NCBI GenBank assembly: GCA_947454055.1
Contig: CANGIS010000001.1
Span: forward strand, 1 to 64,000
From: Hyphomicrobiales bacterium
GTDB taxonomy: Bacteria > Pseudomonadota > Alphaproteobacteria > Rhizobiales > Beijerinckiaceae
Direction: 5' to 3'
Length of the DNA: 64,000 nt
Each line of letters opens with the position of its first letter. The stretch's first letter is position 1. The position numbers and the translations under genes are program-made. The notes beneath the pieces were generated by a model that was not told the origin of the DNA, searched no databases, and saw only the letters and a program-made list of their open reading frames with translations. Below, in pieces: positions 1 through 64,000 of the stretch.

Positions 1-129
1 CCCGTTGGCGAACTGCACCGGCTGGCCAATCCGGGCAAGGTCATGCTCGAAATCATCGAGGTTCAAGTGGGAAGTTATACCGGCGAGGACGATATCGTGC
101 GGATCGAGGATGTTTACGGAAGAGGATAG
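1..129 (+). CDS. Mannose-1-phosphate guanylyltransferase, C-terminal end (partial)
   Basis: The reading frame is open from the first base and ends at a TAG. The last 42 residues read as the cupin end of the two-domain mannose-1-phosphate guanylyltransferase / mannose-6-phosphate isomerase (ManC/CpsB/XanB type). The run HRLANPGK, then LEIIEVQVGSY, then GEDDIVRIEDVYGR is the conserved metal-cupin tail of that family. The enzyme makes GDP-mannose for capsule, O-antigen or exopolysaccharide. The catalytic nucleotidyltransferase domain lies outside the window, so I cannot tell whether the gene is intact or bifunctional. Confidence 0.8.
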   Translation, partial: PVGELHRLANPGKVMLEIIEVQVGSYTGEDDIVRIEDVYGRG

Positions 130-155
130 GCTTTCCACTCCGATAGGGCTCGACG

Positions 156-917
156 ATGCACCAAGATCATGCCAGCATGGTCGCGATCAAGCCTCGGAAT
201 GTCCCAGTCCCCGTGAAAAAGCCCGTCCTCATCGTTCTACATCAGGAGCAATCGACCCCCGGGCGGGTCGGTTACGCGTTACGTCAACGCGGCTATCGGC
301 TTGATATCAGGCGTCCTCCGCTCGGTGATCCTCTTCCCGATACGGCAGCCGATCATTCCGGCATGGTTGTCTTCGGCGGCCCTATGAGTGCCAATGATCC
401 TGACGCCTGGATCGCCGACGAAATGCGCTGCATCGAAACCTTCACCAAAGCGGACGCGCCCTATCTCGGTCTGTGTCTCGGGGCGCAATTGCTGTGTCGG
501 GCGCTGGGATCTCGAGTGTATAAACACGCCGATGAAGAAACGGAAATCGGTTATTATCCGCTGTCGCCAACCGAAGCCGGTAGCCGTCTATCCGACGATA
601 TGGGGGTGGAATGGCCAAGCCATGTCTATCATTGGCATCGCGAAGGCTTCGATCTTCCCGCTGGTGCCGAATTACTCGCCCAAGGCTCGACCTTCCCCAA
701 TCAGGCCTTCAAGCTGGGCAGTCACGGCTACGGCCTCCAATTTCATCCCGAGGTCACCTATGCGATGATCTGCCGGTGGACCGTCCGTGCCTTTGAAAAA
801 ATGCAGCACAAGGGCGCGCAGGAAGCCGGTCAGCACCGTGCGGGATGGTATGAATACGACCATTCCGTCAAGCTATGGCTTGATGGCTTCCTCGATCAAT
901 GGCTGCCTTCGAGCTAA
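156..917 (+). CDS. Class I glutamine amidotransferase (GMP-synthase-like)
   Basis: A 253-residue protein with a single class I glutamine amidotransferase domain. The nucleophile motif is LGLCLGAQ (Cys near residue 107), and the histidine-glutamate part of the triad is in QFHPEV further on. An early FGGPMSA segment is also typical. The domain removes ammonia from glutamine, but no synthetase domain is fused or adjacent, so the acceptor is unknown. Stand-alone members include gamma-glutamyl-polyamine or gamma-glutamyl-amine hydrolases, and many are uncharacterised. The start could be the ATG at 156 or the in-frame ATG at 177; neither has a good ribosome-binding site. The stop overlaps the convergent hpt stop by 4 bases. 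Confidence 0.82.
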   Translation: MHQDHASMVAIKPRNVPVPVKKPVLIVLHQEQSTPGRVGYALRQRGYRLDIRRPPLGDPLPDTAADHSGMVVFGGPMSANDPDAWIADEMRCIETFTKADAPYLGLCLGAQLLCRALGSRVYKHADEETEIGYYPLSPTEAGSRLSDDMGVEWPSHVYHWHREGFDLPAGAELLAQGSTFPNQAFKLGSHGYGLQFHPEVTYAMICRWTVRAFEKMQHKGAQEAGQHRAGWYEYDHSVKLWLDGFLDQWLPSS

Positions 918-1462
918 GCCTGTTCGTCGTCCATTTCGACAACGCCGATAAAGGGCAGTTGCCGATAGGAATGGGCGACATCCATGCCATAGCCGACCAC
1001 GAACAGGTCCGGACAGGTAAAGCCAACAAAATCGGCCTTGACCGACACGGCGCGCTTGCCGGGCTTTTCAAGCAAACAGCATGTCAGAACGCGGGCGCCA
1101 CGCGCGGCCAGCAGATCCTTGGCAAAAGCGATGGTCCGGCCTGATTCGAGAATATCATCAATCAGAATCACATCGCGATCACGCACATCGCTCTCGACAT
1201 CTTTCAGGATCACGACCTGACCCGATGAAACCGTCGCGTCGCGATAGCTCGATAAATGCATAAATTCCACCTGCGGCATCAGCCCGGCATGGTGGAGCGC
1301 GCGCATCAGATCAGCGGCAAACATAAAGCTGCCCTTCAGGATCGCGACCAGCAAAAGCTGCTTCGGCTCCCGCTTGGCAATTTCAAGCGCGATCTCGTGA
1401 TTGCGGCGAGCAATCTGATCCTCGTCGATCAGAACGCGAACTCGTCTTTCTTGGGACATCAT
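914..1462 (-). CDS. hpt: Hypoxanthine phosphoribosyltransferase
   Basis: 182 residues, usual length for bacterial Hpt. It converts hypoxanthine (and guanine) plus PRPP to IMP/GMP in purine salvage. The PRPP-binding motif VILIDDILESGRT is complete, with both acidic residues, and the flexible-loop region LVAILKGSFMFAADL precedes it. The C-terminal FVVGYGMD segment fits the purine-contacting end. Convergent with the amidotransferase, and downstream of a zinc-ribbon protein on the same strand, separated by 46 bases. No regulatory site is evident. Confidence 0.93.
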   Translation of the reverse strand: MMSQERRVRVLIDEDQIARRNHEIALEIAKREPKQLLLVAILKGSFMFAADLMRALHHAGLMPQVEFMHLSSYRDATVSSGQVVILKDVESDVRDRDVILIDDILESGRTIAFAKDLLAARGARVLTCCLLEKPGKRAVSVKADFVGFTCPDLFVVGYGMDVAHSYRQLPFIGVVEMDDEQA

Positions 1463-1508
1463 CTAACCCGTCAGGCCGGAGAAGAAGGAGCTTTGCGTCG
1501 CCTAAACC

Positions 1509-2135
1509 TTAGGCGCCCGAAAAGCGGATCCGTATGTCTTTACCGTCCCGCGGCGGAGAGGCAAGCCTTGCCTTGAACGGGACGGGCTCTCCCTTGACGA
1601 TTGTTGCGGCCGGAGCGGGTATCATCCACTGAAAAATCACGCTTTCCGTTCCATCCCGCATCGTGAATTGAAGCGGAGGCAAAGATTTTTCGCGATTCGA
1701 ATCAGACAGAATGTCCCCTTCGATCATAAGGGCGGTCTCGCCCCCCTCGCTGCCAAGCGTTGTCCTGATATTGGCAAAGCTCAAGCCCGCCACGTCGCTG
1801 GAGGGTATCACAGCGTCAATCCACCCCATGGCGCGCGCCATGACCCAATCGAATTTTTCATATCCTGCAAGAAGGGTGAGCCCCGCCAAAGCGGCGGCCC
1901 CCATCGCCACATGGCGCCTGAGCGGTCGTTTTGGCATCGACAGCGGCGCATCGTCCAGCGAGGCAGGCACCGGCATTTCAGCATCATGTTCGGAAGGTTG
2001 CTTTCCTTCGGACGTCGCCCCGTCGGCCCGCCACGAGGTTTGGCAAACGCTACAGCGCACCAACCGGCCCGGCTGGCCGAGCTCGGCCGCACGAACCAGA
2101 TAAGAGCGCGAGCAATTTGGACAAACGATCAACAT
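1509..2135 (-). CDS. Zinc-ribbon (MJ0042-type) single-pass membrane protein, DUF3426-like
   Basis: 208 residues. The N-terminus carries a treble-clef zinc ribbon with two CxxC knuckles (CPNC and CSVC about 20 residues apart). An acidic linker follows, then one hydrophobic helix (near residues 75-93), then a periplasmic domain ending in KDIRIRFSGA. This is the layout of the MJ0042-type zinc-finger / DUF3426 proteins common next to ftsEX in Alphaproteobacteria. The function is unknown; ligand sensing across the membrane is only a guess. Divergent from ftsE with 62 bases between the start codons. A perfect 7-bp hairpin (1499-1515) contains the stop codon. Confidence 0.8.
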   Translation of the reverse strand: MLIVCPNCSRSYLVRAAELGQPGRLVRCSVCQTSWRADGATSEGKQPSEHDAEMPVPASLDDAPLSMPKRPLRRHVAMGAAALAGLTLLAGYEKFDWVMARAMGWIDAVIPSSDVAGLSFANIRTTLGSEGGETALMIEGDILSDSNREKSLPPLQFTMRDGTESVIFQWMIPAPAATIVKGEPVPFKARLASPPRDGKDIRIRFSGA

Positions 2136-2197
2136 GGCGAATCAGATATGCTCTTGCAAAAGGGGTCTCTTCGGGCTCCACATCCGATCATGCACGC

Positions 2198-2929
2198 ATG
2201 ACCTTAAAGAAGGTTGAAAGTTCCTTGCCGACGTTTGCGCATCGCCCTTTGGGTGAACTCGTCCGTTTTGAGAATGTCGGCTTGCGTTATGGCGTGGGGG
2301 CGGAAACGCTCACCGATGTCAGCTTTGCCATTGAGCCACAATCCTTCCAGTTCCTGACCGGCGCATCGGGTACCGGCAAAACGACGCTTCTGCGCCTGAT
2401 CATGCAGGCATTGAAGCCGACGCGCGGCATGATCGCCCTGTTTGGTCAGGATACATCGCAGCTGGATAAAGAGGGGCTGACCTCGTTAAGACGACGGATG
2501 GGCATTGTTTTTCAGGATTTCCGGCTCCTCGACCACCTGACAACCTACGAAAACGTCGCCCTTCCACTGAAAGTACAGGGTCGCGAAGAAGCGACCTATC
2601 GGGCCGAAGTATCCGAGCTTCTCAATTGGGTCGGCCTTGGCGATTTAATGCATGTCACGCCCGCGGTTTTGTCGGGCGGTGAAAAGCAACGCGCCTCTAT
2701 TGCCCGCGCCTTGGTCGCCCAGCCTGAACTGCTGCTGGCGGATGAGCCGACCGGCAATGTGGACCCCTCGCTAGCGCGGCGGTTGTTGCGGCTCTTTGTC
2801 GAGATGAACCGTTCGGGAACCGCCATATTAATCGCAACCCATGATCTATCCCTGATGGACCAGATCGACGGCGCAAGACGTCTGGTGCTGGCCGATCGCC
2901 GATTGCATATCGAGAGCGGCCATGACTGA
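2198..2929 (+). CDS. ftsE: Cell division ATP-binding protein FtsE
   Basis: 243 residues from the ATG at 2198. A longer open frame exists upstream but runs antisense through the zinc-ribbon gene. Walker A is GASGTGKTTLL, the Q-loop region is GIVFQDFRLL, the ABC signature is LSGGEKQRASIARAL, and Walker B is LLLADEPTGNVD. The sequence is typical of FtsE, the ATPase that works with FtsX at the septum to control peptidoglycan hydrolases. Its end overlaps the ftsX start by 8 bases, so the two are translationally coupled. The N-terminal extension before the ABC core is about 22 residues, slightly long. Confidence 0.95.
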   Translation: MTLKKVESSLPTFAHRPLGELVRFENVGLRYGVGAETLTDVSFAIEPQSFQFLTGASGTGKTTLLRLIMQALKPTRGMIALFGQDTSQLDKEGLTSLRRRMGIVFQDFRLLDHLTTYENVALPLKVQGREEATYRAEVSELLNWVGLGDLMHVTPAVLSGGEKQRASIARALVAQPELLLADEPTGNVDPSLARRLLRLFVEMNRSGTAILIATHDLSLMDQIDGARRLVLADRRLHIESGHD

Positions 2930-3872
2930 CCGATCCGGCATTCCCCGCACCCCACGTTTCGCCTTGAGCCGGCTCGTCCCGCTGTTTCAGCGCGATCCGA
3001 TGGTTGCCGCCGATCCCGTTACGGATAAGGCCCTGATCGCGGTCATCGCCATCATGACCTTTCTGGCCGCCATGACAGCAGGGGCAGCCCAGTTTACGGC
3101 CAGCACCACCTCGCGCTGGCAGGTGCTGATGGCCTCGGAAGTTACCGTTCAGCTCAAACCGCAAGGCAGCCGGCCGATCGAGACCGATATTGTTCGGGCC
3201 ACCGATATTTTGCGCGGCACGACGGGCGTTTCCTCGGTGAAGGTGTTCTCGCGGGAGGAATCTTCCAAACTTCTCGAGCCTTGGCTGGGCTCGGCCTCGG
3301 CCATCGAAAGCTTACCCATTCCGCGGCTGATTGCGGTTCGGATTGATGCCGACCAGCCGCCCGATATGGCGGCCCTCGGCAAGGCCGTAGCCGACAGTGT
3401 GCCGGGTGCCAGTCTGGACGACCACCGAAATTGGACGAGACGCTTGAGCCGCATTTCGGACCTGTTCCTGCTGGTTTCGCTTTCCGCCCTGGTTCTGGTT
3501 TTAACCGCTACAGGCCTTGCCATTGTTTTTGCCACGCGCGGCGCCATGGCCGGCAACCGCGAAATCATCGAAGTCCTGCATTTTATCGGGGCGGACGACC
3601 GCTATATCGCCACCCAGTTTCAGCGTCATTTCGCCGTTCTGGGGATCAGGGGCGGGCTAATCGGCGGCGGCGCGGCGTTGATCCTCCTGCTAGCCCTTCG
3701 GATCGCGGGCTCCTCATCGGTTGGATTGTTGGATGCCAACGGGCTTTCCGGTTTGGCGCTCCCCGGTTCCGAAATGATGGCGGCAACCGTGCTCGTCATC
3801 GTGCTTGTCGGCCTTGTCGCCGGCATGGCCTCGCGGATCACGGTTTACCGAACCATTGGTCGCCTCGCCTGA
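2922..3872 (+). CDS. ftsX: Cell division permease-like protein FtsX
   Basis: 316 residues with the FtsX plan: a cytoplasmic N-terminus, one membrane helix (around residues 37-55), a periplasmic loop of about 120 residues, then three C-terminal helices. The stretch TATGLAIVFATRGAM followed by EIIEVLHFIGADD is the signature of the FtsX core. FtsX anchors FtsE and passes ATP hydrolysis to periplasmic activators such as EnvC; an EnvC-like gene lies about 4 kb downstream (8224-9618). The start overlaps ftsE. Confidence 0.94.
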   Translation: MTDRSGIPRTPRFALSRLVPLFQRDPMVAADPVTDKALIAVIAIMTFLAAMTAGAAQFTASTTSRWQVLMASEVTVQLKPQGSRPIETDIVRATDILRGTTGVSSVKVFSREESSKLLEPWLGSASAIESLPIPRLIAVRIDADQPPDMAALGKAVADSVPGASLDDHRNWTRRLSRISDLFLLVSLSALVLVLTATGLAIVFATRGAMAGNREIIEVLHFIGADDRYIATQFQRHFAVLGIRGGLIGGGAALILLLALRIAGSSSVGLLDANGLSGLALPGSEMMAATVLVIVLVGLVAGMASRITVYRTIGRLA

Positions 3873-4020
3873 GCGAAAAACACCACTTCTTTTGAGCGTG
3901 CAGGATAAGCCACTCGCGAATTTCCCCGAATTGGTTTACGAAATGCGCCTGATCAGCATCCACAATAATCCCGGTGCGGCGCCTGCCATCATTGCTCCGG
4001 CTAGAGAATAAGGGTTGAGC

Positions 4021-4740
4021 ATGTCGCCACGGGCGCTTTTGATGATGGTTGCGCTTTATGCCAGCCTGCTCGTCTGGATGACGGTCGGCCTCATCGTTCT
4101 TATTCTTCCGCGCTGGTTTGCGATGAAATTGGCCCGGAGCTGGGGGCTATATTTTGTGTGGCTGAGCCGAACCGTCGGCGGAATTAACGTTGAATTCCGC
4201 GGCCGCGAAAATATCCCGCCCGGCCCTTTATTGGTCGCGATCAAGCATCAGTCCATGTGGGAAACCTTCATGCTGCTCGGCATGTTTGATGATCCCTGCT
4301 TTATCATGAAACGCGAATTGGCCTTCATTCCGCTGTTTGGCTGGTTCATCTATAAAATGCGCAATGTCCCGATCAACCGGAAAGACGGTGCGCGCGCGCT
4401 CATCAAGCTGACCCGTGCGGCCAATCGGGAGATTCACGCCGATGGCGGTCGCCAAATTCTCGTATTTCCCGAGGGTACCCGACGCCCGCCCGGTGCACCA
4501 CGGGCCTATAAGTTCGGCATCGCGAAATTATATGAAGGGTTGAATGTGCCCTGCCTGCCGATAGGCTTGAACACCGGCATGTTCTGGCCACGCCAGTCGC
4601 TGCACATGAAACCGGGCACGATCATCATTGATATTTTGCCCCCCATCCCCCCCGGTCTGGATCGGAACGAGTTTTTTCAGCAGGTTCAGGATCAGATCGA
4701 GGCAAGCTCGAACCGTCTCATGGTGGAGGCCTCGGCATGA
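4021..4740 (+). CDS. plsC: 1-acyl-sn-glycerol-3-phosphate acyltransferase
   Basis: 239 residues from the ATG at 4021, which has AGGG seven bases upstream; an in-frame TTG at 4015 is less likely. It adds the second acyl chain to lysophosphatidate in phospholipid synthesis. The N-terminal membrane helix (near residues 5-30) precedes the acyltransferase motif KHQSMWETF (the Hx4E form used by many alphaproteobacteria). The substrate motif VFPEGTRRPPG follows. It sits downstream of ftsEX on the same strand after a 148-base gap in which I see no convincing gene. Confidence 0.92.
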   Translation: MSPRALLMMVALYASLLVWMTVGLIVLILPRWFAMKLARSWGLYFVWLSRTVGGINVEFRGRENIPPGPLLVAIKHQSMWETFMLLGMFDDPCFIMKRELAFIPLFGWFIYKMRNVPINRKDGARALIKLTRAANREIHADGGRQILVFPEGTRRPPGAPRAYKFGIAKLYEGLNVPCLPIGLNTGMFWPRQSLHMKPGTIIIDILPPIPPGLDRNEFFQQVQDQIEASSNRLMVEASA

Positions 4741-4800
4741 GGCAATCGTGTCTTTTACGGCATAAGGCGAGCGGTTCGAAAACCGCAGCGATGGTCGATC

Positions 4801-6570
4801 ATGTCGAATAAACCGACCCTTTCCGCCCTCAAGAGCGATTTCAGCGTCCTCAAACGCCTTGTCGCCGAAAATATTCGTGTTTTTCTCCCGCGTTACGCGC
4901 TGGCCATCTTTTTTATGGCGATTGTGGCGGGCGCCACGGGGTTCAGCGCTTGGATCATGCGTGATCTGATCAACAAGGTCTTTATCGACCGCGATCCGGC
5001 GATGATGATCCTGATTTGCGTCAGCGTCGCTGTGATCTACATCGTCAAAGGCTTCGCCTCCTATGGTCAGGAAGTGATTCTTGCCCGCATCGGCAATGCC
5101 ATTGTAGCGTCCACGCAGCGCAAGATTTTTGATGCTATCCTTGCGCAGGACGTTCCATTTTTCCAGAAAAACCAATCCTCGGATCTGGTTACCCGCATTA
5201 CCTATAATGCCCAGGCGGCAAGCTCCGCCCTCAATCTGATCGCAACGTCCATGGGTCGTGATCTGTTGACGGTTCTGGGTCTGCTGTTTGTGATGGTGAC
5301 GCAGGACATTGTCCTCACCGGAATCGCGCTGATCGGGCTTCCCGTTTTGTTTTCCGTGGTCACCCATCTCCTGCGCAAGGTCCGCACGCTGTTTGGCAGC
5401 GAGGTGCGCTCGGTGGCAGCAACCGTTTCCACCATTCAGGAAACCATCCACGGCATCAGGGTTATCAAAGCGTTCCGGCTGGAAGATCCGATGCGGCAGC
5501 GCATGGCTTCGTCCGTCGGCGCGGTTGAGCGGCTTGCCAACAAGATGGTCGGTGTTCAAGCCGTCACCGTCCCCTTGATCGATGCGCTGGGTGGTGTCGC
5601 CGTTTCGAGCGTGATTTTCTATGGCGGCTGGCGGGTGATCCATAGCGGGGCGACGCCGGGCGAGTTTTTTGCGTTCATTACGGCCTTGCTGATGATGACG
5701 GAGCCGGCCCGACGCTTGGCACGGCTGCATCTCTCGCTCGCAGCCTCGGCCGTCGGGGTTCGTATGCTTTATGAGCTGGTTGACCTGCCCCCGTCGACGC
5801 CGGAGCGGGACGATGCGATAGCGCTCGATGTTCGAAAGGGCGAGGTTCAACTCGCCTCCGTCATCTTTGGCTATGACCCTGAAGCGCCCGTGTTGCACGA
5901 TGTCGATCTGGTCGCGAAAGGCGGCGAGATCACCGCCTTGGTCGGCCTTTCGGGCAGCGGAAAATCGAGCATTTTCAATCTTGTCATGCGTTTTTGGTCA
6001 CCCCAGACGGGCAAAGTGCTGATTGACGGAACCAGTCTGGCCGATGTGACCGCCTCGTCGCTGTATGACCAGATTTCACTGGTCGGGCAGGATGTCTTTC
6101 TGTTCGAGGGCACGATCGCCGAAAATATTCTTCGTGGTCGCCCGGAGGCAACCGAAGCGGAAATGGTGGAAGCCGCCCGACAGGCCGCAGCCCATGATTT
6201 CATTGTGGCGCTGCCCGATGGCTACCGCACTCGGGTTGGGGAATTTGGCAGCCAGCTCTCCGGCGGCCAGCGTCAACGCGTGGCCATTGCACGCGCGTTT
6301 TTGCGCAACGCGCCGATTTTATTGCTCGACGAGCCCACCTCGGCGCTCGACGCCGAATCCGATGCCGCGATTCAGGACGCCCTGTCCCGTCTGATGAAAG
6401 GCCGTACAACGCTCATCATCGCCCACCGTTTGGCAACCGTGGCCCACGCCGACAGCATTTATGTTCTCGATCAGGGTCGCATCGTCGAACATGGCGCGCA
6501 TAAGGACTTGTTGACCCAAAACGGGGTCTATTCGCGGCTTTATGATTTGCAATTTGCCGGAACGGATTGA
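4801..6570 (+). CDS. ABC exporter, fused permease and ATPase (MsbA-like)
   Basis: 589 residues: a six-helix transmembrane domain (about 20-310) fused to an ATPase domain (about 340-589), the half-transporter layout of MsbA-type lipid flippases and multidrug exporters. Walker A is GLSGSGKSSIFNL, the signature is LSGGQRQRVAIARAF, Walker B is ILLLDEPTSALD, and the switch histidine is in LIIAHRLAT. It probably works as a homodimer. The neighbour plsC suggests a lipid substrate, but that is inference. A longer reading frame lies antisense to plsC and this gene (4528-5898); it is a shadow. Confidence 0.9.
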   Translation: MSNKPTLSALKSDFSVLKRLVAENIRVFLPRYALAIFFMAIVAGATGFSAWIMRDLINKVFIDRDPAMMILICVSVAVIYIVKGFASYGQEVILARIGNAIVASTQRKIFDAILAQDVPFFQKNQSSDLVTRITYNAQAASSALNLIATSMGRDLLTVLGLLFVMVTQDIVLTGIALIGLPVLFSVVTHLLRKVRTLFGSEVRSVAATVSTIQETIHGIRVIKAFRLEDPMRQRMASSVGAVERLANKMVGVQAVTVPLIDALGGVAVSSVIFYGGWRVIHSGATPGEFFAFITALLMMTEPARRLARLHLSLAASAVGVRMLYELVDLPPSTPERDDAIALDVRKGEVQLASVIFGYDPEAPVLHDVDLVAKGGEITALVGLSGSGKSSIFNLVMRFWSPQTGKVLIDGTSLADVTASSLYDQISLVGQDVFLFEGTIAENILRGRPEATEAEMVEAARQAAAHDFIVALPDGYRTRVGEFGSQLSGGQRQRVAIARAFLRNAPILLLDEPTSALDAESDAAIQDALSRLMKGRTTLIIAHRLATVAHADSIYVLDQGRIVEHGAHKDLLTQNGVYSRLYDLQFAGTD

Positions 6571-6600
6571 ACGTCAAACGGAATTCGGCAAGTATTGCGC

Positions 6601-7239
6601 ATGAAACGAACCCATAGCCCGCGCCCGGCGCCTGCCCTTCCACCACACGCGCCTGGGATGCGGATCGGGCTGCTCGGTGGCTCGTTTAATCCGCCGCACG
6701 CCGCCCATCGGCTGATCAGCATGGTCGCCATGAAGCGGCTGGGGCTGGATCGGGTCTGGTGGCTGGTAACGCCGGGCAACCCGCTGAAGGATAATTCGGC
6801 TTTGCCCGCTTCCTTGGCGCGTCAGGCGCTGGCACAATCCATCGCTGCTCACCCGAAGATTGATGTCACCCTGATCGAGGATGCCATCGGAACGCGCTAT
6901 ACATTCGATACGTTGAGCTGGCTCAAACATCGCAATCCCGCCGTCCATTTTGTCTGGCTGATGGGCGCCGACAATCTCGCGGGGTTTCACCGCTGGGCAC
7001 GGTGGCGCGAGATTGCGTCCTTGATGCCGCTTGCGGTGTTTGATCGACCCGGCTCCACGCTGGCTGCGTCCCGATCACCCGCCGCTTTGGCGTTATCACG
7101 CTACCAGATCCCTGAATTTCGCGCCAAAACGCTTGCCCTGCAACGCACACCGAGCTGGATCTTTTTTCACGGGCGACGCTCCAGCCTGTCCTCGACCGTG
7201 CTTCGCCAGCGTCACAAAGCTATACCGAATCAGGATTAG
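6601..7239 (+). CDS. nadD: Nicotinate-nucleotide adenylyltransferase
   Basis: 212 residues from the ATG at 6601; a TTG two codons earlier is also in frame. It makes deamido-NAD from nicotinate mononucleotide and ATP. The nucleotidyl-transfer motif is LLGGSFNPPHAAH (residues about 23-35), with LMGADNLAGFHRW in the middle and a C-terminal SSTVLRQR that matches the usual ISSTxIR motif. About 20 residues precede the core. First of a run nadD-rsfS-rlmH that is common in alphaproteobacteria. Confidence 0.94.
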   Translation: MKRTHSPRPAPALPPHAPGMRIGLLGGSFNPPHAAHRLISMVAMKRLGLDRVWWLVTPGNPLKDNSALPASLARQALAQSIAAHPKIDVTLIEDAIGTRYTFDTLSWLKHRNPAVHFVWLMGADNLAGFHRWARWREIASLMPLAVFDRPGSTLAASRSPAALALSRYQIPEFRAKTLALQRTPSWIFFHGRRSSLSSTVLRQRHKAIPNQD

Positions 7240-7284
7240 GTTGAAAATGAAGGTCAGATCAGGCATGATCCCCTCGTCCCGATA

Positions 7285-7725
7285 ATGGGACTGAACTTTA
7301 AGGTGACGACACTGACACAACAGATTTCGCGCGCTGTGACACCGAAGTCCCAGCCCTCCGCCATCGCCGCCAAGCCGACTGAGCAGAGCGACATGCTGTC
7401 CAGTATTCTCGAAACGCTCGAGGATGCCAAAGCTGAACAGACCATCGTGATTGATCTCGACGGAAAGACGACCCTTGCCGATGCAATGGTTATCACCACG
7501 GGCCGCGTGAACCGTCACGTCAGCGCGATTTCCGACCAAATCATCGAAATGCTGAAAAGCCATGGACATACCGGAATCAGGGTTGAGGGTCAGCCGCATT
7601 GCGACTGGGTTCTCATCGATGCGGGTGACGTCATCGTCCATGTGTTCCGGCCTGAAGTCCGCAGCTTCTACAATCTCGAGAAGATGTGGAGCGCGGATCG
7701 CCCGGCTGAGCGCACGGCCTATTGA
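7285..7725 (+). CDS. rsfS: Ribosomal silencing factor RsfS (Iojap/YbeB)
   Basis: 146 residues. From about residue 38 the protein follows the RsfS fold: LEDAKAEQTIVIDLDGK, then ADAMVITTGRVNRH, then DWVLIDAGDVIVHVF and a closing FYNLEKMW. RsfS binds ribosomal protein uL14 and blocks 30S-50S joining when nutrients are short. The N-terminal 35 residues are a Ser/Pro/Ala-rich extension; an internal ATG (MLSSILETL) could be the true start and would give the usual length of about 110 residues. It is followed 9 bases later by rlmH. Confidence 0.92.
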   Translation: MGLNFKVTTLTQQISRAVTPKSQPSAIAAKPTEQSDMLSSILETLEDAKAEQTIVIDLDGKTTLADAMVITTGRVNRHVSAISDQIIEMLKSHGHTGIRVEGQPHCDWVLIDAGDVIVHVFRPEVRSFYNLEKMWSADRPAERTAY

Positions 7726-7734
7726 CCCCGAGCG

Positions 7735-8214
7735 GTGAAGATAACAATCCTTGCGGTTGGTCGCCTGAAAGAAGGGCCGGAGCGCACTTTGGTGATGCGT
7801 TATCTGGAACGCTCGCGCGATCTCGGTAAAAGCCTCGGCTTTACGGGGTTTGATGTGATCGAATTGCCCGAAAGCCGCGCGACGCGTCCCTTGGACCGCA
7901 AGGCCGAAGAAGCCCGCGCTGTTCTGGCACGCACGGAAGGCGGTATGCTGGTAACGCTCGACGAGACCGGCAAATCACCCAAAAGCGATGCCTTCGCCCA
8001 TCTGAACGCGGGGTGGCGCGATAGCGGAACACGGCAGGTATTCTATGTCATCGGCGGTGCCGACGGCCTCGAAAAAGCCCTTGTCGAGCAATCTCACATG
8101 GCGTTAGCCTTCGGCGCGATGACCTTGCCGCACCAGATTGTGCGAATCGTCTTGTCCGAACAGCTTTATCGCGCGATGACACTTCTGGCGGGCCATCCCT
8201 ATCATCGGGTGTGA
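7735..8214 (+). CDS. rlmH: 23S rRNA (pseudouridine1915-N3)-methyltransferase
   Basis: 159 residues starting at a GTG. It is a SPOUT-fold methyltransferase that modifies pseudouridine 1915 in helix 69 of 23S rRNA. The family's knot region is clear: FYVIGGADGL, then LPHQIVRIVLSEQLYRA, and the C-terminal GHPYHR that binds the RNA. Length and the MKITILAVGRLK start are typical. Placed 9 bases after rsfS and 9 bases before the EnvC-like gene, so co-transcription is very likely. Confidence 0.95.
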   Translation: MKITILAVGRLKEGPERTLVMRYLERSRDLGKSLGFTGFDVIELPESRATRPLDRKAEEARAVLARTEGGMLVTLDETGKSPKSDAFAHLNAGWRDSGTRQVFYVIGGADGLEKALVEQSHMALAFGAMTLPHQIVRIVLSEQLYRAMTLLAGHPYHRV

Positions 8215-8223
8215 AGCGGACAG

Positions 8224-9618
8224 ATGCTGAGGATGTCTTTTCAAAAAACAGCGTTGCAGCGATGGCTAGCCTTGGGCCTGCTTGGCCTCGGCGCCGTGGT
8301 CCAAATCCCAGTCCAAGTCGAAGCCCAAACCCAGACACCCGGAACGGCACCATCGGCGGCCATCACAACCACCGACACCGCCGCCCGCAAACTGGAACTT
8401 GAAGAAACCGAACGACTCCTGGCCAATGGCGCAGCGGATCGGGCGAAGCTTGCCAGCGAGATCGAAACGCTCCGATCCGATCGCACCCGCCTCAATCAAC
8501 GCATGATCGAGACGGCCGATCGCATTCGCGCAACGGAATTGCGCATCAGCAGCGTCGAAGAACGCCTGGCGACCCTCACCGCATCGGAGGCAAAAGCGCG
8601 GGCCTCGCTGGAAACCCGTCGCGCTGTGGTCACCGATGTTCTGGCCGCCCTTCAACGCGTCGGCGGCACACCGCCCCCCTTGTTGCTTGCCGATCCCGAC
8701 TCCGTGCTCGATACCGTGCGCAGCAGCATCCTGCTCGGCTCGGTTATCCCTGACTTGAAATCCGAGACCGATGCCCTGTTGGCGGACCTCTCGGCCATCG
8801 AGCGGATCAAGCAAACGGCGGCGGCCGAACGCGATGGCCTTGCCAAAGATGTTGCCAGCCTTGTGCGCGACCGGCAGGACATCGCCCTTCTCGTCGAGGC
8901 GCGCCAGAAAGATATTGCGGGGGCCGAAAGCAAGGCCAATGAGCAGGCAGCCCAGGCCGCCTCGCTTGCAACCAAGAGCCAGACGCTCAAAGATCTGCTC
9001 GGCCGCGTCGAGGGCGAGGTCGACAGCGTGTCGAAGGCAACCCAGGACGCCAATTCGGCCTCGGCCCGCAATGAGGAAGACGCCAAAGCGGCGATCGACC
9101 CTGCCGCCAAAGATGCCCGGAGCCGGTTTGCCGCGCTGGCCTTTCGCGATCCATCGCGGCTGGCACCGAAAGTCTCCTTCGGCGAGTTGAAGGGCTTACT
9201 CCCCCAGCCCGTCAACGGCACGCTTTTAACAGGCTTCAACAAGCGCGACACGATCGGCGGGATCACAAAGGGCATTACGCTGTCGACCCGCCCCAATGCC
9301 ATTGTGTCCGCCCCCGCCGACGGATGGGTTTCCTTTGCCGGCCCGTTTCGAACCTATGGTCAACTCTTGATCCTAAATGCGGGTGGAGGGTACTATATCT
9401 TGCTTGCGGGCATGGACCGGATCAGCGTAAGTCTCGGTCAATTCGTTCTTGCTGGTGAGCCGGTAGCGACGATGAACGACCCACAGAAAGATATCGCCAA
9501 TTCGGCGTCTTCCGATAAGAGGATGCCGTCCCTATATATTGAGTTCCGGAAAGACGGAACGCCGATTGATCCGTCGCCATGGTGGGCGCCGGGCTCAAAT
9601 GAGAAAGTTCGCGGATGA
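8224..9618 (+). CDS. EnvC-like murein hydrolase activator (coiled coil plus degenerate LytM domain)
   Basis: 464 residues. A signal-like hydrophobic stretch (about 12-30) is followed by a long coiled coil rich in Glu, Ala and Arg (about 55-290) and then a C-terminal LytM/M23 domain (about 330-464). The LytM domain has the fold markers (GWVSFAGPFRTYGQLLIL, YYILLAGMDRI) but none of the zinc-binding histidines of active M23 peptidases. That is the EnvC condition: no hydrolase activity, but activation of amidases at the septum under FtsEX control. FtsEX is encoded 4-6 kb upstream on the same strand. The stop overlaps the ctpA start by 4 bases. Alternative start: the ATG at 8233. Confidence 0.88.
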   Translation: MLRMSFQKTALQRWLALGLLGLGAVVQIPVQVEAQTQTPGTAPSAAITTTDTAARKLELEETERLLANGAADRAKLASEIETLRSDRTRLNQRMIETADRIRATELRISSVEERLATLTASEAKARASLETRRAVVTDVLAALQRVGGTPPPLLLADPDSVLDTVRSSILLGSVIPDLKSETDALLADLSAIERIKQTAAAERDGLAKDVASLVRDRQDIALLVEARQKDIAGAESKANEQAAQAASLATKSQTLKDLLGRVEGEVDSVSKATQDANSASARNEEDAKAAIDPAAKDARSRFAALAFRDPSRLAPKVSFGELKGLLPQPVNGTLLTGFNKRDTIGGITKGITLSTRPNAIVSAPADGWVSFAGPFRTYGQLLILNAGGGYYILLAGMDRISVSLGQFVLAGEPVATMNDPQKDIANSASSDKRMPSLYIEFRKDGTPIDPSPWWAPGSNEKVRG

Positions 9619-10952
9619 TGCGCAAGCTGACCTATCTTCTTACCGGTGCCGTATTGGGCGGTGGCCTTGTTGCATTTGCCTTCCAGGGCCTGCCTCTGGG
9701 AGCTGGAAGCGCCGTAGCGGCAGGGTCCGAGACCTATCGCCAGCTCAATCTGTTCGGCGATGTCTTTGAAAAAATCCGCACGGACTATGTCGAAAAGCCC
9801 GATGATTCCAAGCTGATCGAAACCGCCATCAGCGGCATGCTGACCGGGCTCGATCCTCATTCGAGCTATATGGATCCGAAAAGCTTCAAGGATATGCAGG
9901 TCCAGACCAAGGGCGAATTTGGCGGCCTGGGGATCGAAGTGACGCAGGAAGATGGCGTTGTGAAGGTGGTTACCCCGATCGACGATACACCCGCCTCCCG
10001 CGCCGGTATTTTGGCGGGCGATCTGATTGTCGCCATCGACGGCGATGCGGTGCAGGGCCTTACCCTCAATCAGGCCGTCGACAAGATGCGCGGCCCGGTC
10101 AAGAGCCCCGTTGTTCTCAAAATCAGCCGCAAGGGCAAAGCCGACACCTTCGATGTCACGCTCGTGCGCGAAGTCATCAAGATTTCATCGGTCAAGCCGC
10201 GCAACGAAGGCGATGTCGGCTATATCCGCATCACGCAGTTCACCGAAAAAACCTCGGACGGCCTCAAAGCCGCGATTGACCAGTTCAACCGCGATATTCC
10301 GGCCGACAAGTTCAAAGGCTATATCGTCGATCTCAGAAACGATCCGGGCGGTTTGCTCGATCAGGCGATTGCCGTCTGCGACGCCTTCCTCGAACGCGGC
10401 GAGATCGTCTCGACACGGGGCCGCAATTCGGATGATGCACAGCGCTATGTCGCGCGGTCGGGTGATTTGACCAATGGCAAGCCGGTTGTTGTGCTCATCA
10501 ATGGCGGTTCTGCCTCGGCATCCGAGATCGTTGCCGGCGCCCTGCAGGATCACAAGCGCGCAACCATTATCGGCACGCGCTCCTTCGGCAAGGGATCGGT
10601 CCAGACCATCATCCCGCTCGGCCAGAATGGTGCGTTGCGTCTGACGACAGCGCGCTATTATACGCCATCGGGCCGCTCGATCCAGGCCAAGGGCATTGAT
10701 CCGGACATCCAGGTGCTTCCCGATGTCCCTGACGAGTTCAAGGGCAAGGACGAGACCAAGGGTGAAGCAGCCCTGAAGGGCCATTTGAAGAATGGTGACA
10801 ATGAGCAGGGCGGATCGTCCGCCTATGTTCCTCTTGATCCAAAGCAGGACAAGCAGCTGAATTACGCGCTTGATTTGCTGCGCGGCATCAAAAATGCCGA
10901 TGCTGTCGGCGATAAGGCCGCCGCTCCAGCGCCGGCCCCAGCTGCCAATTGA
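9615..10952 (+). CDS. ctpA: Carboxy-terminal processing peptidase (S41 family)
   Basis: 445 residues. It has an N-terminal signal or anchor (about 1-30), a PDZ domain (GGLGIEVTQEDG through GDLIVAIDGDAV) and the S41 serine protease core. The catalytic serine lies in NGGSASASEIVAGAL and the general-base lysine in RSFGKGSVQTI. CtpA cleaves C-terminal tails of periplasmic proteins and controls peptidoglycan hydrolases. The C-terminus is a low-complexity Ala/Pro tail. It starts inside the end of the EnvC-like gene (ATGA overlap), so the two are coupled. Confidence 0.95.
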   Translation: MMRKLTYLLTGAVLGGGLVAFAFQGLPLGAGSAVAAGSETYRQLNLFGDVFEKIRTDYVEKPDDSKLIETAISGMLTGLDPHSSYMDPKSFKDMQVQTKGEFGGLGIEVTQEDGVVKVVTPIDDTPASRAGILAGDLIVAIDGDAVQGLTLNQAVDKMRGPVKSPVVLKISRKGKADTFDVTLVREVIKISSVKPRNEGDVGYIRITQFTEKTSDGLKAAIDQFNRDIPADKFKGYIVDLRNDPGGLLDQAIAVCDAFLERGEIVSTRGRNSDDAQRYVARSGDLTNGKPVVVLINGGSASASEIVAGALQDHKRATIIGTRSFGKGSVQTIIPLGQNGALRLTTARYYTPSGRSIQAKGIDPDIQVLPDVPDEFKGKDETKGEAALKGHLKNGDNEQGGSSAYVPLDPKQDKQLNYALDLLRGIKNADAVGDKAAAPAPAPAAN

Positions 10953-10958
10953 TCCGGT

Positions 10959-10987
10959 AAGGCGGCACCCGACAAGGGTGCCGCCTT
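10959..10987 (+). terminator. Hairpin after ctpA, probable terminator
   Basis: A perfect 10-bp stem (GGCGGCACCC at 10961-10970 with its complement at 10976-10985) and a 5-base loop lie 8 bases after the ctpA stop. Only two T follow, so termination may be weak. Confidence 0.6.
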
Positions 10988-11052
10988 AACCAAGCATTGT
11001 CAGTTTTACGATACATGACGTTGGGTCATCTCTTTTTCGGAGCACCCAACGC

Positions 11053-12051
11053 GTGACGCTTGCGACGACGCTTGATCCCCCGCTCGATCATTCACTTCAC
11101 AAACGCCAATGGCCCTCGCCGCGCCTGCTGGCATGGAGCGCCGCTTGCGTCACGTTATGCGCAAGCCTAAGCATTGCCGGCTATTTCGCCATCCAGTGGC
11201 GCAACACCCCTCCGGAAGCCATCGTCCCGATCAACTGGCCTGAGGCAGCAGCGCCCGCCGCCCCGTCTTCCCAACCGGAGCTTGCGCCACGCAAGGGCCG
11301 TGGCCTGCGTCCGGCGCCCGATCCGCGCTTGGTCGAAGCTCTGCCCTTGGGCTTGTTGCCAAAAATCGGCGAAGACGGCACCCGTCCGGCCGATCGTTAC
11401 GCCCGACCCCCAACACCGGTATCGGGCGCTATGGTCGACGCACCGCGGCTTGCAATTTTGATCACCGGCGGAGGCATTGGCCACCTCGCCACGGTCGAAG
11501 CCATGGTCAAACTTCCCCCCGACGTCTCGATAGCCCTTTCACCCTATAGTTCCGACATCGATCGGCAGGCCGCCGATATAAGAAGCGAAGGGCATGAAAT
11601 TTTTCTCGAAATGCCCGTTGGCAAAGACGGTGAACCCTTTGGCGGGGCTGGACCGAACGAATTAGGCGATCGGTTCGATGCCGACATCAACCAGACACGA
11701 TTGCGCTGGGCGATGAGCCGGTTTGCGGGCTATGTCGGCGTCTCGGGCCATTTTAGCGACCGCGTCAAGCCGGACGGGAACGCCATGGCGGCCCTATCGG
11801 AACTGGGTCAGCGCGGGCTCCTGCTCTTTGATGTGGGCGGCGATAGCGGTCCTTCGCAGCTCGATACCGACCTGCAATCCCGCGCCATGGACCTGCAATT
11901 GCAGCGCCTTGAAGAGATCGCTCGACAAAAGGGGCAAGCCATCGGGCTTGCGGGAACCACTCCGCTCGCGATAGACCGGTTGAAGAATTGGAGCGCGGGT
12001 TTAGCCGCCCGTGGTTTCCGGCTCGTGCCGGTCAGTACGCTTCTTCATTAG
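11053..12051 (+). CDS. Divergent polysaccharide deacetylase family protein (YibQ-like)
   Basis: 332 residues from a GTG; GGAG lies about 10 bases upstream. A membrane anchor near residues 25-47 is followed by a Pro/Ala-rich linker and the divergent polysaccharide deacetylase domain (about 130-332). Recognisable blocks are [39 protein letters not shown] and [17 protein letters not shown]. The aspartates that bind metal in classical deacetylases are replaced at the first block (TGGG instead of a DD pair), as in other members of this branch, so catalysis is doubtful. It sits between ctpA and rppH, an order common in Hyphomicrobiales. Confidence 0.85.
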
Positions 12052-12065
12052 AACGGAACCAAGTA

Positions 12066-12569
12066 ATGCGTCACGAAGACCTGCCCTATCGCCGCAATGT
12101 CGGGATCATGCTTCTCAATCACCGGAACGAGGTCTTTGTCGGCCGCCGTCGGGCAGAAGCCGGCCCCGAGCATGTTGATGCGTCGCACGCTTGGCAGATG
12201 CCGCAAGGCGGCATTGATCCGGACGAAGAAGCCTATCCCGCCGCCTTGCGTGAATTGGCCGAAGAGACCGGCGTGACCTCGGTTTCCCTGCTGGCCGAAG
12301 CACCGGGCTGGCTGACCTATGATCTGCCGCCCGCCGTGGCAAAAGAGGCATGGAAGGGCAAATATCGGGGTCAGACGCAAAAATGGTTCGCGTTTCGCTT
12401 TGAAGGCCTGGAAAGCGAAATCAATATTCTAGCCCCTCCGGGCGGCCACAAACCCGAATTCGCCGAATGGAAATGGGCGCCGATGCACGATCTTACCCGT
12501 CTCATCATTCCGTTCAAACGGGTGGTCTATGAGCAGGTCGTCGAAATGTTTGGCCATCTGGCCGATTGA
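12066..12569 (+). CDS. rppH: RNA pyrophosphohydrolase (Nudix)
   Basis: 167 residues from the ATG at 12066. The Nudix box runs from [17 protein letters not shown] to AEETGV, with the required Gly, Glu, Arg and Glu-Glu positions. RppH trims the 5' triphosphate of mRNA and starts RNase E-dependent decay. The N-terminus [11 protein letters not shown] and the QMPQGGID run are characteristic of RppH rather than of other Nudix enzymes. Located 14 bases after the deacetylase gene; convergent with the transporter gene that follows. Confidence 0.93.
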
Positions 12570-12586
12570 TCAGGCCCTCTTGTGGA

Positions 12587-13492
12587 TCAGGCCCGCTTGC
12601 GGTTGACCGCCGCAAGGCCGATGGCGATCAAAACCATCCCGACCAGATTTTGAGCACTAATCGATTCACCCAGCACAAGCGCGCCCAGCGTTATCGCACT
12701 TGGCGGAATGAGAAGGGTTACAAGCGCAATGGCCACCGCACCAGAGCGGTTCAAAACGCGGAAAAAGAGCAGATAGGCAATCCCCGTACACAGCATGCCG
12801 AGCGCCAGAACGCTCAGCACCGCATGGACCGGTGGCATAGCAAGGGTCCAGGGTTGGTCCACCAAAGCTGCAATGGGCAGCATCAGAAGGCTTGAACTGC
12901 TCACCTGTCCGAAGGCGATTTCAAGCGGTTTCAATCCCATACCCACAAAACGGCGGCCAAATATGTTGGAGGTTGCATAGGAAATGGCGGCACCAACGCA
13001 TGCCAGCTCGCCGATAACGCTTGCGTCGATCTGCAACAGCAGACCCGGGCCGATCAACACGATCACGCCGCAAAACCCAAGTCCGATCCCGATCAATTTA
13101 TTGGTCGTGAGCTTCTCGTCGGCGGTCAGAAGATGGGCAAACACGATCGTGAAGATCGGCGTCATGGCGTTGATGATCGAGGCCAGACCGGCACTGATCG
13201 CGTGGGTGCCGAACACGATGAGGGACATCGGCACGACATTGTTGAGAAAGCCCATTACCAAAAAAGGCCGCCACCGCGCCCAGCCCCTTGGCAGACCGAG
13301 ACCGGACACCAGAAGAATGGCCCCCAGCGTCAGGGCACCAAGCGCAACGCGGGCAAACACAATGGTAAAGACCGGCAGATAACCGACCGCAATCTTCATA
13401 AAAAGATAGGATCCGCCCCAGATCACGGACAGTGCAATCAACGCCGCCCATTCGAGGGGGCCGATGGCGCGAAAGGGCGAAGGTGCGGGCAT
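12587..13492 (-). CDS. EamA/DMT family transporter
   Basis: 301 residues that are hydrophobic throughout, with about ten predicted helices in two EamA repeats. ALSVIWGGSYLFMKIAV opens the first repeat, and a typical FFRVLNRSGAVAIALVTLLIP lies in the second. Such proteins export amino acids or other small metabolites. The substrate cannot be told from sequence. The neighbour tdh/kbl (threonine breakdown) is on the same strand 90 bases upstream, which makes an amino-acid substrate possible but unproven. Confidence 0.85.
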   Translation of the reverse strand: MPAPSPFRAIGPLEWAALIALSVIWGGSYLFMKIAVGYLPVFTIVFARVALGALTLGAILLVSGLGLPRGWARWRPFLVMGFLNNVVPMSLIVFGTHAISAGLASIINAMTPIFTIVFAHLLTADEKLTTNKLIGIGLGFCGVIVLIGPGLLLQIDASVIGELACVGAAISYATSNIFGRRFVGMGLKPLEIAFGQVSSSSLLMLPIAALVDQPWTLAMPPVHAVLSVLALGMLCTGIAYLLFFRVLNRSGAVAIALVTLLIPPSAITLGALVLGESISAQNLVGMVLIAIGLAAVNRKRA

Positions 13493-13582
13493 GGCTTGAG
13501 CTCTCGGGTGCGAATCAAATCAGCGGGTTGATCGCTTCTCGACGAAATTTGACCCGATAGCCACCCGTTTCCGATGAGCGGG

Positions 13583-14617
13583 TCAGCGTCCCGCCGTCCA
13601 ATCAAGCACGATCTTACCGCTTTCGCCGCGTTCCATCGTCTCGAAGCCCGAAAGAAAATCAACCGCCGGCATCCGATGGGTGATCACTTTTCTGACATCC
13701 AGCCCGCTCTGCAGCATCGCCAGCATCTTGTACCAGGTTTCAAACATCTCGCGGCCATAGATGCATTTGATGGTGAGTACCTTGAACACCATTTTGGACC
13801 AATCGGTCATGAAGGGCTTCGAGGGAATGCCCAACAGTGCAATCTTGCCGCCCATCACGAGGTTATCGACCATCTGTTCGAAGGCCTGCGGCGATCCGCT
13901 CATTTCAAGGCCGACGTCAAAGCCTTCGACCATGCCGAGGCGGTGCATGACATCTTTCAAATTCTCTTTCGAGACATCCACTGGCGTGACATCGACCACT
14001 TGTGTCGCCAGCGCCAGACGGTTCGGGTTCATGTCGGTAATCACAACATGACGCGCACCGACATGGCGCGCAATCGCCGCGCTCATGATGCCGATCGGGC
14101 CTGCACCGGTGATCAGCACATCTTCACCGATCAAATCAAACGCCAGCGCGGTGTGCACCGCATTGCCCAAAGGATCGAGAATGGCGCCCAACTCGTCATC
14201 AATATCGTCAGGCAGTGGCACGATATTGAACGCGGGAAAGCGGACATAATCGGCAAAAGCTCCCGGAATGTTGACGCCGATACCGCGCGTTTCAGGGTCC
14301 ATATGGAATTTTCCGGCGCGGCTGGCGCGGCTCTTCATGCCAATGACATGGCCTTCGCCCGAAACCCGCTGGCCCAGTTTGAAACCGCGCACATGCGAGC
14401 CAAGCTCGACGATTTCACCGGCAAATTCATGACCGACGACCATCGGTACCGGAATCGTTTTCTGCGCCCACTCGTCCCATTTGTAGATATGAATATCCGT
14501 GCCGCAAATGCCGGTTTTATTGACCTTGACCAGCACGTCATCCGGCCCGATCTGGGGCACGGATTCTTCGCCCATCCAAAGACCCTTTTCGGCCTTAGCC
14601 TTAATCAGTGCGCGCAT
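13583..14617 (-). CDS. tdh: L-threonine 3-dehydrogenase
   Basis: 344 residues, zinc alcohol-dehydrogenase superfamily. It oxidises L-threonine to 2-amino-3-ketobutyrate with NAD. The catalytic zinc ligands lie in [15 protein letters not shown] and [12 protein letters not shown], and the NAD fold has the motif [19 protein letters not shown]. The start has AGAAGGA upstream. It follows kbl by 24 bases, forming the classical kbl-tdh operon in which Kbl splits the product to glycine and acetyl-CoA. Confidence 0.96.
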
Positions 14618-14641
14618 GGCAAGTGATCCTTCTGAACGGAG

Positions 14642-15844
14642 TTAGAGAATACCGAGCGTCTTTCCGGCGTCGGTAAAAGCGGCAATGGCGGTATCGATAT
14701 CGGTATCGTTCAACGCGGCGGACATTTGCGTACGAATGCGCGCGCGGCCCTTCGGCACGACAGGAAAAAAGAATCCCGCCACATAAATGCCGCGCCGGTC
14801 GAGCTCGCGGGCCATGTCCTGTGCGCGGCTGGCGTCATGCAGCATGACCGGAATAATCGGAGTTTCGCCCGCCAGTAATTCAAAGCCGGCTTTCGTCATG
14901 CCGTCCCGAAAGCGCGACGTATTGCGCATCAAGGTGGCGCGCCGGTCATCGGCCTTTCGCGCAATTTCGATGGCCTTCAAAGAACCCGCGGCAATGGATG
15001 GCGCAAGGCTGTTGGAGAAGAGATAGGGACGCGCGCGCTGGCGCAACAGGTCGATAATCGGTTGCGCCGCCGCAATAAAGCCGCCCATCGCACCGCCCAG
15101 CGTTTTACCCAGAGTGCCGGTGACAATATCCACACGGTTACCAACGCCGGTCAGCGCGGGGGTGCCTTTTCCCTCCGGCCCCAAATGGCCGGTCGCATGA
15201 CAATCATCCACCATCACCATCGCGCCGTAGCGCTCAGCCAGATCACAGATCGCGGGCAGATTGGCGACGTAACCATCCATCGAAAACACGCCATCGGTGA
15301 CAATCAGCTTGAAGCGTGTGCCGTCGGCATTGGCTTCTTTCAGGCGGGTTTCGAGCTCATCCATATCGCTATTGGCATAGCGGTAGCGCTTGGCTTTCGA
15401 CAGACGCACGCCGTCAATGATGGAGGCGTGGTTGAGGCTGTCCGAAATAATGGCATCTTCCGCCTCCAGCAACGGTTCGAAAATACCGCCATTCGCGTCA
15501 AAACACGCAGCGAACAGAATGGCGTCATCCTTGTCGAGATACTTCGCAATCGAACGCTCCAATTCGCGATGCACCGTTTGCGTGCCGCAAATGAAACGGA
15601 CGGACGCCATGCCGAACCCGTCCTGATCGAGCGCCTTATGGGCCGCAGCAATGATTTCCGGATGATCGGCAAGGCCGAGATAATTATTGGCGCACAGATT
15701 GAGCATCGGCCGGCGCTGGCCGCCATCGGCAATCGCGATATGACCCGATTGCGGGGTTACGATTTCCCGCTCGGTTTTATAAAGCCCCTCGGAGCGGATC
15801 GTCTTAAGCGTTGCTGTGATGTGGTCGAGAAAATGCGCGGTCAT
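14642..15844 (-). CDS. kbl: Glycine C-acetyltransferase (2-amino-3-ketobutyrate CoA ligase)
   Basis: 400 residues from the ATG at 15844, chosen because GGAG lies six bases upstream; ATGs at 15862 and 15850 are less likely. It is a PLP-dependent alpha-oxoamine synthase that converts 2-amino-3-ketobutyrate plus CoA to glycine and acetyl-CoA. The PLP lysine is in VTGTLGKTLGGAMGG, and the aspartate and histidine pair in VMVDDCHATGHLG. LCANNYLGLADHPEI is the typical N-terminal run. It sits directly upstream of tdh. Confidence 0.96.
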   Translation of the reverse strand: MTAHFLDHITATLKTIRSEGLYKTEREIVTPQSGHIAIADGGQRRPMLNLCANNYLGLADHPEIIAAAHKALDQDGFGMASVRFICGTQTVHRELERSIAKYLDKDDAILFAACFDANGGIFEPLLEAEDAIISDSLNHASIIDGVRLSKAKRYRYANSDMDELETRLKEANADGTRFKLIVTDGVFSMDGYVANLPAICDLAERYGAMVMVDDCHATGHLGPEGKGTPALTGVGNRVDIVTGTLGKTLGGAMGGFIAAAQPIIDLLRQRARPYLFSNSLAPSIAAGSLKAIEIARKADDRRATLMRNTSRFRDGMTKAGFELLAGETPIIPVMLHDASRAQDMARELDRRGIYVAGFFFPVVPKGRARIRTQMSAALNDTDIDTAIAAFTDAGKTLGIL

Positions 15845-15948
15845 TCCCATCTCCGGATGCAACTCGGTTATCGCGGATGATAACGCGGCTGGCCGATCTG
15901 ATGGGAATGCTTAATTTCGGCGGAGATATGCTCTTGCGCTCGGAAGCA

Positions 15949-17418
15949 TCAACGAAGGGAAGCGTAAACCCTTGGCTGCCCCAAACCGAGTGCCGCTTCG
16001 ACGCTTTGGTCATAGCCGTAAATATCGCCAAGATGATGCAGCTCGCCCGTCTCGTCCGGCACCACGGTGAAATAAGTAAGCTGTACCGGCAGAGGCTGGG
16101 CCAATCTGATCAACTGCTCCCCTTTACCGATCAAAGCCTTCAAACCGTCCGTGGTATATTTCGGATCATTGAGCACAACGGCCGCCAGTGAAAACGGATC
16201 ATCCACCCTGACACACCCGTGGCTATAGGCGCGCTCGGTATTGGCAAACAGCTTCCGCGTCGGCGTATCATGCAGATAAACAGCGTGCTGGTTCGGGAAC
16301 ATGAATTTCACAAAGCCGAGCGCATTCCGCTCGCCGGGAGGTTGGCGGACGGTGACAAGGTCACCATTCTGCGAAACCTCATAGCCCGATTTGGCGGCAT
16401 AATCCGGATCCTCCGCCAGTTTTGGCAGGAATTCCTTTTTCACGATCGAATAGGGCACATTCCAGGACGGATTGACGATCAGATACTGCATCTTCTCCGA
16501 GAAGAGCGGCGTCGGCGTGTCGGGCTTACCCACCACCGCGCGCGTCGTGTGCACCACTTGGCCGTGATCAATCACATGCAGCATGAATTCGGGAAGATTG
16601 ACCTCGATATAGCGATCACCAAGATCACGCTCCACCCAGCGCCAGCGTTCCATATTGGCGATCAGGTCGAACGGCGTCACGGGCGCTTGCGCTACCATGG
16701 CTGTGGTCGTTTTGACCGGCTTGCGCGACTGGGGCAAAGGCGTGGCAGGCCCGATGCTCGCCGTCATCTCGTGCAAGCTCGCAAGCTTCGCTTTCAAAAG
16801 GCGGTAACCCGGCTGTTGCGGATTATAAAGTGCCAGAGCCTCACCGGGATCGGATGCAGCCATCAAGGCCGACAATACTGCCGCCGCATCGGGCATATCC
16901 AGCTTGGGCGTGATCAGTTTGGAAAGGCGGGCCAGATCAATGCGTGCACCACGCGCGTCGCGGGCATAGGCGACAGCTGCAACGGAATAGGCCAACTCGG
17001 CTTCCGCTAGCTGATCCGCGGTTGCCAAGGTTTCGGCATGCGGCACGACGGGATAATCATAAGCATCAAGCCCGTCTTCATCGGCACGGGATAGGCGATC
17101 GATCAGCTGGGCTGTCCGGTTGGCCGGCACCCCATCCCCAACCCAGATCGGTGCATTGTTCCGCGTCGCATAAAAGGCGGCAAGCCCGTCCCATTCCCGC
17201 TTCGGCAATCGGGCCAGATGCGGATGGTTGCTGCCTCCGGACAGCAGGAGAGTGCCCGTTGAATCCGCAATTGCGCCAGCAGACACCACCGGCACAGCCG
17301 TGTGGGTGATGCCCGGCGCCGGAGCGTGAAACCCGACCTCGTCCGTCAAAGGGACAGCCGCAAAGGCTTGAACCTGTGCCGAGACCAAGAACGCGCCGAT
17401 CCACCCAAGCCGTTTCAC
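15949..17418 (-). CDS. Murein L,D-transpeptidase (YkuD family)
   Basis: 489 residues with a signal peptide at 1-21. A substrate/scaffold region is followed by a YkuD catalytic domain (about 265-420). The active-site motif YSHGCVRVDDP contains the cysteine, and a matching upstream HDTPTRKLF supplies the histidine region. PLFSEKMQYLIVNPSWNVPYSI is typical of the YcbB/LdtD-like branch. It forms 3-3 crosslinks in peptidoglycan or attaches proteins to it. The stop of the upstream response-regulator gene overlaps this start by 4 bases, so the two form one transcription unit. Confidence 0.9.
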   Translation of the reverse strand: MKRLGWIGAFLVSAQVQAFAAVPLTDEVGFHAPAPGITHTAVPVVSAGAIADSTGTLLLSGGSNHPHLARLPKREWDGLAAFYATRNNAPIWVGDGVPANRTAQLIDRLSRADEDGLDAYDYPVVPHAETLATADQLAEAELAYSVAAVAYARDARGARIDLARLSKLITPKLDMPDAAAVLSALMAASDPGEALALYNPQQPGYRLLKAKLASLHEMTASIGPATPLPQSRKPVKTTTAMVAQAPVTPFDLIANMERWRWVERDLGDRYIEVNLPEFMLHVIDHGQVVHTTRAVVGKPDTPTPLFSEKMQYLIVNPSWNVPYSIVKKEFLPKLAEDPDYAAKSGYEVSQNGDLVTVRQPPGERNALGFVKFMFPNQHAVYLHDTPTRKLFANTERAYSHGCVRVDDPFSLAAVVLNDPKYTTDGLKALIGKGEQLIRLAQPLPVQLTYFTVVPDETGELHHLGDIYGYDQSVEAALGLGQPRVYASLR

Positions 17419-18785
17419 GCTGCATCTCCCATCCAGGCGCCCATTGACGCTCCCTCGACGGCATCCTTTTCCTGGATTTTCCGGTACAGCGTCGAGCGTC
17501 CGAGGCCGAGCGCCTTCGCAGCCCTTCCAAGCGAACCACCACAGTGACGTTGGGCGCGCGCAATAATATCGGCCTCGATATCGGCAAACGAGCGAAGCGC
17601 ACCGGTCGCATCGAACAAGGTCAAGCTGGCATCGTCCTCAACGCGATCCCGTGGACGGGGGATCATAGCCCCTTCGGCGATCAGCTCATCGTCAAAATCC
17701 GCGTCAGTCAGCCAAGCGGTCGAAACGCGGCGAACCGCCAGCCTGATCGCGGCCTCAAATTCCGGATGATTGCCCCGCCATTCCTGCTTCGAGAGGAAGG
17801 CGATCGCTTGCTCGGTCAAGCCGCGAAGGTCCTTGCCGCTTTCGGAGGCCAGACGCAAAGCCGTGCGTTCGGCCAAAATGGCCAGATCGAATGGCCGTTC
17901 CCGCAAGGGCGGAATGCGGATCGGGGTGACCGTCAGCCGATAAAACAGATCTTCCCGGAAGGTGCCCGAACGCGCCGCTTCGATGAGACTGGTCCGGCTG
18001 GCCGCCACCAGACGCGGCGTCCGGACCGAAGGGGCTGTCGTCATGCTCGCCGTCACCAGCAGCGTTTGGGCGGCTTGATCGAGCAAATCGATGGAGGAGA
18101 GATAAAGCGTGCCCCCCTTCGCCCGCTCCATAGCGGCTTCAAGTCGGGCCACAGCGTCAGTTGCCCGCACCATGGAACAATCCAGCATCACAAACGGCTT
18201 TTTGCTCCGCGGTGATGATCCGTGGATCGCGCGCGCCAACATCGCCTTGCCGGTTCCGGCTTCGCCCTCGATCAAAACCGGCAAATCGCCCTTGACCGCT
18301 TTGAGCGCAAGGTCGGCGATCCGCGCCATGCCGGGATCATTCGCCGCCAACGATTCGAGCGTTACGTCCTCGGACATCAAATGGTGATCGCTTTCGACGC
18401 CCGCGGCCAACGCTTTGAACCGCAGGACATTCATGAGGGAGACCTGCAACCGCTCTGCCCCGACCGGCTTGACCGCAAAATCCGACGCACCAGCAGAAAT
18501 GGCCGCCATCACGCCATCAACCCCCATCGGCGTCACCAGTACAATCACCGGCAAACGGGAACCCGCCAATCGCAACCGGTTCAGCACCGCCATGCCATCG
18601 AGATCGGGCATCACGAGATCAAGCAGAACGAGATCAATGCTTTGGGCGTCGCGTCCGGTGAGGATCGCCACGGCCTGCTCGCCGCTCTCAGCGATTTTGA
18701 CGTGATAACCAAGCCGCGTAACAATCCGTTCAAGCAGTACGCACTGCACCGGATCGTCATCAACAATAAGAACTGTACTAAGCAT
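17415..18785 (-). CDS. Response regulator with degenerate AAA+ domain and Fis-type HTH
   Basis: 456 residues. The receiver domain (1-125) has the acidic pocket DDD near residue 10, a phospho-acceptor Asp56 in LLDLVMPDLDG, Thr85 and Lys106. An NtrC-like AAA+ domain (about 145-375) follows with intact Walker A (GEAGTGKAML, about 174-183) and the sensor segment GTFREDLFYRL. The C-terminal Fis HTH includes GRAAKALGLGRSTLYRKI. The region that should carry the sigma-54 loop GAFTGA is missing, and Walker B reads GGTLYLSSI without its Asp-Glu. It is therefore unlikely to activate sigma-54 directly and may act on sigma-70 promoters. It overlaps the L,D-transpeptidase start, so an envelope-related role is plausible. 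No partner kinase lies in the window. Confidence 0.85.
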   Translation of the reverse strand: MLSTVLIVDDDPVQCVLLERIVTRLGYHVKIAESGEQAVAILTGRDAQSIDLVLLDLVMPDLDGMAVLNRLRLAGSRLPVIVLVTPMGVDGVMAAISAGASDFAVKPVGAERLQVSLMNVLRFKALAAGVESDHHLMSEDVTLESLAANDPGMARIADLALKAVKGDLPVLIEGEAGTGKAMLARAIHGSSPRSKKPFVMLDCSMVRATDAVARLEAAMERAKGGTLYLSSIDLLDQAAQTLLVTASMTTAPSVRTPRLVAASRTSLIEAARSGTFREDLFYRLTVTPIRIPPLRERPFDLAILAERTALRLASESGKDLRGLTEQAIAFLSKQEWRGNHPEFEAAIRLAVRRVSTAWLTDADFDDELIAEGAMIPRPRDRVEDDASLTLFDATGALRSFADIEADIIARAQRHCGGSLGRAAKALGLGRSTLYRKIQEKDAVEGASMGAWMGDAA

Positions 18786-18948
18786 TCAAACCGTCCACTG
18801 GGGACGGATCGTCCCGAATCAGTTTGATTTTCGTCGGGTTTGGTAAAAGCCGCTTTAACAGACCATCAAAAAGACGAGATTTTTCTCTTTATCATTGATC
18901 GTCCCTTCGAAGCGGTCGATATTGCATTCAGTCGACGCCCTTTTATGA

Positions 18949-20835
18949 ATGTTTGAAAGCAGATCACCCGATATGAACACGCCCGTTTTCGCCCATCCTT
19001 CCTTTCGTATTCTCAAGGCAACCGCGGCAGCTTCATCCGCTGGGTTGAAAGAGGGCGATCTCGGGCCTTTGCCGGTCTGGAATTTGGCCGATCTCTACCC
19101 CGCCATGGAATCCCCCCAGCTTGAGGCCGATTTTGTTCAGGTTGAAACCGAAACAAAGGCCTTTGCCGATCGCTATAAGGGCAAGCTTGATAGCCTCGCC
19201 CGCGGCAACGATGCGTCCCTTCGGCTGGCTGAAGCGGTAAAGGCCTATGAAGCGATCGATGACCGCCTCGGGCGCATTTTATCCTATTCGGGCCTCGTTT
19301 ATGCGAGCGACACAAGCGACTCCAGACACGCCAAATTTTATGGCGACACCCAGGATCGTGCGACAACGATTTCATCCGATCTGTTGTTTTTTTCCCTGGA
19401 ACTCAACCGGATCGATGATGCCGTTCTGGACACCGCCGCCGCGACCCAGCCGCTGGCCCATTACAAGCCATGGCTTGCCGATATAAGAACCGAAAAGCCC
19501 TACCAGCTCGATGACAAACTCGAGCAGATTTTTCTTGAAAAATCGGTGACCGGATCAGGCGCCTGGAACCGCCTGTTTGACGAGACGATGTCTGATTTGC
19601 GCTTCACCTTTGAAGGTGAGGAAATGACGCTCGAGGCCGTGCTCGACAAGTTTCAGGACAAAGACGGCGACATCCGTCGAAAAGCATCTGATTCGCTGGC
19701 AGCCACCTTCAAGGATAATTTGCGTACCTTTGCGCTGATTACCAACACGCTGGCCAAGGATAAGGAAATTTCCGATCGTTGGCGCGGGTTCGCCGATGTT
19801 GCCGATAGCCGCCACCTTTCCAACCGCGTCGAACGCGAGGTCGTTGAGGCTCTGGTCAGCGCCGTGCAGGATGCCTATCCCCGCCTTTCGCACCGCTATT
19901 ACACCCTCAAGGCCAAATGGTTCGGCGTCGAACAGCTCAACCATTGGGACCGCAACGCCCCTTTGCCAAAAGTCGACCAGAAAACCATCCCTTGGACGCA
20001 GGCCCGCGATACGGTGCTCGAAGCCTATGGCGATTTTTCACCCCGCATGGCTTCCATTGCCAAGGACTTCTTTGACAAGCAATGGATCGATGCGCCGGTG
20101 CGCCCGGGCAAAGCGCCGGGGGCTTTTGCCCATCCGACCGTTCCGTCTGCCCATCCCTATGTGCTCGTCAATTATCTCGGCAAGCCACGCGATGTCATGA
20201 CGCTCGCCCATGAGCTTGGGCACGGTGTGCATCAGGTACTCGCCGCGGCCAATGGATCACTAATGGCACCAACGCCACTGACTTTGGCAGAAACCGCCTC
20301 GGTCTTCGGCGAAATGCTGACCTTCCGTCGCCTGCTCGACCAGACAAAGGACGCAAGCGCTCGCAAGGTCATGCTGGCCTCCAAAGTCGAGGACATGATC
20401 AACACGGTCGTCCGCCAGATCGCGTTCTATAGTTTTGAACGCCGGATCCACCTTGCCCGCCGCAAGGGCGAACTCACCGCCGATGAAATTTGCGCTATCT
20501 GGCTTGACGTTCAGCGCGAAAGCCTCGGCCCGGCCATCAAACTCGGCGAAGGCTATGAAACCTTCTGGACCTATATCCCGCATTTCATCCATTCGCCGTT
20601 TTACGTCTATGCCTATGCCTTCGGCGATTGCCTCGTAAACTCGCTCTATGCCGTTTATGAAAACGCCTCCGATGGCTTCGCGGAGCGTTATTTCGCCATG
20701 CTGTCGGCAGGCGGCACCAAGCATCATTCCGAACTGCTGCAACCCTTCGGGCTCGACGCCCGCGATCCTGCCTTTTGGCAGGTCGGTTTGTCGCTCATCG
20801 AGCGGATGATTGTGGAGCTTGAAGGCATGGAATAA
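18949..20835 (+). CDS. pepF: M3 family oligoendopeptidase F
   Basis: 628 residues, the usual length. The zinc site is LAHELGHGVHQ, with the third ligand glutamate in LTLAETASVFGEML. WNLADLYPAMESPQLEADF opens the PepF fold. It degrades short peptides in the cytoplasm. Starts at 18949 and at 18973 (MNTPVFAH) are both possible and neither has a clear ribosome-binding site. The gene is divergent from the response regulator across a 163-base gap. It ends just before the palindrome of the toxin-antitoxin operon. Confidence 0.93.
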   Translation: MFESRSPDMNTPVFAHPSFRILKATAAASSAGLKEGDLGPLPVWNLADLYPAMESPQLEADFVQVETETKAFADRYKGKLDSLARGNDASLRLAEAVKAYEAIDDRLGRILSYSGLVYASDTSDSRHAKFYGDTQDRATTISSDLLFFSLELNRIDDAVLDTAAATQPLAHYKPWLADIRTEKPYQLDDKLEQIFLEKSVTGSGAWNRLFDETMSDLRFTFEGEEMTLEAVLDKFQDKDGDIRRKASDSLAATFKDNLRTFALITNTLAKDKEISDRWRGFADVADSRHLSNRVEREVVEALVSAVQDAYPRLSHRYYTLKAKWFGVEQLNHWDRNAPLPKVDQKTIPWTQARDTVLEAYGDFSPRMASIAKDFFDKQWIDAPVRPGKAPGAFAHPTVPSAHPYVLVNYLGKPRDVMTLAHELGHGVHQVLAAANGSLMAPTPLTLAETASVFGEMLTFRRLLDQTKDASARKVMLASKVEDMINTVVRQIAFYSFERRIHLARRKGELTADEICAIWLDVQRESLGPAIKLGEGYETFWTYIPHFIHSPFYVYAYAFGDCLVNSLYAVYENASDGFAERYFAMLSAGGTKHHSELLQPFGLDARDPAFWQVGLSLIERMIVELEGME

Positions 20836-20843
20836 GAGGCAGC

Positions 20844-20877
20844 TTGTTACCCCGTTATACATATTGTATAACGGGGT
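20844..20877 (+). promoter_or_regulatory. Promoter with embedded palindromic operator of the AbrB-Doc module
   Basis: A -35-like TTGTTA (20844-20849) and a -10-like TATAAC (20867-20872) are separated by exactly 17 bases. Laid over them is a perfect inverted repeat with 13-base arms: ACCCCGTTATACA at 20849-20861, complement at 20865-20877, centre TAT. Antitoxin genes of this type usually repress themselves through such sites. The palindrome could also act as a weak terminator for pepF, but no T-run follows. Confidence 0.72.
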
Positions 20878-20897
20878 TATTAGATGAAGGGCGTGCC

Positions 20898-21158
20898 ATG
20901 AACGAACAGCCAACAGCGATCGAAGTTGAAGGTTCGTTCCTTCAAGTGCGTAAAATTGGCAATTCGCTCGGATTGATTTTGCCGAAAGAATTACTGGCGC
21001 GCCTCAACCTCAAGGATGGCGACAAGCTCCATGTGATCGAACAGCCGGAGCGTGGGTTGCATCTAACGCCTTACGATCCCGTTCATGCCAAAGGCATGGA
21101 AATCGCCCGCAAGGCGTTCAAGACCTACGCCAATACATTCCGTGAATTGGCCAAGTAA
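20898..21158 (+). CDS. AbrB/MazE-family antitoxin
   Basis: 86 residues from the ATG at 20898, with AAGGG six bases upstream. The N-terminal two-thirds is a swapped-hairpin AbrB DNA-binding domain: LQVRKIGNSLGLILPKEL then LKDGDKLHVIEQ. The C-terminal tail (MEIARKAFKTYANTFREL) is a likely toxin-binding helix. It is followed 45 bases later by a Doc-type toxin, giving a type II module in which the AbrB protein replaces the usual Phd antitoxin. The protein probably represses its own promoter at the palindrome upstream. Confidence 0.85.
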   Translation: MNEQPTAIEVEGSFLQVRKIGNSLGLILPKELLARLNLKDGDKLHVIEQPERGLHLTPYDPVHAKGMEIARKAFKTYANTFRELAK

Positions 21159-21203
21159 CGCGTAACTCCGACTTCCCACTGTTGTTACGGATGATTCCTT
21201 GCC

Positions 21204-21605
21204 ATGAGCGAGAGAGAGCCCATTTGGCTAACGCCTGAACTGATGATCGATATTCACGCCGAGCAGCTGGCGCTGTTTGGTGGACCGGTCGGCTTGCGTG
21301 ATCGCGGCATGCTCGAGTCGGCGCTCGGACGACCTTTGAACAAATATACCTATGGTGAAAGCGACCTCGCTGTGCTTGCCGCGGCCTATACCTTTGGCCT
21401 TGCCCGCAATCATCACTTTGTCGACGGCAACAAGCGGGCCGCCTTTGCGGCTCTGATCGTCTTTCTTGGTTTGAATGATATCGAGTTTCTCGTCGAGGAA
21501 ACCCACGCAACGGCCATGATCCTCGAAGTAGCGGCTGGCAATATCGGCGAAGAGGGGCTCGCCCGCTGGATAAGAGACCATTGGCCGCAAGAGACAGGTC
21601 GCTAA
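21204..21605 (+). CDS. doc: Death-on-curing (Doc/Fic) family toxin
   Basis: 133 residues. The Fic-fold active motif is HFVDGNKRAAF (His71 to about residue 81). The downstream Asn-Lys-Arg form, rather than GNGR, is that of Doc kinases, which phosphorylate EF-Tu and stop translation, instead of AMPylating Fic proteins. The position normally occupied by Ala in Doc (DANKR) is Gly75 here. ESALGRPLNKYTYGESD in the N-terminal half matches the family. All motif residues are present, so the toxin looks functional; the antitoxin is the preceding gene. Confidence 0.88.
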   Translation: MSEREPIWLTPELMIDIHAEQLALFGGPVGLRDRGMLESALGRPLNKYTYGESDLAVLAAAYTFGLARNHHFVDGNKRAAFAALIVFLGLNDIEFLVEETHATAMILEVAAGNIGEEGLARWIRDHWPQETGR

Positions 21606-21670
21606 AATAGCATCCGGCGCACGGCTCGCCCCGTATCTTGCATTCGATATGCAACAGAATGAGCCTTATC

Positions 21671-23035
21671 ATGACCGGGTCTGACCTCGACGCCGAACGT
21701 AACCGCGTTTCCGCGCGCCTTTCGCGCTATGCCCGTGTGGGTGTCGGTTTGGGGGGTGTAGCGGCGCGCATCGCCAGCGGACGCCTCTTTGGCACCGATC
21801 CAACCGACCGCGGCAATGCCCTTGCCCTGACCCAGGCCCTTGGCGGTTTGAAAGGGCCGCTGATGAAAGTTGCCCAATTGATGGCGACGATTCCCGATGC
21901 GCTGCCGCCCGAATACGCGACCGAACTGGCAACGCTCCAAAGCAATGCACCCCCGATGGGCGCAGCCTTTGTCAAACGCCGGATGATCGCTGAGCTGGGT
22001 ACCGACTGGCGCACCCACTTTGCCGACTTCGATTTGCACCCGACGGCCGCCGCCTCATTGGGGCAGGTGCATCGGGCATCGACATCCGACGGCCAAAGGC
22101 TGGCGGTAAAATTGCAATATCCCGACATGGCTTCTGCCGTGGAGGCCGATCTACAGCAATTGGTTGTCTTGTTCGCATTGCATCGGCAATTTGATTCAGC
22201 GGTCGATACGCGCGAAATTGCCAAGGAGATTGCAGAACGCATCCGGGAAGAGCTCGATTATCGCCGCGAGGCAAAACACGCCGCCCTTTATCAGAACATT
22301 CTGGCCGACGAGCCGCTGGTACGCGTCCCCGTTATCCGGTCCGAGCTATCAACCACCCGCTTGCTCGCGATGCAATGGCTCGAGGGCAAGCCGTTGCTTT
22401 CCTATAAAGCCAGCAATACAGAGACCCGCAATCGCTTAGCCACCGCCATGTTCAAGGCGTGGTGGCTACCCTTCAGCCGCCATGGCGTCATTCATGGCGA
22501 TCCGCATCTCGGCAATTACACCGTGTTTGAGGAAAATGAGACGCCGACCGGCATTAATTTGCTGGATTACGGTTGTATCCGCATCTTTCCGGCAAAATTT
22601 GTAGGCGGTGTGGTCGATCTCTATCGCGGCTTGCTGGAAAACGATCAAGAACGCGTTGTTCACGCCTATGAGACTTGGGGCTTTAAAGGCTTGAAGAAAG
22701 AAGTGATCGACATCCTCAATCTTTGGGCACGCTTTATCTATGGCCCGCTGCTTGATGACCGAACCCGAACCGTCGCCGATGGCGTCGCACCGGGCGAGTA
22801 TGGCCGCAAAGAAGCCTTCCTCGTGCATAAGGCACTCAAGGAAAAAGGCCCTGTAACGGTGCCGCGTGAATTCGTGTTTATGGACCGCGCGGCCATTGGA
22901 CTCGGTGGAGTATTTCTCCACCTCAATGCGGAATTGAATTTCTATCGGCTGTTTAACGAGGCGATTGATGGTTTCTCGGTAGATCAGGTCGCTCAGCGCC
23001 AGGCAAAAGCGCTTGAGGGTGCAGGCTTGACCTAA
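21671..23035 (+). CDS. ABC1 atypical kinase (AarF/UbiB/ADCK family)
   Basis: 454 residues from the ATG at 21671, which has GAG at good spacing; the ATG at 21659 is possible. Family markers are the N-terminal KVAQLMATIPDALP (the KxGQ-like motif), the Ala-rich loop TAAASLGQVHRA, the catalytic HGDPHLGNY and the metal-binding LLDYGC. UbiB-type proteins are needed for ubiquinone synthesis or lipid handling; this member is a soluble-looking ADCK relative without the C-terminal membrane helices of UbiB. Its own substrate is unknown. Confidence 0.88.
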   Translation: MTGSDLDAERNRVSARLSRYARVGVGLGGVAARIASGRLFGTDPTDRGNALALTQALGGLKGPLMKVAQLMATIPDALPPEYATELATLQSNAPPMGAAFVKRRMIAELGTDWRTHFADFDLHPTAAASLGQVHRASTSDGQRLAVKLQYPDMASAVEADLQQLVVLFALHRQFDSAVDTREIAKEIAERIREELDYRREAKHAALYQNILADEPLVRVPVIRSELSTTRLLAMQWLEGKPLLSYKASNTETRNRLATAMFKAWWLPFSRHGVIHGDPHLGNYTVFEENETPTGINLLDYGCIRIFPAKFVGGVVDLYRGLLENDQERVVHAYETWGFKGLKKEVIDILNLWARFIYGPLLDDRTRTVADGVAPGEYGRKEAFLVHKALKEKGPVTVPREFVFMDRAAIGLGGVFLHLNAELNFYRLFNEAIDGFSVDQVAQRQAKALEGAGLT

Positions 23036-23067
23036 AAAATGGACCCGACGCTTTCGCATCGGGTCCA
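23034..23067 (-). terminator. Hairpin with minus-strand T-run
   Basis: A stem of 9 bp (TGGACCCGA at 23040-23048 with TCGGGTCCA at 23059-23067) is flanked on the left by six A. On the minus strand this is a strong intrinsic terminator: hairpin followed by six T. On the plus strand, where the ABC1 kinase gene ends, no T-run follows. No minus-strand protein gene lies upstream of it for 0.7 kb. Confidence 0.65.
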
Positions 23068-23322
23068 GTCGGGGAAAACAATCAGGGACGAGCCGATGAC
23101 TTTGGGCAGCGTCGCGAGGTCTGGGGGGCAGCCCTATCGATAACGCTAAGCAACCGGCTTCGAGACTCACTATCGCGTCTCAGTGGGGCGAAGAAGCGAC
23201 CACTATGCGGCGAAATCATGACATTTTTGTTTGGAGCCGGTTTTGTTCGCGTCATTCCCTCTTGATGGCTCGCCCGATTACCGGTTTGATGACACTCTCG
23301 TGACGCAAAAGCGGAGATTCGC
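23068..23322. other. Intergenic region, possible minus-strand small RNA
   Basis: This region separates the ABC1 kinase gene and the DUF2794 gene. It has no open frame with coding character. It contains short inverted repeats (GAGAC near 23162 with GTCTC near 23177). It also lies directly upstream, in minus-strand terms, of a strong minus-strand terminator, so it may encode a small RNA. I see no clear minus-strand promoter and do not recognise an RNA family. It must also hold the plus-strand promoter for 23323-23724. Confidence 0.3.
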
Positions 23323-23724
23323 GTGACAGACGGTCAGGAGCCAGCAACGCCGGCGGTGATTCTACCCCTGCGCCCAGACACCCGAACCCCCGTTCAGCCA
23401 CCAGTGCCGCCGTCCTCCTTCACGCCCCAGATCAGCTTTGATCGCTTCGAGCTCAACGCGCTGTTGAGCCTCTATGGCCGCAAAGTCGCTGACGGCGAGT
23501 GGCGCGATTACGCCATGGATTTTATGAAAGATCGGGCGGTGTTTTCGGTCTTTCGGCGCTCGGCGGAGTATCCGCTTTACCGGATCGAGAAAAATCCCAA
23601 GCTGGCGCGCCGCCAAGGTGCCTATTCGGTCATCACCGCAGCGGGTCAGGTTTTGAAACGTGGCCACGAGCTGAGCCGCGTCTTGGCCGTCCTCGACAAG
23701 CCCGTGCGTTTGGTCGTGTCATAA
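23323..23724 (+). CDS. DUF2794 domain protein
   Basis: 133 residues from a GTG, with GGAG eight bases upstream. The N-terminal 35 residues are Pro-rich and probably disordered. The rest (ISFDRFELNALLSLYGRKV, then WRDYAMDFMKDRAVFSVFRR, then a conserved YRIEKNPKLA) is the DUF2794 domain found almost only in Alphaproteobacteria. Function unknown. A strong terminator hairpin follows immediately. Confidence 0.85.
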   Translation: MTDGQEPATPAVILPLRPDTRTPVQPPVPPSSFTPQISFDRFELNALLSLYGRKVADGEWRDYAMDFMKDRAVFSVFRRSAEYPLYRIEKNPKLARRQGAYSVITAAGQVLKRGHELSRVLAVLDKPVRLVVS

Positions 23725-23753
23725 AAAAAGCCCCGACTTTCATCGGGGCTTTC
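23725..23753. terminator. Bidirectional terminator between DUF2794 and the BI-1 gene
   Basis: Stem AAAGCCCCGA (23727-23736) with TCGGGGCTTT (23743-23752) and a 6-base loop. There is an A-run on the left and a short T-run on the right, so it can serve both convergent genes. Confidence 0.85.
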
Positions 23754-23776
23754 ATGCTTGAATCAATCGTCAGCGA

Positions 23777-24562
23777 TCAATTGTTATTGTTGCGCTGACC
23801 AAACAGCTGCAGCAACATTTGGAACATGTTGATGAAGTCGAGATAGAGCGTCAACGCGCCCATCACCGACGCCTTGCCGACAAGCTCGGTATCGCCCGCA
23901 ACGTCGTCATATTGCTCCTTGAGGCGCTGCGTATCCCAAGCGGTCAGGCCGGCAAACACCAGAATGCCCAACACATTCAGGCCAAACTGCAGCGCCGAGC
24001 TCTGGACAAACATGTTCACGACGCTGGCAATGATGATGCCGAACAGGCCCATGACCATAAACGTACCCATGGCCGAAAGGCTCCGGCGCGTGGTGTAGCC
24101 ATAGAGCGAAAGCGCCCCAAAGGTCGCGGCCGTCATAAACAGCACCTCGACCACGCTGCCGATTTTGAAGACCAGAAACACCGTCGAGAGCGACAGACCC
24201 ATCACGCCGGCAAAGGCCCAGAACGTGGTGAGCAAGGTCTGGTAGGACCGGTTCACACTGAACGACATGAACATCACAAAGCCCAGCGGCGCCAGCATCA
24301 CGAGCCACTTGATCGGCGAGAGATAGATCGCCGCCCCAAAATCCGTCAGATACATCGCGCTTGCGATGCGGTACGCGGTCGGCTCGGATGTAACGGCCGC
24401 CATGAAGGTGCCCCATGCAACCAGCGCGGAAATGCCGAGCGCCAGCGTCATGTGGTTGTAAATGCCAAGCATATAGGACCTGAGGCCCAGATCGTATTCC
24501 GCCGAGCCGATACGGGCACCGGTTTGGCCCCAGGCGGTCGCGTTGCGATCAAAATCAGACAT
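23777..24562 (-). CDS. Bax inhibitor-1/YccA family membrane protein (YbhL-like)
   Basis: 261 residues with seven hydrophobic helices and the BI-1 family pattern: YNHMTLALGISALVAWGT, SLYGYTTRRSLSAMG, and a C-terminal TLYLDFINMFQMLLQLF with an Asp in the last helix. BI-1 homologues are pH-sensitive membrane proteins that leak calcium or protect against stress; the bacterial role is unsettled. AAGGG stands 8 bases before the start codon. The upstream leader has paired segments (separate entry). Confidence 0.92.
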   Translation of the reverse strand: MSDFDRNATAWGQTGARIGSAEYDLGLRSYMLGIYNHMTLALGISALVAWGTFMAAVTSEPTAYRIASAMYLTDFGAAIYLSPIKWLVMLAPLGFVMFMSFSVNRSYQTLLTTFWAFAGVMGLSLSTVFLVFKIGSVVEVLFMTAATFGALSLYGYTTRRSLSAMGTFMVMGLFGIIIASVVNMFVQSSALQFGLNVLGILVFAGLTAWDTQRLKEQYDDVAGDTELVGKASVMGALTLYLDFINMFQMLLQLFGQRNNNN

Positions 24563-24565
24563 TGT

Positions 24566-24625
24566 TTTTCCCTTTTGGAAACAGAAGCGTTTCCCAAAGC
24601 ATCATACTTCGGGAACGATTTAGAA
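24566..24625 (-). promoter_or_regulatory. Structured leader of the BI-1 gene, candidate ybhL RNA element
   Basis: On the minus strand just before the start codon the leader contains GGAAAC and GTTTCC separated by 6 bases. A second possible pairing joins CGTTCCC further upstream with GGGAAACG, so two alternative hairpins compete. A conserved ybhL RNA motif is known upstream of BI-1/ybhL genes in Hyphomicrobiales, so position and lineage fit. I cannot confirm the consensus by eye. Confidence 0.35.
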
Positions 24626-24661
24626 TATGAGGCCGGATTCAGGCAAAAACAAGGGCTTGCG

Positions 24662-27202
24662 CTATTGGCTCTTCAAATGGGCCGAGGGCTTCTCGTCCAG
24701 TACCCGCCAGGTTCCGATCAATCCGATCCCGATCGTCGCCAGCACGGCAATCAGCGTGGTGCCGAGCGCCGGAAGAATTGCAACGGCAAAGCTTGATTTC
24801 ATCGCCCATGCAACGACGGCAAAGGCTGCTCCCGTGCCCGCCAAAAGGCCAAACAAAGCGGCGGCAAGGCCGATCAGCCCATACTCGACAGCAAACGCCA
24901 ACAATAATCGTCGCCGTGTCGCCCCGAGCGTTTTGAGGATCACCGCATCATAAATCCGGTTGCGTTGTCCTGCCCCGAGCGCCCCCGCTAGGACAAGTAT
25001 ACCCGCCAGAATCGTCACGCCGCTTGCACCCCTGATCCCCCAGACAAGCTTGCCAACCAGCTCATTGATCGCATCGAGCGCTTCTTTGACCCGGATCGCG
25101 GTCACCGCCGGATAGGTTCGGGCGGAAAGATTGAGCAGGGCCGCCTCCCGTTTGGCATCCCCGCCACCGTTCCACGCAAGCGTTGCAAGATAAGACGTCG
25201 GCGCGCCAGCAAACGCGTTGGGCGAGAACACCATCACGAAATTAATGCCCAAGGACTGCCAATCCACGCGCCTGAGATTGGCAATCTTGGCGGTCAATTT
25301 CCGGCCCAAAACATTGACCGTGATCGGATCGCCCAAAGCGAGCCCCAGACCCTTGGCAATATCGGCCTCAAGCGAAACCAGAGGCGGGCCGCTATAATCC
25401 TTCGCCCACCATTCGCCGTCCACGAGCGTTGACCCCTCGGGCAGACGGTCCGCAAAGGTTATACCCCGATCGCCATCCAGAACCCAGCTGGCGTTTTCGC
25501 TGGCCTTTGCATTTTCCGCCTTGACGCCTTTGAGCTCGATGATGCGGCCGCGCAGCATCGGCACATGCACAATCGTGGCCTCCGCGGCCTCGCTTTCCAA
25601 AAACCGGTCAAAAGCCTCGAGATCACGGCCCGGAATATCGACGAAGAAGAAGCTAGGCGCGCGTTCCGGCAAGCCTTTGGTCAATTGACGGCTGATATTG
25701 GCGTCAATCAGACTGATCGCCACCAGCAGCGTCACACCAAGGCCTAAGGAAAGCGTCAGCGACGGCGTCAGCGCGCCGGGACGATACATATTGCCGAGCG
25801 CCAGACGCAGCTCCATCAGCCGCGGCCGCGGCACCCGACGCGCCAACCCCATAATGCCCAAAGCCACCAAGCGCAGCACCACAAAGGCCGCTAGCGTGCC
25901 CAATACCCCCATCGCGGCGATAAACCGGTCAAAGGAAAACAGAATAACCGCCGCCATCAGCCCGAGGGCCGCCCCGCCAACAGCGAGCGTATACCGCATC
26001 CGCGGCCAGCGCCGATCTTCCACAATCAGATCCCGAAACAGCGCCGCAACAGGAATATCATGCACCCGCCCCAAAGGTCCGAGCGAGAAAGTTATGGCGG
26101 TCAGCACGCCATACACCGCCCCGATCGCGAGCTGGTCCGGATAGAGATGCGGCTCCAGCGGAAAAGGCAGATAAGGGCCCGCACCGAAGGCTACGACAAA
26201 TGGCAGCGCCGCGCCCAGCACAAGACCGATGCCGACACCAAGCACCGCAAGCCCCATCACCTCCAAAAACGCCACCATGAACACGGTGGCGCCACTTGCA
26301 CCCAAGGCCTTCAAAATCGCCAAACTCATGCGCCGGCGATCCAGATAGGCGCTCACCGCATTGGCAACGCCTGTCCCGCCCACAATCAGCGCGGTCAGGC
26401 CGACAAAGGTCAAAAACTGTGTAAAGCGTTCAATATTCTTGGTGAGTTGCGGCGAGGCATTCAGCCGGTTGCGGATTTCAAACCCGCCATCCCGCAAATG
26501 ATCCGTAAGCTCCGCCGCCTTGGCGAGCACGGCAGCATCGTCATTCTGGCCGGCGGGAACAAGAATTCGATAACTGTACCGCACCAGACTACCGGGCTGC
26601 ACCAGGCCCGAGGCCGCGAGCGCCGCGGTCGATAGCATCAGGCGGGGACCAAAGGTCAACCCGCTACCCATCCGGTCCGGCTCCGATATCAGCACCGCGG
26701 ACAGGCGGATCTTGGCATCCCCGATCGCCAACACGCCACCCGGCCTCACATCAAGCCGCGAGAACAACGCAAGATCAGCCACCGCACCGAACACGCCATC
26801 CTTCACCGACAAGGCATTGTCGACGGTTTGCGGCGGGTCGAGCACCACTTCGCCAATCGCCGGATAGCCCGCTTCCACCGCACGGATATCGACAAGGGCT
26901 GCGCCCTCGCCCCCAACCGCCATCGCGCGCAAACTCTCAAGGTCGCTGACCGACCCCGCATCGGCCAAAACAGCGCGCTCGGCATCATCTGCCGGTCGAT
27001 GCATGCGCGATACCGTCATATCGGCACCCAATATGCTGCGCCCCTCACGGGCCAGCCCGTCGGCCAGCGAGCGGGACAGCGATTCAATGCCGACAATCGT
27101 GGTAACGCCAAGCGCGATACAGGCGAGAAAAATCCGGAAACCCTTCAAGCCCTGCCGCAAATTACGCAGCGCCAGACGAGCGGGAACGAAAGGGCGGGAC
27201 AT
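24662..27202 (-). CDS. ABC transporter permease, FtsX-like (YbbP type)
   Basis: 846 residues from the ATG at 27202 (MSRPFVPARLALRNLRQG). It has one N-terminal helix, a large periplasmic region, an FtsX-like three-helix block in the middle, further helices and a second FtsX block at the C-terminus. That is the two-FtsX-domain plan of YbbP and related lipoprotein-export or envelope-stress permeases. The ATPase gene ends 14 bases upstream. The pair, with tesA divergent on the other side, reproduces the tesA / ybbA-ybbP arrangement known from other proteobacteria. Confidence 0.9.
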   Translation of the reverse strand: MSRPFVPARLALRNLRQGLKGFRIFLACIALGVTTIVGIESLSRSLADGLAREGRSILGADMTVSRMHRPADDAERAVLADAGSVSDLESLRAMAVGGEGAALVDIRAVEAGYPAIGEVVLDPPQTVDNALSVKDGVFGAVADLALFSRLDVRPGGVLAIGDAKIRLSAVLISEPDRMGSGLTFGPRLMLSTAALAASGLVQPGSLVRYSYRILVPAGQNDDAAVLAKAAELTDHLRDGGFEIRNRLNASPQLTKNIERFTQFLTFVGLTALIVGGTGVANAVSAYLDRRRMSLAILKALGASGATVFMVAFLEVMGLAVLGVGIGLVLGAALPFVVAFGAGPYLPFPLEPHLYPDQLAIGAVYGVLTAITFSLGPLGRVHDIPVAALFRDLIVEDRRWPRMRYTLAVGGAALGLMAAVILFSFDRFIAAMGVLGTLAAFVVLRLVALGIMGLARRVPRPRLMELRLALGNMYRPGALTPSLTLSLGLGVTLLVAISLIDANISRQLTKGLPERAPSFFFVDIPGRDLEAFDRFLESEAAEATIVHVPMLRGRIIELKGVKAENAKASENASWVLDGDRGITFADRLPEGSTLVDGEWWAKDYSGPPLVSLEADIAKGLGLALGDPITVNVLGRKLTAKIANLRRVDWQSLGINFVMVFSPNAFAGAPTSYLATLAWNGGGDAKREAALLNLSARTYPAVTAIRVKEALDAINELVGKLVWGIRGASGVTILAGILVLAGALGAGQRNRIYDAVILKTLGATRRRLLLAFAVEYGLIGLAAALFGLLAGTGAAFAVVAWAMKSSFAVAILPALGTTLIAVLATIGIGLIGTWRVLDEKPSAHLKSQ

Positions 27203-27216
27203 AAAACGGCTCACCC

Positions 27217-27885
27217 TCAGACCTCGATCTGGCCGGAGCGCAGCCGGACCGTGCGGTCGCATCGCGCGGCCAATCCGGCATCATGCGTCACCAGCACCAA
27301 GGTTGTCTGACGCTGGCGCTTGAGGTCAAACAAAAGATCGACAATGGCCTTGCCATTGGTTTCGTCGAGATTTCCCGTCGGCTCATCGGCAAATAAAATC
27401 GCCGGATCGGGCGCCATGGCGCGGGCCAGCGCCACACGTTGTTGTTCACCACCCGAAAGTTCGGCCGGAAAATGGTTTAGCCGATGGCCCAATCCCACGG
27501 CCCGCAATTCGCGTTCCGCGCGCCCGAACGGATCGGCATGTCCGGAGAGTTCAAGCGGAACGGCAACATTCTCCAAAGCGGTCATGGTCGGGATCAGATG
27601 AAACGACTGAAAAACAATGCCGATATGCTTGCCGCGAAAGCGGGCAAGCGCATCCTCGTCAAGAAGGGTAAAATCTTCCCCCGCCACCATCACGCGGCCG
27701 GTCTCGGCCTGCTCCAATCCGGCCATCACCATCAAAAGCGTGGATTTCCCCGAACCCGATGGTCCGATAAGGCCAACGGCCTCACCCGCATCAATTGAAA
27801 GATCAATACCGTTCAAGACATGCACCCGCGCAGCATCCCGACCAAGCGTAACGCGGAGCCCTGAAATTTCGACTGCCTTGACCAT
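27217..27885 (-). CDS. ABC transporter ATP-binding protein (YbbA/LolD-like)
   Basis: 222 residues from the ATG at 27885. Walker A is [14 protein letters not shown], the signature [15 protein letters not shown], Walker [13 protein letters not shown]. The sequence belongs to the MacB/LolD/YbbA branch that energises FtsX-type permeases, matching the permease downstream. Only 27 bases separate its start codon from the divergent TesA start, so at least one promoter must lie inside a coding region. Confidence 0.92.
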
Positions 27886-27912
27886 TGCGTTGAAAATCCC
27901 GATCCTGCTGCG

Positions 27913-28563
27913 ATGAAGCTTACATATGTATCGCAAACCGCTTTGGCTATCCGTGCCCTTTTGGCCGCAGCACTCTTGTCCGGAATGGGCAGCATGGCCA
28001 GCGCCCGCACCCTGACGCTGGTTGCCTTTGGTGACAGCCTGACAGCCGGCTATCTTTTACCACAGGACAAAGGCTTCGTGGCCGTATTGGAGCGCCGCCT
28101 CAAAGCGGATGGCCATGATCTGACGGTCATCAATGGCGGCGTATCGGGCGATACGACGGCGGACGGCCTTGCCCGTCTGGATTGGACCATTCCGGACGAC
28201 ACCGATGGTGTTATTCTCGAATTGGGCGCCAATGACATGCTGCGAGGGCTCGATCCTGCCCTTCCGCGCGCCAATTTGAAGGAAATGATCCAGCGACTGA
28301 AAACCCGTAAGCTCGCCGTCTTTCTCGTCGGCATGAAGGCGCAACGCAATTTTGGCCCCACCTATGTCGAGGCGTTCGACTCGATCTATCCCGACCTCGC
28401 CAAGGAATTCAACCTGCCGCTCTATCCGTTTTTTCTTGCTTCCACCGCGGGCAATCCAGCCCTTTCTCTGCAAGACGGATTGCATCCGAATGCGCAAGGG
28501 ATTGAAAAAATGGTCGAAGACATTTTGCCGCAGATCGAAGATTTTCTTGCCAAACTTCGTTGA
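27913..28563 (+). CDS. tesA: Arylesterase / thioesterase I (SGNH hydrolase)
   Basis: 216 residues with a signal peptide (about 1-30). The SGNH blocks are all present: VAFGDSLTAGY (nucleophile Ser), NGGVSGDTT (Gly), LGANDMLRG (Asn) and DGLHPNAQG (Asp and His). This is the periplasmic TesA/arylesterase family, which hydrolyses acyl-CoA analogues, lysophospholipids and aryl esters. Divergent from the YbbA-like ATPase gene, as in other proteobacteria. Confidence 0.92.
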   Translation: MKLTYVSQTALAIRALLAAALLSGMGSMASARTLTLVAFGDSLTAGYLLPQDKGFVAVLERRLKADGHDLTVINGGVSGDTTADGLARLDWTIPDDTDGVILELGANDMLRGLDPALPRANLKEMIQRLKTRKLAVFLVGMKAQRNFGPTYVEAFDSIYPDLAKEFNLPLYPFFLASTAGNPALSLQDGLHPNAQGIEKMVEDILPQIEDFLAKLR

Positions 28564-28644
28564 TTGCTGACATCCCTCTGTTGTCACGCGTGGCTAAGCT
28601 CGCGTTCTCCGGTTTCTTTCCCATTGTCACAAAGGTTTAAACCC

Positions 28645-29692
<1,048 letters not shown>

Positions 29693-29694
<2 letters not shown>

Positions 29695-29732
29695 AAAAGG
29701 CCTCGACCGTCCATCCCGACGGTCGAGGCCTT
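29693..29732. terminator. Strong bidirectional terminator
   Basis: A perfect 14-bp stem (AAGGCCTCGACCGT at 29697-29710, complement at 29719-29732), 8-base loop, with a six-A run on the left. It ends the aldo/keto reductase transcript and, on the minus strand, the Pot-type operon. Confidence 0.88.
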
Positions 29733-29753
29733 GCTGGATGACAGGCTGGCTGA

Positions 29754-30572
29754 TCAGTCTTCAGCGACAACCAGTGCTGCCGCGCGACGTTCGGCACGGC
29801 GGCGCAGGATTTCATAAATGATCGCACACACCACCGTCACGATGATCAGCAGCAATGCCAAGGCATTGATGGTTGGCGTGATGCCGGACCGGATCTTGGA
29901 GCCGACGTAAACGGTGAGCGTGTCCGAATTGCCGCGCGTGAACAGCGTGACGTTGAAATTTTCAACCGACTGGAAAAACGCAATCACGGCGCCGGCGATA
30001 ATGGCCGGATACAGATGCGGCACCAGAATGCGACGAATGACCTGACCATGGGTTGCACCCAGATCGAGCGCTGCTTCTTCCAGACCCGGATCAAAACTCT
30101 GAAGACGGGCGAGCACGAGCAGCATCACATAAGCCGCCACAAACGAGACCTGCCCTAAAACCGAGAGATAGAGACCGGCGGAGACGCCAAAACTGTTCCA
30201 GAACAACAGTGTCGAGATGCCGATAACGGCACCCGGCGTGAGGATCGGCGCGACCATGAAGCCGTAAAGGATCGAACGGACCTGCGGCTTGACGCTGTTG
30301 AGCAGAATGGCCGACGCCGTTCCGATCGGAACCGAAATGGCAACAACCGCCAATGCGACCCAGGTCGTATTCCGAACCGAGCCCCACATCCGCTGGTCGT
30401 TCCACAAATCGATGAACCAGCGGTCCGTCAACCCGACCCAAGGATAGACCGATGGAAACCGGGTATTGTTCAAACCCGCACCACCCATGATCGCCAAGGG
30501 CAACAGCATATAGGCAACGAACAGGGCCAAATAGACCCGAACAACAATTTTGGAGAAGGTTTGAGAATTCAT
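29754..30572 (-). CDS. Polyamine-type ABC transporter permease (PotI/PotC-like)
   Basis: 272 residues from the ATG at 30572. Six helices with the binding-protein-dependent transport EAA loop: EEAALDLGATHGQVIRRILVPHL. It is the second permease of a spermidine/putrescine-type importer and the last gene of the operon. The order SBP-ATPase-permease-permease and this sequence match PotFGHI-like systems. The exact substrate cannot be read from the permease. Confidence 0.9.
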   Translation of the reverse strand: MNSQTFSKIVVRVYLALFVAYMLLPLAIMGGAGLNNTRFPSVYPWVGLTDRWFIDLWNDQRMWGSVRNTTWVALAVVAISVPIGTASAILLNSVKPQVRSILYGFMVAPILTPGAVIGISTLLFWNSFGVSAGLYLSVLGQVSFVAAYVMLLVLARLQSFDPGLEEAALDLGATHGQVIRRILVPHLYPAIIAGAVIAFFQSVENFNVTLFTRGNSDTLTVYVGSKIRSGITPTINALALLLIIVTVVCAIIYEILRRRAERRAAALVVAED

Positions 30573-30582
30573 GACCGCCTCT

Positions 30583-31467
30583 TCACTTCGCAATATCGAC
30601 GAGGCGCACATTGAGAAGGCGCATGACAAGACTGACAAACACAATGCAGAGCGCCAGCAGCAGGAAGGCGTAAGCAGAGCCTACATTCCAATCGAGCCCT
30701 TCAAACATCCATTGCTGAATGATCTCGGTGAACCAGCGCGAACTGGTTGAGGCCAACGTCGACGGTACGATCACAGAACCCGCACACAGCATGAAAACCA
30801 TCACGCAACCCGAGGCAATACCAGGTTTGGAATGCGGGATCACAACGCGCCAATGCGTCCGCCACATCGAAGCGCCAAGATCTTCCGAAGCCTCGATCTG
30901 GTTGGTGTCCAGCGCTGAAATTGCATTGTAGATCGGAAACAGCATGAACAAGATGTAGGCATAGACGAGGCCGATGATGACGGATTGATAGCCCGAAATC
31001 CAGCGGATCGGCTTATCGATCAGACCGATACCCATCAAAAGCGCATTGAGCGGGCCTTGATTGGATAAAATGATGAACCAGGCAAATGACCGGAGAATTT
31101 CGCTGACCCAAAGCGGAATCAGCAAGATCAGAAAAAACGTCGCCGTGTCGGTCGGCTTGAGCACCTTGGCCAGCACATAGGCCAGAGGATAGGTAATCAT
31201 CAGGCAAATGCCCGTAACGAGCGAGCTATACAGAATCGTCGTGAAAAACACGTTGATATGGATCGGGCTGGTGAAGAACGTGAGGTAATTCTTCAGCGTA
31301 TAGACGTCATTAGGACCGCCCAGCTGATCAACCGGCAGGTAGACCCGGAAGGAGAACTTGAAGAGCACAAGATTGGGAATGACAACCAAAGCAAACAGCC
31401 AGAAGGCTGTCATGGCTGCCATGACAACCGACAGGCCGATGCCATATCGCCGGATCAGTTCCTGCAT
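30583..31467 (-). CDS. Polyamine-type ABC transporter permease (PotH/PotB-like)
   Basis: 294 residues. Six to seven helices and the EAA loop IEASEDLGASMWRTHWRVVIPHS, the contact with the ATPase. It pairs with the second permease 10 bases downstream. It resembles PotH/PotB of spermidine/putrescine importers. It starts 13 bases after the ATPase stop, so the genes are co-transcribed. Confidence 0.9.
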   Translation of the reverse strand: MQELIRRYGIGLSVVMAAMTAFWLFALVVIPNLVLFKFSFRVYLPVDQLGGPNDVYTLKNYLTFFTSPIHINVFFTTILYSSLVTGICLMITYPLAYVLAKVLKPTDTATFFLILLIPLWVSEILRSFAWFIILSNQGPLNALLMGIGLIDKPIRWISGYQSVIIGLVYAYILFMLFPIYNAISALDTNQIEASEDLGASMWRTHWRVVIPHSKPGIASGCVMVFMLCAGSVIVPSTLASTSSRWFTEIIQQWMFEGLDWNVGSAYAFLLLALCIVFVSLVMRLLNVRLVDIAK

Positions 31468-31480
31468 GTCCTTATTCCCC

Positions 31481-32578
31481 TCAGTGCCCGCTGCGGCCGT
31501 TGACCGCCTCGGACAAAATCATGCAGCTCGATGGATTGAACGCCATGTGACAGGTCGTGTGGAGCGCCGGAGGCGGCGTGGCCGGGTCATTCTGGACCTG
31601 CACCATATGGGTATCCCCGCTGCCGTCACGAACGAACACGTTCACGAAATTGCCCTCGAAGGCGATTTCGGTGACTTCGACCGGAATTGAATTTTCCTTC
31701 GCGTCGGTGCTTGACCCGAGCGAGCAGAATTCCGGGCGCACAAACAATTTCGAAACATCGCCGACCGCGACATTCGGGCCAAGCTTGGCGCTGAAGGTAC
31801 CCTTCGCGGTTTCGAAGCTGGCAATGCCGCCGGTCACGGACTTGACCTTGCCGCCGATCACATTGTTCTCGCCGACAAACGACGCCACAAATTCGTTGAC
31901 AGGATTGTTGTAGATTTCCTGCGGGGTCGCGACCTGCTGCAACACGCCTTGCGACATGACGCCGACGCGATCCGACATTGCCAGAGCCTCGCCCTGATCG
32001 TGGGTTATGTAAATGAAGGTAACGCCGGTCCGCTTCTGGATCGCGCGCAATTCGGCGCGCATATGCTGGCGCAATTTCAGATCGAGGGCCGATAGTGGCT
32101 CGTCGAGCAACATGACCTTCGGCTCAACGGCCAAAGCGCGCGCAATCGCAACGCGCTGCTTCTGGCCGCCCGATAATTGGCTGATCTTCTTGTCAGCGGA
32201 ATCGTGCAGGTCGACGAGCTGCAAAAGCTCTTCCGCTTTCGCACGGCGCACCTCTTTGGCAACGCCGCGAACTTCAAGCCCGAAGGTGATGTTTTCCCAG
32301 ACGGGCATCAAGGGAAACAAGGCCAAATTCTGGAAGATAAGGGCCGTGGGGCGCGCATTCGGGCGAATGCCCTTCATGTCCTTGCCACCAATTTTCACGG
32401 CACCACCGGTTGGATCCATAAAGCCTGATATCAGACGAAGGATAGTTGTCTTGCCGCAACCCGATGGGCCGAGAAATGAAAAGAATTCGCCGGACTTGAT
32501 GGTCACTTCGACATTGTTGACCGCTCGGAAACTTCCGAAATCCATGCAAATCTGAGACAGATGAACGTCTTCACTCAT
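31481..32578 (-). CDS. Polyamine-type ABC transporter ATPase (PotG/PotA-like)
   Basis: 365 residues from the ATG at 32578. Walker A is GPSGCGKTTILRL, the signature LSGGQKQRVAIARAL, Walker B VMLLDEPLSALD. After the ATPase core (about 1-240) comes a C-terminal TOBE domain, as in PotA/PotG. It energises the two permeases encoded immediately downstream. Between it and the binding-protein gene stands an internal terminator, which likely lowers its expression relative to the binding protein. Confidence 0.92.
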   Translation of the reverse strand: MSEDVHLSQICMDFGSFRAVNNVEVTIKSGEFFSFLGPSGCGKTTILRLISGFMDPTGGAVKIGGKDMKGIRPNARPTALIFQNLALFPLMPVWENITFGLEVRGVAKEVRRAKAEELLQLVDLHDSADKKISQLSGGQKQRVAIARALAVEPKVMLLDEPLSALDLKLRQHMRAELRAIQKRTGVTFIYITHDQGEALAMSDRVGVMSQGVLQQVATPQEIYNNPVNEFVASFVGENNVIGGKVKSVTGGIASFETAKGTFSAKLGPNVAVGDVSKLFVRPEFCSLGSSTDAKENSIPVEVTEIAFEGNFVNVFVRDGSGDTHMVQVQNDPATPPPALHTTCHMAFNPSSCMILSEAVNGRSGH

Positions 32579-32617
32579 TTTAAAACCGGGTTCTTTCTGG
32601 GACAAAAACAAGGCGGA

Positions 32618-32649
32618 TAAAAAAGCGACGGGCTTTCAGGCCCGTCGCT
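32618..32649 (-). terminator. Internal terminator between binding protein and ATPase genes
   Basis: Stem AGCGACGGGC (32624-32633) with its complement at 32640-32649, and six A at 32618-32623, read as a T-run on the minus strand. It fits partial termination after the binding-protein gene, the usual way to make more binding protein than transporter. Confidence 0.8.
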
Positions 32650-32664
32650 CTGTATTCGGTCTAA

Positions 32665-33813
32665 TTATGCTGCGATGAACTTGTCAGCATATTCAGCGCG
32701 CAGCTTCAAGAACGAGCTGGTCTGAACTGGCCACCACCAAAGCTTCGACAAAGCGTCGCCTGGGAAGGAGTCGACATAGAACTTGGCGACCGAAGCGTCG
32801 AGCTTGGCCGATGCGCCCTTGCCGACCGGATTGGCCGAGAACGCCGTTGCCCAAAGAGCCGAGCCTTCAGCCGACGACACCCAGTTTTGGAAGGCATGCG
32901 CCTGCTCGACATTCTTCGCGTTCTTCATGAGCATGTTGCCCTGGTTCCAAGCAAACGCGCCTTCCTTAGGAGCGATGTAGGAGAAAGGACCTTCCTTGCC
33001 CATGTTGAAGCCGGTCGAATCCCACGTCAGACCAAGCACGCAACCATTGGTGCGGAATGCGGCCTGCGCCTCGTTTTCGCCCTTCCAGAACTGAGCGACG
33101 TTCTTCTTGTGCTTGATGGCTTCGGCCAGGATGACATCCCAGATCTTCTTCATCTTTGCGTCGTCTTTGTAGCCTTCCATGAATGGATGCGGCAGCTTGC
33201 CCTGGGCATCCAACACGCGGCCGAGAGCGGCGAGCGAGGAGTGAGCGCGAACCGTAACCTTGCCCTCGAACTTCGGATCCCAAAGGTCGGCGAGGCTTGC
33301 CGTGCCATAAGCCATCGGTGCTTCCTTCGTGTTGAAGGTCAGCGCTTCCGTGCCCCAAACGCCTGGGAGGAAGAAGGTCTTGCCGCCAATGGTGGCCATA
33401 TCGCCAGCCTGGCCGGAAACGAGACCTGGCTCCCACTGGTCGATCTTGATCTTGGTCATATCCCAAGGCTGAACCAGACCGTTTTCGTTGTACGAAAGAA
33501 CGCGGTCAACCGTTGGCTCGATCACGTCGACAGCGCCGGTCTGGATCGCGAGCTTCGCCTGGGCGAAAATCGTATCATTGTCTGGCTGTTCGATGAAATT
33601 CATCTTGATGCCGGTCGCTTTCGTGAACGAAGCAAAGGCGTCCTTGAAGTCATAACCAGCCCAGCCCATATAGTTGAGCTCGCCCGACGAAGCCAGCGCG
33701 CCATTCGAAACGAGCGCAGGTGCGGCGATGGCGCCAAGGCCAAGGGCCGCGGTGCTTTTCAGGAATGAACGGCGGCTAACCGAATTCGTATTCTTGATCA
33801 CAGTCTTCTCCAT
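32665..33813 (-). CDS. Polyamine-type extracellular solute-binding protein (PotF/PotD-like), Tat-exported
   Basis: 382 residues. The signal has a twin-arginine motif SRRSFLKSTAALGLG followed by an Ala-rich h-region and ALA cleavage site (near residue 41). The mature part begins SGELNYMGWAGYD, the start of spermidine/putrescine-binding proteins, with FAQAKLAIQTGAVDV and WNQGNMLMKNAKNVEQAH later. It captures the ligand in the periplasm for the downstream transporter. A sigma-70-like promoter lies about 90 bases upstream. Confidence 0.9.
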   Translation of the reverse strand: MEKTVIKNTNSVSRRSFLKSTAALGLGAIAAPALVSNGALASSGELNYMGWAGYDFKDAFASFTKATGIKMNFIEQPDNDTIFAQAKLAIQTGAVDVIEPTVDRVLSYNENGLVQPWDMTKIKIDQWEPGLVSGQAGDMATIGGKTFFLPGVWGTEALTFNTKEAPMAYGTASLADLWDPKFEGKVTVRAHSSLAALGRVLDAQGKLPHPFMEGYKDDAKMKKIWDVILAEAIKHKKNVAQFWKGENEAQAAFRTNGCVLGLTWDSTGFNMGKEGPFSYIAPKEGAFAWNQGNMLMKNAKNVEQAHAFQNWVSSAEGSALWATAFSANPVGKGASAKLDASVAKFYVDSFPGDALSKLWWWPVQTSSFLKLRAEYADKFIAA

Positions 33814-34185
33814 CTCTGTTTGTGATAGTTCTTCTACTCAAGCAGTATCAAGGAATTGGCCGACTTCAAGCCTCAGCAAACAAGCAGAGGAAGAACTCGA
33901 CATTTTTATACCATCAAAGAGAATTATGACAATGACATGAACGGCCTTGCGACTTTCCGTTTAGGTCGCTTCCACCCTGGCATTTGATCGGACCGTTACC
34001 GTCATATTGAGCAACGGCAACACAAGGAAATCCTGAAATTCTCACACGAGTTTGACGGCGATGATGCAATTTTAAGCAGCCACTCCATAATCTGTTCCAG
34101 TATTTACCTACTGTCTGGAACCATCGCTCTTTGTCAATCTTCAAATTGTGGCCACATTTAACGCGGCCAATTTTTTACGCCTGCC
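33814..34185. other. Intergenic region upstream of the transporter operon
   Basis: 372 bases without a convincing gene. It is AT-richer than its surroundings and carries the promoter of the binding-protein gene. A 76-codon minus frame (33914-34144) has no coding character. The part nearest the ureohydrolase gene (34100-34185) shows no terminator hairpin that I can see. Confidence 0.5.
33905..33932 (-). promoter_or_regulatory. Sigma-70-like promoter of the binding-protein operon
   Basis: On the minus strand TTGTCA (33932-33927) and TATAAA (33910-33905) are separated by 16 bases, a near-consensus pair. The predicted start is about 85 bases before the ATG at 33813, leaving an untranslated leader. 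Confidence 0.6.
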
Positions 34186-35157
34186 TTATCCGCGCCGCTT
34201 CACCAGTGCGGGCGCCAGCACGCAGAGGATTTCGAACAGCACATTCGCTGCGTTCATGGAGGTGATCGTGCCATTGTCAAAAGGCGGCGATACTTCAACA
34301 ACATCGCCACCGATAAAATCGATGCCCGCGAGCGAACGGATCAGCCGCTGGGCTTCCACCATCGTCAGCCCGCCTGATTCGGGCGTACCCGTGCCAGGCG
34401 CATAAGCCGGATCGAGGCTGTCGACGTCAAACGACAAATAGGTCTTGCCGCCGCCAACGATGCGGTGCGCCTCCTCGGCCGCCCATTTCCAGCCTTTATC
34501 GGTGAATTCTTCCATATAGACGACACGCATGCCGCTATCATGGCTGAATTTCCACATATCCTTATGGTTGATTGACCCGCGAATACCGATCTGGATCACG
34601 CGCTTGGGATCAAGCAAGCCCTCTTCCACCGCACGCGAGAACGGCGCGCCGTGGTGAAACCGCGAGCCGAGATAATCGTCACCCGTGTCACAATGGGCAT
34701 CGATATGCACCATGCCGACAGGGCCGTCTTTGGCGATGGCCCGCAGGATCGGGAGTGAGATCGAGTGATCGCCGCCCACCGCCAGCGTGGTCGTTCCCGC
34801 CCGCTTCACTTTGGCAAAAAAGCCCTCGATCTCCCGATGAGCCGCCATCAGCTCATAGGGCGCTTCCAAAAACGCATCCCCGCAATCGGCGACCCTCACC
34901 ATGTCAAACGGGGAAATGCCGGTACCCTGATTGACGCGCCGCACCAGAGTTGTCTGTTCGCGAACCGCGCGCGGGCCATGTCGCGTGCCCGTCCGGTTGG
35001 TCACGCCGCCATCATAGGGAACACCGATCACGCCAATATCGACGCCCTCCAGCGTATCGACGAGCGGGGTGCGAAAAAACGTCGCCACACCCGAGTAGCG
35101 CGGACGAAGCTGCGGCTCCGCCATTTCGGGATAATGCTTCAAATCCTTGATCGTCAT
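34186..35157 (-). CDS. speB: Ureohydrolase (agmatinase / guanidino-acid hydrolase family)
   Basis: 323 residues, arginase superfamily. All di-manganese motifs are present: VGGDHSIS (His), HIDAHCD (Asp, His, Asp) and SFDVDSLDPAYAPGTGTPE (Asp pair). It releases urea from a guanidino compound. Agmatinase is the default call, but N-terminal RYSGVATFFRTP and RTGTRHGPRAVREQ also fit guanidinobutyrase/guanidinopropionase proteins. The start overlaps the acetate kinase stop by 4 bases. The binding-protein importer lies downstream and an omega-aminotransferase is divergent from the operon, so a role in catabolism of imported amines is likely. Confidence 0.85.
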   Translation of the reverse strand: MTIKDLKHYPEMAEPQLRPRYSGVATFFRTPLVDTLEGVDIGVIGVPYDGGVTNRTGTRHGPRAVREQTTLVRRVNQGTGISPFDMVRVADCGDAFLEAPYELMAAHREIEGFFAKVKRAGTTTLAVGGDHSISLPILRAIAKDGPVGMVHIDAHCDTGDDYLGSRFHHGAPFSRAVEEGLLDPKRVIQIGIRGSINHKDMWKFSHDSGMRVVYMEEFTDKGWKWAAEEAHRIVGGGKTYLSFDVDSLDPAYAPGTGTPESGGLTMVEAQRLIRSLAGIDFIGGDVVEVSPPFDNGTITSMNAANVLFEILCVLAPALVKRRG

Positions 35158-36359
35158 TGGGGCCTCGCCGTCGGGTTGCTGGTCAGAACCGCCACCGTGG
35201 CACGGGCGATCATGAGCTCTTCATTGGTCGGTATCACAAAGGCTTTAGGGCCGCTTGCGCCACTGATTTGGCCAGTTTCGCGCGTGTTGGCACTGGCGTC
35301 GAGCGAAAAGCCGGCGAAAGCTAGACCATGGACGACATCGGCCCGAAGGGACGCGTCATGCTCGCCAATGCCGGCGGTGAAAACGAGGGCATCGATTCCG
35401 CCCAAGGCCGCAATCATCGATCCCGCCTCGCGAACGATCCGGTAGGTGAACATCGCAACCGCCTCGCGCGCCTCGGGCCTTGTCGCCATTTCGTCCCGCA
35501 ACCGACGCATATCGCTCGAAATACCCGAAACACCCAGCAAACCGGATTGATGATACAGCATCGCCTCCACATCGGCGGCACTCATGCCTTCATCGCGCAT
35601 CAGATAAAAAATCACGGCCGGATCAATCGCACCGGTGCGGGTCCCCATCATCAGGCCGTCAATGGCCGAAAAGCCCATCGTCGTGGCAATGCTCTTGCCG
35701 TTCTGCATCGCGCACAGGCTGGCGCCATTGCCCAAATGGGCAACCACTACTCGGCCTTTGGCTAATTCGGGCGCTGTGCGGGCAAGTTCGGTGGCAATAA
35801 ATTGATAAGAAAGCCCATGAAATCCATAGCGCCGCACCCCTTTGGCCGTAATGGCCCGCGGCAAGGCAAAATTTCGGGCCACATCGGGAATACTGGTATG
35901 AAACGCCGTATCAAAACAGGCAATTTGCGGCAGGTCGGGGGCTAGTGCGCCAAGGCTTTCAATCGCCGCCAGATTATGGGGTTGATGCAAGGGCGCTAAC
36001 GGCAGCAGTTTTTTAAGCGCGGCAATCGTTGTCGCATCCAACCGCACCGGCGCTTCAAAATCGGCACCGCCATGCACGACCCGATGGCCCGCTGCAAGAA
36101 GCTCGCTCAAACCGTAATGCGCCTCAATCCAACCCAGAATTCGGGCCACCGCATCCTTATGGGTCGTAATTCCAGTGGCAAGGATCGCTTCATTTTCGTC
36201 GGACTGGCCGTCGGTTCGTTTCACACTCCAGCGCGAATTCTGCCCTATGCCATCATAGGCGCCGCGGGCCAGACTGACTTCGTGACCGGAGGGCGACAGA
36301 TCCATCAGCGCAAATTTTACGCTGGACGAGCCGGCATTCAATACAAGGATCATGCCCAT
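35154..36359 (-). CDS. ackA: Acetate kinase family protein
   Basis: 401 residues. ASKHA-fold acetate kinase motifs are complete: LVLNAGSSSVKFAL, RVVHGGADF, CFDTAFHTSIP, VAHLGNGASL, LMMGTRTGAIDP and FTAGIGEHDA. It interconverts acetate plus ATP with acetyl phosphate. AAGGG, inside the end of the preceding MocR gene, is seven bases before the ATG at 36359. No phosphotransacetylase lies in the window, and the gene is sandwiched between a MocR regulator and a ureohydrolase, an odd setting. The physiological acyl substrate might be acetate or propionate, or acetyl phosphate made by a catabolic enzyme encoded elsewhere. Confidence 0.9.
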   Translation of the reverse strand: MGMILVLNAGSSSVKFALMDLSPSGHEVSLARGAYDGIGQNSRWSVKRTDGQSDENEAILATGITTHKDAVARILGWIEAHYGLSELLAAGHRVVHGGADFEAPVRLDATTIAALKKLLPLAPLHQPHNLAAIESLGALAPDLPQIACFDTAFHTSIPDVARNFALPRAITAKGVRRYGFHGLSYQFIATELARTAPELAKGRVVVAHLGNGASLCAMQNGKSIATTMGFSAIDGLMMGTRTGAIDPAVIFYLMRDEGMSAADVEAMLYHQSGLLGVSGISSDMRRLRDEMATRPEAREAVAMFTYRIVREAGSMIAALGGIDALVFTAGIGEHDASLRADVVHGLAFAGFSLDASANTRETGQISGASGPKAFVIPTNEELMIARATVAVLTSNPTARPQ

Positions 36360-36362
36360 CGT

Positions 36363-37904
36363 TTAGCCCTTCAGACGGCGATAAGCGGCGGCAAGAGCGG
36401 CAATGCCAGGCTCGATCCGCTCGGCGGGGATGGAGGAAAAGCCAAGGCGCAGATAATTCTTTGGCGGGCGCTCGCCCATGAAAAATATATCGCCGGCTTC
36501 AACAAGAACGCCCAGCGTTTTGGCTTCAGCCGCCAGCGCCTGCCCGTCAAGCGTATCCGGCCCTTTCAGCCAGCAGCTCGATACGCCCTCGCCCAACAGA
36601 AAAGAAAAATCGGGCAAATGCTTTTTGATCGCGGCATCAAGCTGTGTCGCCCGACCGCCTAATGAAGCACCGAGCCGCCTGATATGCGCTTTATAATGCC
36701 CCAATCCCAGAAACAGGGCTGCGGCACGTTGATTGTTCGAGGGCGGATGGCGCAGCATCAATCGACGCAGCGCGCGCAGTTCCCGCACCACTTCGGCCGG
36801 CGCAATAATATAGCCAAGCCGCAAACCGGGCGCCAACACCTTGGATAGACTGCCGACATAGAGCACCCGACCCGCTTGATCGAAGCTTTTCAACGAAGGT
36901 GTTTCACGCGAGTTCGGCAAGAACTCGGTCTCATAATCGTCTTCAATGATGATCAGATCATGTTTGGAGGCAACATCGAGCAATTCTTTGCGGCGTTCCA
37001 CCGGCATCGTCACGGTGGTGGGGCATTGGTGGCCCGGCGTGACATAGAGATAATTGCACTCGGCCAAGCCCTCGGAAATCATCAGGCCGTCGGCATCGAC
37101 CGGCAGTCCGCGCACATGGTCGGTCATGATCGAGAAAATATTGCGGGCATCAGGATAGCCCGGGTCTTCGACCCCCACTTTCGATCGGGCATTCATCAGA
37201 AGGCGGGCCAGCAGATAGAGCGCCTGCTGCGCCCCGATCGTCACGATGATCTCATCGGGACTGGCCCAGATTCCCCGACGCGGCAACACATGCAGACGAA
37301 GCTGATCGATCAGCTCCGGATCATCGCCATCGACGAGATCGCGCGCCCAATTGTGAATTTCCAGAACGCTCAACGCCCCGCGTGCACATTCGCGCCAGTC
37401 ATTGGTCGGAAACAAGCCGGGATCGAACTGGCCATAGAGAAAGGGATAGGGATAACTCAGCCATTCCTTGGTTTTGACAATGTTGCGCCGTGTCGACGGC
37501 AACATCGTAAACCGGCCCGACCAGTCAGGACTGTCCGGACGATCGGCCCGCGGCGAAGGACTGTCCGGTTCGCGGGCATCCGAGCCGAATACGCCTTTGA
37601 CAAAATAGCCGCTCCGCTCGCGTGACTCGAGAAAGCCCTCATCCACCAATTGCTGATAGGCCAGCACCACCGTGTTGCGGGCGACGCCCAAAATGGCCGC
37701 AAGATCCCGGCTGGACGGCATCCGCGCGGCAGCCGGCAAACGGCGTTCTTCGATCGCGGCCACAATCATTTGACGGATTTGCACCTGCAGCGATCGACCG
37801 CCATGGGAGAATTTTCGGAACAACGCATCCCAAATAACCGTTTCTTCTGACGGTGCGGACGATAGCGCTTCTACGCGCAACGGATCGGAGATACCGTGTT
37901 CCAA
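36363..37904 (-). CDS. MocR-family transcriptional regulator (GntR HTH fused to aminotransferase-like domain)
   Basis: About 513 residues from the TTG at 37904 (AGAAGG ten bases upstream). A TTG at 37961 is possible but lies in the putative operator. The N-terminal winged helix (MPSSRDLAAILGVARNTVVLAYQQLVDEGF) is followed by a class I aminotransferase-like domain with a PLP lysine in YVGSLSKVLAPGLRLGY. MocR proteins (GabR, TauR, PdxR) sense an amino compound as its PLP adduct and regulate a neighbouring gene. It is divergent from the omega-aminotransferase and ends 3 bases before ackA, so it forms the operon mocR-ackA-speB. Confidence 0.88.
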   Translation of the reverse strand: MEHGISDPLRVEALSSAPSEETVIWDALFRKFSHGGRSLQVQIRQMIVAAIEERRLPAAARMPSSRDLAAILGVARNTVVLAYQQLVDEGFLESRERSGYFVKGVFGSDAREPDSPSPRADRPDSPDWSGRFTMLPSTRRNIVKTKEWLSYPYPFLYGQFDPGLFPTNDWRECARGALSVLEIHNWARDLVDGDDPELIDQLRLHVLPRRGIWASPDEIIVTIGAQQALYLLARLLMNARSKVGVEDPGYPDARNIFSIMTDHVRGLPVDADGLMISEGLAECNYLYVTPGHQCPTTVTMPVERRKELLDVASKHDLIIIEDDYETEFLPNSRETPSLKSFDQAGRVLYVGSLSKVLAPGLRLGYIIAPAEVVRELRALRRLMLRHPPSNNQRAAALFLGLGHYKAHIRRLGASLGGRATQLDAAIKKHLPDFSFLLGEGVSSCWLKGPDTLDGQALAAEAKTLGVLVEAGDIFFMGERPPKNYLRLGFSSIPAERIEPGIAALAAAYRRLKG

Positions 37905-37932
37905 CTGAAACCGACCTTCTGGCTCTATGATT

Positions 37933-37961
37933 CTGGACCCAACTGCCCAAACTGGTCCCAA
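37933..37961. promoter_or_regulatory. Direct-repeat candidate operator for the MocR regulator
   Basis: Two copies of CTGG(A/T)CCCAA stand at 37933-37942 and 37952-37961, 19 bases apart (about two helical turns), with a partial copy CTGCCCAA between them. The site lies in the divergent region before the omega-aminotransferase. MocR regulators typically bind direct repeats in such a position. Confidence 0.5.
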
Positions 37962-37998
37962 TCTGTCAGAAGTTTAGCCCTTTGAAAAGGATCGTGTC

Positions 37999-39312
37999 AT
38001 GGCCTCAAGCGCATCACCCTCCATGGAAAATCACTGGATGCCGTTTTCGGCCAACCGGGATTTCAAACAAGACCCCAAAATGTTCACCCGCGCCGAAGGG
38101 GTCTGGTACTACGATCAGGATGGCAAAAAAATTCTCGACGGATCGTCTGGCCTGTTCACAACGCCCGCAGGCCATGGCCGCCGCGAAATTGCCGAAGCCG
38201 TTTCAAAGCAGCTTTCCGATCTCGATTTCACGCCGAGCTTTCTGCGTGGCCATGAAAAGAGCTTCGAGCTCGCGAGCAAAATCGCCGCTTTCATGCCGGA
38301 AGGTCTGGACAAGATTTTCTTCGTGAATTCCGGCTCGGAAGCGGTCGATACCGCCATGAAGATGGCACTCAATTATCACCGCATTCGGGGTCAGGGTAAT
38401 CGCCAGATGTTTGTCTCCCGGGAACGCGCTTATCATGGCGTGAACTTCGGCGGCGTAGCTCTTTCCGGCATGGTCAATAACCGTCGCGCGTTCGGCAGCG
38501 CCCTGCCAAGCGCCGTCCATATGCGCCACACCCATATTCCGGAAAACAAATTCGTCATGGGCGAAGGCGATCATGGCGCCGATCTCGCCGAGGATCTGGC
38601 ACGCATCATTGCCAATTATGGCGGCGAAAACATCGCGGCTGTTTTTGTCGAGCCGATTGCGGGTTCGACCGGCACTCTCGTGCCACCCAAGGGCTATCTG
38701 AAGCGGCTTCGCGAGCTTTGCACGCAAAACGGCATTCTGCTGGTCTTCGACGAGGTCATTACGGGCTTTGGACGGACCGGTCGGTCGTTCGCAACCCACA
38801 GCTTCAACGTAAAGCCCGACCTGATCACGATGGCAAAGGCCATCACCAATGGGGCCCAGCCTATGGCCGCCGTGGCGGCAAGCCGCGAGATTCATGATAC
38901 GATTGTGAGCGCCGCACCGGAGAATGTGACGGAATTCTTCCACGGCTACACCTGGTCGGCCCATCCTGCCGCATGCGCGGCTTCGCTGGCCACGCTCAAA
39001 ATCTACGAAGACGAGCGCTTGTTCGAGCGGGCGGCCCAAATGTCGGCCTATTTCCTCGAAGGCCTGTTTTCGCTGAAAGATGTGCCGATCGTTACCGATA
39101 TTCGGGGCTATGGCATGATGGGTGGCGTCGATGTTGCGCCGATGGGTGGCCCAGGCGCACGCGGCTATCAGTGGCAAAAGCGGATGTTTGAATCCGGTCT
39201 TCACATCAAGACGACCGGCGACGCGGCGGTTGTCGCCCCGCCTTTCGTGATGGAGACGGGCCATATCGACCAGATGATCGACGTCATGCGCACCACGTTG
39301 AAAGCGTTCTGA
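37999..39312 (+). CDS. Omega-amino acid:pyruvate aminotransferase (class III)
   Basis: 437 residues. The N-terminal NHWMPFSANRDFK is typical of beta-alanine:pyruvate aminotransferases. The PLP lysine is in ITMAKAITNGAQPMAA, the cofactor-binding YHGVNFGGVALSGM and VFDEVITGFGRTG are intact, and HGYTWSAHPAACAA is a family signature. It moves the amino group from beta-alanine, an omega-amino acid or a diamine to pyruvate. It is divergent from mocR with 94 bases between the chosen starts. The MocR protein is its likely regulator and the ureohydrolase product its likely substrate. Confidence 0.88.
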   Translation: MASSASPSMENHWMPFSANRDFKQDPKMFTRAEGVWYYDQDGKKILDGSSGLFTTPAGHGRREIAEAVSKQLSDLDFTPSFLRGHEKSFELASKIAAFMPEGLDKIFFVNSGSEAVDTAMKMALNYHRIRGQGNRQMFVSRERAYHGVNFGGVALSGMVNNRRAFGSALPSAVHMRHTHIPENKFVMGEGDHGADLAEDLARIIANYGGENIAAVFVEPIAGSTGTLVPPKGYLKRLRELCTQNGILLVFDEVITGFGRTGRSFATHSFNVKPDLITMAKAITNGAQPMAAVAASREIHDTIVSAAPENVTEFFHGYTWSAHPAACAASLATLKIYEDERLFERAAQMSAYFLEGLFSLKDVPIVTDIRGYGMMGGVDVAPMGGPGARGYQWQKRMFESGLHIKTTGDAAVVAPPFVMETGHIDQMIDVMRTTLKAF

Positions 39313-39356
39313 CGCTTCGACATTGAAGGCCGATAACCTTCGCAACCGTATCAAAT

Positions 39357-39392
39357 CTCGCCCCGGATGATTGGTCTCATTCGGGGCGAGTT
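39357..39392 (+). terminator. Hairpin between the aminotransferase and Nramp genes
   Basis: Stem CTCGCCCCG (39357-39365) with CGGGGCGAG (39382-39390) around a 16-base loop, followed by TTGC. It is a probable terminator for the convergent pair, with a poor T-run. Confidence 0.55.
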
Positions 39393-39396
39393 GCGT

Positions 39397-40692
39397 TCAG
39401 GCAAAGATGGACCAGAGCAGAAAGCCTGCGGCGACCGCCATTAGCAAGGTCGACGCCCAGCCGGCAAGGGCAACACCTTTTCCGAGGCGATATTTGCCCA
39501 TAAGGTTCAGTCGGCTGGCCATGATCATCATCGCGACCATGACCGGCACCGCGACAAAGCCGTTGATGACCGCGGCCCAGAACAGCATTTTGATCGGATC
39601 CATGGCGGTGAAGCCAAGGGCGGCGCCAATCAGGGTTGCCGCCGCAATCACGGCATAAAAGCCGCGCGCGCGCAGAGGCTTCAACTCGAGGCTTGAGCGC
39701 CAATGCATCGCTTCGGCCACCGCATAGCCCGCCGATCCCGCCAGCACCGGAACCGCCAGAAGACCGGTGCCTATAATGCCGAGCGAGAAAAGCGCAAATG
39801 TCAAAGGACCGGCCAAGGGGCGGAGCGCTTCAGCCGCGTCGGCAGCCGTTGCAATATTCGTCATTCCGGCCTGATGCAGTGTCGCAGCCGTTGTGATCAT
39901 GATGCAAAACGCAATGCCGTTCGAGAACGCCATACCGATTCCGGTATCGATCGCCATTCGCTTGAGGTGGTGTCCCGTATCCTCGGCCTGTTCGACAAGC
40001 GGTCGCTCGCGGGCAAGTTGCATGTCCTCGACTTCCTGCGCCGTTTGCCAGAAAAAGACATAGGGACTGATCGTCGTTCCAAAAACGGCTACAATTGTTA
40101 AAAGATAGTCCGTATCGAGCTCAAATGTGGGTTTGAGTGTCGCATGGACTGCTTCTATCCAGTCGATATGTATCGTAAAGACGGCCAGTACGTAGACAAA
40201 TAACACCAAAGTTAGCCATTTAAGAATATGAGAATATCGGCGATAGGGAACAAAAACTTCTGCTATTGCGCAAAAAATACCAACCAAAAGAGCGTAAAAT
40301 GGAGCAGGGCCGCCCATTATTAAAGTAATAGCAGAACCCATAGCCGCCAAATCGGCAGCTATATTAATCGTATTGGCAACGACAACTAAGGCAACCAGCG
40401 CAATGACGACCCATTCCGGATAAATGAGGCGCGCATTGGCGATAACTCCTTTACCCGTTACGCGACCAATTCTTGCAGCAACGAGTTGTATAGCAACCAT
40501 GAACGGAAAGGTTAAAACAACTGACCAAAGCTGTTGATACCCGAACTGAGCTCCCGCTTGAGAATAGGTTGCGATACCGGAAGGATCATCGTCAGCAGCG
40601 CCGGCAATAACACCTGGCCCCAATAGACGAATTAAAGTGGTCGCCGGATGGCTAACCGATGGCTTTTGTTGAGTATCAACGGGTAAAATCAT
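39397..40692 (-). CDS. Nramp-family metal transporter with atypical metal-site motifs
   Basis: 431 residues, eleven or so helices. Helix 1 carries GAADDDPSGIATYS where canonical Nramp has DPGN, and helix 6 has GTTISPYVFFWQ (about 206-216) where MPH is expected. The Asn and Met that select soft divalent metals are thus both missing, as in the Nramp-related magnesium and other unusual branches. The fold is clear (GPGVIAGAADDDP, then AGAQFGYQQLW). The substrate is therefore open. The half of the gene encoding the N-terminus (right of about 40.1 kb) is far more AT-rich than the other half (see findings). A TetR gene is divergent 80 bases away. Confidence 0.85.
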   Translation of the reverse strand: MILPVDTQQKPSVSHPATTLIRLLGPGVIAGAADDDPSGIATYSQAGAQFGYQQLWSVVLTFPFMVAIQLVAARIGRVTGKGVIANARLIYPEWVVIALVALVVVANTINIAADLAAMGSAITLIMGGPAPFYALLVGIFCAIAEVFVPYRRYSHILKWLTLVLFVYVLAVFTIHIDWIEAVHATLKPTFELDTDYLLTIVAVFGTTISPYVFFWQTAQEVEDMQLARERPLVEQAEDTGHHLKRMAIDTGIGMAFSNGIAFCIMITTAATLHQAGMTNIATAADAAEALRPLAGPLTFALFSLGIIGTGLLAVPVLAGSAGYAVAEAMHWRSSLELKPLRARGFYAVIAAATLIGAALGFTAMDPIKMLFWAAVINGFVAVPVMVAMMIMASRLNLMGKYRLGKGVALAGWASTLLMAVAAGFLLWSIFA

Positions 40693-40772
40693 ACTTTATT
40701 TCCGATTCCATAATCTCTTCGACGCCTGCAAAATTTTGAAATCGACTGAATCCCTCTGATCCGGAAACCAAA

Positions 40773-41381
40773 ATGGCCAACCAGAAATCACCGGAATCAA
40801 CAGTTCAACGCATTCTAAACGCTGCCATTACTGAAGTATCGACTTACGGCAGCGAAAGGGTAACCGTCATATCCATAGCACGCGCCGCCGCCATGACACA
40901 TGCCAATATTTACCGGCATTTCGCGTCAAAAACCGCGCTTTTTGACGCAATTACCCAAATTTGGCTAAAACCGTTGGAATCCCGCCTGAGCGAAATTGCC
41001 GACGCGCCCGACCCCGCACGCGATAAGCTGGAACGATTGATCTTTGCCATCGTACGCGCCTACCGCGATCGAATTGACGCAGATCCTCAACTTTTCAAAC
41101 TATTCGTTGAGGCTTTTCGTGAAAACAGGCCTCCAGCGCGTCAGCATCGCGCCAGGGTGCGCATTCTCTTGGACCGCGTCCTTGAAGAAGGAATGTCGAC
41201 GGGCGCTTTCTCCATTCGAAATCGGGAACGCGCCATGACTCTTATTCTTGATGCACTTTACCGCTTCGTTCAACCGGAAGCGATCGAACTGGACGCCGAA
41301 GTTCCCCGCAGATCATCCGAAATTCGTCTGGCCTCCATCACAACGATGCTGATGAACGCCCTGAGCACAAGTATCGTTTAG
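40773..41381 (+). CDS. TetR/AcrR family transcriptional regulator
   Basis: 202 residues. The N-terminal TetR HTH runs from TVQRILNAAITEVSTYG to MTHANIYRHFASKTALFDAI. The C-terminal ligand domain is not informative. Divergent from the Nramp gene, which it may control; the 80-base gap is too AT-rich for me to single out an operator. The codon and base composition matches the low-GC tract. Confidence 0.88.
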   Translation: MANQKSPESTVQRILNAAITEVSTYGSERVTVISIARAAAMTHANIYRHFASKTALFDAITQIWLKPLESRLSEIADAPDPARDKLERLIFAIVRAYRDRIDADPQLFKLFVEAFRENRPPARQHRARVRILLDRVLEEGMSTGAFSIRNRERAMTLILDALYRFVQPEAIELDAEVPRRSSEIRLASITTMLMNALSTSIV

Positions 41382-42629
<1,248 letters not shown>

Positions 42630-42699
42630 TCCATCTGGCGGCTACGGCAAAAACGATCGTGGCGGCCCCTTTGACTCGCTCCCAATCCGAGGATCATCC

Positions 42700-43899
42700 A
42701 TGAATATCCACGAATATCAGGCAAAAGCTGTGCTGAAGGAGTTCGGCGTTCCCGTCTCCAACGGACGGGCGATCATGCAGGCCTCTGACGCTGAAGCTGC
42801 CGCAAAAGCGTTAGGCGGGCCCCTGTGGGTTGTTAAGTCCCAGATCCACGCAGGTGGGCGAGGCAAAGGTAAATTTAAAGAGACGGCGGCCGGCGAAAAA
42901 GGCGGCGTTCGTCTTGCCAAGTCCATCGACGAGGTGAAACAATTTGCCAAGGAAATGCTCGGCAATACGCTGGTCACAATTCAAACGGGGCCTCATGGCA
43001 AGCAGGTTAACCGCCTCTACATTGAGGAGGGCTCCGATATTTCGAAGGAATTTTATCTCTCGATCCTGGTCGACCGCGCAACGGCCCGGGTCGCTTTTGT
43101 TGTCTCGACCGAAGGCGGCATGGATATTGAGGAAGTCGCCCATTCAACACCTGAAAAGATCATCACCTTCTCGGTGGACCCTGCAACCGGCGTTATGCCG
43201 CATCATGGCCGCACGGTAGCCAAAGCGCTTCATCTCAAAGGTGATCTTGCAAAGGAAGTAGGCGTTCTAGTGGAGCAGCTCTACACCGCCTTTGTCGCCA
43301 AAGACATGGCGATGCTCGAAATCAACCCGTTAATCGTTACCACCGACAATCATCTTCGTTGCTTGGACGCCAAAATCTCGTTCGATACCAATTCGCTTTA
43401 CCGCCAAGCCGATATCGTAGCGCTGCGCGATGAGACCGAAGAGGATGCCAAGGAAATCGAAGCGTCAAAATATGATCTCTCTTATATTGCGCTGGATGGC
43501 ACGATCGGCTGCATGGTCAATGGTGCGGGCCTTGCCATGGCAACCATGGACATCATCAAGCTCTACGGCGAATTTCCAGCCAACTTCCTTGATGTGGGCG
43601 GCGGAGCGACCACAGATAAAGTCACCGCAGCCTTCAAAATCATTACAGCGGATCCGAATGTGAAGGGCATCCTCGTGAACATTTTCGGCGGCATCATGAA
43701 GTGCGACGTTATCGCGGAGGGTGTTATCGCCGCCGTGAAGGAAGTCGGCTTACAGGTACCGCTGGTTGTCCGGCTCGAGGGCACCAATGTGGCACTCGGC
43801 AAAGAAATTATTTCCAAATCCGGTCTCAATGTGATTGCCGCCGATGACCTCGACGACGCCGCGCAAAAGATCGTCAAGGCCGTGAGGGAGCTCCGCTAA
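42700..43899 (+). CDS. sucC: Succinyl-CoA ligase, beta subunit
   Basis: 399 residues from the ATG at 42700 (GAGGA upstream). It is an ATP-grasp subunit, opening with [18 protein letters not shown], and has [15 protein letters not shown] for nucleotide binding. Near the C-terminus, [17 protein letters not shown] is the family signature. With SucD it converts succinyl-CoA to succinate, making ATP or GTP. The stop codon overlaps the sucD ATG by one base, so synthesis is coupled. Confidence 0.97.
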
Positions 43900-44783
43900 T
43901 GGCTATTCTGATTGATGCGAACACCAAGGTCCTGACACAGGGCTTCACAGGCAAAACCGGCACGTTCCATTCGGAACAGGCGATTGCCTACGGCACTAAA
44001 ATGGTCGGCGGAACGTCGCCCGGCAAAGGTGGATCGTTCCATCTCGGGCTTCCCGTATTCGATACCGTTGCCGAAGCGCGTGACGCGACCGGGGCGGATG
44101 CATCTGTCATCTATGTGCCGCCTCCAGGTGCAGCGGATGCCATCTGTGAAGCGATTCAGGCAGAAATTCCCCTTATTGTCTGCATCACTGAAGGCATTCC
44201 GGTGCTCGACATGGTGCGTGTAAAGCGGGCGCTTTCAGGTTCTAAATCACGTCTCATCGGACCCAATTGCCCGGGCGTAATGACATCTGGCGATAGCAAG
44301 ATCGGCATCATGCCCGGAAATATTTTCAAGCCGGGCAATGTCGGCATCGTATCCCGCTCCGGAACACTGACCTATGAGGCCGTGTTCCAGACCACGATGG
44401 AGGGTCTCGGACAGACAACAGCAGTCGGTATTGGCGGCGACCCGGTCAAAGGCACCGAATTTATCGATATGCTGGAAATGTTCCTCGCCGATGAAAAAAC
44501 ACAATCCATCGTCATGATTGGTGAAATCGGTGGTTCTGCCGAAGAAGATGCCGCTCAGTTTCTGATCGACGAGGCCAAGCGTGGCCGTAAAAAGCCGGTC
44601 GTTGGTTTTATTGCGGGCCGCACGGCTCCTCCTGGCCGTCGCATGGGTCACGCAGGCGCAATCATTTCGGGCGGCAAAGGCGGAGCAGAAGACAAGATTG
44701 CTGCCATGGAAGCCGCAGGAATCCGCGTCTCGCCATCCCCTGCACGGCTCGGCAAAACGCTCGTCGAATTGCTTAAGGGCTGA
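43899..44783 (+). CDS. sucD: Succinyl-CoA ligase, alpha subunit
   Basis: 294 residues. The CoA-binding start is [18 protein letters not shown] and the phospho-histidine lies in [27 protein letters not shown] and [13 protein letters not shown] are further family markers. It forms the complex with SucC, whose gene overlaps it by one base. The gap to sucA is 25 bases. Confidence 0.97.
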
Positions 44784-44808
44784 AATAGCGAAGATATGGA
44801 GTGAGCCG

Positions 44809-47766
44809 ATGGCGCGCGAAGACCAAAACGAAGCCTTTCTTGAGACCTCCTTTCTATATGGCGGGAATGCTCTCTATCTTGAAGAGATGCAGGCCCGCTA
44901 TGAGAGTAATCCTGCATCGGTAGGGGCGGAATGGCAGGCTTTTTTTGGCGCACTTAGCGACGATCCAGCTTCAGTTCAAAAATCAGCTAAGGGCGCTTCA
45001 TGGAAAAAACCGAATTGGCCTGTGATCGCCAATGGCGAACTCGTTTCGGCCCTTGATGGCAATTGGGGGCAGGTCGAGAAGATCGTTACCGAAAAGCTGA
45101 AAAGCAAGGCCGAGGCAAAGCCGGGGCCGTCTGAAGCCGACATTCAACAGGCCACTCGCGACAGCGTGAGAGCCCTTATGATGATCCGCGCCTACCGGAT
45201 GCGCGGCCATCTTCATGCTAATCTCGACCCCTTGGATCTAGAACCCAAGAAAGACCACGAAGAACTACACCCATCATCCTATGGCTTTGCCGAGGCCGAT
45301 TGGGACCGCAAGATCTTTATCGATTTCGTTCTAGGGCTCGAATACGCAACCATTCGTGAAATGTTGCCGATTCTAAAGCGCACCTATTGTTCGACGATCG
45401 GCTGGGAATTTCTCCACATCTCGACTCCTGCCGAAAAGAGCTGGATTCAGGCCCGTATTGAAGGGCCTGACAAAGAAATCGCGTTTACCCGCGAGGGCAA
45501 ACGCGCCATTCTAAACAAGCTTGTCGAAGCCGAAGGGTTTGAAAAATTCATTGACGTCAAATATACCGGCACAAAGCGGTTTGGCTTGGATGGCGGTGAA
45601 TCAATGGTTCCGGCGCTTGAGCAGATTATCAAGCGCGGCGGTGCACTTGGCGTTCAAGACATCGTGTTTGGTATGGCCCATCGCGGACGCCTGAATGTTT
45701 TGGCGCAGGTAATGGGTAAGCCTCACCGCGCCATCTTTCACGAATTCAAGGGTGGTTCATACGCACCGGCTGACGTTGAAGGCTCGGGCGACGTAAAATA
45801 CCATCTTGGCGCTTCATCTGATCGCACGTTTGACGGCAACAATGTTCATTTGTCGCTTACTGCCAATCCGTCGCATCTTGAGATTGTCGACCCCGTTGTT
45901 TTAGGCAAAGTGCGCGCTAAGCAAGATCAACTCGGCGACACGGACGAGCGCGTCAAGGTGCTTCCGCTCTTGATCCATGGTGATGCTGCCTTTGCCGGAC
46001 AGGGCGTTGTGGCTGAGTGCCTCGGGCTTTCCGGCCTTAAGGGCCACAAGACCGGCGGCTCAATCCATTTCATTATCAATAACCAGATAGGTTTTACGAC
46101 CTATCCTCGCTTCTCGCGTTCGTCGCCCTATCCATCAGACGTTGCGAAGATGATCGAAGCGCCGATTTTCCACTGCAATGGTGATGATCCGGAAGCCGTG
46201 GTTTTTGCGGTCAAAGTAGCTGTCGAGTTTAGGCAGCTGTTCCACAAGCCAGTCGTCATCGACATGTTCTGTTATCGCCGCTTCGGCCATAATGAAGGCG
46301 ATGAACCGTCCTTCACACAGCCACTGATGTATAAAAAGATACGTCAACAGCCAACAACACTTGAAATCTATTCGAAAAAACTGATTGCCGAAGGTGTCGT
46401 TACCGAAGGCGAAGTTGAAAAAATGAAGGCCGATTGGCGGGCGCGGCTTGAAGCCGAGCACGAAGCGGGACAGGCCTATAAGCCCAATAAAGCCGACTGG
46501 CTTGACGGTCGCTGGGCAGGTTTGAAAGCCGTTAATCCGATGCAGGATGACGCTCGCAGGGGCGAAACCGGTGCACCGCTTCCTTTGCTGAAAGATATTG
46601 GTCACCGCTTAACCGATGTGCCGGCCGATTTTAACGCGCACAAAACGATTCAACGCTTCATGGACAACCGCCGTAAAGCGTTTGAAACGGGCGAAGGCAT
46701 TGATTGGGCAACTGGCGAGGCGCTTGCCTTCGCGCTCACTTTGAATGACGGAAACCGTGTGCGGCTCTCGGGGCAAGACGTGGAACGCGGTACCTTCTCA
46801 CAGCGTCATTCGGTTTTGATCGATCAGGAAACCGAGCGCCGCTATAAGCCGTTAAACAATGTCCGCGAAGGACAAGGCAAATATGAGGTCATCAATTCGA
46901 TGCTCTCAGAAGAGGCTGTTCTTGGTTTTGAATATGGCTATTCGCTCTCAGAGCCTAACGCGCTGACGCTCTGGGAGGCGCAGTTTGGCGACTTTGCCAA
47001 TGGCGCGCAGGTTTTGTTCGACCAGTTCATCTCGTCCGGCGAACGCAAATGGTTGCGCATGTCGGGCCTCGTCTGCCTCTTGCCGCATGGCTATGAAGGA
47101 CAAGGGCCGGAGCATTCCTCAGCTCGTCTTGAGCGCTTCCTCCAGCTCTGCGCTGAAGACAATATGCAGGTCGCCAATTGCTCAACCCCTGCGAACTATT
47201 TTCATATTTTGCGGCGTCAGTTGAAGCGCGATTTCCGCAAACCGCTGATTCTGATGACGCCGAAATCGCTGCTCCGTCATAAGCGGGCGGTTTCGCGGCT
47301 GGACGAAATGGCCGAAGGCACCACATTCCATCGTGTGCTGTGGGACGATGCGCAATATTTGAAGGGCGAGCCGATAAAGCTGGTCAAAGACAATAAGATC
47401 CGGCGTGTCGTGCTTTGTTCCGGCAAGGTTTATTACGATCTTTATGAGGATCGTGAAAAGCGCGGCATTGACGATGTCTATCTTCTCCGCGTCGAGCAGC
47501 TTTATCCGTTTCCGTTGAAGGCTTTGGTGACAGAACTCGCTCGGTTTAAGAATGCCGATGTGGTTTGGTGTCAGGAAGAGCCTAAAAATATGGGTTCTTG
47601 GACCTTTGTGGAACCCTATCTTGCTTGGGTGCTTGAGCAAGCAGGCTCCAAGGTCAAGCGGCCGCGTTATGCGGGCCGCCCTGCTTCAGCTGCGACCGCT
47701 ACGGGCCTGATGTCTACCCATCTCGCCCAGCTGCATGCCTTCCTCGATGAGGCCTTTGCGGCCTGA
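44809..47766 (+). CDS. sucA: 2-oxoglutarate dehydrogenase, E1 component
   Basis: 985 residues from the ATG at 44809 (GGAG upstream), normal length. The N-terminus FLETSFLYGGNALYLEEM is the E2-binding end. Thiamine diphosphate and active-site regions include FGMAHRGRLNVLAQVMG, HGDAAFAGQGVVAECL and FCYRRFGHNEGDEPSFTQP. LLPHGYEGQGPEHSSARLER lies in the transketolase-like C-terminal part. It decarboxylates 2-oxoglutarate and passes the succinyl group to SucB, encoded 39 bases on. Confidence 0.97.
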   Translation: MAREDQNEAFLETSFLYGGNALYLEEMQARYESNPASVGAEWQAFFGALSDDPASVQKSAKGASWKKPNWPVIANGELVSALDGNWGQVEKIVTEKLKSKAEAKPGPSEADIQQATRDSVRALMMIRAYRMRGHLHANLDPLDLEPKKDHEELHPSSYGFAEADWDRKIFIDFVLGLEYATIREMLPILKRTYCSTIGWEFLHISTPAEKSWIQARIEGPDKEIAFTREGKRAILNKLVEAEGFEKFIDVKYTGTKRFGLDGGESMVPALEQIIKRGGALGVQDIVFGMAHRGRLNVLAQVMGKPHRAIFHEFKGGSYAPADVEGSGDVKYHLGASSDRTFDGNNVHLSLTANPSHLEIVDPVVLGKVRAKQDQLGDTDERVKVLPLLIHGDAAFAGQGVVAECLGLSGLKGHKTGGSIHFIINNQIGFTTYPRFSRSSPYPSDVAKMIEAPIFHCNGDDPEAVVFAVKVAVEFRQLFHKPVVIDMFCYRRFGHNEGDEPSFTQPLMYKKIRQQPTTLEIYSKKLIAEGVVTEGEVEKMKADWRARLEAEHEAGQAYKPNKADWLDGRWAGLKAVNPMQDDARRGETGAPLPLLKDIGHRLTDVPADFNAHKTIQRFMDNRRKAFETGEGIDWATGEALAFALTLNDGNRVRLSGQDVERGTFSQRHSVLIDQETERRYKPLNNVREGQGKYEVINSMLSEEAVLGFEYGYSLSEPNALTLWEAQFGDFANGAQVLFDQFISSGERKWLRMSGLVCLLPHGYEGQGPEHSSARLERFLQLCAEDNMQVANCSTPANYFHILRRQLKRDFRKPLILMTPKSLLRHKRAVSRLDEMAEGTTFHRVLWDDAQYLKGEPIKLVKDNKIRRVVLCSGKVYYDLYEDREKRGIDDVYLLRVEQLYPFPLKALVTELARFKNADVVWCQEEPKNMGSWTFVEPYLAWVLEQAGSKVKRPRYAGRPASAATATGLMSTHLAQLHAFLDEAFAA

Positions 47767-47805
47767 TTTGATCTTTTAAAACCACACGGCAAGGAAACGA
47801 CCCAC

Positions 47806-48999
47806 ATGGCCACCGACATCCGCGTCCCCACCCTTGGTGAATCGGTTACTGAAGCAACCATCGGCAAATGGTTCAAGAAGCCCGGCGACGCTGTTAAAGC
47901 CGACGAGCCTTTGCTTGAGCTTGAAACCGACAAAGTAACGCTCGAAGTCAACGCGCCTGCGGCAGGTGTTTTGGCTGAAATTGTTGCCAAAGATGGTGAT
48001 ACTGTTGGTGTTGGCGCCCTTCTTGGCTCGATTACGGCGGGTGCAGCAGGTGCGGTTACTGAGACACCGAAAGCAGTTGCTGCCGCTCCAGTAGTGCCTG
48101 TTGCAGCACCAGCAAGCGGGCCTGCTGTGGCGCGTATTTCGGCTGAAACTGGTTTAAATCCAGCGTCTGTCGCAGCAACCGGCAAAGATGGCCGTGTAAC
48201 TAAGGGCGATATGTTGGCAGCTATTGCTACCGCAGGCGCAACGAATACTTTTCCTGCTGCTCCGATTGTTGCTCGGGTGCCTTCAACTGCTGTTGATGGG
48301 GTTCAGGAAGAGCGGGTTCGGATGACGAAGCTTCGTCAGACGATTGCTCGGCGTTTGAAGGACGCGCAGAATACGGCGGCGATGCTGACGACCTTCAATG
48401 AGGTCGATATGACGGAAGTCATGGCGCTTCGTAACCGCTATAAGGAAGTATTCGAGAAGAAACACGGCGCCAAGCTTGGCTTTATGAGTTTCTTCGTGAA
48501 GGCTTGCACGCAAGCGTTGAAGGAAATACCAGCGGTAAATGCCGAGATCGACGGCACTGATCTGGTTTATAAAAACTATTACCATGTCGGTATTGCGGTC
48601 GGCACCGATAAGGGCCTTGTTGTTCCTGTCGTGCGCGATGCGGATACGCTGTCTTTGGCGGGCATCGAGAAGACGATTTCCGACTTTGGCCGCCGCGCCC
48701 GTGATGGTCAGTTGAAGATCGACGAGATGCAGGGTGGCACATTTACCATCACAAATGGCGGAATTTATGGGTCTTTGATGTCGACTCCGATCCTAAATGC
48801 CCCACAATCGGGCATTTTGGGCATGCATAAGATCCAGGAGCGGCCAATGGCGGTGGGTGGAAAAATCGAGATTCGGCCGATGATGTATTTGGCGCTTTCC
48901 TATGACCATCGCATTGTTGATGGCAAGGAAGCTGTAACATTCCTTGTCCGTGTCAAAGAAGCGTTGGAGGATCCAGCGCGTCTTGTGCTTGATCTCTAA
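47806..48999 (+). CDS. sucB: 2-oxoglutarate dehydrogenase, E2 component (dihydrolipoyl succinyltransferase)
   Basis: 397 residues. A lipoyl domain ([19 protein letters not shown], lipoyl Lys near 43) leads into an Ala/Pro/Val-rich linker. A peripheral-subunit-binding domain (about 105-145) and the catalytic domain with [13 protein letters not shown] (His, Asp) complete it. It transfers succinyl groups from lipoate to CoA and forms the core of the complex. Codon choice in the linker is rich in T- and A-ending codons, unlike the GC-ending style of genes outside the 40-49 kb tract. Confidence 0.97.
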
Positions 49000-49040
49000 T
49001 CCTCTCAGCTTACGTTTTACTTTTCGACCGGAGAACATCG

Positions 49041-50438
49041 ATGTCCTATGATCTTGTCGTTATTGGCTCTGGTCCTGGCGGTTACGTTTGCGCCATTCGT
49101 GCGGCGCAGCTTGGCTTGAAAACAGCTATTGTTGAAAAAAGATCAACCTTTGGAGGCACTTGTCTCAATATCGGCTGTATTCCGTCGAAAGCCATGCTGC
49201 ATGCATCGGAGATGTTTGAGGTAGCAGGACACGGGTTTGAGGCACTCGGCATCAAGGTTGAGGCACCCAAACTCGACCTTCCGGTAATGATGAAGCATAA
49301 ACAGGATACGGTCGACGCCAATGTGCAGGGCGTTGCCTTTCTGCTGAAGAAAAACAAGGTCGACAGCTTCATCGGCACGGGTACCATCGCGTCGGTCGGC
49401 AAGGTGCTCGTCACGAAGGCCGATGGTTCGACCGAGACGATCGAGACCAAGAACATCGTGATTGCAACCGGCTCCGACTCGGCGCCGCTCCCCGGTGTGA
49501 CGGTGGATGAGAAAACGGTCGTTACCTCAACCGGCGCGCTGGAGCTTAGCAAGGTGCCGGGCAAATTGCTGGTCATCGGTGCGGGTGTCATCGGGCTCGA
49601 GCTCGGCTCGGTCTGGAAGCGACTGGGCGCGGAAGTTACCGTCGTCGAATATCTCGATCGCATTCTGCCCGGCATGGACAATGAGGTCGCCAAGCAGTTC
49701 CAACGCATCCTCGCCAAGCAGGGGTTCAATTTCCTGCTCGGCTCGAAGGTGACCAAGGTTGAATCCGGCAAAAAGGGCGCGAAAGTCACGGTTGAACCGG
49801 CAGCAGGCGGCGAAGCTCAAACGCTCGACGCCGATATTGTGCTGGTGGCGATCGGCCGCCGCCCTTACACCGAAGGCCTGGGCCTTGAGGCGGTCGGTGT
49901 CACGCTGGAGCGTGGCTGCGTGGTGATCAATGATCATTTCCAATCGACCGTTCCAGGCATCTATGCCATTGGCGACGTGGTGCGCGGGCCGATGCTGGCG
50001 CATAAGGCCGAGGACGAAGGCGTGGCGGTCGCCGAATTGATCGCTGGCCATGCCGGCCATGTGAATTACGGCATCATTCCGGGCGTTGTGTATACGGAAC
50101 CAGAGATTGCAACCCTCGGCCAAACCGAGGAAGGCCTCAAAGCGGCCGGTATCGCCTACACCGTCGGCAAATTCCCCTTCACCGCCAATGGCCGCGCGCG
50201 TGCGATGCGGGCAACGGACGGCTTTGTAAAAATTCTGGCCGATGCAACGACCGACCGCGTGCTCGGTTGCCACATTATCGGCAAAGGCGCGGGCGACCTG
50301 ATCCATGAAGTCGCCGTGCTGATGGAATTTGGCGGCTCATCCGAAGATCTAGCCCGCACCTGCCACGCGCATCCGACGATGTCGGAAGCCGTTAAAGAGG
50401 CGGCGATGGGGGTTGAGAAGCGGTCGATCCATATTTGA
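49041..50438 (+). CDS. lpdA: Dihydrolipoyl dehydrogenase (E3)
   Basis: 465 residues. FAD motif [19 protein letters not shown], redox disulfide [16 protein letters not shown] motif [19 protein letters not shown], and the catalytic His-Glu pair in [15 protein letters not shown]. It reoxidises lipoamide for the 2-oxoglutarate (and possibly pyruvate) dehydrogenase complex. The first 200 bases are clearly lower in GC than the rest of the gene, with the change near 49.25 kb. Confidence 0.97.
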
Positions 50439-50452
50439 TCGGATAATTCTAT

Positions 50453-50486
50453 CGGACCGCGAACCTCCCGGCTCGCGGTCCGTTTC
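50453..50486 (+). terminator. Terminator after lpdA
   Basis: Stem CGGACCGCGA (50453-50462) with TCGCGGTCCG (50473-50482), 10-base loop, then TTTCG. It closes the TCA operon just before the convergent trmD stop. Confidence 0.72.
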
Positions 50487-50487
50487 G

Positions 50488-51183
50488 CTAATCCTGATTT
50501 TTGCCCATCAAATCCGGCCGTCGCTCACGCGTCAGTCTCTCGGCCTGCTCGCGGCGCCATTTGGCGATTTTTCCGTGATCACCGGACAGCAAAATCTCCG
50601 GAATCGTGCGGCCTTCCCATTCACGTGGCTTGGTAAAATGCGGGTATTCTAAAAGCCCGTTTTCAAAACTCTCGTCTTCGCCGGATTCGATCTTACCCAT
50701 CACGCCCGGTAGCAAGCGAACACAGGCGTCGAGCACCACAAGGGCTGCCGGTTCGCCGCCCGATAAAATATAATCGCCGATCGATACTTCGATGAGATGG
50801 CGGCCTTCGATAACGCGTTCATCGACGCCTTCAAACCGCCCGCAGACGATAACAATGCCCGGGCCGGAAGCCCATTCGCGGACCATTGCTTGGGTCATGG
50901 GTTTGCCGCGCGGGCTCATGAGCAGAACGGGACGGTGATCCTCAGGCGAGGCCACCGCATCAATGGCATTGGCCAACACATCAGCACGCAGCACCATACC
51001 TGCGCCGCCACCGGCGGGTGAATCATCGACGGCGCGGTGTTTGCCTAAACCATGGACACGAATATCATGCGCGTTGAGCGACCAGCGGCCAGTTTTCAGC
51101 GCTTCACCTGCAAGCGATTGCCCAAGCGAGCCGGGAAACATCTCGGGAAACAAGGTCAGCACATCGGCCCGAAAGCCGCTCAT
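50488..51183 (-). CDS. trmD: tRNA (guanine-N1)-methyltransferase
   Basis: 231 residues, SPOUT fold. Motifs: [11 protein letters not shown] at the N-terminus, [16 protein letters not shown] (SAM knot) and [20 protein letters not shown]. It methylates G37 next to the anticodon to prevent frameshifts. The start overlaps the rimM stop by 4 bases. In most relatives rplS follows; here the convergent lpdA follows instead. Confidence 0.96.
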
Positions 51184-51734
51184 ACGCTGGGGCGCTCCTC
51201 ACCCTCGACTTCCTCGGGCAGGATGACCGTCAACCGACCTGCGGCGAGATCAACCACCGGTACAATTGCTTTGGTGAACGGCACCAGTAAAGACGGGCCA
51301 TCGATCACTGGTGCAATGTCCAATATATCGCCCGCGCCGAAATCATGCACAGCCGTGACCGTGCCAAGCGCTGTTCCATCGGGGGCGTGGGCCACGAGAC
51401 CGATCAGATCGGCGTGGTAGAATTCTTCCTCATCGGGCTCGGGCAATTGGTCGCGCGGAACCCAGAGGGTGACATTGGTCAGCGCCTCGGCGGCGCTGCG
51501 ATCCGATACGCCTTCAACAGCTACCACCAGCATATCTTCCTTGACGAGCCGGGCGGTGCGGATGGCAAAACGCCGCTGTCCGGTTTTATCCGTCAGCGGC
51601 GCATAATCTTGAATCCCCAACGGATCCGCCGTGAAGGATTTGAGACGCATCTCGCCCTTGACGCCGTGTGGGGCGCCAAACACGCCAACCTCCACAAGTC
51701 CGGTAACGGTCTTCTCGGAAGGTTGGCGGGCCAT
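51180..51734 (-). CDS. rimM: Ribosome maturation factor RimM
   Basis: 184 residues with an N-terminal RimM barrel ([21 protein letters not shown]) and a C-terminal PRC-barrel ([33 protein letters not shown]). It assists 16S rRNA processing and 30S assembly with uS19. It is between rpsP (9 bases upstream) and trmD (overlapping), the standard rpsP-rimM-trmD order. Confidence 0.95.
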
Positions 51735-51743
51735 GGCTTGTCC

Positions 51744-52205
51744 TTACTCGGCTGCTGGTTCGGCAGCTGGCTCTTCTGCAGCAGGTGCAGGAGCGGCAGC
51801 AGCTTCAGCGGCAGCAGCGGCGGCGGCCTTTTCGGCTTCAGCGGCAGCAACGACAGCAGCGGCGGCCTTTTCAACTTCTGCTGCGGCAGCGTCAAGACGC
51901 TCCTGAGCCTTCTTCTTCGGCTTGGCCTTTTCTGGGTTGACGCGGGCCTTGCGGGTCCAGAGGCCAGCGGCTTCCAAGAAACGCTCGACGCGATCGGTCG
52001 GTTGCGCGCCCTTGGCGAGCCATGCTTTGGCCTTGTCATGATCGAAATTGACGCGCTCAGCCGAATCCTTCGGCTTCATCGGATCGAACGTGCCGAGCTT
52101 CTCGATGAAACGGCCATCGCGCGCAAAGCGGCTATCGGCAACAACGATCGAATAATGTGGACGCTTCTTGGCACCACCGCGGGCGAGACGAATTTTAACT
52201 GACAT
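51744..52205 (-). CDS. rpsP: Small ribosomal subunit protein bS16, with long Ala/Glu tail
   Basis: 153 residues. The first about 85 are the S16 core: [20 protein letters not shown], then [10 protein letters not shown]. Usual S16 proteins are 80-120 residues. The remaining about 65 residues are a Lys-rich stretch followed by a low-complexity tail almost entirely Ala, Glu and Pro, likely a long helix and a disordered end. Extended S16 proteins occur in several alphaproteobacteria; the function of the tail is unknown. Confidence 0.95.
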
Positions 52206-52247
52206 AGGTTGGACTTTCTTGGTTAGGTTTTAGGTTGGTTGGTTAAG

Positions 52248-52330
52248 AGCGAATGGCGAATAGCGAATAGGGAGTAGGGGAAACGGTCGTGAAGTTTTCC
52301 CTACTCCCTATTCGCCACTCACCATTCGCT
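52248..52330. repeat. Heptad repeat folded as a long inverted repeat between rpsP and ffh
   Basis: The left arm (52249-52283) reads as five seven-base units: GCGAATG, GCGAATA, GCGAATA, GGGAGTA, GGGGAAA. The right arm (52295-52329) is the reverse complement of nearly the same heptads (GCGAATG, GTGAGTG, GCGAATA, GGGAGTA, GGGAAAA), with an 11-base loop. A 36-bp imperfect hairpin results, 7 bases after the ffh stop in minus-strand terms and 43 bases upstream of the rpsP start. It may terminate ffh transcripts or be a dispersed repeat element. Confidence 0.75.
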
Positions 52331-52337
52331 AATTTCT

Positions 52338-53900
52338 TCACTTCTTCTTCCCCCCGAACGGGTTGAAGCTGCCTAGGCCCGGAAGCGTTGGTTTGACACC
52401 AAGCCCCGGTAATCCGGGTAGTTTTGGGGCGCTGCCTGCAAGGGGCAGACCGGCAGGCGCCTTTGCGGCACCCGGAAATTCCGGCAATGCTGCACCGCCG
52501 CCCATCTGCTTTTGCATCGCTGCGATTTCTTCCGGTGACGGCATACCGCCGCCACCAATCCCGAACATATTCGCAAGACCGGCCATCGGCCCGCCGCGCT
52601 TGTTCTGGCCCATCAACTTCATCATATCGGCCATTTGCCGATGCTGTTTCAGCAAACGATTGACGAGTTCAACGGAAACACCCGCACCCGCCGCAATGCG
52701 CTTTTTGCGCGAGGCTTTGAGGAGGTCGGGGTTTTTGCGTTCCGCCGCCGTCATCGAATTCACAATGGCGATCTGGTGCTTCACCACTTTGCCATCGAGA
52801 TGGGAGGCGGCGATCTGGTTCTTCATTTTGGCAACGCCGGGGATCATGCCCATCAGCCCGCCAACACCACCGATCTTTTCGATCTGCTGCAACTGGTCCC
52901 GCATATCGGTGAGATCGAACTGGCCTTTGCGCATCCGCTCGGCGGTGCGCATGGCCTTTTCCTGATCAATGTTCTCGACCGCTTTTTCGACGAGCGAAAC
53001 CACATCGCCCATGCCCAAAATGCGGTTGGCAATGCGTGCTGGATGGAAATCCTCCAGCGCGTCCATCTTTTCGCCCGTGCCGACGAGCTTGATCGGCTTG
53101 CCGGTAATCGCGCGCATCGAGAGCGCCGCACCGCCACGGCCGTCGCCGTCCACACGGGTGAGCACGATGCCGGTAATGCCGACGCGCTCGTCAAAGGCTT
53201 TTGCGGTGTTGACCGCGTCTTGTCCGGTCAGCGCATCGGCGACAAGGAGCACTTCATGCGGCTTGGTTACGGCTTTGACTTCCGCCACTTCCGCCATCAG
53301 CTCGTCGTCGACCGTGGTGCGACCGGCGGTATCGAGCATCACGACGTCGAAGCCGCCCAAACGGGCCGCATCCATCGCGCGCTTGGCGATTTGCACCGCG
53401 CTTTGGCCCGCGATGATGGGGAGCACTTCAATCGCGAGCTGTTTGCCGAGGCTTGCCAATTGCTCCATCGCGGCCGGACGGCGCGTGTCGAGCGAGGCCA
53501 TCAGCACCTTGCGCTTCATGCGGTCGGAGAGCCTACGGGCGATTTTACCGGTCGAGGTGGTTTTACCCGAGCCCTGCAAGCCGACCATCAAAATGGCGAC
53601 CGGCGGCACGGCTTCAAGATCAATCGGCGAGGCTTCCGAGCCTAACGTGTCCACCAGAACATCGTTGACGATCTTGATGACCATCTGGCCCGGCGACACC
53701 GAACGGACGACTTCCGCACCAACCGCGCGCTCGCGCACTTTGTCGGTGAAGCTGCGCACGACATCGAGGGCAACGTCGGCCTCGATCAGCGCGCGGCGGA
53801 CTTCGCGGAGCGCGAGATTCACGTCTTCCTCGCTCAGCGCGCCGCGACGCGTAAGCGCGTTCAGAATGCCGGAGAGCTTGTCGCTCAGACTTTCGAACAT
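52338..53900 (-). CDS. ffh: Signal recognition particle protein Ffh
   Basis: 520 residues from the ATG at 53900 (AAAGG upstream). N domain, then the SRP GTPase G domain: GLQGSGKTTSTGKIA, DTAGRTTVDDELM, and a slightly changed TRVDGDGRGGAAL. The C-terminal M domain is Met-rich (HRQMADMMKLMGQN) and ends in a Gly/Pro/Leu-rich low-complexity tail. Ffh with 4.5S RNA delivers membrane proteins to FtsY. The 4.5S RNA gene is not in the window. Confidence 0.97.
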   Translation of the reverse strand: MFESLSDKLSGILNALTRRGALSEEDVNLALREVRRALIEADVALDVVRSFTDKVRERAVGAEVVRSVSPGQMVIKIVNDVLVDTLGSEASPIDLEAVPPVAILMVGLQGSGKTTSTGKIARRLSDRMKRKVLMASLDTRRPAAMEQLASLGKQLAIEVLPIIAGQSAVQIAKRAMDAARLGGFDVVMLDTAGRTTVDDELMAEVAEVKAVTKPHEVLLVADALTGQDAVNTAKAFDERVGITGIVLTRVDGDGRGGAALSMRAITGKPIKLVGTGEKMDALEDFHPARIANRILGMGDVVSLVEKAVENIDQEKAMRTAERMRKGQFDLTDMRDQLQQIEKIGGVGGLMGMIPGVAKMKNQIAASHLDGKVVKHQIAIVNSMTAAERKNPDLLKASRKKRIAAGAGVSVELVNRLLKQHRQMADMMKLMGQNKRGGPMAGLANMFGIGGGGMPSPEEIAAMQKQMGGGAALPEFPGAAKAPAGLPLAGSAPKLPGLPGLGVKPTLPGLGSFNPFGGKKK

Positions 53901-54093
53901 CAAAGACCTTTAACCCGTTATGACAGCAAACGGCCCAAAGCCAAACGCGCCCGAGGGCGCAACGCGCTGTCGGACGTGGACCTCCAACCTCGTAGGGTTG
54001 GGCGGTGGCTCAAGGACGTAACCGTCGATGAATGGGCGGGATGTAAGGGAAAAGCGGGGATGAGTCAAGAAAAGGAAGGCGTAAGCGCGAAGG
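53901..54093 (-). other. ffh leader region with several hairpins
   Basis: About 190 bases before ffh hold two clean hairpins: GCGCCC/GGGCGC (53947-53960) and CCAACC/GGTTGG (53984-54001). No gene is convincing. I do not recognise a known riboswitch or the 4.5S RNA here. The region could be an ffh leader or simply end the decayed toxin-antitoxin transcript. Confidence 0.3.
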
Positions 54094-54378
54094 TTAAACA
54101 ACCTCAACCGTCAATTTCAACCCTAAAGCCGTCGTCACTTTGAGAACCGTCGACAATTCCGGATTACCATTGACTGACAATGCCCGATAAAGTGCCTCGC
54201 GGGATAAATCAGCGTCGCGTGCAACTCTCGTCATGCCCTGTGCCCGCGCAACGACACCTAAGGCATCAGCAATAAAGCCGACATCACCCGTCTCGAAGGC
54301 CTCGTTAAGATAGACCGCTCTGGCCTCATCGCTATCGAGATAGGCAGCCGGATCGAAGGCTTTTATGTTAAAGGTAAT
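54094..54378 (-). pseudogene. Addiction-module antidote (COG3636-like), no canonical start codon
   Basis: A 94-residue frame with all the marks of the antidote protein: FDPAAYLDSDEARAVYLNEA, then FIADALGVVARAQGMT, and the HTH LSREALYRALSVNGNPELST. No ATG, GTG or TTG precedes the domain in frame; the only candidate at the expected place is an ATT at 54378. It overlaps the toxin gene end by 16 bases, as in intact pairs. Either a rare ATT start is used or the start has been lost. The toxin upstream is internally deleted, which favours decay. Confidence 0.72.
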
Positions 54379-54578
54379 GACCGGAAGTCCTTTGCTAGCG
54401 CTTGGGCACGAACAATATCCTTACGCTGAGTTGATTTATCGCCGCCGATTGGCGCTATATCGCCCGGATTTCCAAAGGCAAGCCTTTGAATGCGTATCGC
54501 TATTTTGGCTTTAGCCACCGGATCACGGAGCGCAGCCAGCCAATTTGAAAACCGTTCAGTCTCTTCAATTCTGACCAT
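54363..54578 (-). pseudogene. RelE/HigB-like addiction-module killer protein with internal deletion
   Basis: 71 residues from the ATG at 54578. The N-terminal half (ETERFSNWLAALRDPVAKAK, then RIQRLAFGNPGDIAPIG) and the C-terminal GGDKSTQRKDIVRAQALAKD match this family, whose members are about 100 residues. The middle block is absent: the strands that normally read like GVSELRIDYGPGYRVYF and end before GGDKS. The frame is kept, so this looks like an in-frame deletion of about 35 codons between glycine codons. The missing strands carry the RNase residues of RelE-like folds, so activity is unlikely. Confidence 0.75.
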
Positions 54579-54581
54579 TGA

Positions 54582-54601
54582 TTGTAACTTATAAACTACA
54601 A
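54582..54601 (-). promoter_or_regulatory. Near-palindrome and -10-like element upstream of the decayed toxin
   Basis: TTGTAACTTATAAACTACAA pairs at eight of ten positions with itself and includes a TATAAG on the minus strand, 4 bases before the toxin ATG. It probably was the autoregulated operator of this module. Confidence 0.45.
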
Positions 54602-54691
54602 ATGGCAAGCTTTGATCGAGAATGTCCTTTTCCTGATTATGAATCGACTTGCCGATGGTACAGTTTGGGGTCGATCCTGACCCTCAATTTC

Positions 54692-56602
54692 CTATTTCGC
54701 CAACCCCTTGCCCTGTAAAGCAACCTTGATTTCGTCGAGCACCATCGGATCGTCAATGGTGGCGGGCATGTTGAAGCTGTCGCTATCGGCGATTTTCTTC
54801 ATCGTGCCGCGCAAAATCTTGCCTGAACGCGTCTTGGGTAGGCGTTTGACCACCATCGCGAGCTTGAACGCGGCCACCGGACCGATTTGATCGCGCACGC
54901 GGGCAACGAGTTCTTTTTCCACCTGCTCGGGCGGTGTTGAGATGCCCGATTTGAGCACCACAAAACCGCAAGGCTGCTCGCCCTTCAGCGCGTCTTTGGC
55001 GCCGATGACCGCACATTCCGCGACTGCCGGATGGCCGGACAGTACTTCTTCCATCGCGCCCGTTGATAGTCTGTGGCCCGCGACATTGATGATGTCGTCG
55101 GTGCGGCCCATGATGTAGAGATAGCCATCCTCGTCGATATAGCCCGCATCCGAGGTCGAGTAGAAGCCCGGATAGGTGGTGAGATAGCTATCGCGAAAGC
55201 GGTCTTCCGCATTCCAGAGCGTGGGCAGACAGCTCGGCGGCATCGGGAGTTTTACAACGATGGAGCCCATTTTACCCGGCGGTACAGGATGGCCGCCCTC
55301 ATCGACAATGCGCACATCATAGCCGGGCATCGCCACCGTGGGGGAGCCGTGCTTGACCGGCAACATACCCATGCCGAACGGATTGCCCGCTATCGCCCAA
55401 CCGGTTTCGGTCTGCCACCAATGGTCGATCACCGGCACGCCGAGTTTTTCCTCGGCCCATTTCACAGTATCGGGATCGGCTCGCTCGCCCGCCAAAAAGA
55501 GCGCGCGGAAACCGTTGAGTCGATATTTGCCTAGTTCCACGGCGTCCGGATCTTCCTTGCGGATCGCGCGCAGCGCGGTGGGGGCGGTAAACAACGCCGT
55601 TGCACCATGCTCGGAAATCACGCGCCAGAACGCACCCGCGTCAGGCGTACCAACGGGCTTGCCTTCATAAATAATCGTCGTCGCTCCCAAGATAAGCGGG
55701 GCATAGACGATGTAGGAATGGCCCACCACCCAGCCAATATCGGAGGCCGACCAAAACACATCGCCGGGGCCAACGCCGTAAATCGCGCCCATCGTCCATG
55801 CCATCGCAACGAGATGGCCACCATTGTCGCGAACAACGCCTTTGGGTTTGCCGGTCGTACCGGAAGTATAGAGGATATAGAGCGGATCGGTGGCGGCCAT
55901 CGGCACGCATGGGGCCTGTTTACCGGCAGCCTTGGCATCCGCAACCAAAGCCGACCAGTCATAATCGCGGCCCGCCTGAAGCTTGGCGGCTTCCTGCGGA
56001 CGTTGCAGCACAAGCACCGCATCGGGCTTGTGATCGGCCATGTCGATGGCTTCGTCGATCAAGGGCTTATAATGAACCACGCGGCCGGGTTCGATGCCGC
56101 AAGAAGCCGCCAGAATGAGCTTAGGCTGGCAATCATCGAGACGCGTCGCCAATTCACGCGCGGCAAAGCCGCCAAACACCACCGAATGGATCGCGCCGAT
56201 GCGCGCACAGGCCAACATTGCGAACAACGCTTCGGGGATCATCGGCATATAGATGATGACGCGGTCGCCCTTGGTCACGCCAAAATCCTGCAACACGGCG
56301 GCGAGCGTTGCGACTTCCTCGCGGAACTCGCCATAACTCACCTTGCGCTGGGCACCGGTGATCGGGCTGTCATAGATAATCGCGGTTCGCTCGGGTGCTG
56401 TAATGGCGTGGCGATCAACCGCATTAAAGCAAGTATTGACCTTGGCATCCGGAAACCAGCGACCATAGACCCCAATGGACGGATCAAACACGGTTTTGGG
56501 CGGGGAGACCCAATCAATGGCTTTGGCGGCGTCGCCCCAAAAGCCTGCCGGATCTTTCAGCGAGCGTTCGTAGATTTCCCGAAAGCGTGCGGCATTCGTC
56601 AT
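54692..56602 (-). CDS. prpE: Propionyl-CoA synthetase (acyl-CoA synthetase family)
   Basis: 636 residues, ANL superfamily. Phosphate-binding motif ILYTSGTTGKPKGVVRDNGGH, A5 motif DHWWQTETGWAIAGNPFG, and C-terminal KTRSGKILRGTMKKIAD with the acetylatable lysine. The N-terminus FREIYERSLKDPAGFWGDAA and the overall sequence follow PrpE rather than Acs (the latter is slightly longer). It activates propionate (and perhaps acetate) to the CoA ester. No other prp gene is adjacent. Confidence 0.85.
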   Translation of the reverse strand: MTNAARFREIYERSLKDPAGFWGDAAKAIDWVSPPKTVFDPSIGVYGRWFPDAKVNTCFNAVDRHAITAPERTAIIYDSPITGAQRKVSYGEFREEVATLAAVLQDFGVTKGDRVIIYMPMIPEALFAMLACARIGAIHSVVFGGFAARELATRLDDCQPKLILAASCGIEPGRVVHYKPLIDEAIDMADHKPDAVLVLQRPQEAAKLQAGRDYDWSALVADAKAAGKQAPCVPMAATDPLYILYTSGTTGKPKGVVRDNGGHLVAMAWTMGAIYGVGPGDVFWSASDIGWVVGHSYIVYAPLILGATTIIYEGKPVGTPDAGAFWRVISEHGATALFTAPTALRAIRKEDPDAVELGKYRLNGFRALFLAGERADPDTVKWAEEKLGVPVIDHWWQTETGWAIAGNPFGMGMLPVKHGSPTVAMPGYDVRIVDEGGHPVPPGKMGSIVVKLPMPPSCLPTLWNAEDRFRDSYLTTYPGFYSTSDAGYIDEDGYLYIMGRTDDIINVAGHRLSTGAMEEVLSGHPAVAECAVIGAKDALKGEQPCGFVVLKSGISTPPEQVEKELVARVRDQIGPVAAFKLAMVVKRLPKTRSGKILRGTMKKIADSDSFNMPATIDDPMVLDEIKVALQGKGLAK

Positions 56603-56727
56603 GGCGTCCCCCGTTTCATCGTCTCTTGGGAAACGCCTTTAGCACCACGCCGTCCCGCCGTCAGGCACGACTTTCGATGCAATCATCATTGGCTGACATC
56701 AAACAATTGCATCGGTACCAGGACGTC

Positions 56728-57486
56728 TCATCGAATTCTTATCAAGCGTCCAGCGAGGCCAAAATGCCGGAAATAGTGCCATATTACCTCCAAATCGCGC
56801 TGCCATCTGAACCGACGCTGGGGTATTCCGGCGCGTGGATCAAGCATAAGTTCATGGTCAATGACCGATTTAAAGCCCTTTTCATAAAATAAAAATGGAA
56901 AAAATTCTGCAATAATGAGCTTTGAATTGAGTTGTTTAAATAATTTACTATCAATTTGTGCATCAAACACAGCAATATGCTCAAGTATATCATCGATAGC
57001 ATCACGCCGAACAAGATAGGCGACTGTGCAAAAAGAAGCCTTAAAGGGAAACACGATGTGAAAAGATTTCATCTTTTCTAACACGATTGCCCAGCGACCG
57101 TTCTTTTTTTCGCGGCCGCCCAATTTCAGAACGGAGAAGGTCAGATCCCGCAACGTGTCGACCCATTTCTCCAATTGAATGATCGAGCTGGTAAGGTTCA
57201 CATCATCTTCAAAAATTAAGACAAAATCCGAATTCGATTCATCTCTCCACCGCTTCAACGCATAGTAATGGCTGAGGCTGCAGCCGAATTGCCCATCCGT
57301 CATTCCCGAAAAAGGCTGATGCGTCTTTTGAAGCACTAAGCTAGTTTCAGGCGGCAAATTTTTTACATCGAAGGCATCAAAATAGGAAAATTCCTGACCA
57401 AACTCGCGCATCTGATTCTCAACAGACTGGCGACGATCTTCCGAGCTGGGCAGGCTTATAATAATGAAATCGATTGCTTTCTTCAA
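56728..57486 (-). CDS. Family 25 glycosyltransferase (LPS glycosyltransferase type)
   Basis: 252 residues. Opening FIIISLPSSEDRRQSVENQM, then GQFGCSLSHYYALKRW and the DxD-like VLIFEDDVNLT, are the GT25 hallmarks (LgtB/LpsA type), used to add sugars to lipooligosaccharide or lipopolysaccharide. The gene is much more AT-rich than both neighbours (one 60-base line, 56881-56940, has only 13 G+C). This suggests a recent arrival, as is common for LPS-decoration genes. It stands alone, without other glycan genes. Confidence 0.85.
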   Translation of the reverse strand: MKKAIDFIIISLPSSEDRRQSVENQMREFGQEFSYFDAFDVKNLPPETSLVLQKTHQPFSGMTDGQFGCSLSHYYALKRWRDESNSDFVLIFEDDVNLTSSIIQLEKWVDTLRDLTFSVLKLGGREKKNGRWAIVLEKMKSFHIVFPFKASFCTVAYLVRRDAIDDILEHIAVFDAQIDSKLFKQLNSKLIIAEFFPFLFYEKGFKSVIDHELMLDPRAGIPQRRFRWQRDLEVIWHYFRHFGLAGRLIRIR

Positions 57487-57550
57487 TGGAACACCTAATG
57501 AGAATATTGAAATTAGTTGCCTAAGCGACGTTTAAAAATCGGCCCTGTCA

Positions 57551-58312
57551 ATGCCTGAAATCATTTCTGATCCCCTTTTCTACGCTGCTGCCATTCCTGC
57601 CGTATTTTTGATGGGGCTGTCTAAGGGCGGATTTTCGGGGCTTAGTTTGATTGCCATTCCGTTGCTGACGCTGGTCGTCTCGCCGGTGAAGGCGGCGGCC
57701 TTGATGCTGCCAATCCTGATCGTGCAGGACATGGTGAGCACTTGGGCCTTTCGGCATGATTTTGACCGACGGAATTTGACCATTCTGCTGCCTGGTTGTC
57801 TCATCGGTGTGTTTTTAGGCTGGCTGATGGCGGCCCATGTCTCCGACGAGATGGTTAAACTCGGCGTTGGCCTCATCTCCATCGGCTTTGTGGTGATTTA
57901 CTGGCGTAAACGCGATGTGGTCGGCGACCCAATCATAGGCAAGGTGGCGCCCGGTCTGTTTTGGGGCGCGGCGGCTGGCTTTACGAGTTTTGTCGCCCAT
58001 GCCGGCGGACCTCCCTTTCAGGTCTATGTCATGCCGCAGCGGCTGGCCCCGCAAACCTATGTCGGCACATCGACATGGTTTTTCACGATTACCAATCTCG
58101 TGAAAGTCGTGCCCTATTTTCTGCTGGGCCAATTATCGTCGGAAAATCTGGGTACCTCGGCGGCTTTGTTTCCACTGGCCCTTGTCGCAACGCTTTCGGG
58201 TGTGTGGCTGGTGCGGCGGATTGATGCGGCGCGCTTTTATACAATCATCTATGTGTTGACCTTCGCTGTCGGCATCAAACTGATCTGGGACAGCGTGCAT
58301 CAGCTTTTCTGA
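57551..58312 (+). CDS. Sulfite exporter TauE/SafE family permease
   Basis: 253 residues with eight hydrophobic helices in two similar halves. AIPAVFLMGLSKGGFSGLSL and AAGFTSFVAHAGGPPFQVYVMP are the typical TauE/SafE signatures. The family exports sulfite, sulfoacetate or other organic anions; the substrate is unknown. It is divergent from the GT25 gene across 64 bases and precedes the 6S RNA gene. Confidence 0.88.
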   Translation: MPEIISDPLFYAAAIPAVFLMGLSKGGFSGLSLIAIPLLTLVVSPVKAAALMLPILIVQDMVSTWAFRHDFDRRNLTILLPGCLIGVFLGWLMAAHVSDEMVKLGVGLISIGFVVIYWRKRDVVGDPIIGKVAPGLFWGAAAGFTSFVAHAGGPPFQVYVMPQRLAPQTYVGTSTWFFTITNLVKVVPYFLLGQLSSENLGTSAALFPLALVATLSGVWLVRRIDAARFYTIIYVLTFAVGIKLIWDSVHQLF

Positions 58313-58371
58313 CGTGAGAGCGTCAATGGCACTGGCAAATCCTTTGATAAAGGCCTATCTTATCTTTGCGG

Positions 58372-58531
58372 GGCTGCGGTGTGCGTGAGGACAACTGTAT
58401 TCCCGGGGCCTTATCGACCCTCAGGGAGCTGTTCCTGCCCTTGTCCGTGGACTTGGGCACACGGTGCCCACCTACAAATGTAGGTTCCTGGGATCGATCG
58501 TTCCACGGCTCTTGTGGCTCCGCACTTTTTT
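58372..58531 (+). ncRNA. ssrS: 6S RNA
   Basis: About 160 bases ending in a T6 run. The 5' segment TGCGG pairs with CCGCA just before that run, closing the long rod. Inside are blocks typical of alphaproteobacterial 6S RNA: GGGGCCTTATCGACC, CAGGGAGCTGTTCCTG, GGTGCCCACCTAC and CTGGGATCGATCGTTCC. The central bubble mimics an open promoter and binds sigma-70 RNA polymerase in stationary phase. It lies directly before the 5-formyl-THF cyclo-ligase gene, its conserved genomic partner. A TATCTT element at 58361-58366 may be the -10 box. Exact ends are approximate. Confidence 0.9.
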
Positions 58532-58539
58532 GAACAAAC

Positions 58540-59112
58540 ATGACTGAAAAATCACCCAAAGACCTCCTTCGCGCTGAAGCGCTTGCCCGTAGGGGCAAGC
58601 TCACACTGCCAGAGCGCGCACAATTTTCGGCCCTGATTGCCGAACGCGTTCTGCCTTTTGCCAATCGAATGGGCGGCGGACCGGTGGGCGGGTTCTGGCC
58701 AATCCGGACCGAAATGGATCCGCGTCCGGCGCTTTCCCAATTGGCGGATCGAGGCCTTCTCGCGGCTTTGCCGGTTGTGAGCCCGGCAGGCCTGATCTTC
58801 CGCGCTTGGAATAAGACGGATGTTTTGGTCGAAGGCCCCTTCGGCTTGAGCGAACCCGCAGCAACATTGCCCGAAGTTTTTCCTCGCGCTTTGCTGGTGC
58901 CCTTGGCGGCGTTTGACCGGCGCGGCCACCGGATTGGCTATGGCGCGGGCTATTACGATCGGGCGATTGCGCGGCTCTCCGCCATTGGGCCGCTGTTCAC
59001 CATCGGCGTCGCCTTCTCCGTACAGGAAATTGAGCGCGTTCCGGACGAGCCGCATGATCGGGCACTCGATGTGATTGTAACCGAGCGAGAGACCATCCTG
59101 ATCAACGGCTAA
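58540..59112 (+). CDS. fau: 5-formyltetrahydrofolate cyclo-ligase
   Basis: 190 residues. Basic N-terminus KDLLRAEALARRGKLT, then LVPLAAFDRRGHRIGYGAGYYDRA, the ATP/folate-binding signature, all intact. It converts 5-formyl-THF to methenyl-THF using ATP. The start is 9 bases after the 6S RNA T-run, the conserved ssrS-fau arrangement. Convergent with ccmB. Confidence 0.95.
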   Translation: MTEKSPKDLLRAEALARRGKLTLPERAQFSALIAERVLPFANRMGGGPVGGFWPIRTEMDPRPALSQLADRGLLAALPVVSPAGLIFRAWNKTDVLVEGPFGLSEPAATLPEVFPRALLVPLAAFDRRGHRIGYGAGYYDRAIARLSAIGPLFTIGVAFSVQEIERVPDEPHDRALDVIVTERETILING

Positions 59113-59118
59113 ACGCGA

Positions 59119-59790
59119 TCAGCCTTCGGCATTCTGGATCGCAAGCGTTGCGGCGACCGTACCGGATACGAGCGCAAACAGCGCCAGCGCGATCAGAATA
59201 GAGAAGGGCGTCATAAAGGGAATCGTGCCACTTAGAGCCGCTGCCGTGGCAGAAATGCCGAAAATCAGCACCGGAATCATCAAAGGCAACACGAGAACCG
59301 ACAAAATCAGCCCGCCCCGTCGCATGCCTGCCGTCAATGCTGCACCGATGGCACCGATAAAGGTCAGCGCCGGAGTGCCCACCAACAACGTACCGGTAAC
59401 GGCCAAAAGCGCCTTTGGTTCAAGGGCCAGCAAGAGCCCGAGAAAGGGTGCGGCCAGCGCCAAAGGCAGGCCGGTTGAAATCCAATGCGCCAAGCCTTTG
59501 GCCAGTACCACGAGCGGCAGCGGCAAAGGCGACATTCGCAGAAGATCAAGCGAGCCATCCTCGTCATCGGCCTGAAACAGCCGGTCAAGGCCGATCAAGG
59601 TTGCAAGCAACGCCGCGACCCACAGAATCGCGGGACCAATACGCGCCAAAAGCGCCATATCGGGGCCAACCGCAAACGGCATAATGGTGACGAGCATCAA
59701 AAAGAACACGAGGCCGACGCCAGCACCGCCGCCAATGCGGGCACCCAGCATCAGATCACGCCGAAACAGCACAATGAAAGCGGCGATCAT
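59119..59790 (-). CDS. ccmB: Heme exporter protein CcmB
   Basis: 223 residues with six hydrophobic helices. LFRRDLMLGARIGGGAG at the N-terminus and LVVLAKGLAHWISTGLPLAL are typical CcmB segments. It forms the membrane half of the CcmAB heme-handling transporter of cytochrome c maturation system I. Its start overlaps the ccmA stop by 4 bases. ccmC is not adjacent; the gene ends at fau. Confidence 0.94.
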   Translation of the reverse strand: MIAAFIVLFRRDLMLGARIGGGAGVGLVFFLMLVTIMPFAVGPDMALLARIGPAILWVAALLATLIGLDRLFQADDEDGSLDLLRMSPLPLPLVVLAKGLAHWISTGLPLALAAPFLGLLLALEPKALLAVTGTLLVGTPALTFIGAIGAALTAGMRRGGLILSVLVLPLMIPVLIFGISATAAALSGTIPFMTPFSILIALALFALVSGTVAATLAIQNAEG

Positions 59791-60389
59791 GACCGGCCCC
59801 CGAGCGTGAAGATACGGCTGGCAAAGCCCAAAGGCGCGTGGGTCGCCGCCATCACCATGCCGCCCGAGGCCAGATGCGCCACAACCAAGCCGTTAAACAT
59901 CGCCTCTGACGCCGCATCCAACGCTGAAGTGGGTTCATCGAGCAGCCAAAGCGGTCGGTGGGCGATTAGCAGCCGCGCCAAGGCCAGACGCCGCCTTTGC
60001 CCTGCCGAAAGATAGGCAGAGGGCAGATGTGCCGTATGCCCCAAGCCCACCCGTTCCAATGCCTTTTGTGGCGCTTCAAGCGGACGACCCAACAGGGATT
60101 GCCAAAAGGTGAGCGTTTCAAGCGGGGTGAGGGCCGGTTTAAGTGCATCGCGATGGCCAAGATAATGCGCTTCTTCTGCGAGTGGCGTGTCGGCATCGCC
60201 GCCCTCAATCCGAAGGCTGCCTTCGGAGGCAGGCAACAGGCCCGCAACTATCCGCAACAGGCTGGATTTACCCGCACCATTCGATCCCATAATGGCCAGC
60301 GCCTCACCCGCCTCCAACGCGAGACCGAGGCCGGAAAACACCGGCCTTCCCGAGCGGATGGAGGCAAGACCGTCGATGACGAGGCGCAT
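59787..60389 (-). CDS. ccmA: Heme exporter ATP-binding protein CcmA
   Basis: 200 residues from the ATG at 60389. Walker A is GSNGAGKSSLLRIVAG, the signature is YLSAGQRRRLALARLL (the SAGQ form typical of CcmA), and Walker B LWLLDEPTSALD. It powers release of holo-CcmE in cytochrome c maturation. It is coupled to ccmB by a 4-base overlap and is divergent from acnA, a common Hyphomicrobiales arrangement. Confidence 0.95.
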   Translation of the reverse strand: MRLVIDGLASIRSGRPVFSGLGLALEAGEALAIMGSNGAGKSSLLRIVAGLLPASEGSLRIEGGDADTPLAEEAHYLGHRDALKPALTPLETLTFWQSLLGRPLEAPQKALERVGLGHTAHLPSAYLSAGQRRRLALARLLIAHRPLWLLDEPTSALDAASEAMFNGLVVAHLASGGMVMAATHAPLGFASRIFTLGGRS

Positions 60390-60602
60390 GATGCGGTTCC
60401 GAGTAAAAAACAAAGACGATCGCAAAAAATCAACAAAACCGCCTTTAGTCCATGTAGCGGTATTCCCAGAAATTTTCTATAAGACGAATGCGCCGGTGCA
60501 ACGCCCATGAGCGATGCAGGGGGCCTGGGCACTCCCGGGGCGGCGTAATGGCCATCCGCTTGTTGCGGATAGCTTTGACGTCAACCCCTTCAGGAGCCTC
60601 GC
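60390..60602. promoter_or_regulatory. Divergent ccmA-acnA control region
   Basis: 213 bases between the two start codons. CAGGAG lies about 7 bases before the acnA ATG. A small hairpin (ATCCGC 60554-60559 with GCGGAT 60565-60570) lies in the acnA leader. I cannot single out a promoter. Confidence 0.4.
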
Positions 60603-63326
60603 ATGTCCTCGTTAGACAGCTTCAAATGCCGCAAAAAGCTTAAAGTCGGCACCAAGACCTATCATTATTATTCGCTCAAAGAGGCCGAAAAAAACGGTCT
60701 GCCGGGTATTTCAAAACTGCCATTCTCGCTCAAAATTCTGCTTGAGAATCTTTTGCGTTTTGAAGATGGCCGCACGGTGACCAAGGCCGACATCAAGGCC
60801 GCCGTCGGTTGGTTGAAAACCAAAGGCAAGAAAGAGCTTGAAATCGCCTTTCGCCCTGCCCGCGTGCTGATGCAGGATTTCACCGGCGTTCCAGCCGTCG
60901 TTGATCTCGCCGCCATGCGCGATGCGATGAAAAATCTCGGCGGCGATCCGAAGAAGATCAACCCGCTGGTGCCCGTTGATCTCGTGATCGACCACTCGGT
61001 GATCGTTGACGAATTCGGGTCCAACAAAGCGTTCAAAAAGAACGTCGATCTCGAATATCAGCGCAATGGCGAGCGTTATCGCTTCTTGAAATGGGGCCAG
61101 CAGGCGTTTGAGAATTTCTCCGTTGTGCCGCCCGATACCGGCATCTGCCATCAGGTGAACCTCGAATTCCTTTCGCAGACGGTTTGGACGCGCAAGGAAA
61201 AGGTCAAGAACGCCAAGGGCAAGACGGAAACGGTCGAGGTGGCCTATCCGGACACGCTGGTGGGCACCGATTCGCACACCACCATGGTCAATGGTCTGGC
61301 CGTGCTCGGTTGGGGTGTTGGCGGTATCGAGGCGGAAGCCGCCATGCTTGGCCAGCCGCAATCCATGCTGCTGCCGGAAGTGATCGGCTTCAAGCTGACC
61401 GGCAAGCTCAAGGAAGGCATCACCGCCACCGATCTTGTGCTCACGGTTACGCAAATGCTGCGCAAAAAGGGCGTGGTGAACAAATTCGTCGAGTTCTATG
61501 GTCCGGGCCTCAACGCGATGACGCTGGCCGACCGCGCCACCATTGCCAATATGGCGCCTGAATATGGCGCAACCTGCGGCTTCTTCCCCGTCGACACCGA
61601 GACGCTGGCCTATCTCACGATGACCAGCCGCAAGAAGGCGCGGGTGGATCTTGTCGAGAAATACGCCAAGGCACAGGGCCTTATCCGCACGCGGACCACG
61701 CCTGATCCGGAATTTACCGATACGCTCGATCTCGATCTGGGCTCCGTCATGCCATCGCTTGCAGGTCCAAAGCGTCCGGAAGGTCGTGTAGCCCTGACCG
61801 ATGCCAAGACCGGATTTATCTCGGCGATGGATACGGAATATAAAAAGGCCGCTGATCTTTCGGCGCGCTACAAGGTTGAGGGCAAGAATTTCGACCTCGG
61901 CCATGGCGATGTGGTGATTGCTGCGATCACGTCTTGCACCAATACGTCGAACCCTTCGGTGCTGATGGGTGCGGGGCTTTTGGCCCGCAACGCGCTTGCC
62001 AAGGGGCTGACGGTGAAGCCTTGGGTCAAAACCTCGCTGGCCCCCGGCTCGCAGGTTGTGGCGGAATATCTCGCCAAAGCGGGTCTGCAAAAGGACCTCG
62101 ACAAGCTTGGTTTTAATCTTGTCGGTTTCGGCTGCACCACTTGCATCGGCAATTCGGGCCCGCTGCCCGCGGAAATCTCGAAGACCATCAACGAGAACGG
62201 ACTTGTGGCATCCGCCGTTATTTCGGGTAACCGCAATTTCGAGGGCCGCGTTTCTCCCGACGTACAGGCCAACTATCTCGCATCGCCTCCGCTGGTTGTT
62301 GCTTACGCACTTGCCGGTTCGCTGCAGATCGATCTGACCAAGGAACCCCTCGGCACGGACAAGAAGGGAAAGCCCGTCTATCTCAAGGACATCTGGCCTT
62401 CCAATAAGGAAATCGCCGATTTCATTGCCAAGAACGTCACCAAGTCGATCTTCAAATCGAAATATGCCGATGTGTTTGCAGGCGACACCAACTGGAAAAA
62501 GGTCAAGACGCCCGCAAGCCAGACCTATGCGTGGGAAGATGCCTCGACCTATGTGCAAAACCCGCCCTATTTCGTGGGCATGAGCAAGACGCCTGCGCCG
62601 ATCACCGACATTACGGGGGCCAAGATTCTTGGCCTGTTCGGCGACAAGATCACGACCGACCATATCTCGCCGGCGGGCTCGATCAAGGCAGCGTCTCCGG
62701 CTGGCAAATATCTCTTGGCCAACAAGGTCGACCCGGCCGACTTCAACCAATACGGCACCCGCCGTGGCAACCACGAAGTGATGATGCGCGGCACGTTTGC
62801 CAATATCCGCATCAAGAACTTCATGGTGAAGGAAGCCGACGGCTCGACACCGGAAGGCGGCCTGACCATCCACCAGCCTTCGGGCAAGCGGATGCCGATC
62901 TATGACGCGGCGATGGAATACGCGAAGAAGAAGGTTCCGCTCGTTGTGTTCGCAGGCGTTGAATATGGCAATGGCTCCTCGCGCGATTGGGCAGCGAAGG
63001 GCACGAACCTGCTCGGCGTGCGCGCGGTTGTGGCGCAAAGCTTCGAGCGCATTCACCGCTCCAACCTTGTCGGCATGGGCGTTGTTCCGTTTGTATTCGA
63101 AGAAGGCACGAGCTGGAAAACGCTCGGGCTGACAGGCGATGAAACGGTCGCTATCCCGGGTCTCACCACCATCAAGCCACGCCAGAAGATGGAGCTCGAA
63201 ATCACCGACGCGAAGGGCAAAGTCACCAAGGTACCGGTAATCTGCCGCATCGATACGTTGGACGAGATCGAATACTTTAAGAATGGCGGCATTCTCCACT
63301 ATGTGCTGCGGCAATTGGCAGCGTAA
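60603..63326 (+). CDS. acnA: Aconitate hydratase A
   Basis: 907 residues, normal AcnA length. The 4Fe-4S ligands lie in [12 protein letters not shown] and in [14 protein letters not shown]. Substrate-binding signatures [19 protein letters not shown] and [19 protein letters not shown] are intact. It interconverts citrate and isocitrate in the TCA cycle. Monocistronic with a strong terminator. A long minus-strand frame opposite is a codon-bias shadow. Confidence 0.97.
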
Positions 63327-63351
63327 AGCCGCCGAGCTTTGCTACCCAATA

Positions 63352-63385
63352 AAAAACCCCGCCGGAGCGATCCGGCGGGGTTTTT
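63352..63385. terminator. Strong terminator after acnA
   Basis: A 15-bp perfect stem counting the A/T ends (AAAAACCCCGCCGGA at 63352-63366, complement at 63371-63385) with a 4-base loop. Works in both directions, for acnA and for the convergent RidA gene. Confidence 0.92.
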
Positions 63386-63438
63386 GTTTTCAGCCAAACG
63401 ATTGAAAATCCGAAATATTGGTTCGTTGGCAGCGGATT

Positions 63439-63828
63439 TTATAAAGGCCTTACCCGCGCTGTAATCTCGATCTCGACCTTCATTTCAGGCTTCAACAATC
63501 CCGCCACTACATAAATCCCGGCCGCGGGACGGATACCGCCCAATACGTCGCCACACACGCCGAGCACTGGCTCGCAATCGCTACGATCGGTTACAAAATA
63601 TTGCGCACGCACAATATCCGCCATCGAGGAACCGGCCTCATCCAGCACCTTGGCAATCGTCTTGAAAATGTTGCGAGTCTGCTCGGCGGCATCCTCCGGC
63701 ATCGTCATCGTGGCGTAATCATAGCCCGTGGTGCCGGACACAAAGATCAGATCGCCATCCACAACCGCGCGGGAATAGCCAAAATTTTTCTCAAAGGCCG
63801 AACCGGTCGAAATCAAACGGCGGGTCAT
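63439..63828 (-). CDS. RidA/YjgF/UK114 family protein
   Basis: 129 residues of the RidA fold: FEKNFGYSRAVVDGDLIFVSGTTG at the N-terminus, EQTRNIFKTIAKVLDEAGSS in the middle, and VEIEITARV at the end. The arginine that binds the substrate carboxylate in true RidA would lie in the DIVRAQYFVTD strand and appears present. RidA proteins hydrolyse reactive imines released by PLP enzymes; several subfamilies have unknown substrates. It starts 10 bases after tolB on the same strand. Confidence 0.9.
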   Translation of the reverse strand: MTRRLISTGSAFEKNFGYSRAVVDGDLIFVSGTTGYDYATMTMPEDAAEQTRNIFKTIAKVLDEAGSSMADIVRAQYFVTDRSDCEPVLGVCGDVLGGIRPAAGIYVVAGLLKPEMKVEIEITARVRPL

Positions 63829-63838
63829 CAGGCACTCC

Positions 63839-64000
63839 TCAGTTCAACAAAGGAGACCAAGCGGGATCGGAACCGAAAGAAGGCGTCGGCACCGGAATTT
63901 CGACGCGACCTGTCACGTCGACCATGAAGATCCGCGCGCCGGCGGCACCGCCCTGATCGCGGAAGAACATCAGATAGCGGCCATTGGGAGCCCAGGTCGG
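63839..64000 (-). CDS. tolB: Tol-Pal system protein TolB, C-terminal end (partial)
   Basis: The frame is open to the window edge and gives 53 residues. It reads [18 protein letters not shown], then [11 protein letters not shown], and ends [10 protein letters not shown], the last blade of the TolB beta-propeller. TolB is the periplasmic hub of the Tol-Pal outer-membrane constriction system. The rest of the gene, and any pal or tolA, lie beyond the window. Confidence 0.85.

Follow-up and report, generated by a model that had tools for sequence, protein, structure and literature searches.

We propose that a gene cluster of a Hyphomicrobiales bacterium (Beijerinckiaceae) is a taurine dissimilation unit, made up of a TauR-like MocR regulator, a taurine:pyruvate aminotransferase (Tpa) and an acetate kinase (AckA), that has recruited a guanidino acid hydrolase, a reading that we consider somewhat more likely than not. 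The taurine module is well supported, and taurocyamine appears, if only slightly, the probable substrate of the hydrolase. In the scheme that we infer, the PotD-type ABC transporter would import taurocyamine (2-guanidinoethanesulfonate), SpeB would split it into urea and taurine, the aminotransferase would convert taurine and pyruvate into sulfoacetaldehyde and alanine, Xsc would form acetyl phosphate and sulfite from sulfoacetaldehyde and phosphate, and AckA, working in the direction of acetate, would release acetate and ATP from acetyl phosphate. The MocR regulator would sense taurine or its PLP adduct and switch on the aminotransferase, mocR-ackA-speB and xsc. For the scheme as a whole, i.e., mineralisation of taurocyamine via taurine, sulfoacetaldehyde and acetyl phosphate with a gain of ATP, under a single MocR regulon that would include the distant xsc and the transporter, we see about even chances.

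The gene cluster and its conservation

The window, i.e., the whole stretch of 64,000 nucleotides that was analysed (contig CANGIS010000001.1), contains the following features.

29754..30644, minus strand: ABC permease, PotC-like (profile matches, below cut-off); start codon uncertain
30583..31467, minus strand: ABC permease, PotB-like (profile matches, below cut-off)
31481..32611, minus strand: ABC transporter ATPase, PotA / PhnT2-like (profile matches, below both cut-offs)
32665..33813, minus strand: ABC solute-binding protein, PotD-like (profile matches), TAT signal match just below cut-off
34186..35157, minus strand: speB, GpuA/GbuA-like ureohydrolase (guanidino acid hydrolase type), predicted to act on taurocyamine (PF00491, 288 bits; best structure 3nip)
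35154..36359, minus strand: ackA, acetate kinase (TIGR00016, 379 against a cut-off of 293.4; the sole PF00871 match in the genome)
36363..37961, minus strand: mocR, MocR-type regulator (GntR plus aminotransferase I/II-like domain), proposed to be TauR-like; start uncertain
37896..37927, plus strand: box pair GTGTTCCAA-N14-CTGGCTCTA, box starts 23 bp apart; the second box is also found 5' of xsc
37933..37961, plus strand: two more direct repeats, CTGGACCCAA and CTGGTCCCAA, with 1 and 2 mismatches to the TauR consensus CTGGACYTAA
37999..39312, plus strand: class III aminotransferase, proposed Tpa, AptA paralogue (AptA model 605.6 bits; clade T)

The ORF coordinates bear out the tight packing given in the preliminary description: mocR, ackA and speB lie on the same strand with a gap of 3 bases between mocR and ackA and an overlap of 4 bases between ackA and speB, and the aminotransferase is divergent. 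The unit is larger than was stated there, with a polyamine-type ABC transporter (29754-33813, minus strand) located 372 bp past speB on the same strand. No TauABC or TauKLM transporter was found in the cluster, its place being taken by this PotD-type system. The orthologue of the solute-binding protein belongs to the same cluster in six genomes of the genus, and a non-orthologous set occupies the same place in three.

The genus consists of small-genome bacteria that are probably from freshwater, a lake origin being suggested by the names of the isolates. In 11 of its 12 genomes ackA adjoins speB, the exception being a genome (G007) that is 83% complete and in which ackA was not found. In one relative, G002, where the locus is rearranged, mocR is inverted and ackA and speB are still joined. 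Because the pair is kept in nearly all of the genus and through this rearrangement, we do not regard the gene arrangement as due to chance, and the cluster is conserved beyond the strain from which it was first described. No internal stops were found in any gene copy compared across the genus, and the dN/dS values of the cluster genes (0.01-0.11 among the genus pairs listed) indicate purifying selection. The value for speB was near 0.02 in the pairs listed; ackA, which was free of stops in 11 genomes, changes faster than the genes beside it (values of 0.07-0.11 in the three listed pairs).

The aminotransferase, the regulator and the shared promoter box

The window aminotransferase passes the AptA model NF052567 (605.6 bits, cut-off 500), and the genome encodes a second AptA-type enzyme that scores 707 bits. 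In a quick tree the two fall in separate clades, T for the window enzyme and A for the genome's own AptA, with an SH-aLRT of 100. Clade T is linked to taurine by gene neighbourhood rather than by a characterised Tpa reference. Outside the genus, xsc was found near 12 of 41 clade T enzymes and near 1 of 41 clade A enzymes (p 0.0015, Fisher test); among these 12 clade T-linked genes, eight pass the Xsc model, two are fragments with Xsc as their best models and two, 77% identical, were unscanned. Relatives of mocR lie beside 20/41 clade T and 2/41 clade A aminotransferases, and the same pattern holds for ackA (5/41 versus 0/41) and for a Pta-like gene (8/41 versus 0/41). The gene ald is rarer beside clade T (7/41) than beside clade A (18/41), which counts against the taurine reading. 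Beyond the genus, the closest aminotransferase in a sample of 385 genomes from the class is 67% identical and has mocR and an xsc fragment adjoining. A homologue with 67% identity is carried by the Novosphingobium plasmid pLA3, where it faces a MocR-type gene that adjoins those for an aldehyde dehydrogenase and a TauE/SafE exporter.

The preliminary description had paired a transaminase with a MocR regulator as the system handling the product of the hydrolase, and these data support that pairing. The mocR product passes the PdxR model NF052282 (331.7, cut-off 320); since this was true of all eight examined MocRs that lie beside xsc or clade T enzymes, the model is indecisive for this regulator. 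Its start codon is TTG as called, and the true start is probably inside the called ORF, given the start called in congeners.

The box STGGYYCTA is present in 11/11 genus xsc promoters read, in 8/8 mocR-aminotransferase gaps and in 2/289 other upstream regions, counts that are to be read knowing that the motif had been noticed in both promoters before counting and that automatic start calls overlooked some target boxes, so that control sites were possibly overlooked too. The boxes overlooked in this way, through the choice of start codon, were that of xsc in G010 and those of the aminotransferase gap in G005, G006 and G009. In G001 the box takes the form TGGTCCTAA at both the xsc and the mocR-aminotransferase sites. 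Three genomes, which speak against the taurine reading, are without an aminotransferase between phnY and mocR; the box is found upstream of mocR in two of them (G004 and G011) and is absent in the third (G003). When a matrix was trained on the aminotransferase site by itself, the xsc site came out on top in just two genomes, the own one and G002; in G005 it was third, and in the remaining eight it did not reach the top five. Matches to the TauR consensus were not enriched in the whole window (36 observed versus 45.8 expected). A genome-wide operator pattern gave 4 matches versus 12 for its reversed control, the pattern being mis-specified (the own xsc site is 2 mismatches off). Alphaproteobacterial TauR regulons are described in PMC5320631 as highly variable in content; their members include tpa, xsc, pta and ackA, but no regulon has both of the last two.

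The surroundings of the cluster bear on a different reading, in which 2-aminoethylphosphonate or its N-amidino or N-acyl forms would be degraded by PhnW, PhnY and PhnA to acetate and phosphate, AckA then activating the acetate. Genes of the phn set adjoin the cluster in 9 of the 12 genus genomes (in G010 as a partial phnY at a contig end), PhnA is encoded in 11 of the 12, the own genome included, and the ATPases of the transporters give sub-threshold matches to 2-aminoethylphosphonate models. However, the phn set has a transaminase and a DeoR-family regulator of its own, in scanned loci from congeners no STGGYYCTA was found 5' of it, and both the own genome and G009 carry phn on another contig with the cluster whole, so that we consider this route quite improbable.

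Acetate kinase, Xsc and the ureohydrolase

In the preliminary description the acetate kinase fitted only if acetyl phosphate arose downstream. Under the taurine reading it would have a place because Xsc makes acetyl phosphate, and xsc is indeed encoded in the own genome (957.7 bits, cut-off 676.4), on another contig than the cluster, and appears to share its operator. We found xsc in all 12 genus genomes (one as a fragment below cut-off), in none of 24 other sampled genomes of the family and in 8 of 24 genomes sampled from the order, one of which (G047) has xsc directly followed by ackA. No Pta gene lies beside the ackA of the operon; a stand-alone Pta-like gene is located on contig C19. Phosphoketolase as another source of acetyl phosphate was rejected, the genome having no PF03894 match. 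We also dropped the idea that AckA acts on a guanidino compound, the acetate kinase family being one that phosphorylates short carboxylates.

The speB product matches Arginase (PF00491) and the agmatinase model TIGR01230 (188.1 bits, cut-off 174.3). Its best solved structure is the 3-guanidinopropionase 3nip (E 5e-107), followed by 3nio (2e-84), with the best agmatinase at 1e-60. Identity is 52% over 307 aligned positions to GpuA, the 3-guanidinopropionase of Pseudomonas aeruginosa, and 48% over 302 to GbuA, the guanidinobutyrase of the same species. His131, Asp153, His155, Asp157, Asp244 and Asp246, the metal ligands of the family, are matched by the same residues of GbuA in the alignment. 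Tyr162 aligns with GpuA Tyr157, and Arg73 with GbuA Arg72, the acid-capping Arg of guanidino acid hydrolases, a role described in PMC9772407. The same paper reports that the human enzyme GDAH, with an acid-capping Arg, handles taurocyamine three times faster than its second-best substrate and is broad in specificity. The preliminary description had left the choice between a guanidino acid and agmatine. The first is likely, with Arg73 and 3nip in its favour; agmatine we think unlikely, although TIGR01230 is passed, because guanidino acid hydrolases are the nearest relatives of SpeB and their acid-capping Arg is retained.

The favoured guanidino acid had been 3-guanidinopropionate, which SpeB would hydrolyse to urea and beta-alanine, to be converted to malonate semialdehyde by an AptA-type aminotransferase, with AckA incidental. 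The closest SpeB structure, the aligned Tyr162 and the AptA model all agree with this, and in another genome a speB relative (L297, 56%) lies opposite an aminotransferase that is nearest to AptA, so that 3-guanidinopropionate is favoured there. In the window, however, the aminotransferase belongs to the xsc-associated clade, another AptA-type enzyme is present in the genome, the acetate kinase would have no role and the box common with xsc is unexplained. We therefore find this route less well supported and, on balance, unlikely, and from the sequences beta-alanine is probably wrong as the product of the pathway.

Alternatively, SpeB could be a general scavenger of guanidino acids, e.g., 4-guanidinobutyrate, that landed behind ackA with no tie to taurine. 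Its relatives outside the genus occur in varied contexts, and the human enzyme of the same type has the broad specificity reported in PMC9772407. None of the 20 best of these relatives in the class sample (56-79% identity, L297 among them) had a neighbouring ackA, mocR or xsc gene or an aminotransferase of clade T in the 4-17.5 kb of sequence inspected around it, which counts against the taurine reading. Nevertheless, the adjacency to ackA is kept genus-wide through rearrangement, the dN/dS is near 0.02 and the genome encodes two further ureohydrolases, which makes this very improbable. A search of genome contigs with the speB alignment gave 11 loci, almost all from the same genus, ten sharing 84-96% identity and one 32%.

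A ureohydrolase of family f60 beside a taurine cluster (L193) was rejected as independent support for the taurine unit, being agmatinase-like (4dz4 as its best structure, E 4e-110) and without the matching Arg and Tyr. A second locus of that family (L199) also has a ureohydrolase beside a taurine cluster.

Significance and comparison with known systems

According to PMC9772407, human glycine amidinotransferase can produce taurocyamine, which in some lower animals accepts phosphate. No bacterial route for its breakdown was among the literature matches listed, which come from open-licence texts with most subscription journals outside. If the proposal is true, the cycling of organic sulfonates and of guanidine nitrogen would meet in one operon, enzymes annotated as "agmatinase" and "AptA" would gain new substrates, and the presence of the acetate kinase would be explained.

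GDAH (formerly AGMAT), the human guanidino acid hydrolase, is of the same enzyme type as SpeB, and its R105 form prefers taurocyamine (PMC9772407); it is eukaryotic, with a K_M above 50 mM, and, unlike SpeB, stands outside any catabolic operon. With GpuA and GbuA of P. aeruginosa, SpeB has in common the acid-capping Arg and, as in GpuA, the Tyr, but it is set in a taurine-type operon. The window aminotransferase passes the AptA model and sits in a separate clade with different neighbours. The closest likeness of the whole cluster is to the TauR-regulated taurine dissimilation of alphaproteobacteria, with its divergent MocR and class III aminotransferase, AckA for acetyl phosphate, genomic Xsc and candidate direct-repeat boxes. 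It differs in three features: the operon includes a ureohydrolase, the transporter is of the PotD type rather than TauABC or TauKLM, and xsc lies on another contig.

The gene cluster and its conservation in the genus

The preliminary description had placed a closely packed operon of regulator, acetate kinase and ureohydrolase opposite an aminotransferase, and the ORF coordinates bear out the four genes and their spacing.

Genes of the cluster and the adjacent transporter
34186-35157, minus: speB, ureohydrolase (arginase family)
35154-36359, minus: ackA, acetate kinase (acetokinase family)
36363-37961, minus: mocR, regulator (GntR + aminotransferase I/II)
37999-39312, plus: class III aminotransferase
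29754-33813, same strand as speB: PotD-type ABC transporter, 372 bp downstream of speB

The genome (2.67 Mb, 64 contigs) contains a single acetate kinase and five class III aminotransferases. The ten nearest named SpeB records (84–96% identity) are bins from metagenomes, whose titles give Rhizobiales, Hyphomicrobiales, Beijerinckiaceae or Alphaproteobacteria and in one case Alsobacter soli; their isolate names suggest a freshwater origin.

The question raised earlier, whether the genes co-occur beyond this strain, can be answered for the genus: ackA adjoins speB in 11 of its 12 genomes, our own included, the sole exception being G007 (83% complete), in which ackA was not found. The divergent mocR-aminotransferase pair is present in eight genomes (own, G001, G002, G005, G006, G008, G009 and G010). 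The gene order in G002 is potDABC-ackA-speB with mocR reversed, indicating that ackA and speB travel together. Orthologous potDABC was found in six genomes (own, G002, G005, G006, G008 and G009), and at its position G001, G003 and G007 have an inverted, non-orthologous PotD-type set (L080:10578-14846, L085:7464-11717, L088:314-4567), about 37–55% identical; in the remaining three the contig ended or the stretch read was too short. For the genome pairs printed, dN/dS was 0.01–0.02 for speB, the aminotransferase and xsc (sulfoacetaldehyde acetyltransferase), 0.04–0.05 for mocR, 0.04–0.08 for potD and 0.07–0.11 for ackA, and no compared copy of these six genes had an internal stop. The ackA gene (35154-36359) is much less conserved among congeners than its neighbors (73% identity between our genome and G009, against 97% for the aminotransferase, 96% for speB and 85% for mocR), yet is under purifying selection.

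In G005, G006, G008 and G010 a penicillin amidase family gene lies directly behind speB, a place where our genome lacks it; its product could release an N-acylated substrate.

Penicillin amidase genes (PF01804; 643 bits for L078; G010 copy cut by contig end)
L078:6933-9257, minus
L077:11731-14055
L079:8126-10450
L081:6743-8044

The aminotransferase and the regulator

Relatives of the aminotransferase were sought in 385 genomes of the class, and neighborhoods of ca. 8 kb on each side (less at contig ends) were fetched for the first 60 matches listed after our own and 20 from further down. With seven congeners, the window enzyme, the AptA-type enzyme of our own genome (L107, contig C19) and L132, these 80 gave a set of 90 enzymes. 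A quick tree (LG+G4, SH-aLRT only, with long branches flagged, including the join of L211, L222 and L234) was split into clade A (n = 41), with the C19 enzyme (707 bits on the AptA model), and clade T (n = 49), with the window enzyme (605.6 bits). Outside the genus, by Fisher tests that ignore relatedness, genes near clade T vs. clade A enzymes were xsc in 12/41 vs. 1/41 (p 0.0015; 11/40 in clade T without L132, which was chosen for its xsc), mocR in 20/41 vs. 2/41 (p 9e-6), a Pta-like gene in 8/41 vs. 0/41 (p 0.005) and ackA in 5/41 vs. 0/41 (p 0.055), while ald showed the opposite trend (7/41 vs. 18/41, p 0.016). The xsc label needed 8 changes on the tree, compared to a mean of 12.4 in shuffles, none of 500 being as low. 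Ten of the 12 clade T xsc genes were scanned: eight passed the Xsc model (L193, L205, L212, L213, L224, L232, L243 and L132) and two were end fragments with Xsc as best model (L191 and L200); the other two (L199 and L215) are 77% identical. The single clade A xsc (L260) was likewise an end fragment. In L191, the best non-genus match in the class sample (67% identical), mocR and the xsc fragment adjoin the aminotransferase. Plasmid pLA3 of Novosphingobium pentaromativorans carries a homologue (67% identical) that faces a MocR-type gene; next in line are genes for an aldehyde dehydrogenase and a TauE/SafE exporter. Clade membership, neighborhoods and these two homologues make taurine:pyruvate aminotransferase (Tpa) the most likely assignment by sequence. 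The beta-alanine-type enzyme proposed earlier is less well supported, since the window enzyme falls in the xsc-associated clade and the AptA-type enzyme in the other.

The window MocR passes the NCBIfam PdxR model (331.7, cut-off 320), a result that by itself would point to pyridoxine control. However, the eight MocRs scanned in the neighborhood of xsc or of clade T enzymes all pass it as well (336–373 bits), so that the model cannot separate taurine regulators from PdxR. The mocR-aminotransferase gap contains GTGTTCCAA and CTGGYYCTA 23 bp apart in all eight genomes having that gap, and CTGGYYCTA (GTGGYYCTA in G001, G003, G004 and G007) was found upstream of xsc in the 11 genus promoters read (all but G011), with a second, less alike box 23 bp upstream; these genomes belong to one genus and are not independent, and the box was noticed in both promoters prior to counting. 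In G001 both sites have the form TGGTCCTAA. Where mocR has no adjoining aminotransferase, the box precedes mocR in G004 and G011 and was not found there in G003. Only two of 289 other upstream regions of the same loci had it, in a count whose automatic start calls missed some true sites. With S at the first place it occurs three times in 131,870 bases of our genome: once at each of these promoters and a third time at L073. When a matrix was trained on nothing but the aminotransferase site, the xsc site came top of its locus only in our genome and G002; it ranked third in G005 and did not reach the top five in the other eight. Two near matches to the published TauR consensus CTGGACYTAA lie in the gap (at 37933 and 37952), but across the window such matches show no excess over chance. 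The alternative potD promoters of G001 and G003 have TGGACC- or TGGGCC-type boxes 23 bp apart (counted by eye); before orthologous potD (five genomes aligned) the spacing is 24 bp and the boxes resemble each other less.

The substrate of the ureohydrolase

The closest solved structures to SpeB are 3-guanidinopropionase (GpuA, 3nip) and guanidinobutyrase (GbuA, 3nio). SpeB Tyr162 aligns with GpuA Tyr157, and Arg73 with GbuA Arg72, the residue capping the substrate's acid end (residue roles from PMC9772407 and PMC10833137). Since 3-guanidinopropionate has taurocyamine as its sulfonate analogue, one pocket could hold either. For the human guanidino acid hydrolase in its form with the Arg, taurocyamine is the best substrate, yet with a K_M above 50 mM (PMC9772407). 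No taurine genes were found in the stretches fetched around the best 20 non-genus SpeB relatives (56–79% identity), and recruitment is therefore seen in this genus only. One of these relatives (L297:251-3300, genome G364, 56% identical) faces an aminotransferase of class III that is nearest to AptA, a candidate 3-guanidinopropionate to beta-alanine pair. Our genome has a second ureohydrolase (39–40% identical to SpeB) with a class III aminotransferase and a PotD-type transporter (L075:1120-10582); judging by the protein starts, this locus looks like a putrescine route.

Xsc and the role of the acetate kinase

The preliminary description saw no obvious place for AckA unless acetyl or acyl phosphate arose downstream. 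A source is encoded in the genome, acetyl phosphate being the product of Xsc (PMC5320631).

Sulfoacetaldehyde acetyltransferase gene of our own genome (G000)
G000:C12:56440-58167: xsc, 957.7 bits (cut-off 676.4)

At a strict limit (E 1e-150), xsc was present in all 12 genus genomes (the G011 copy being a fragment below the curated cut-off), absent from the other 24 genomes sampled in the family and present in 8 of 24 sampled from the order. In the order-mate G047 (L130:9566-12621) xsc is immediately followed, in the same orientation, by an ackA of 43% identity; the called ORFs share 4 bases, although ackA may start later. In G052 (L131) an ackA of 47% identity is divergent, 2.75 kb from xsc. 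Phosphoketolase had no match in our genome. At L072:12326-13750 genes for a cytochrome c' and another cytochrome of c type lie behind xsc on the same strand; they might serve sulfite oxidation.

A real rival for the role of the kinase is 2-aminoethylphosphonate degradation, because PhnA gives acetate. The phn genes lie beside the cluster in 9 of the 12 genomes (G010 has only a piece of phnY there, at the end of its contig). Where they adjoin the aminotransferase, the two converge. PhnA is encoded in 11.

2-Aminoethylphosphonate genes beside the cluster in most congeners (DeoR-type regulator, phnW, phnA, phnY)
L080:595-5309
L077:1799-6548
L082:3929-7773

However, this set has its own transaminase and its own regulator, the box was not found before it in the congener loci scanned, and in our genome (phnA on contig C2) and G009 (C50) it is apart from the cluster.

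A module in which Tpa, Xsc and AckA lead from taurine through acetyl phosphate to acetate, under a presumed TauR-like MocR, is in our opinion well favored. Taurocyamine as the natural substrate of SpeB is put only slightly ahead of even chances, and the whole explanation, taurocyamine hydrolysis feeding the taurine module, is somewhat favored on balance. No bacterial taurocyamine route was found among the papers listed from the open-licence literature searched, most subscription journals lying outside its scope. Among known systems, the alphaproteobacterial TauR regulons described in PMC5320631 take in tpa, xsc, pta and ackA, with pta and ackA never together within one regulon, and against such regulons the acetate kinase has its place.
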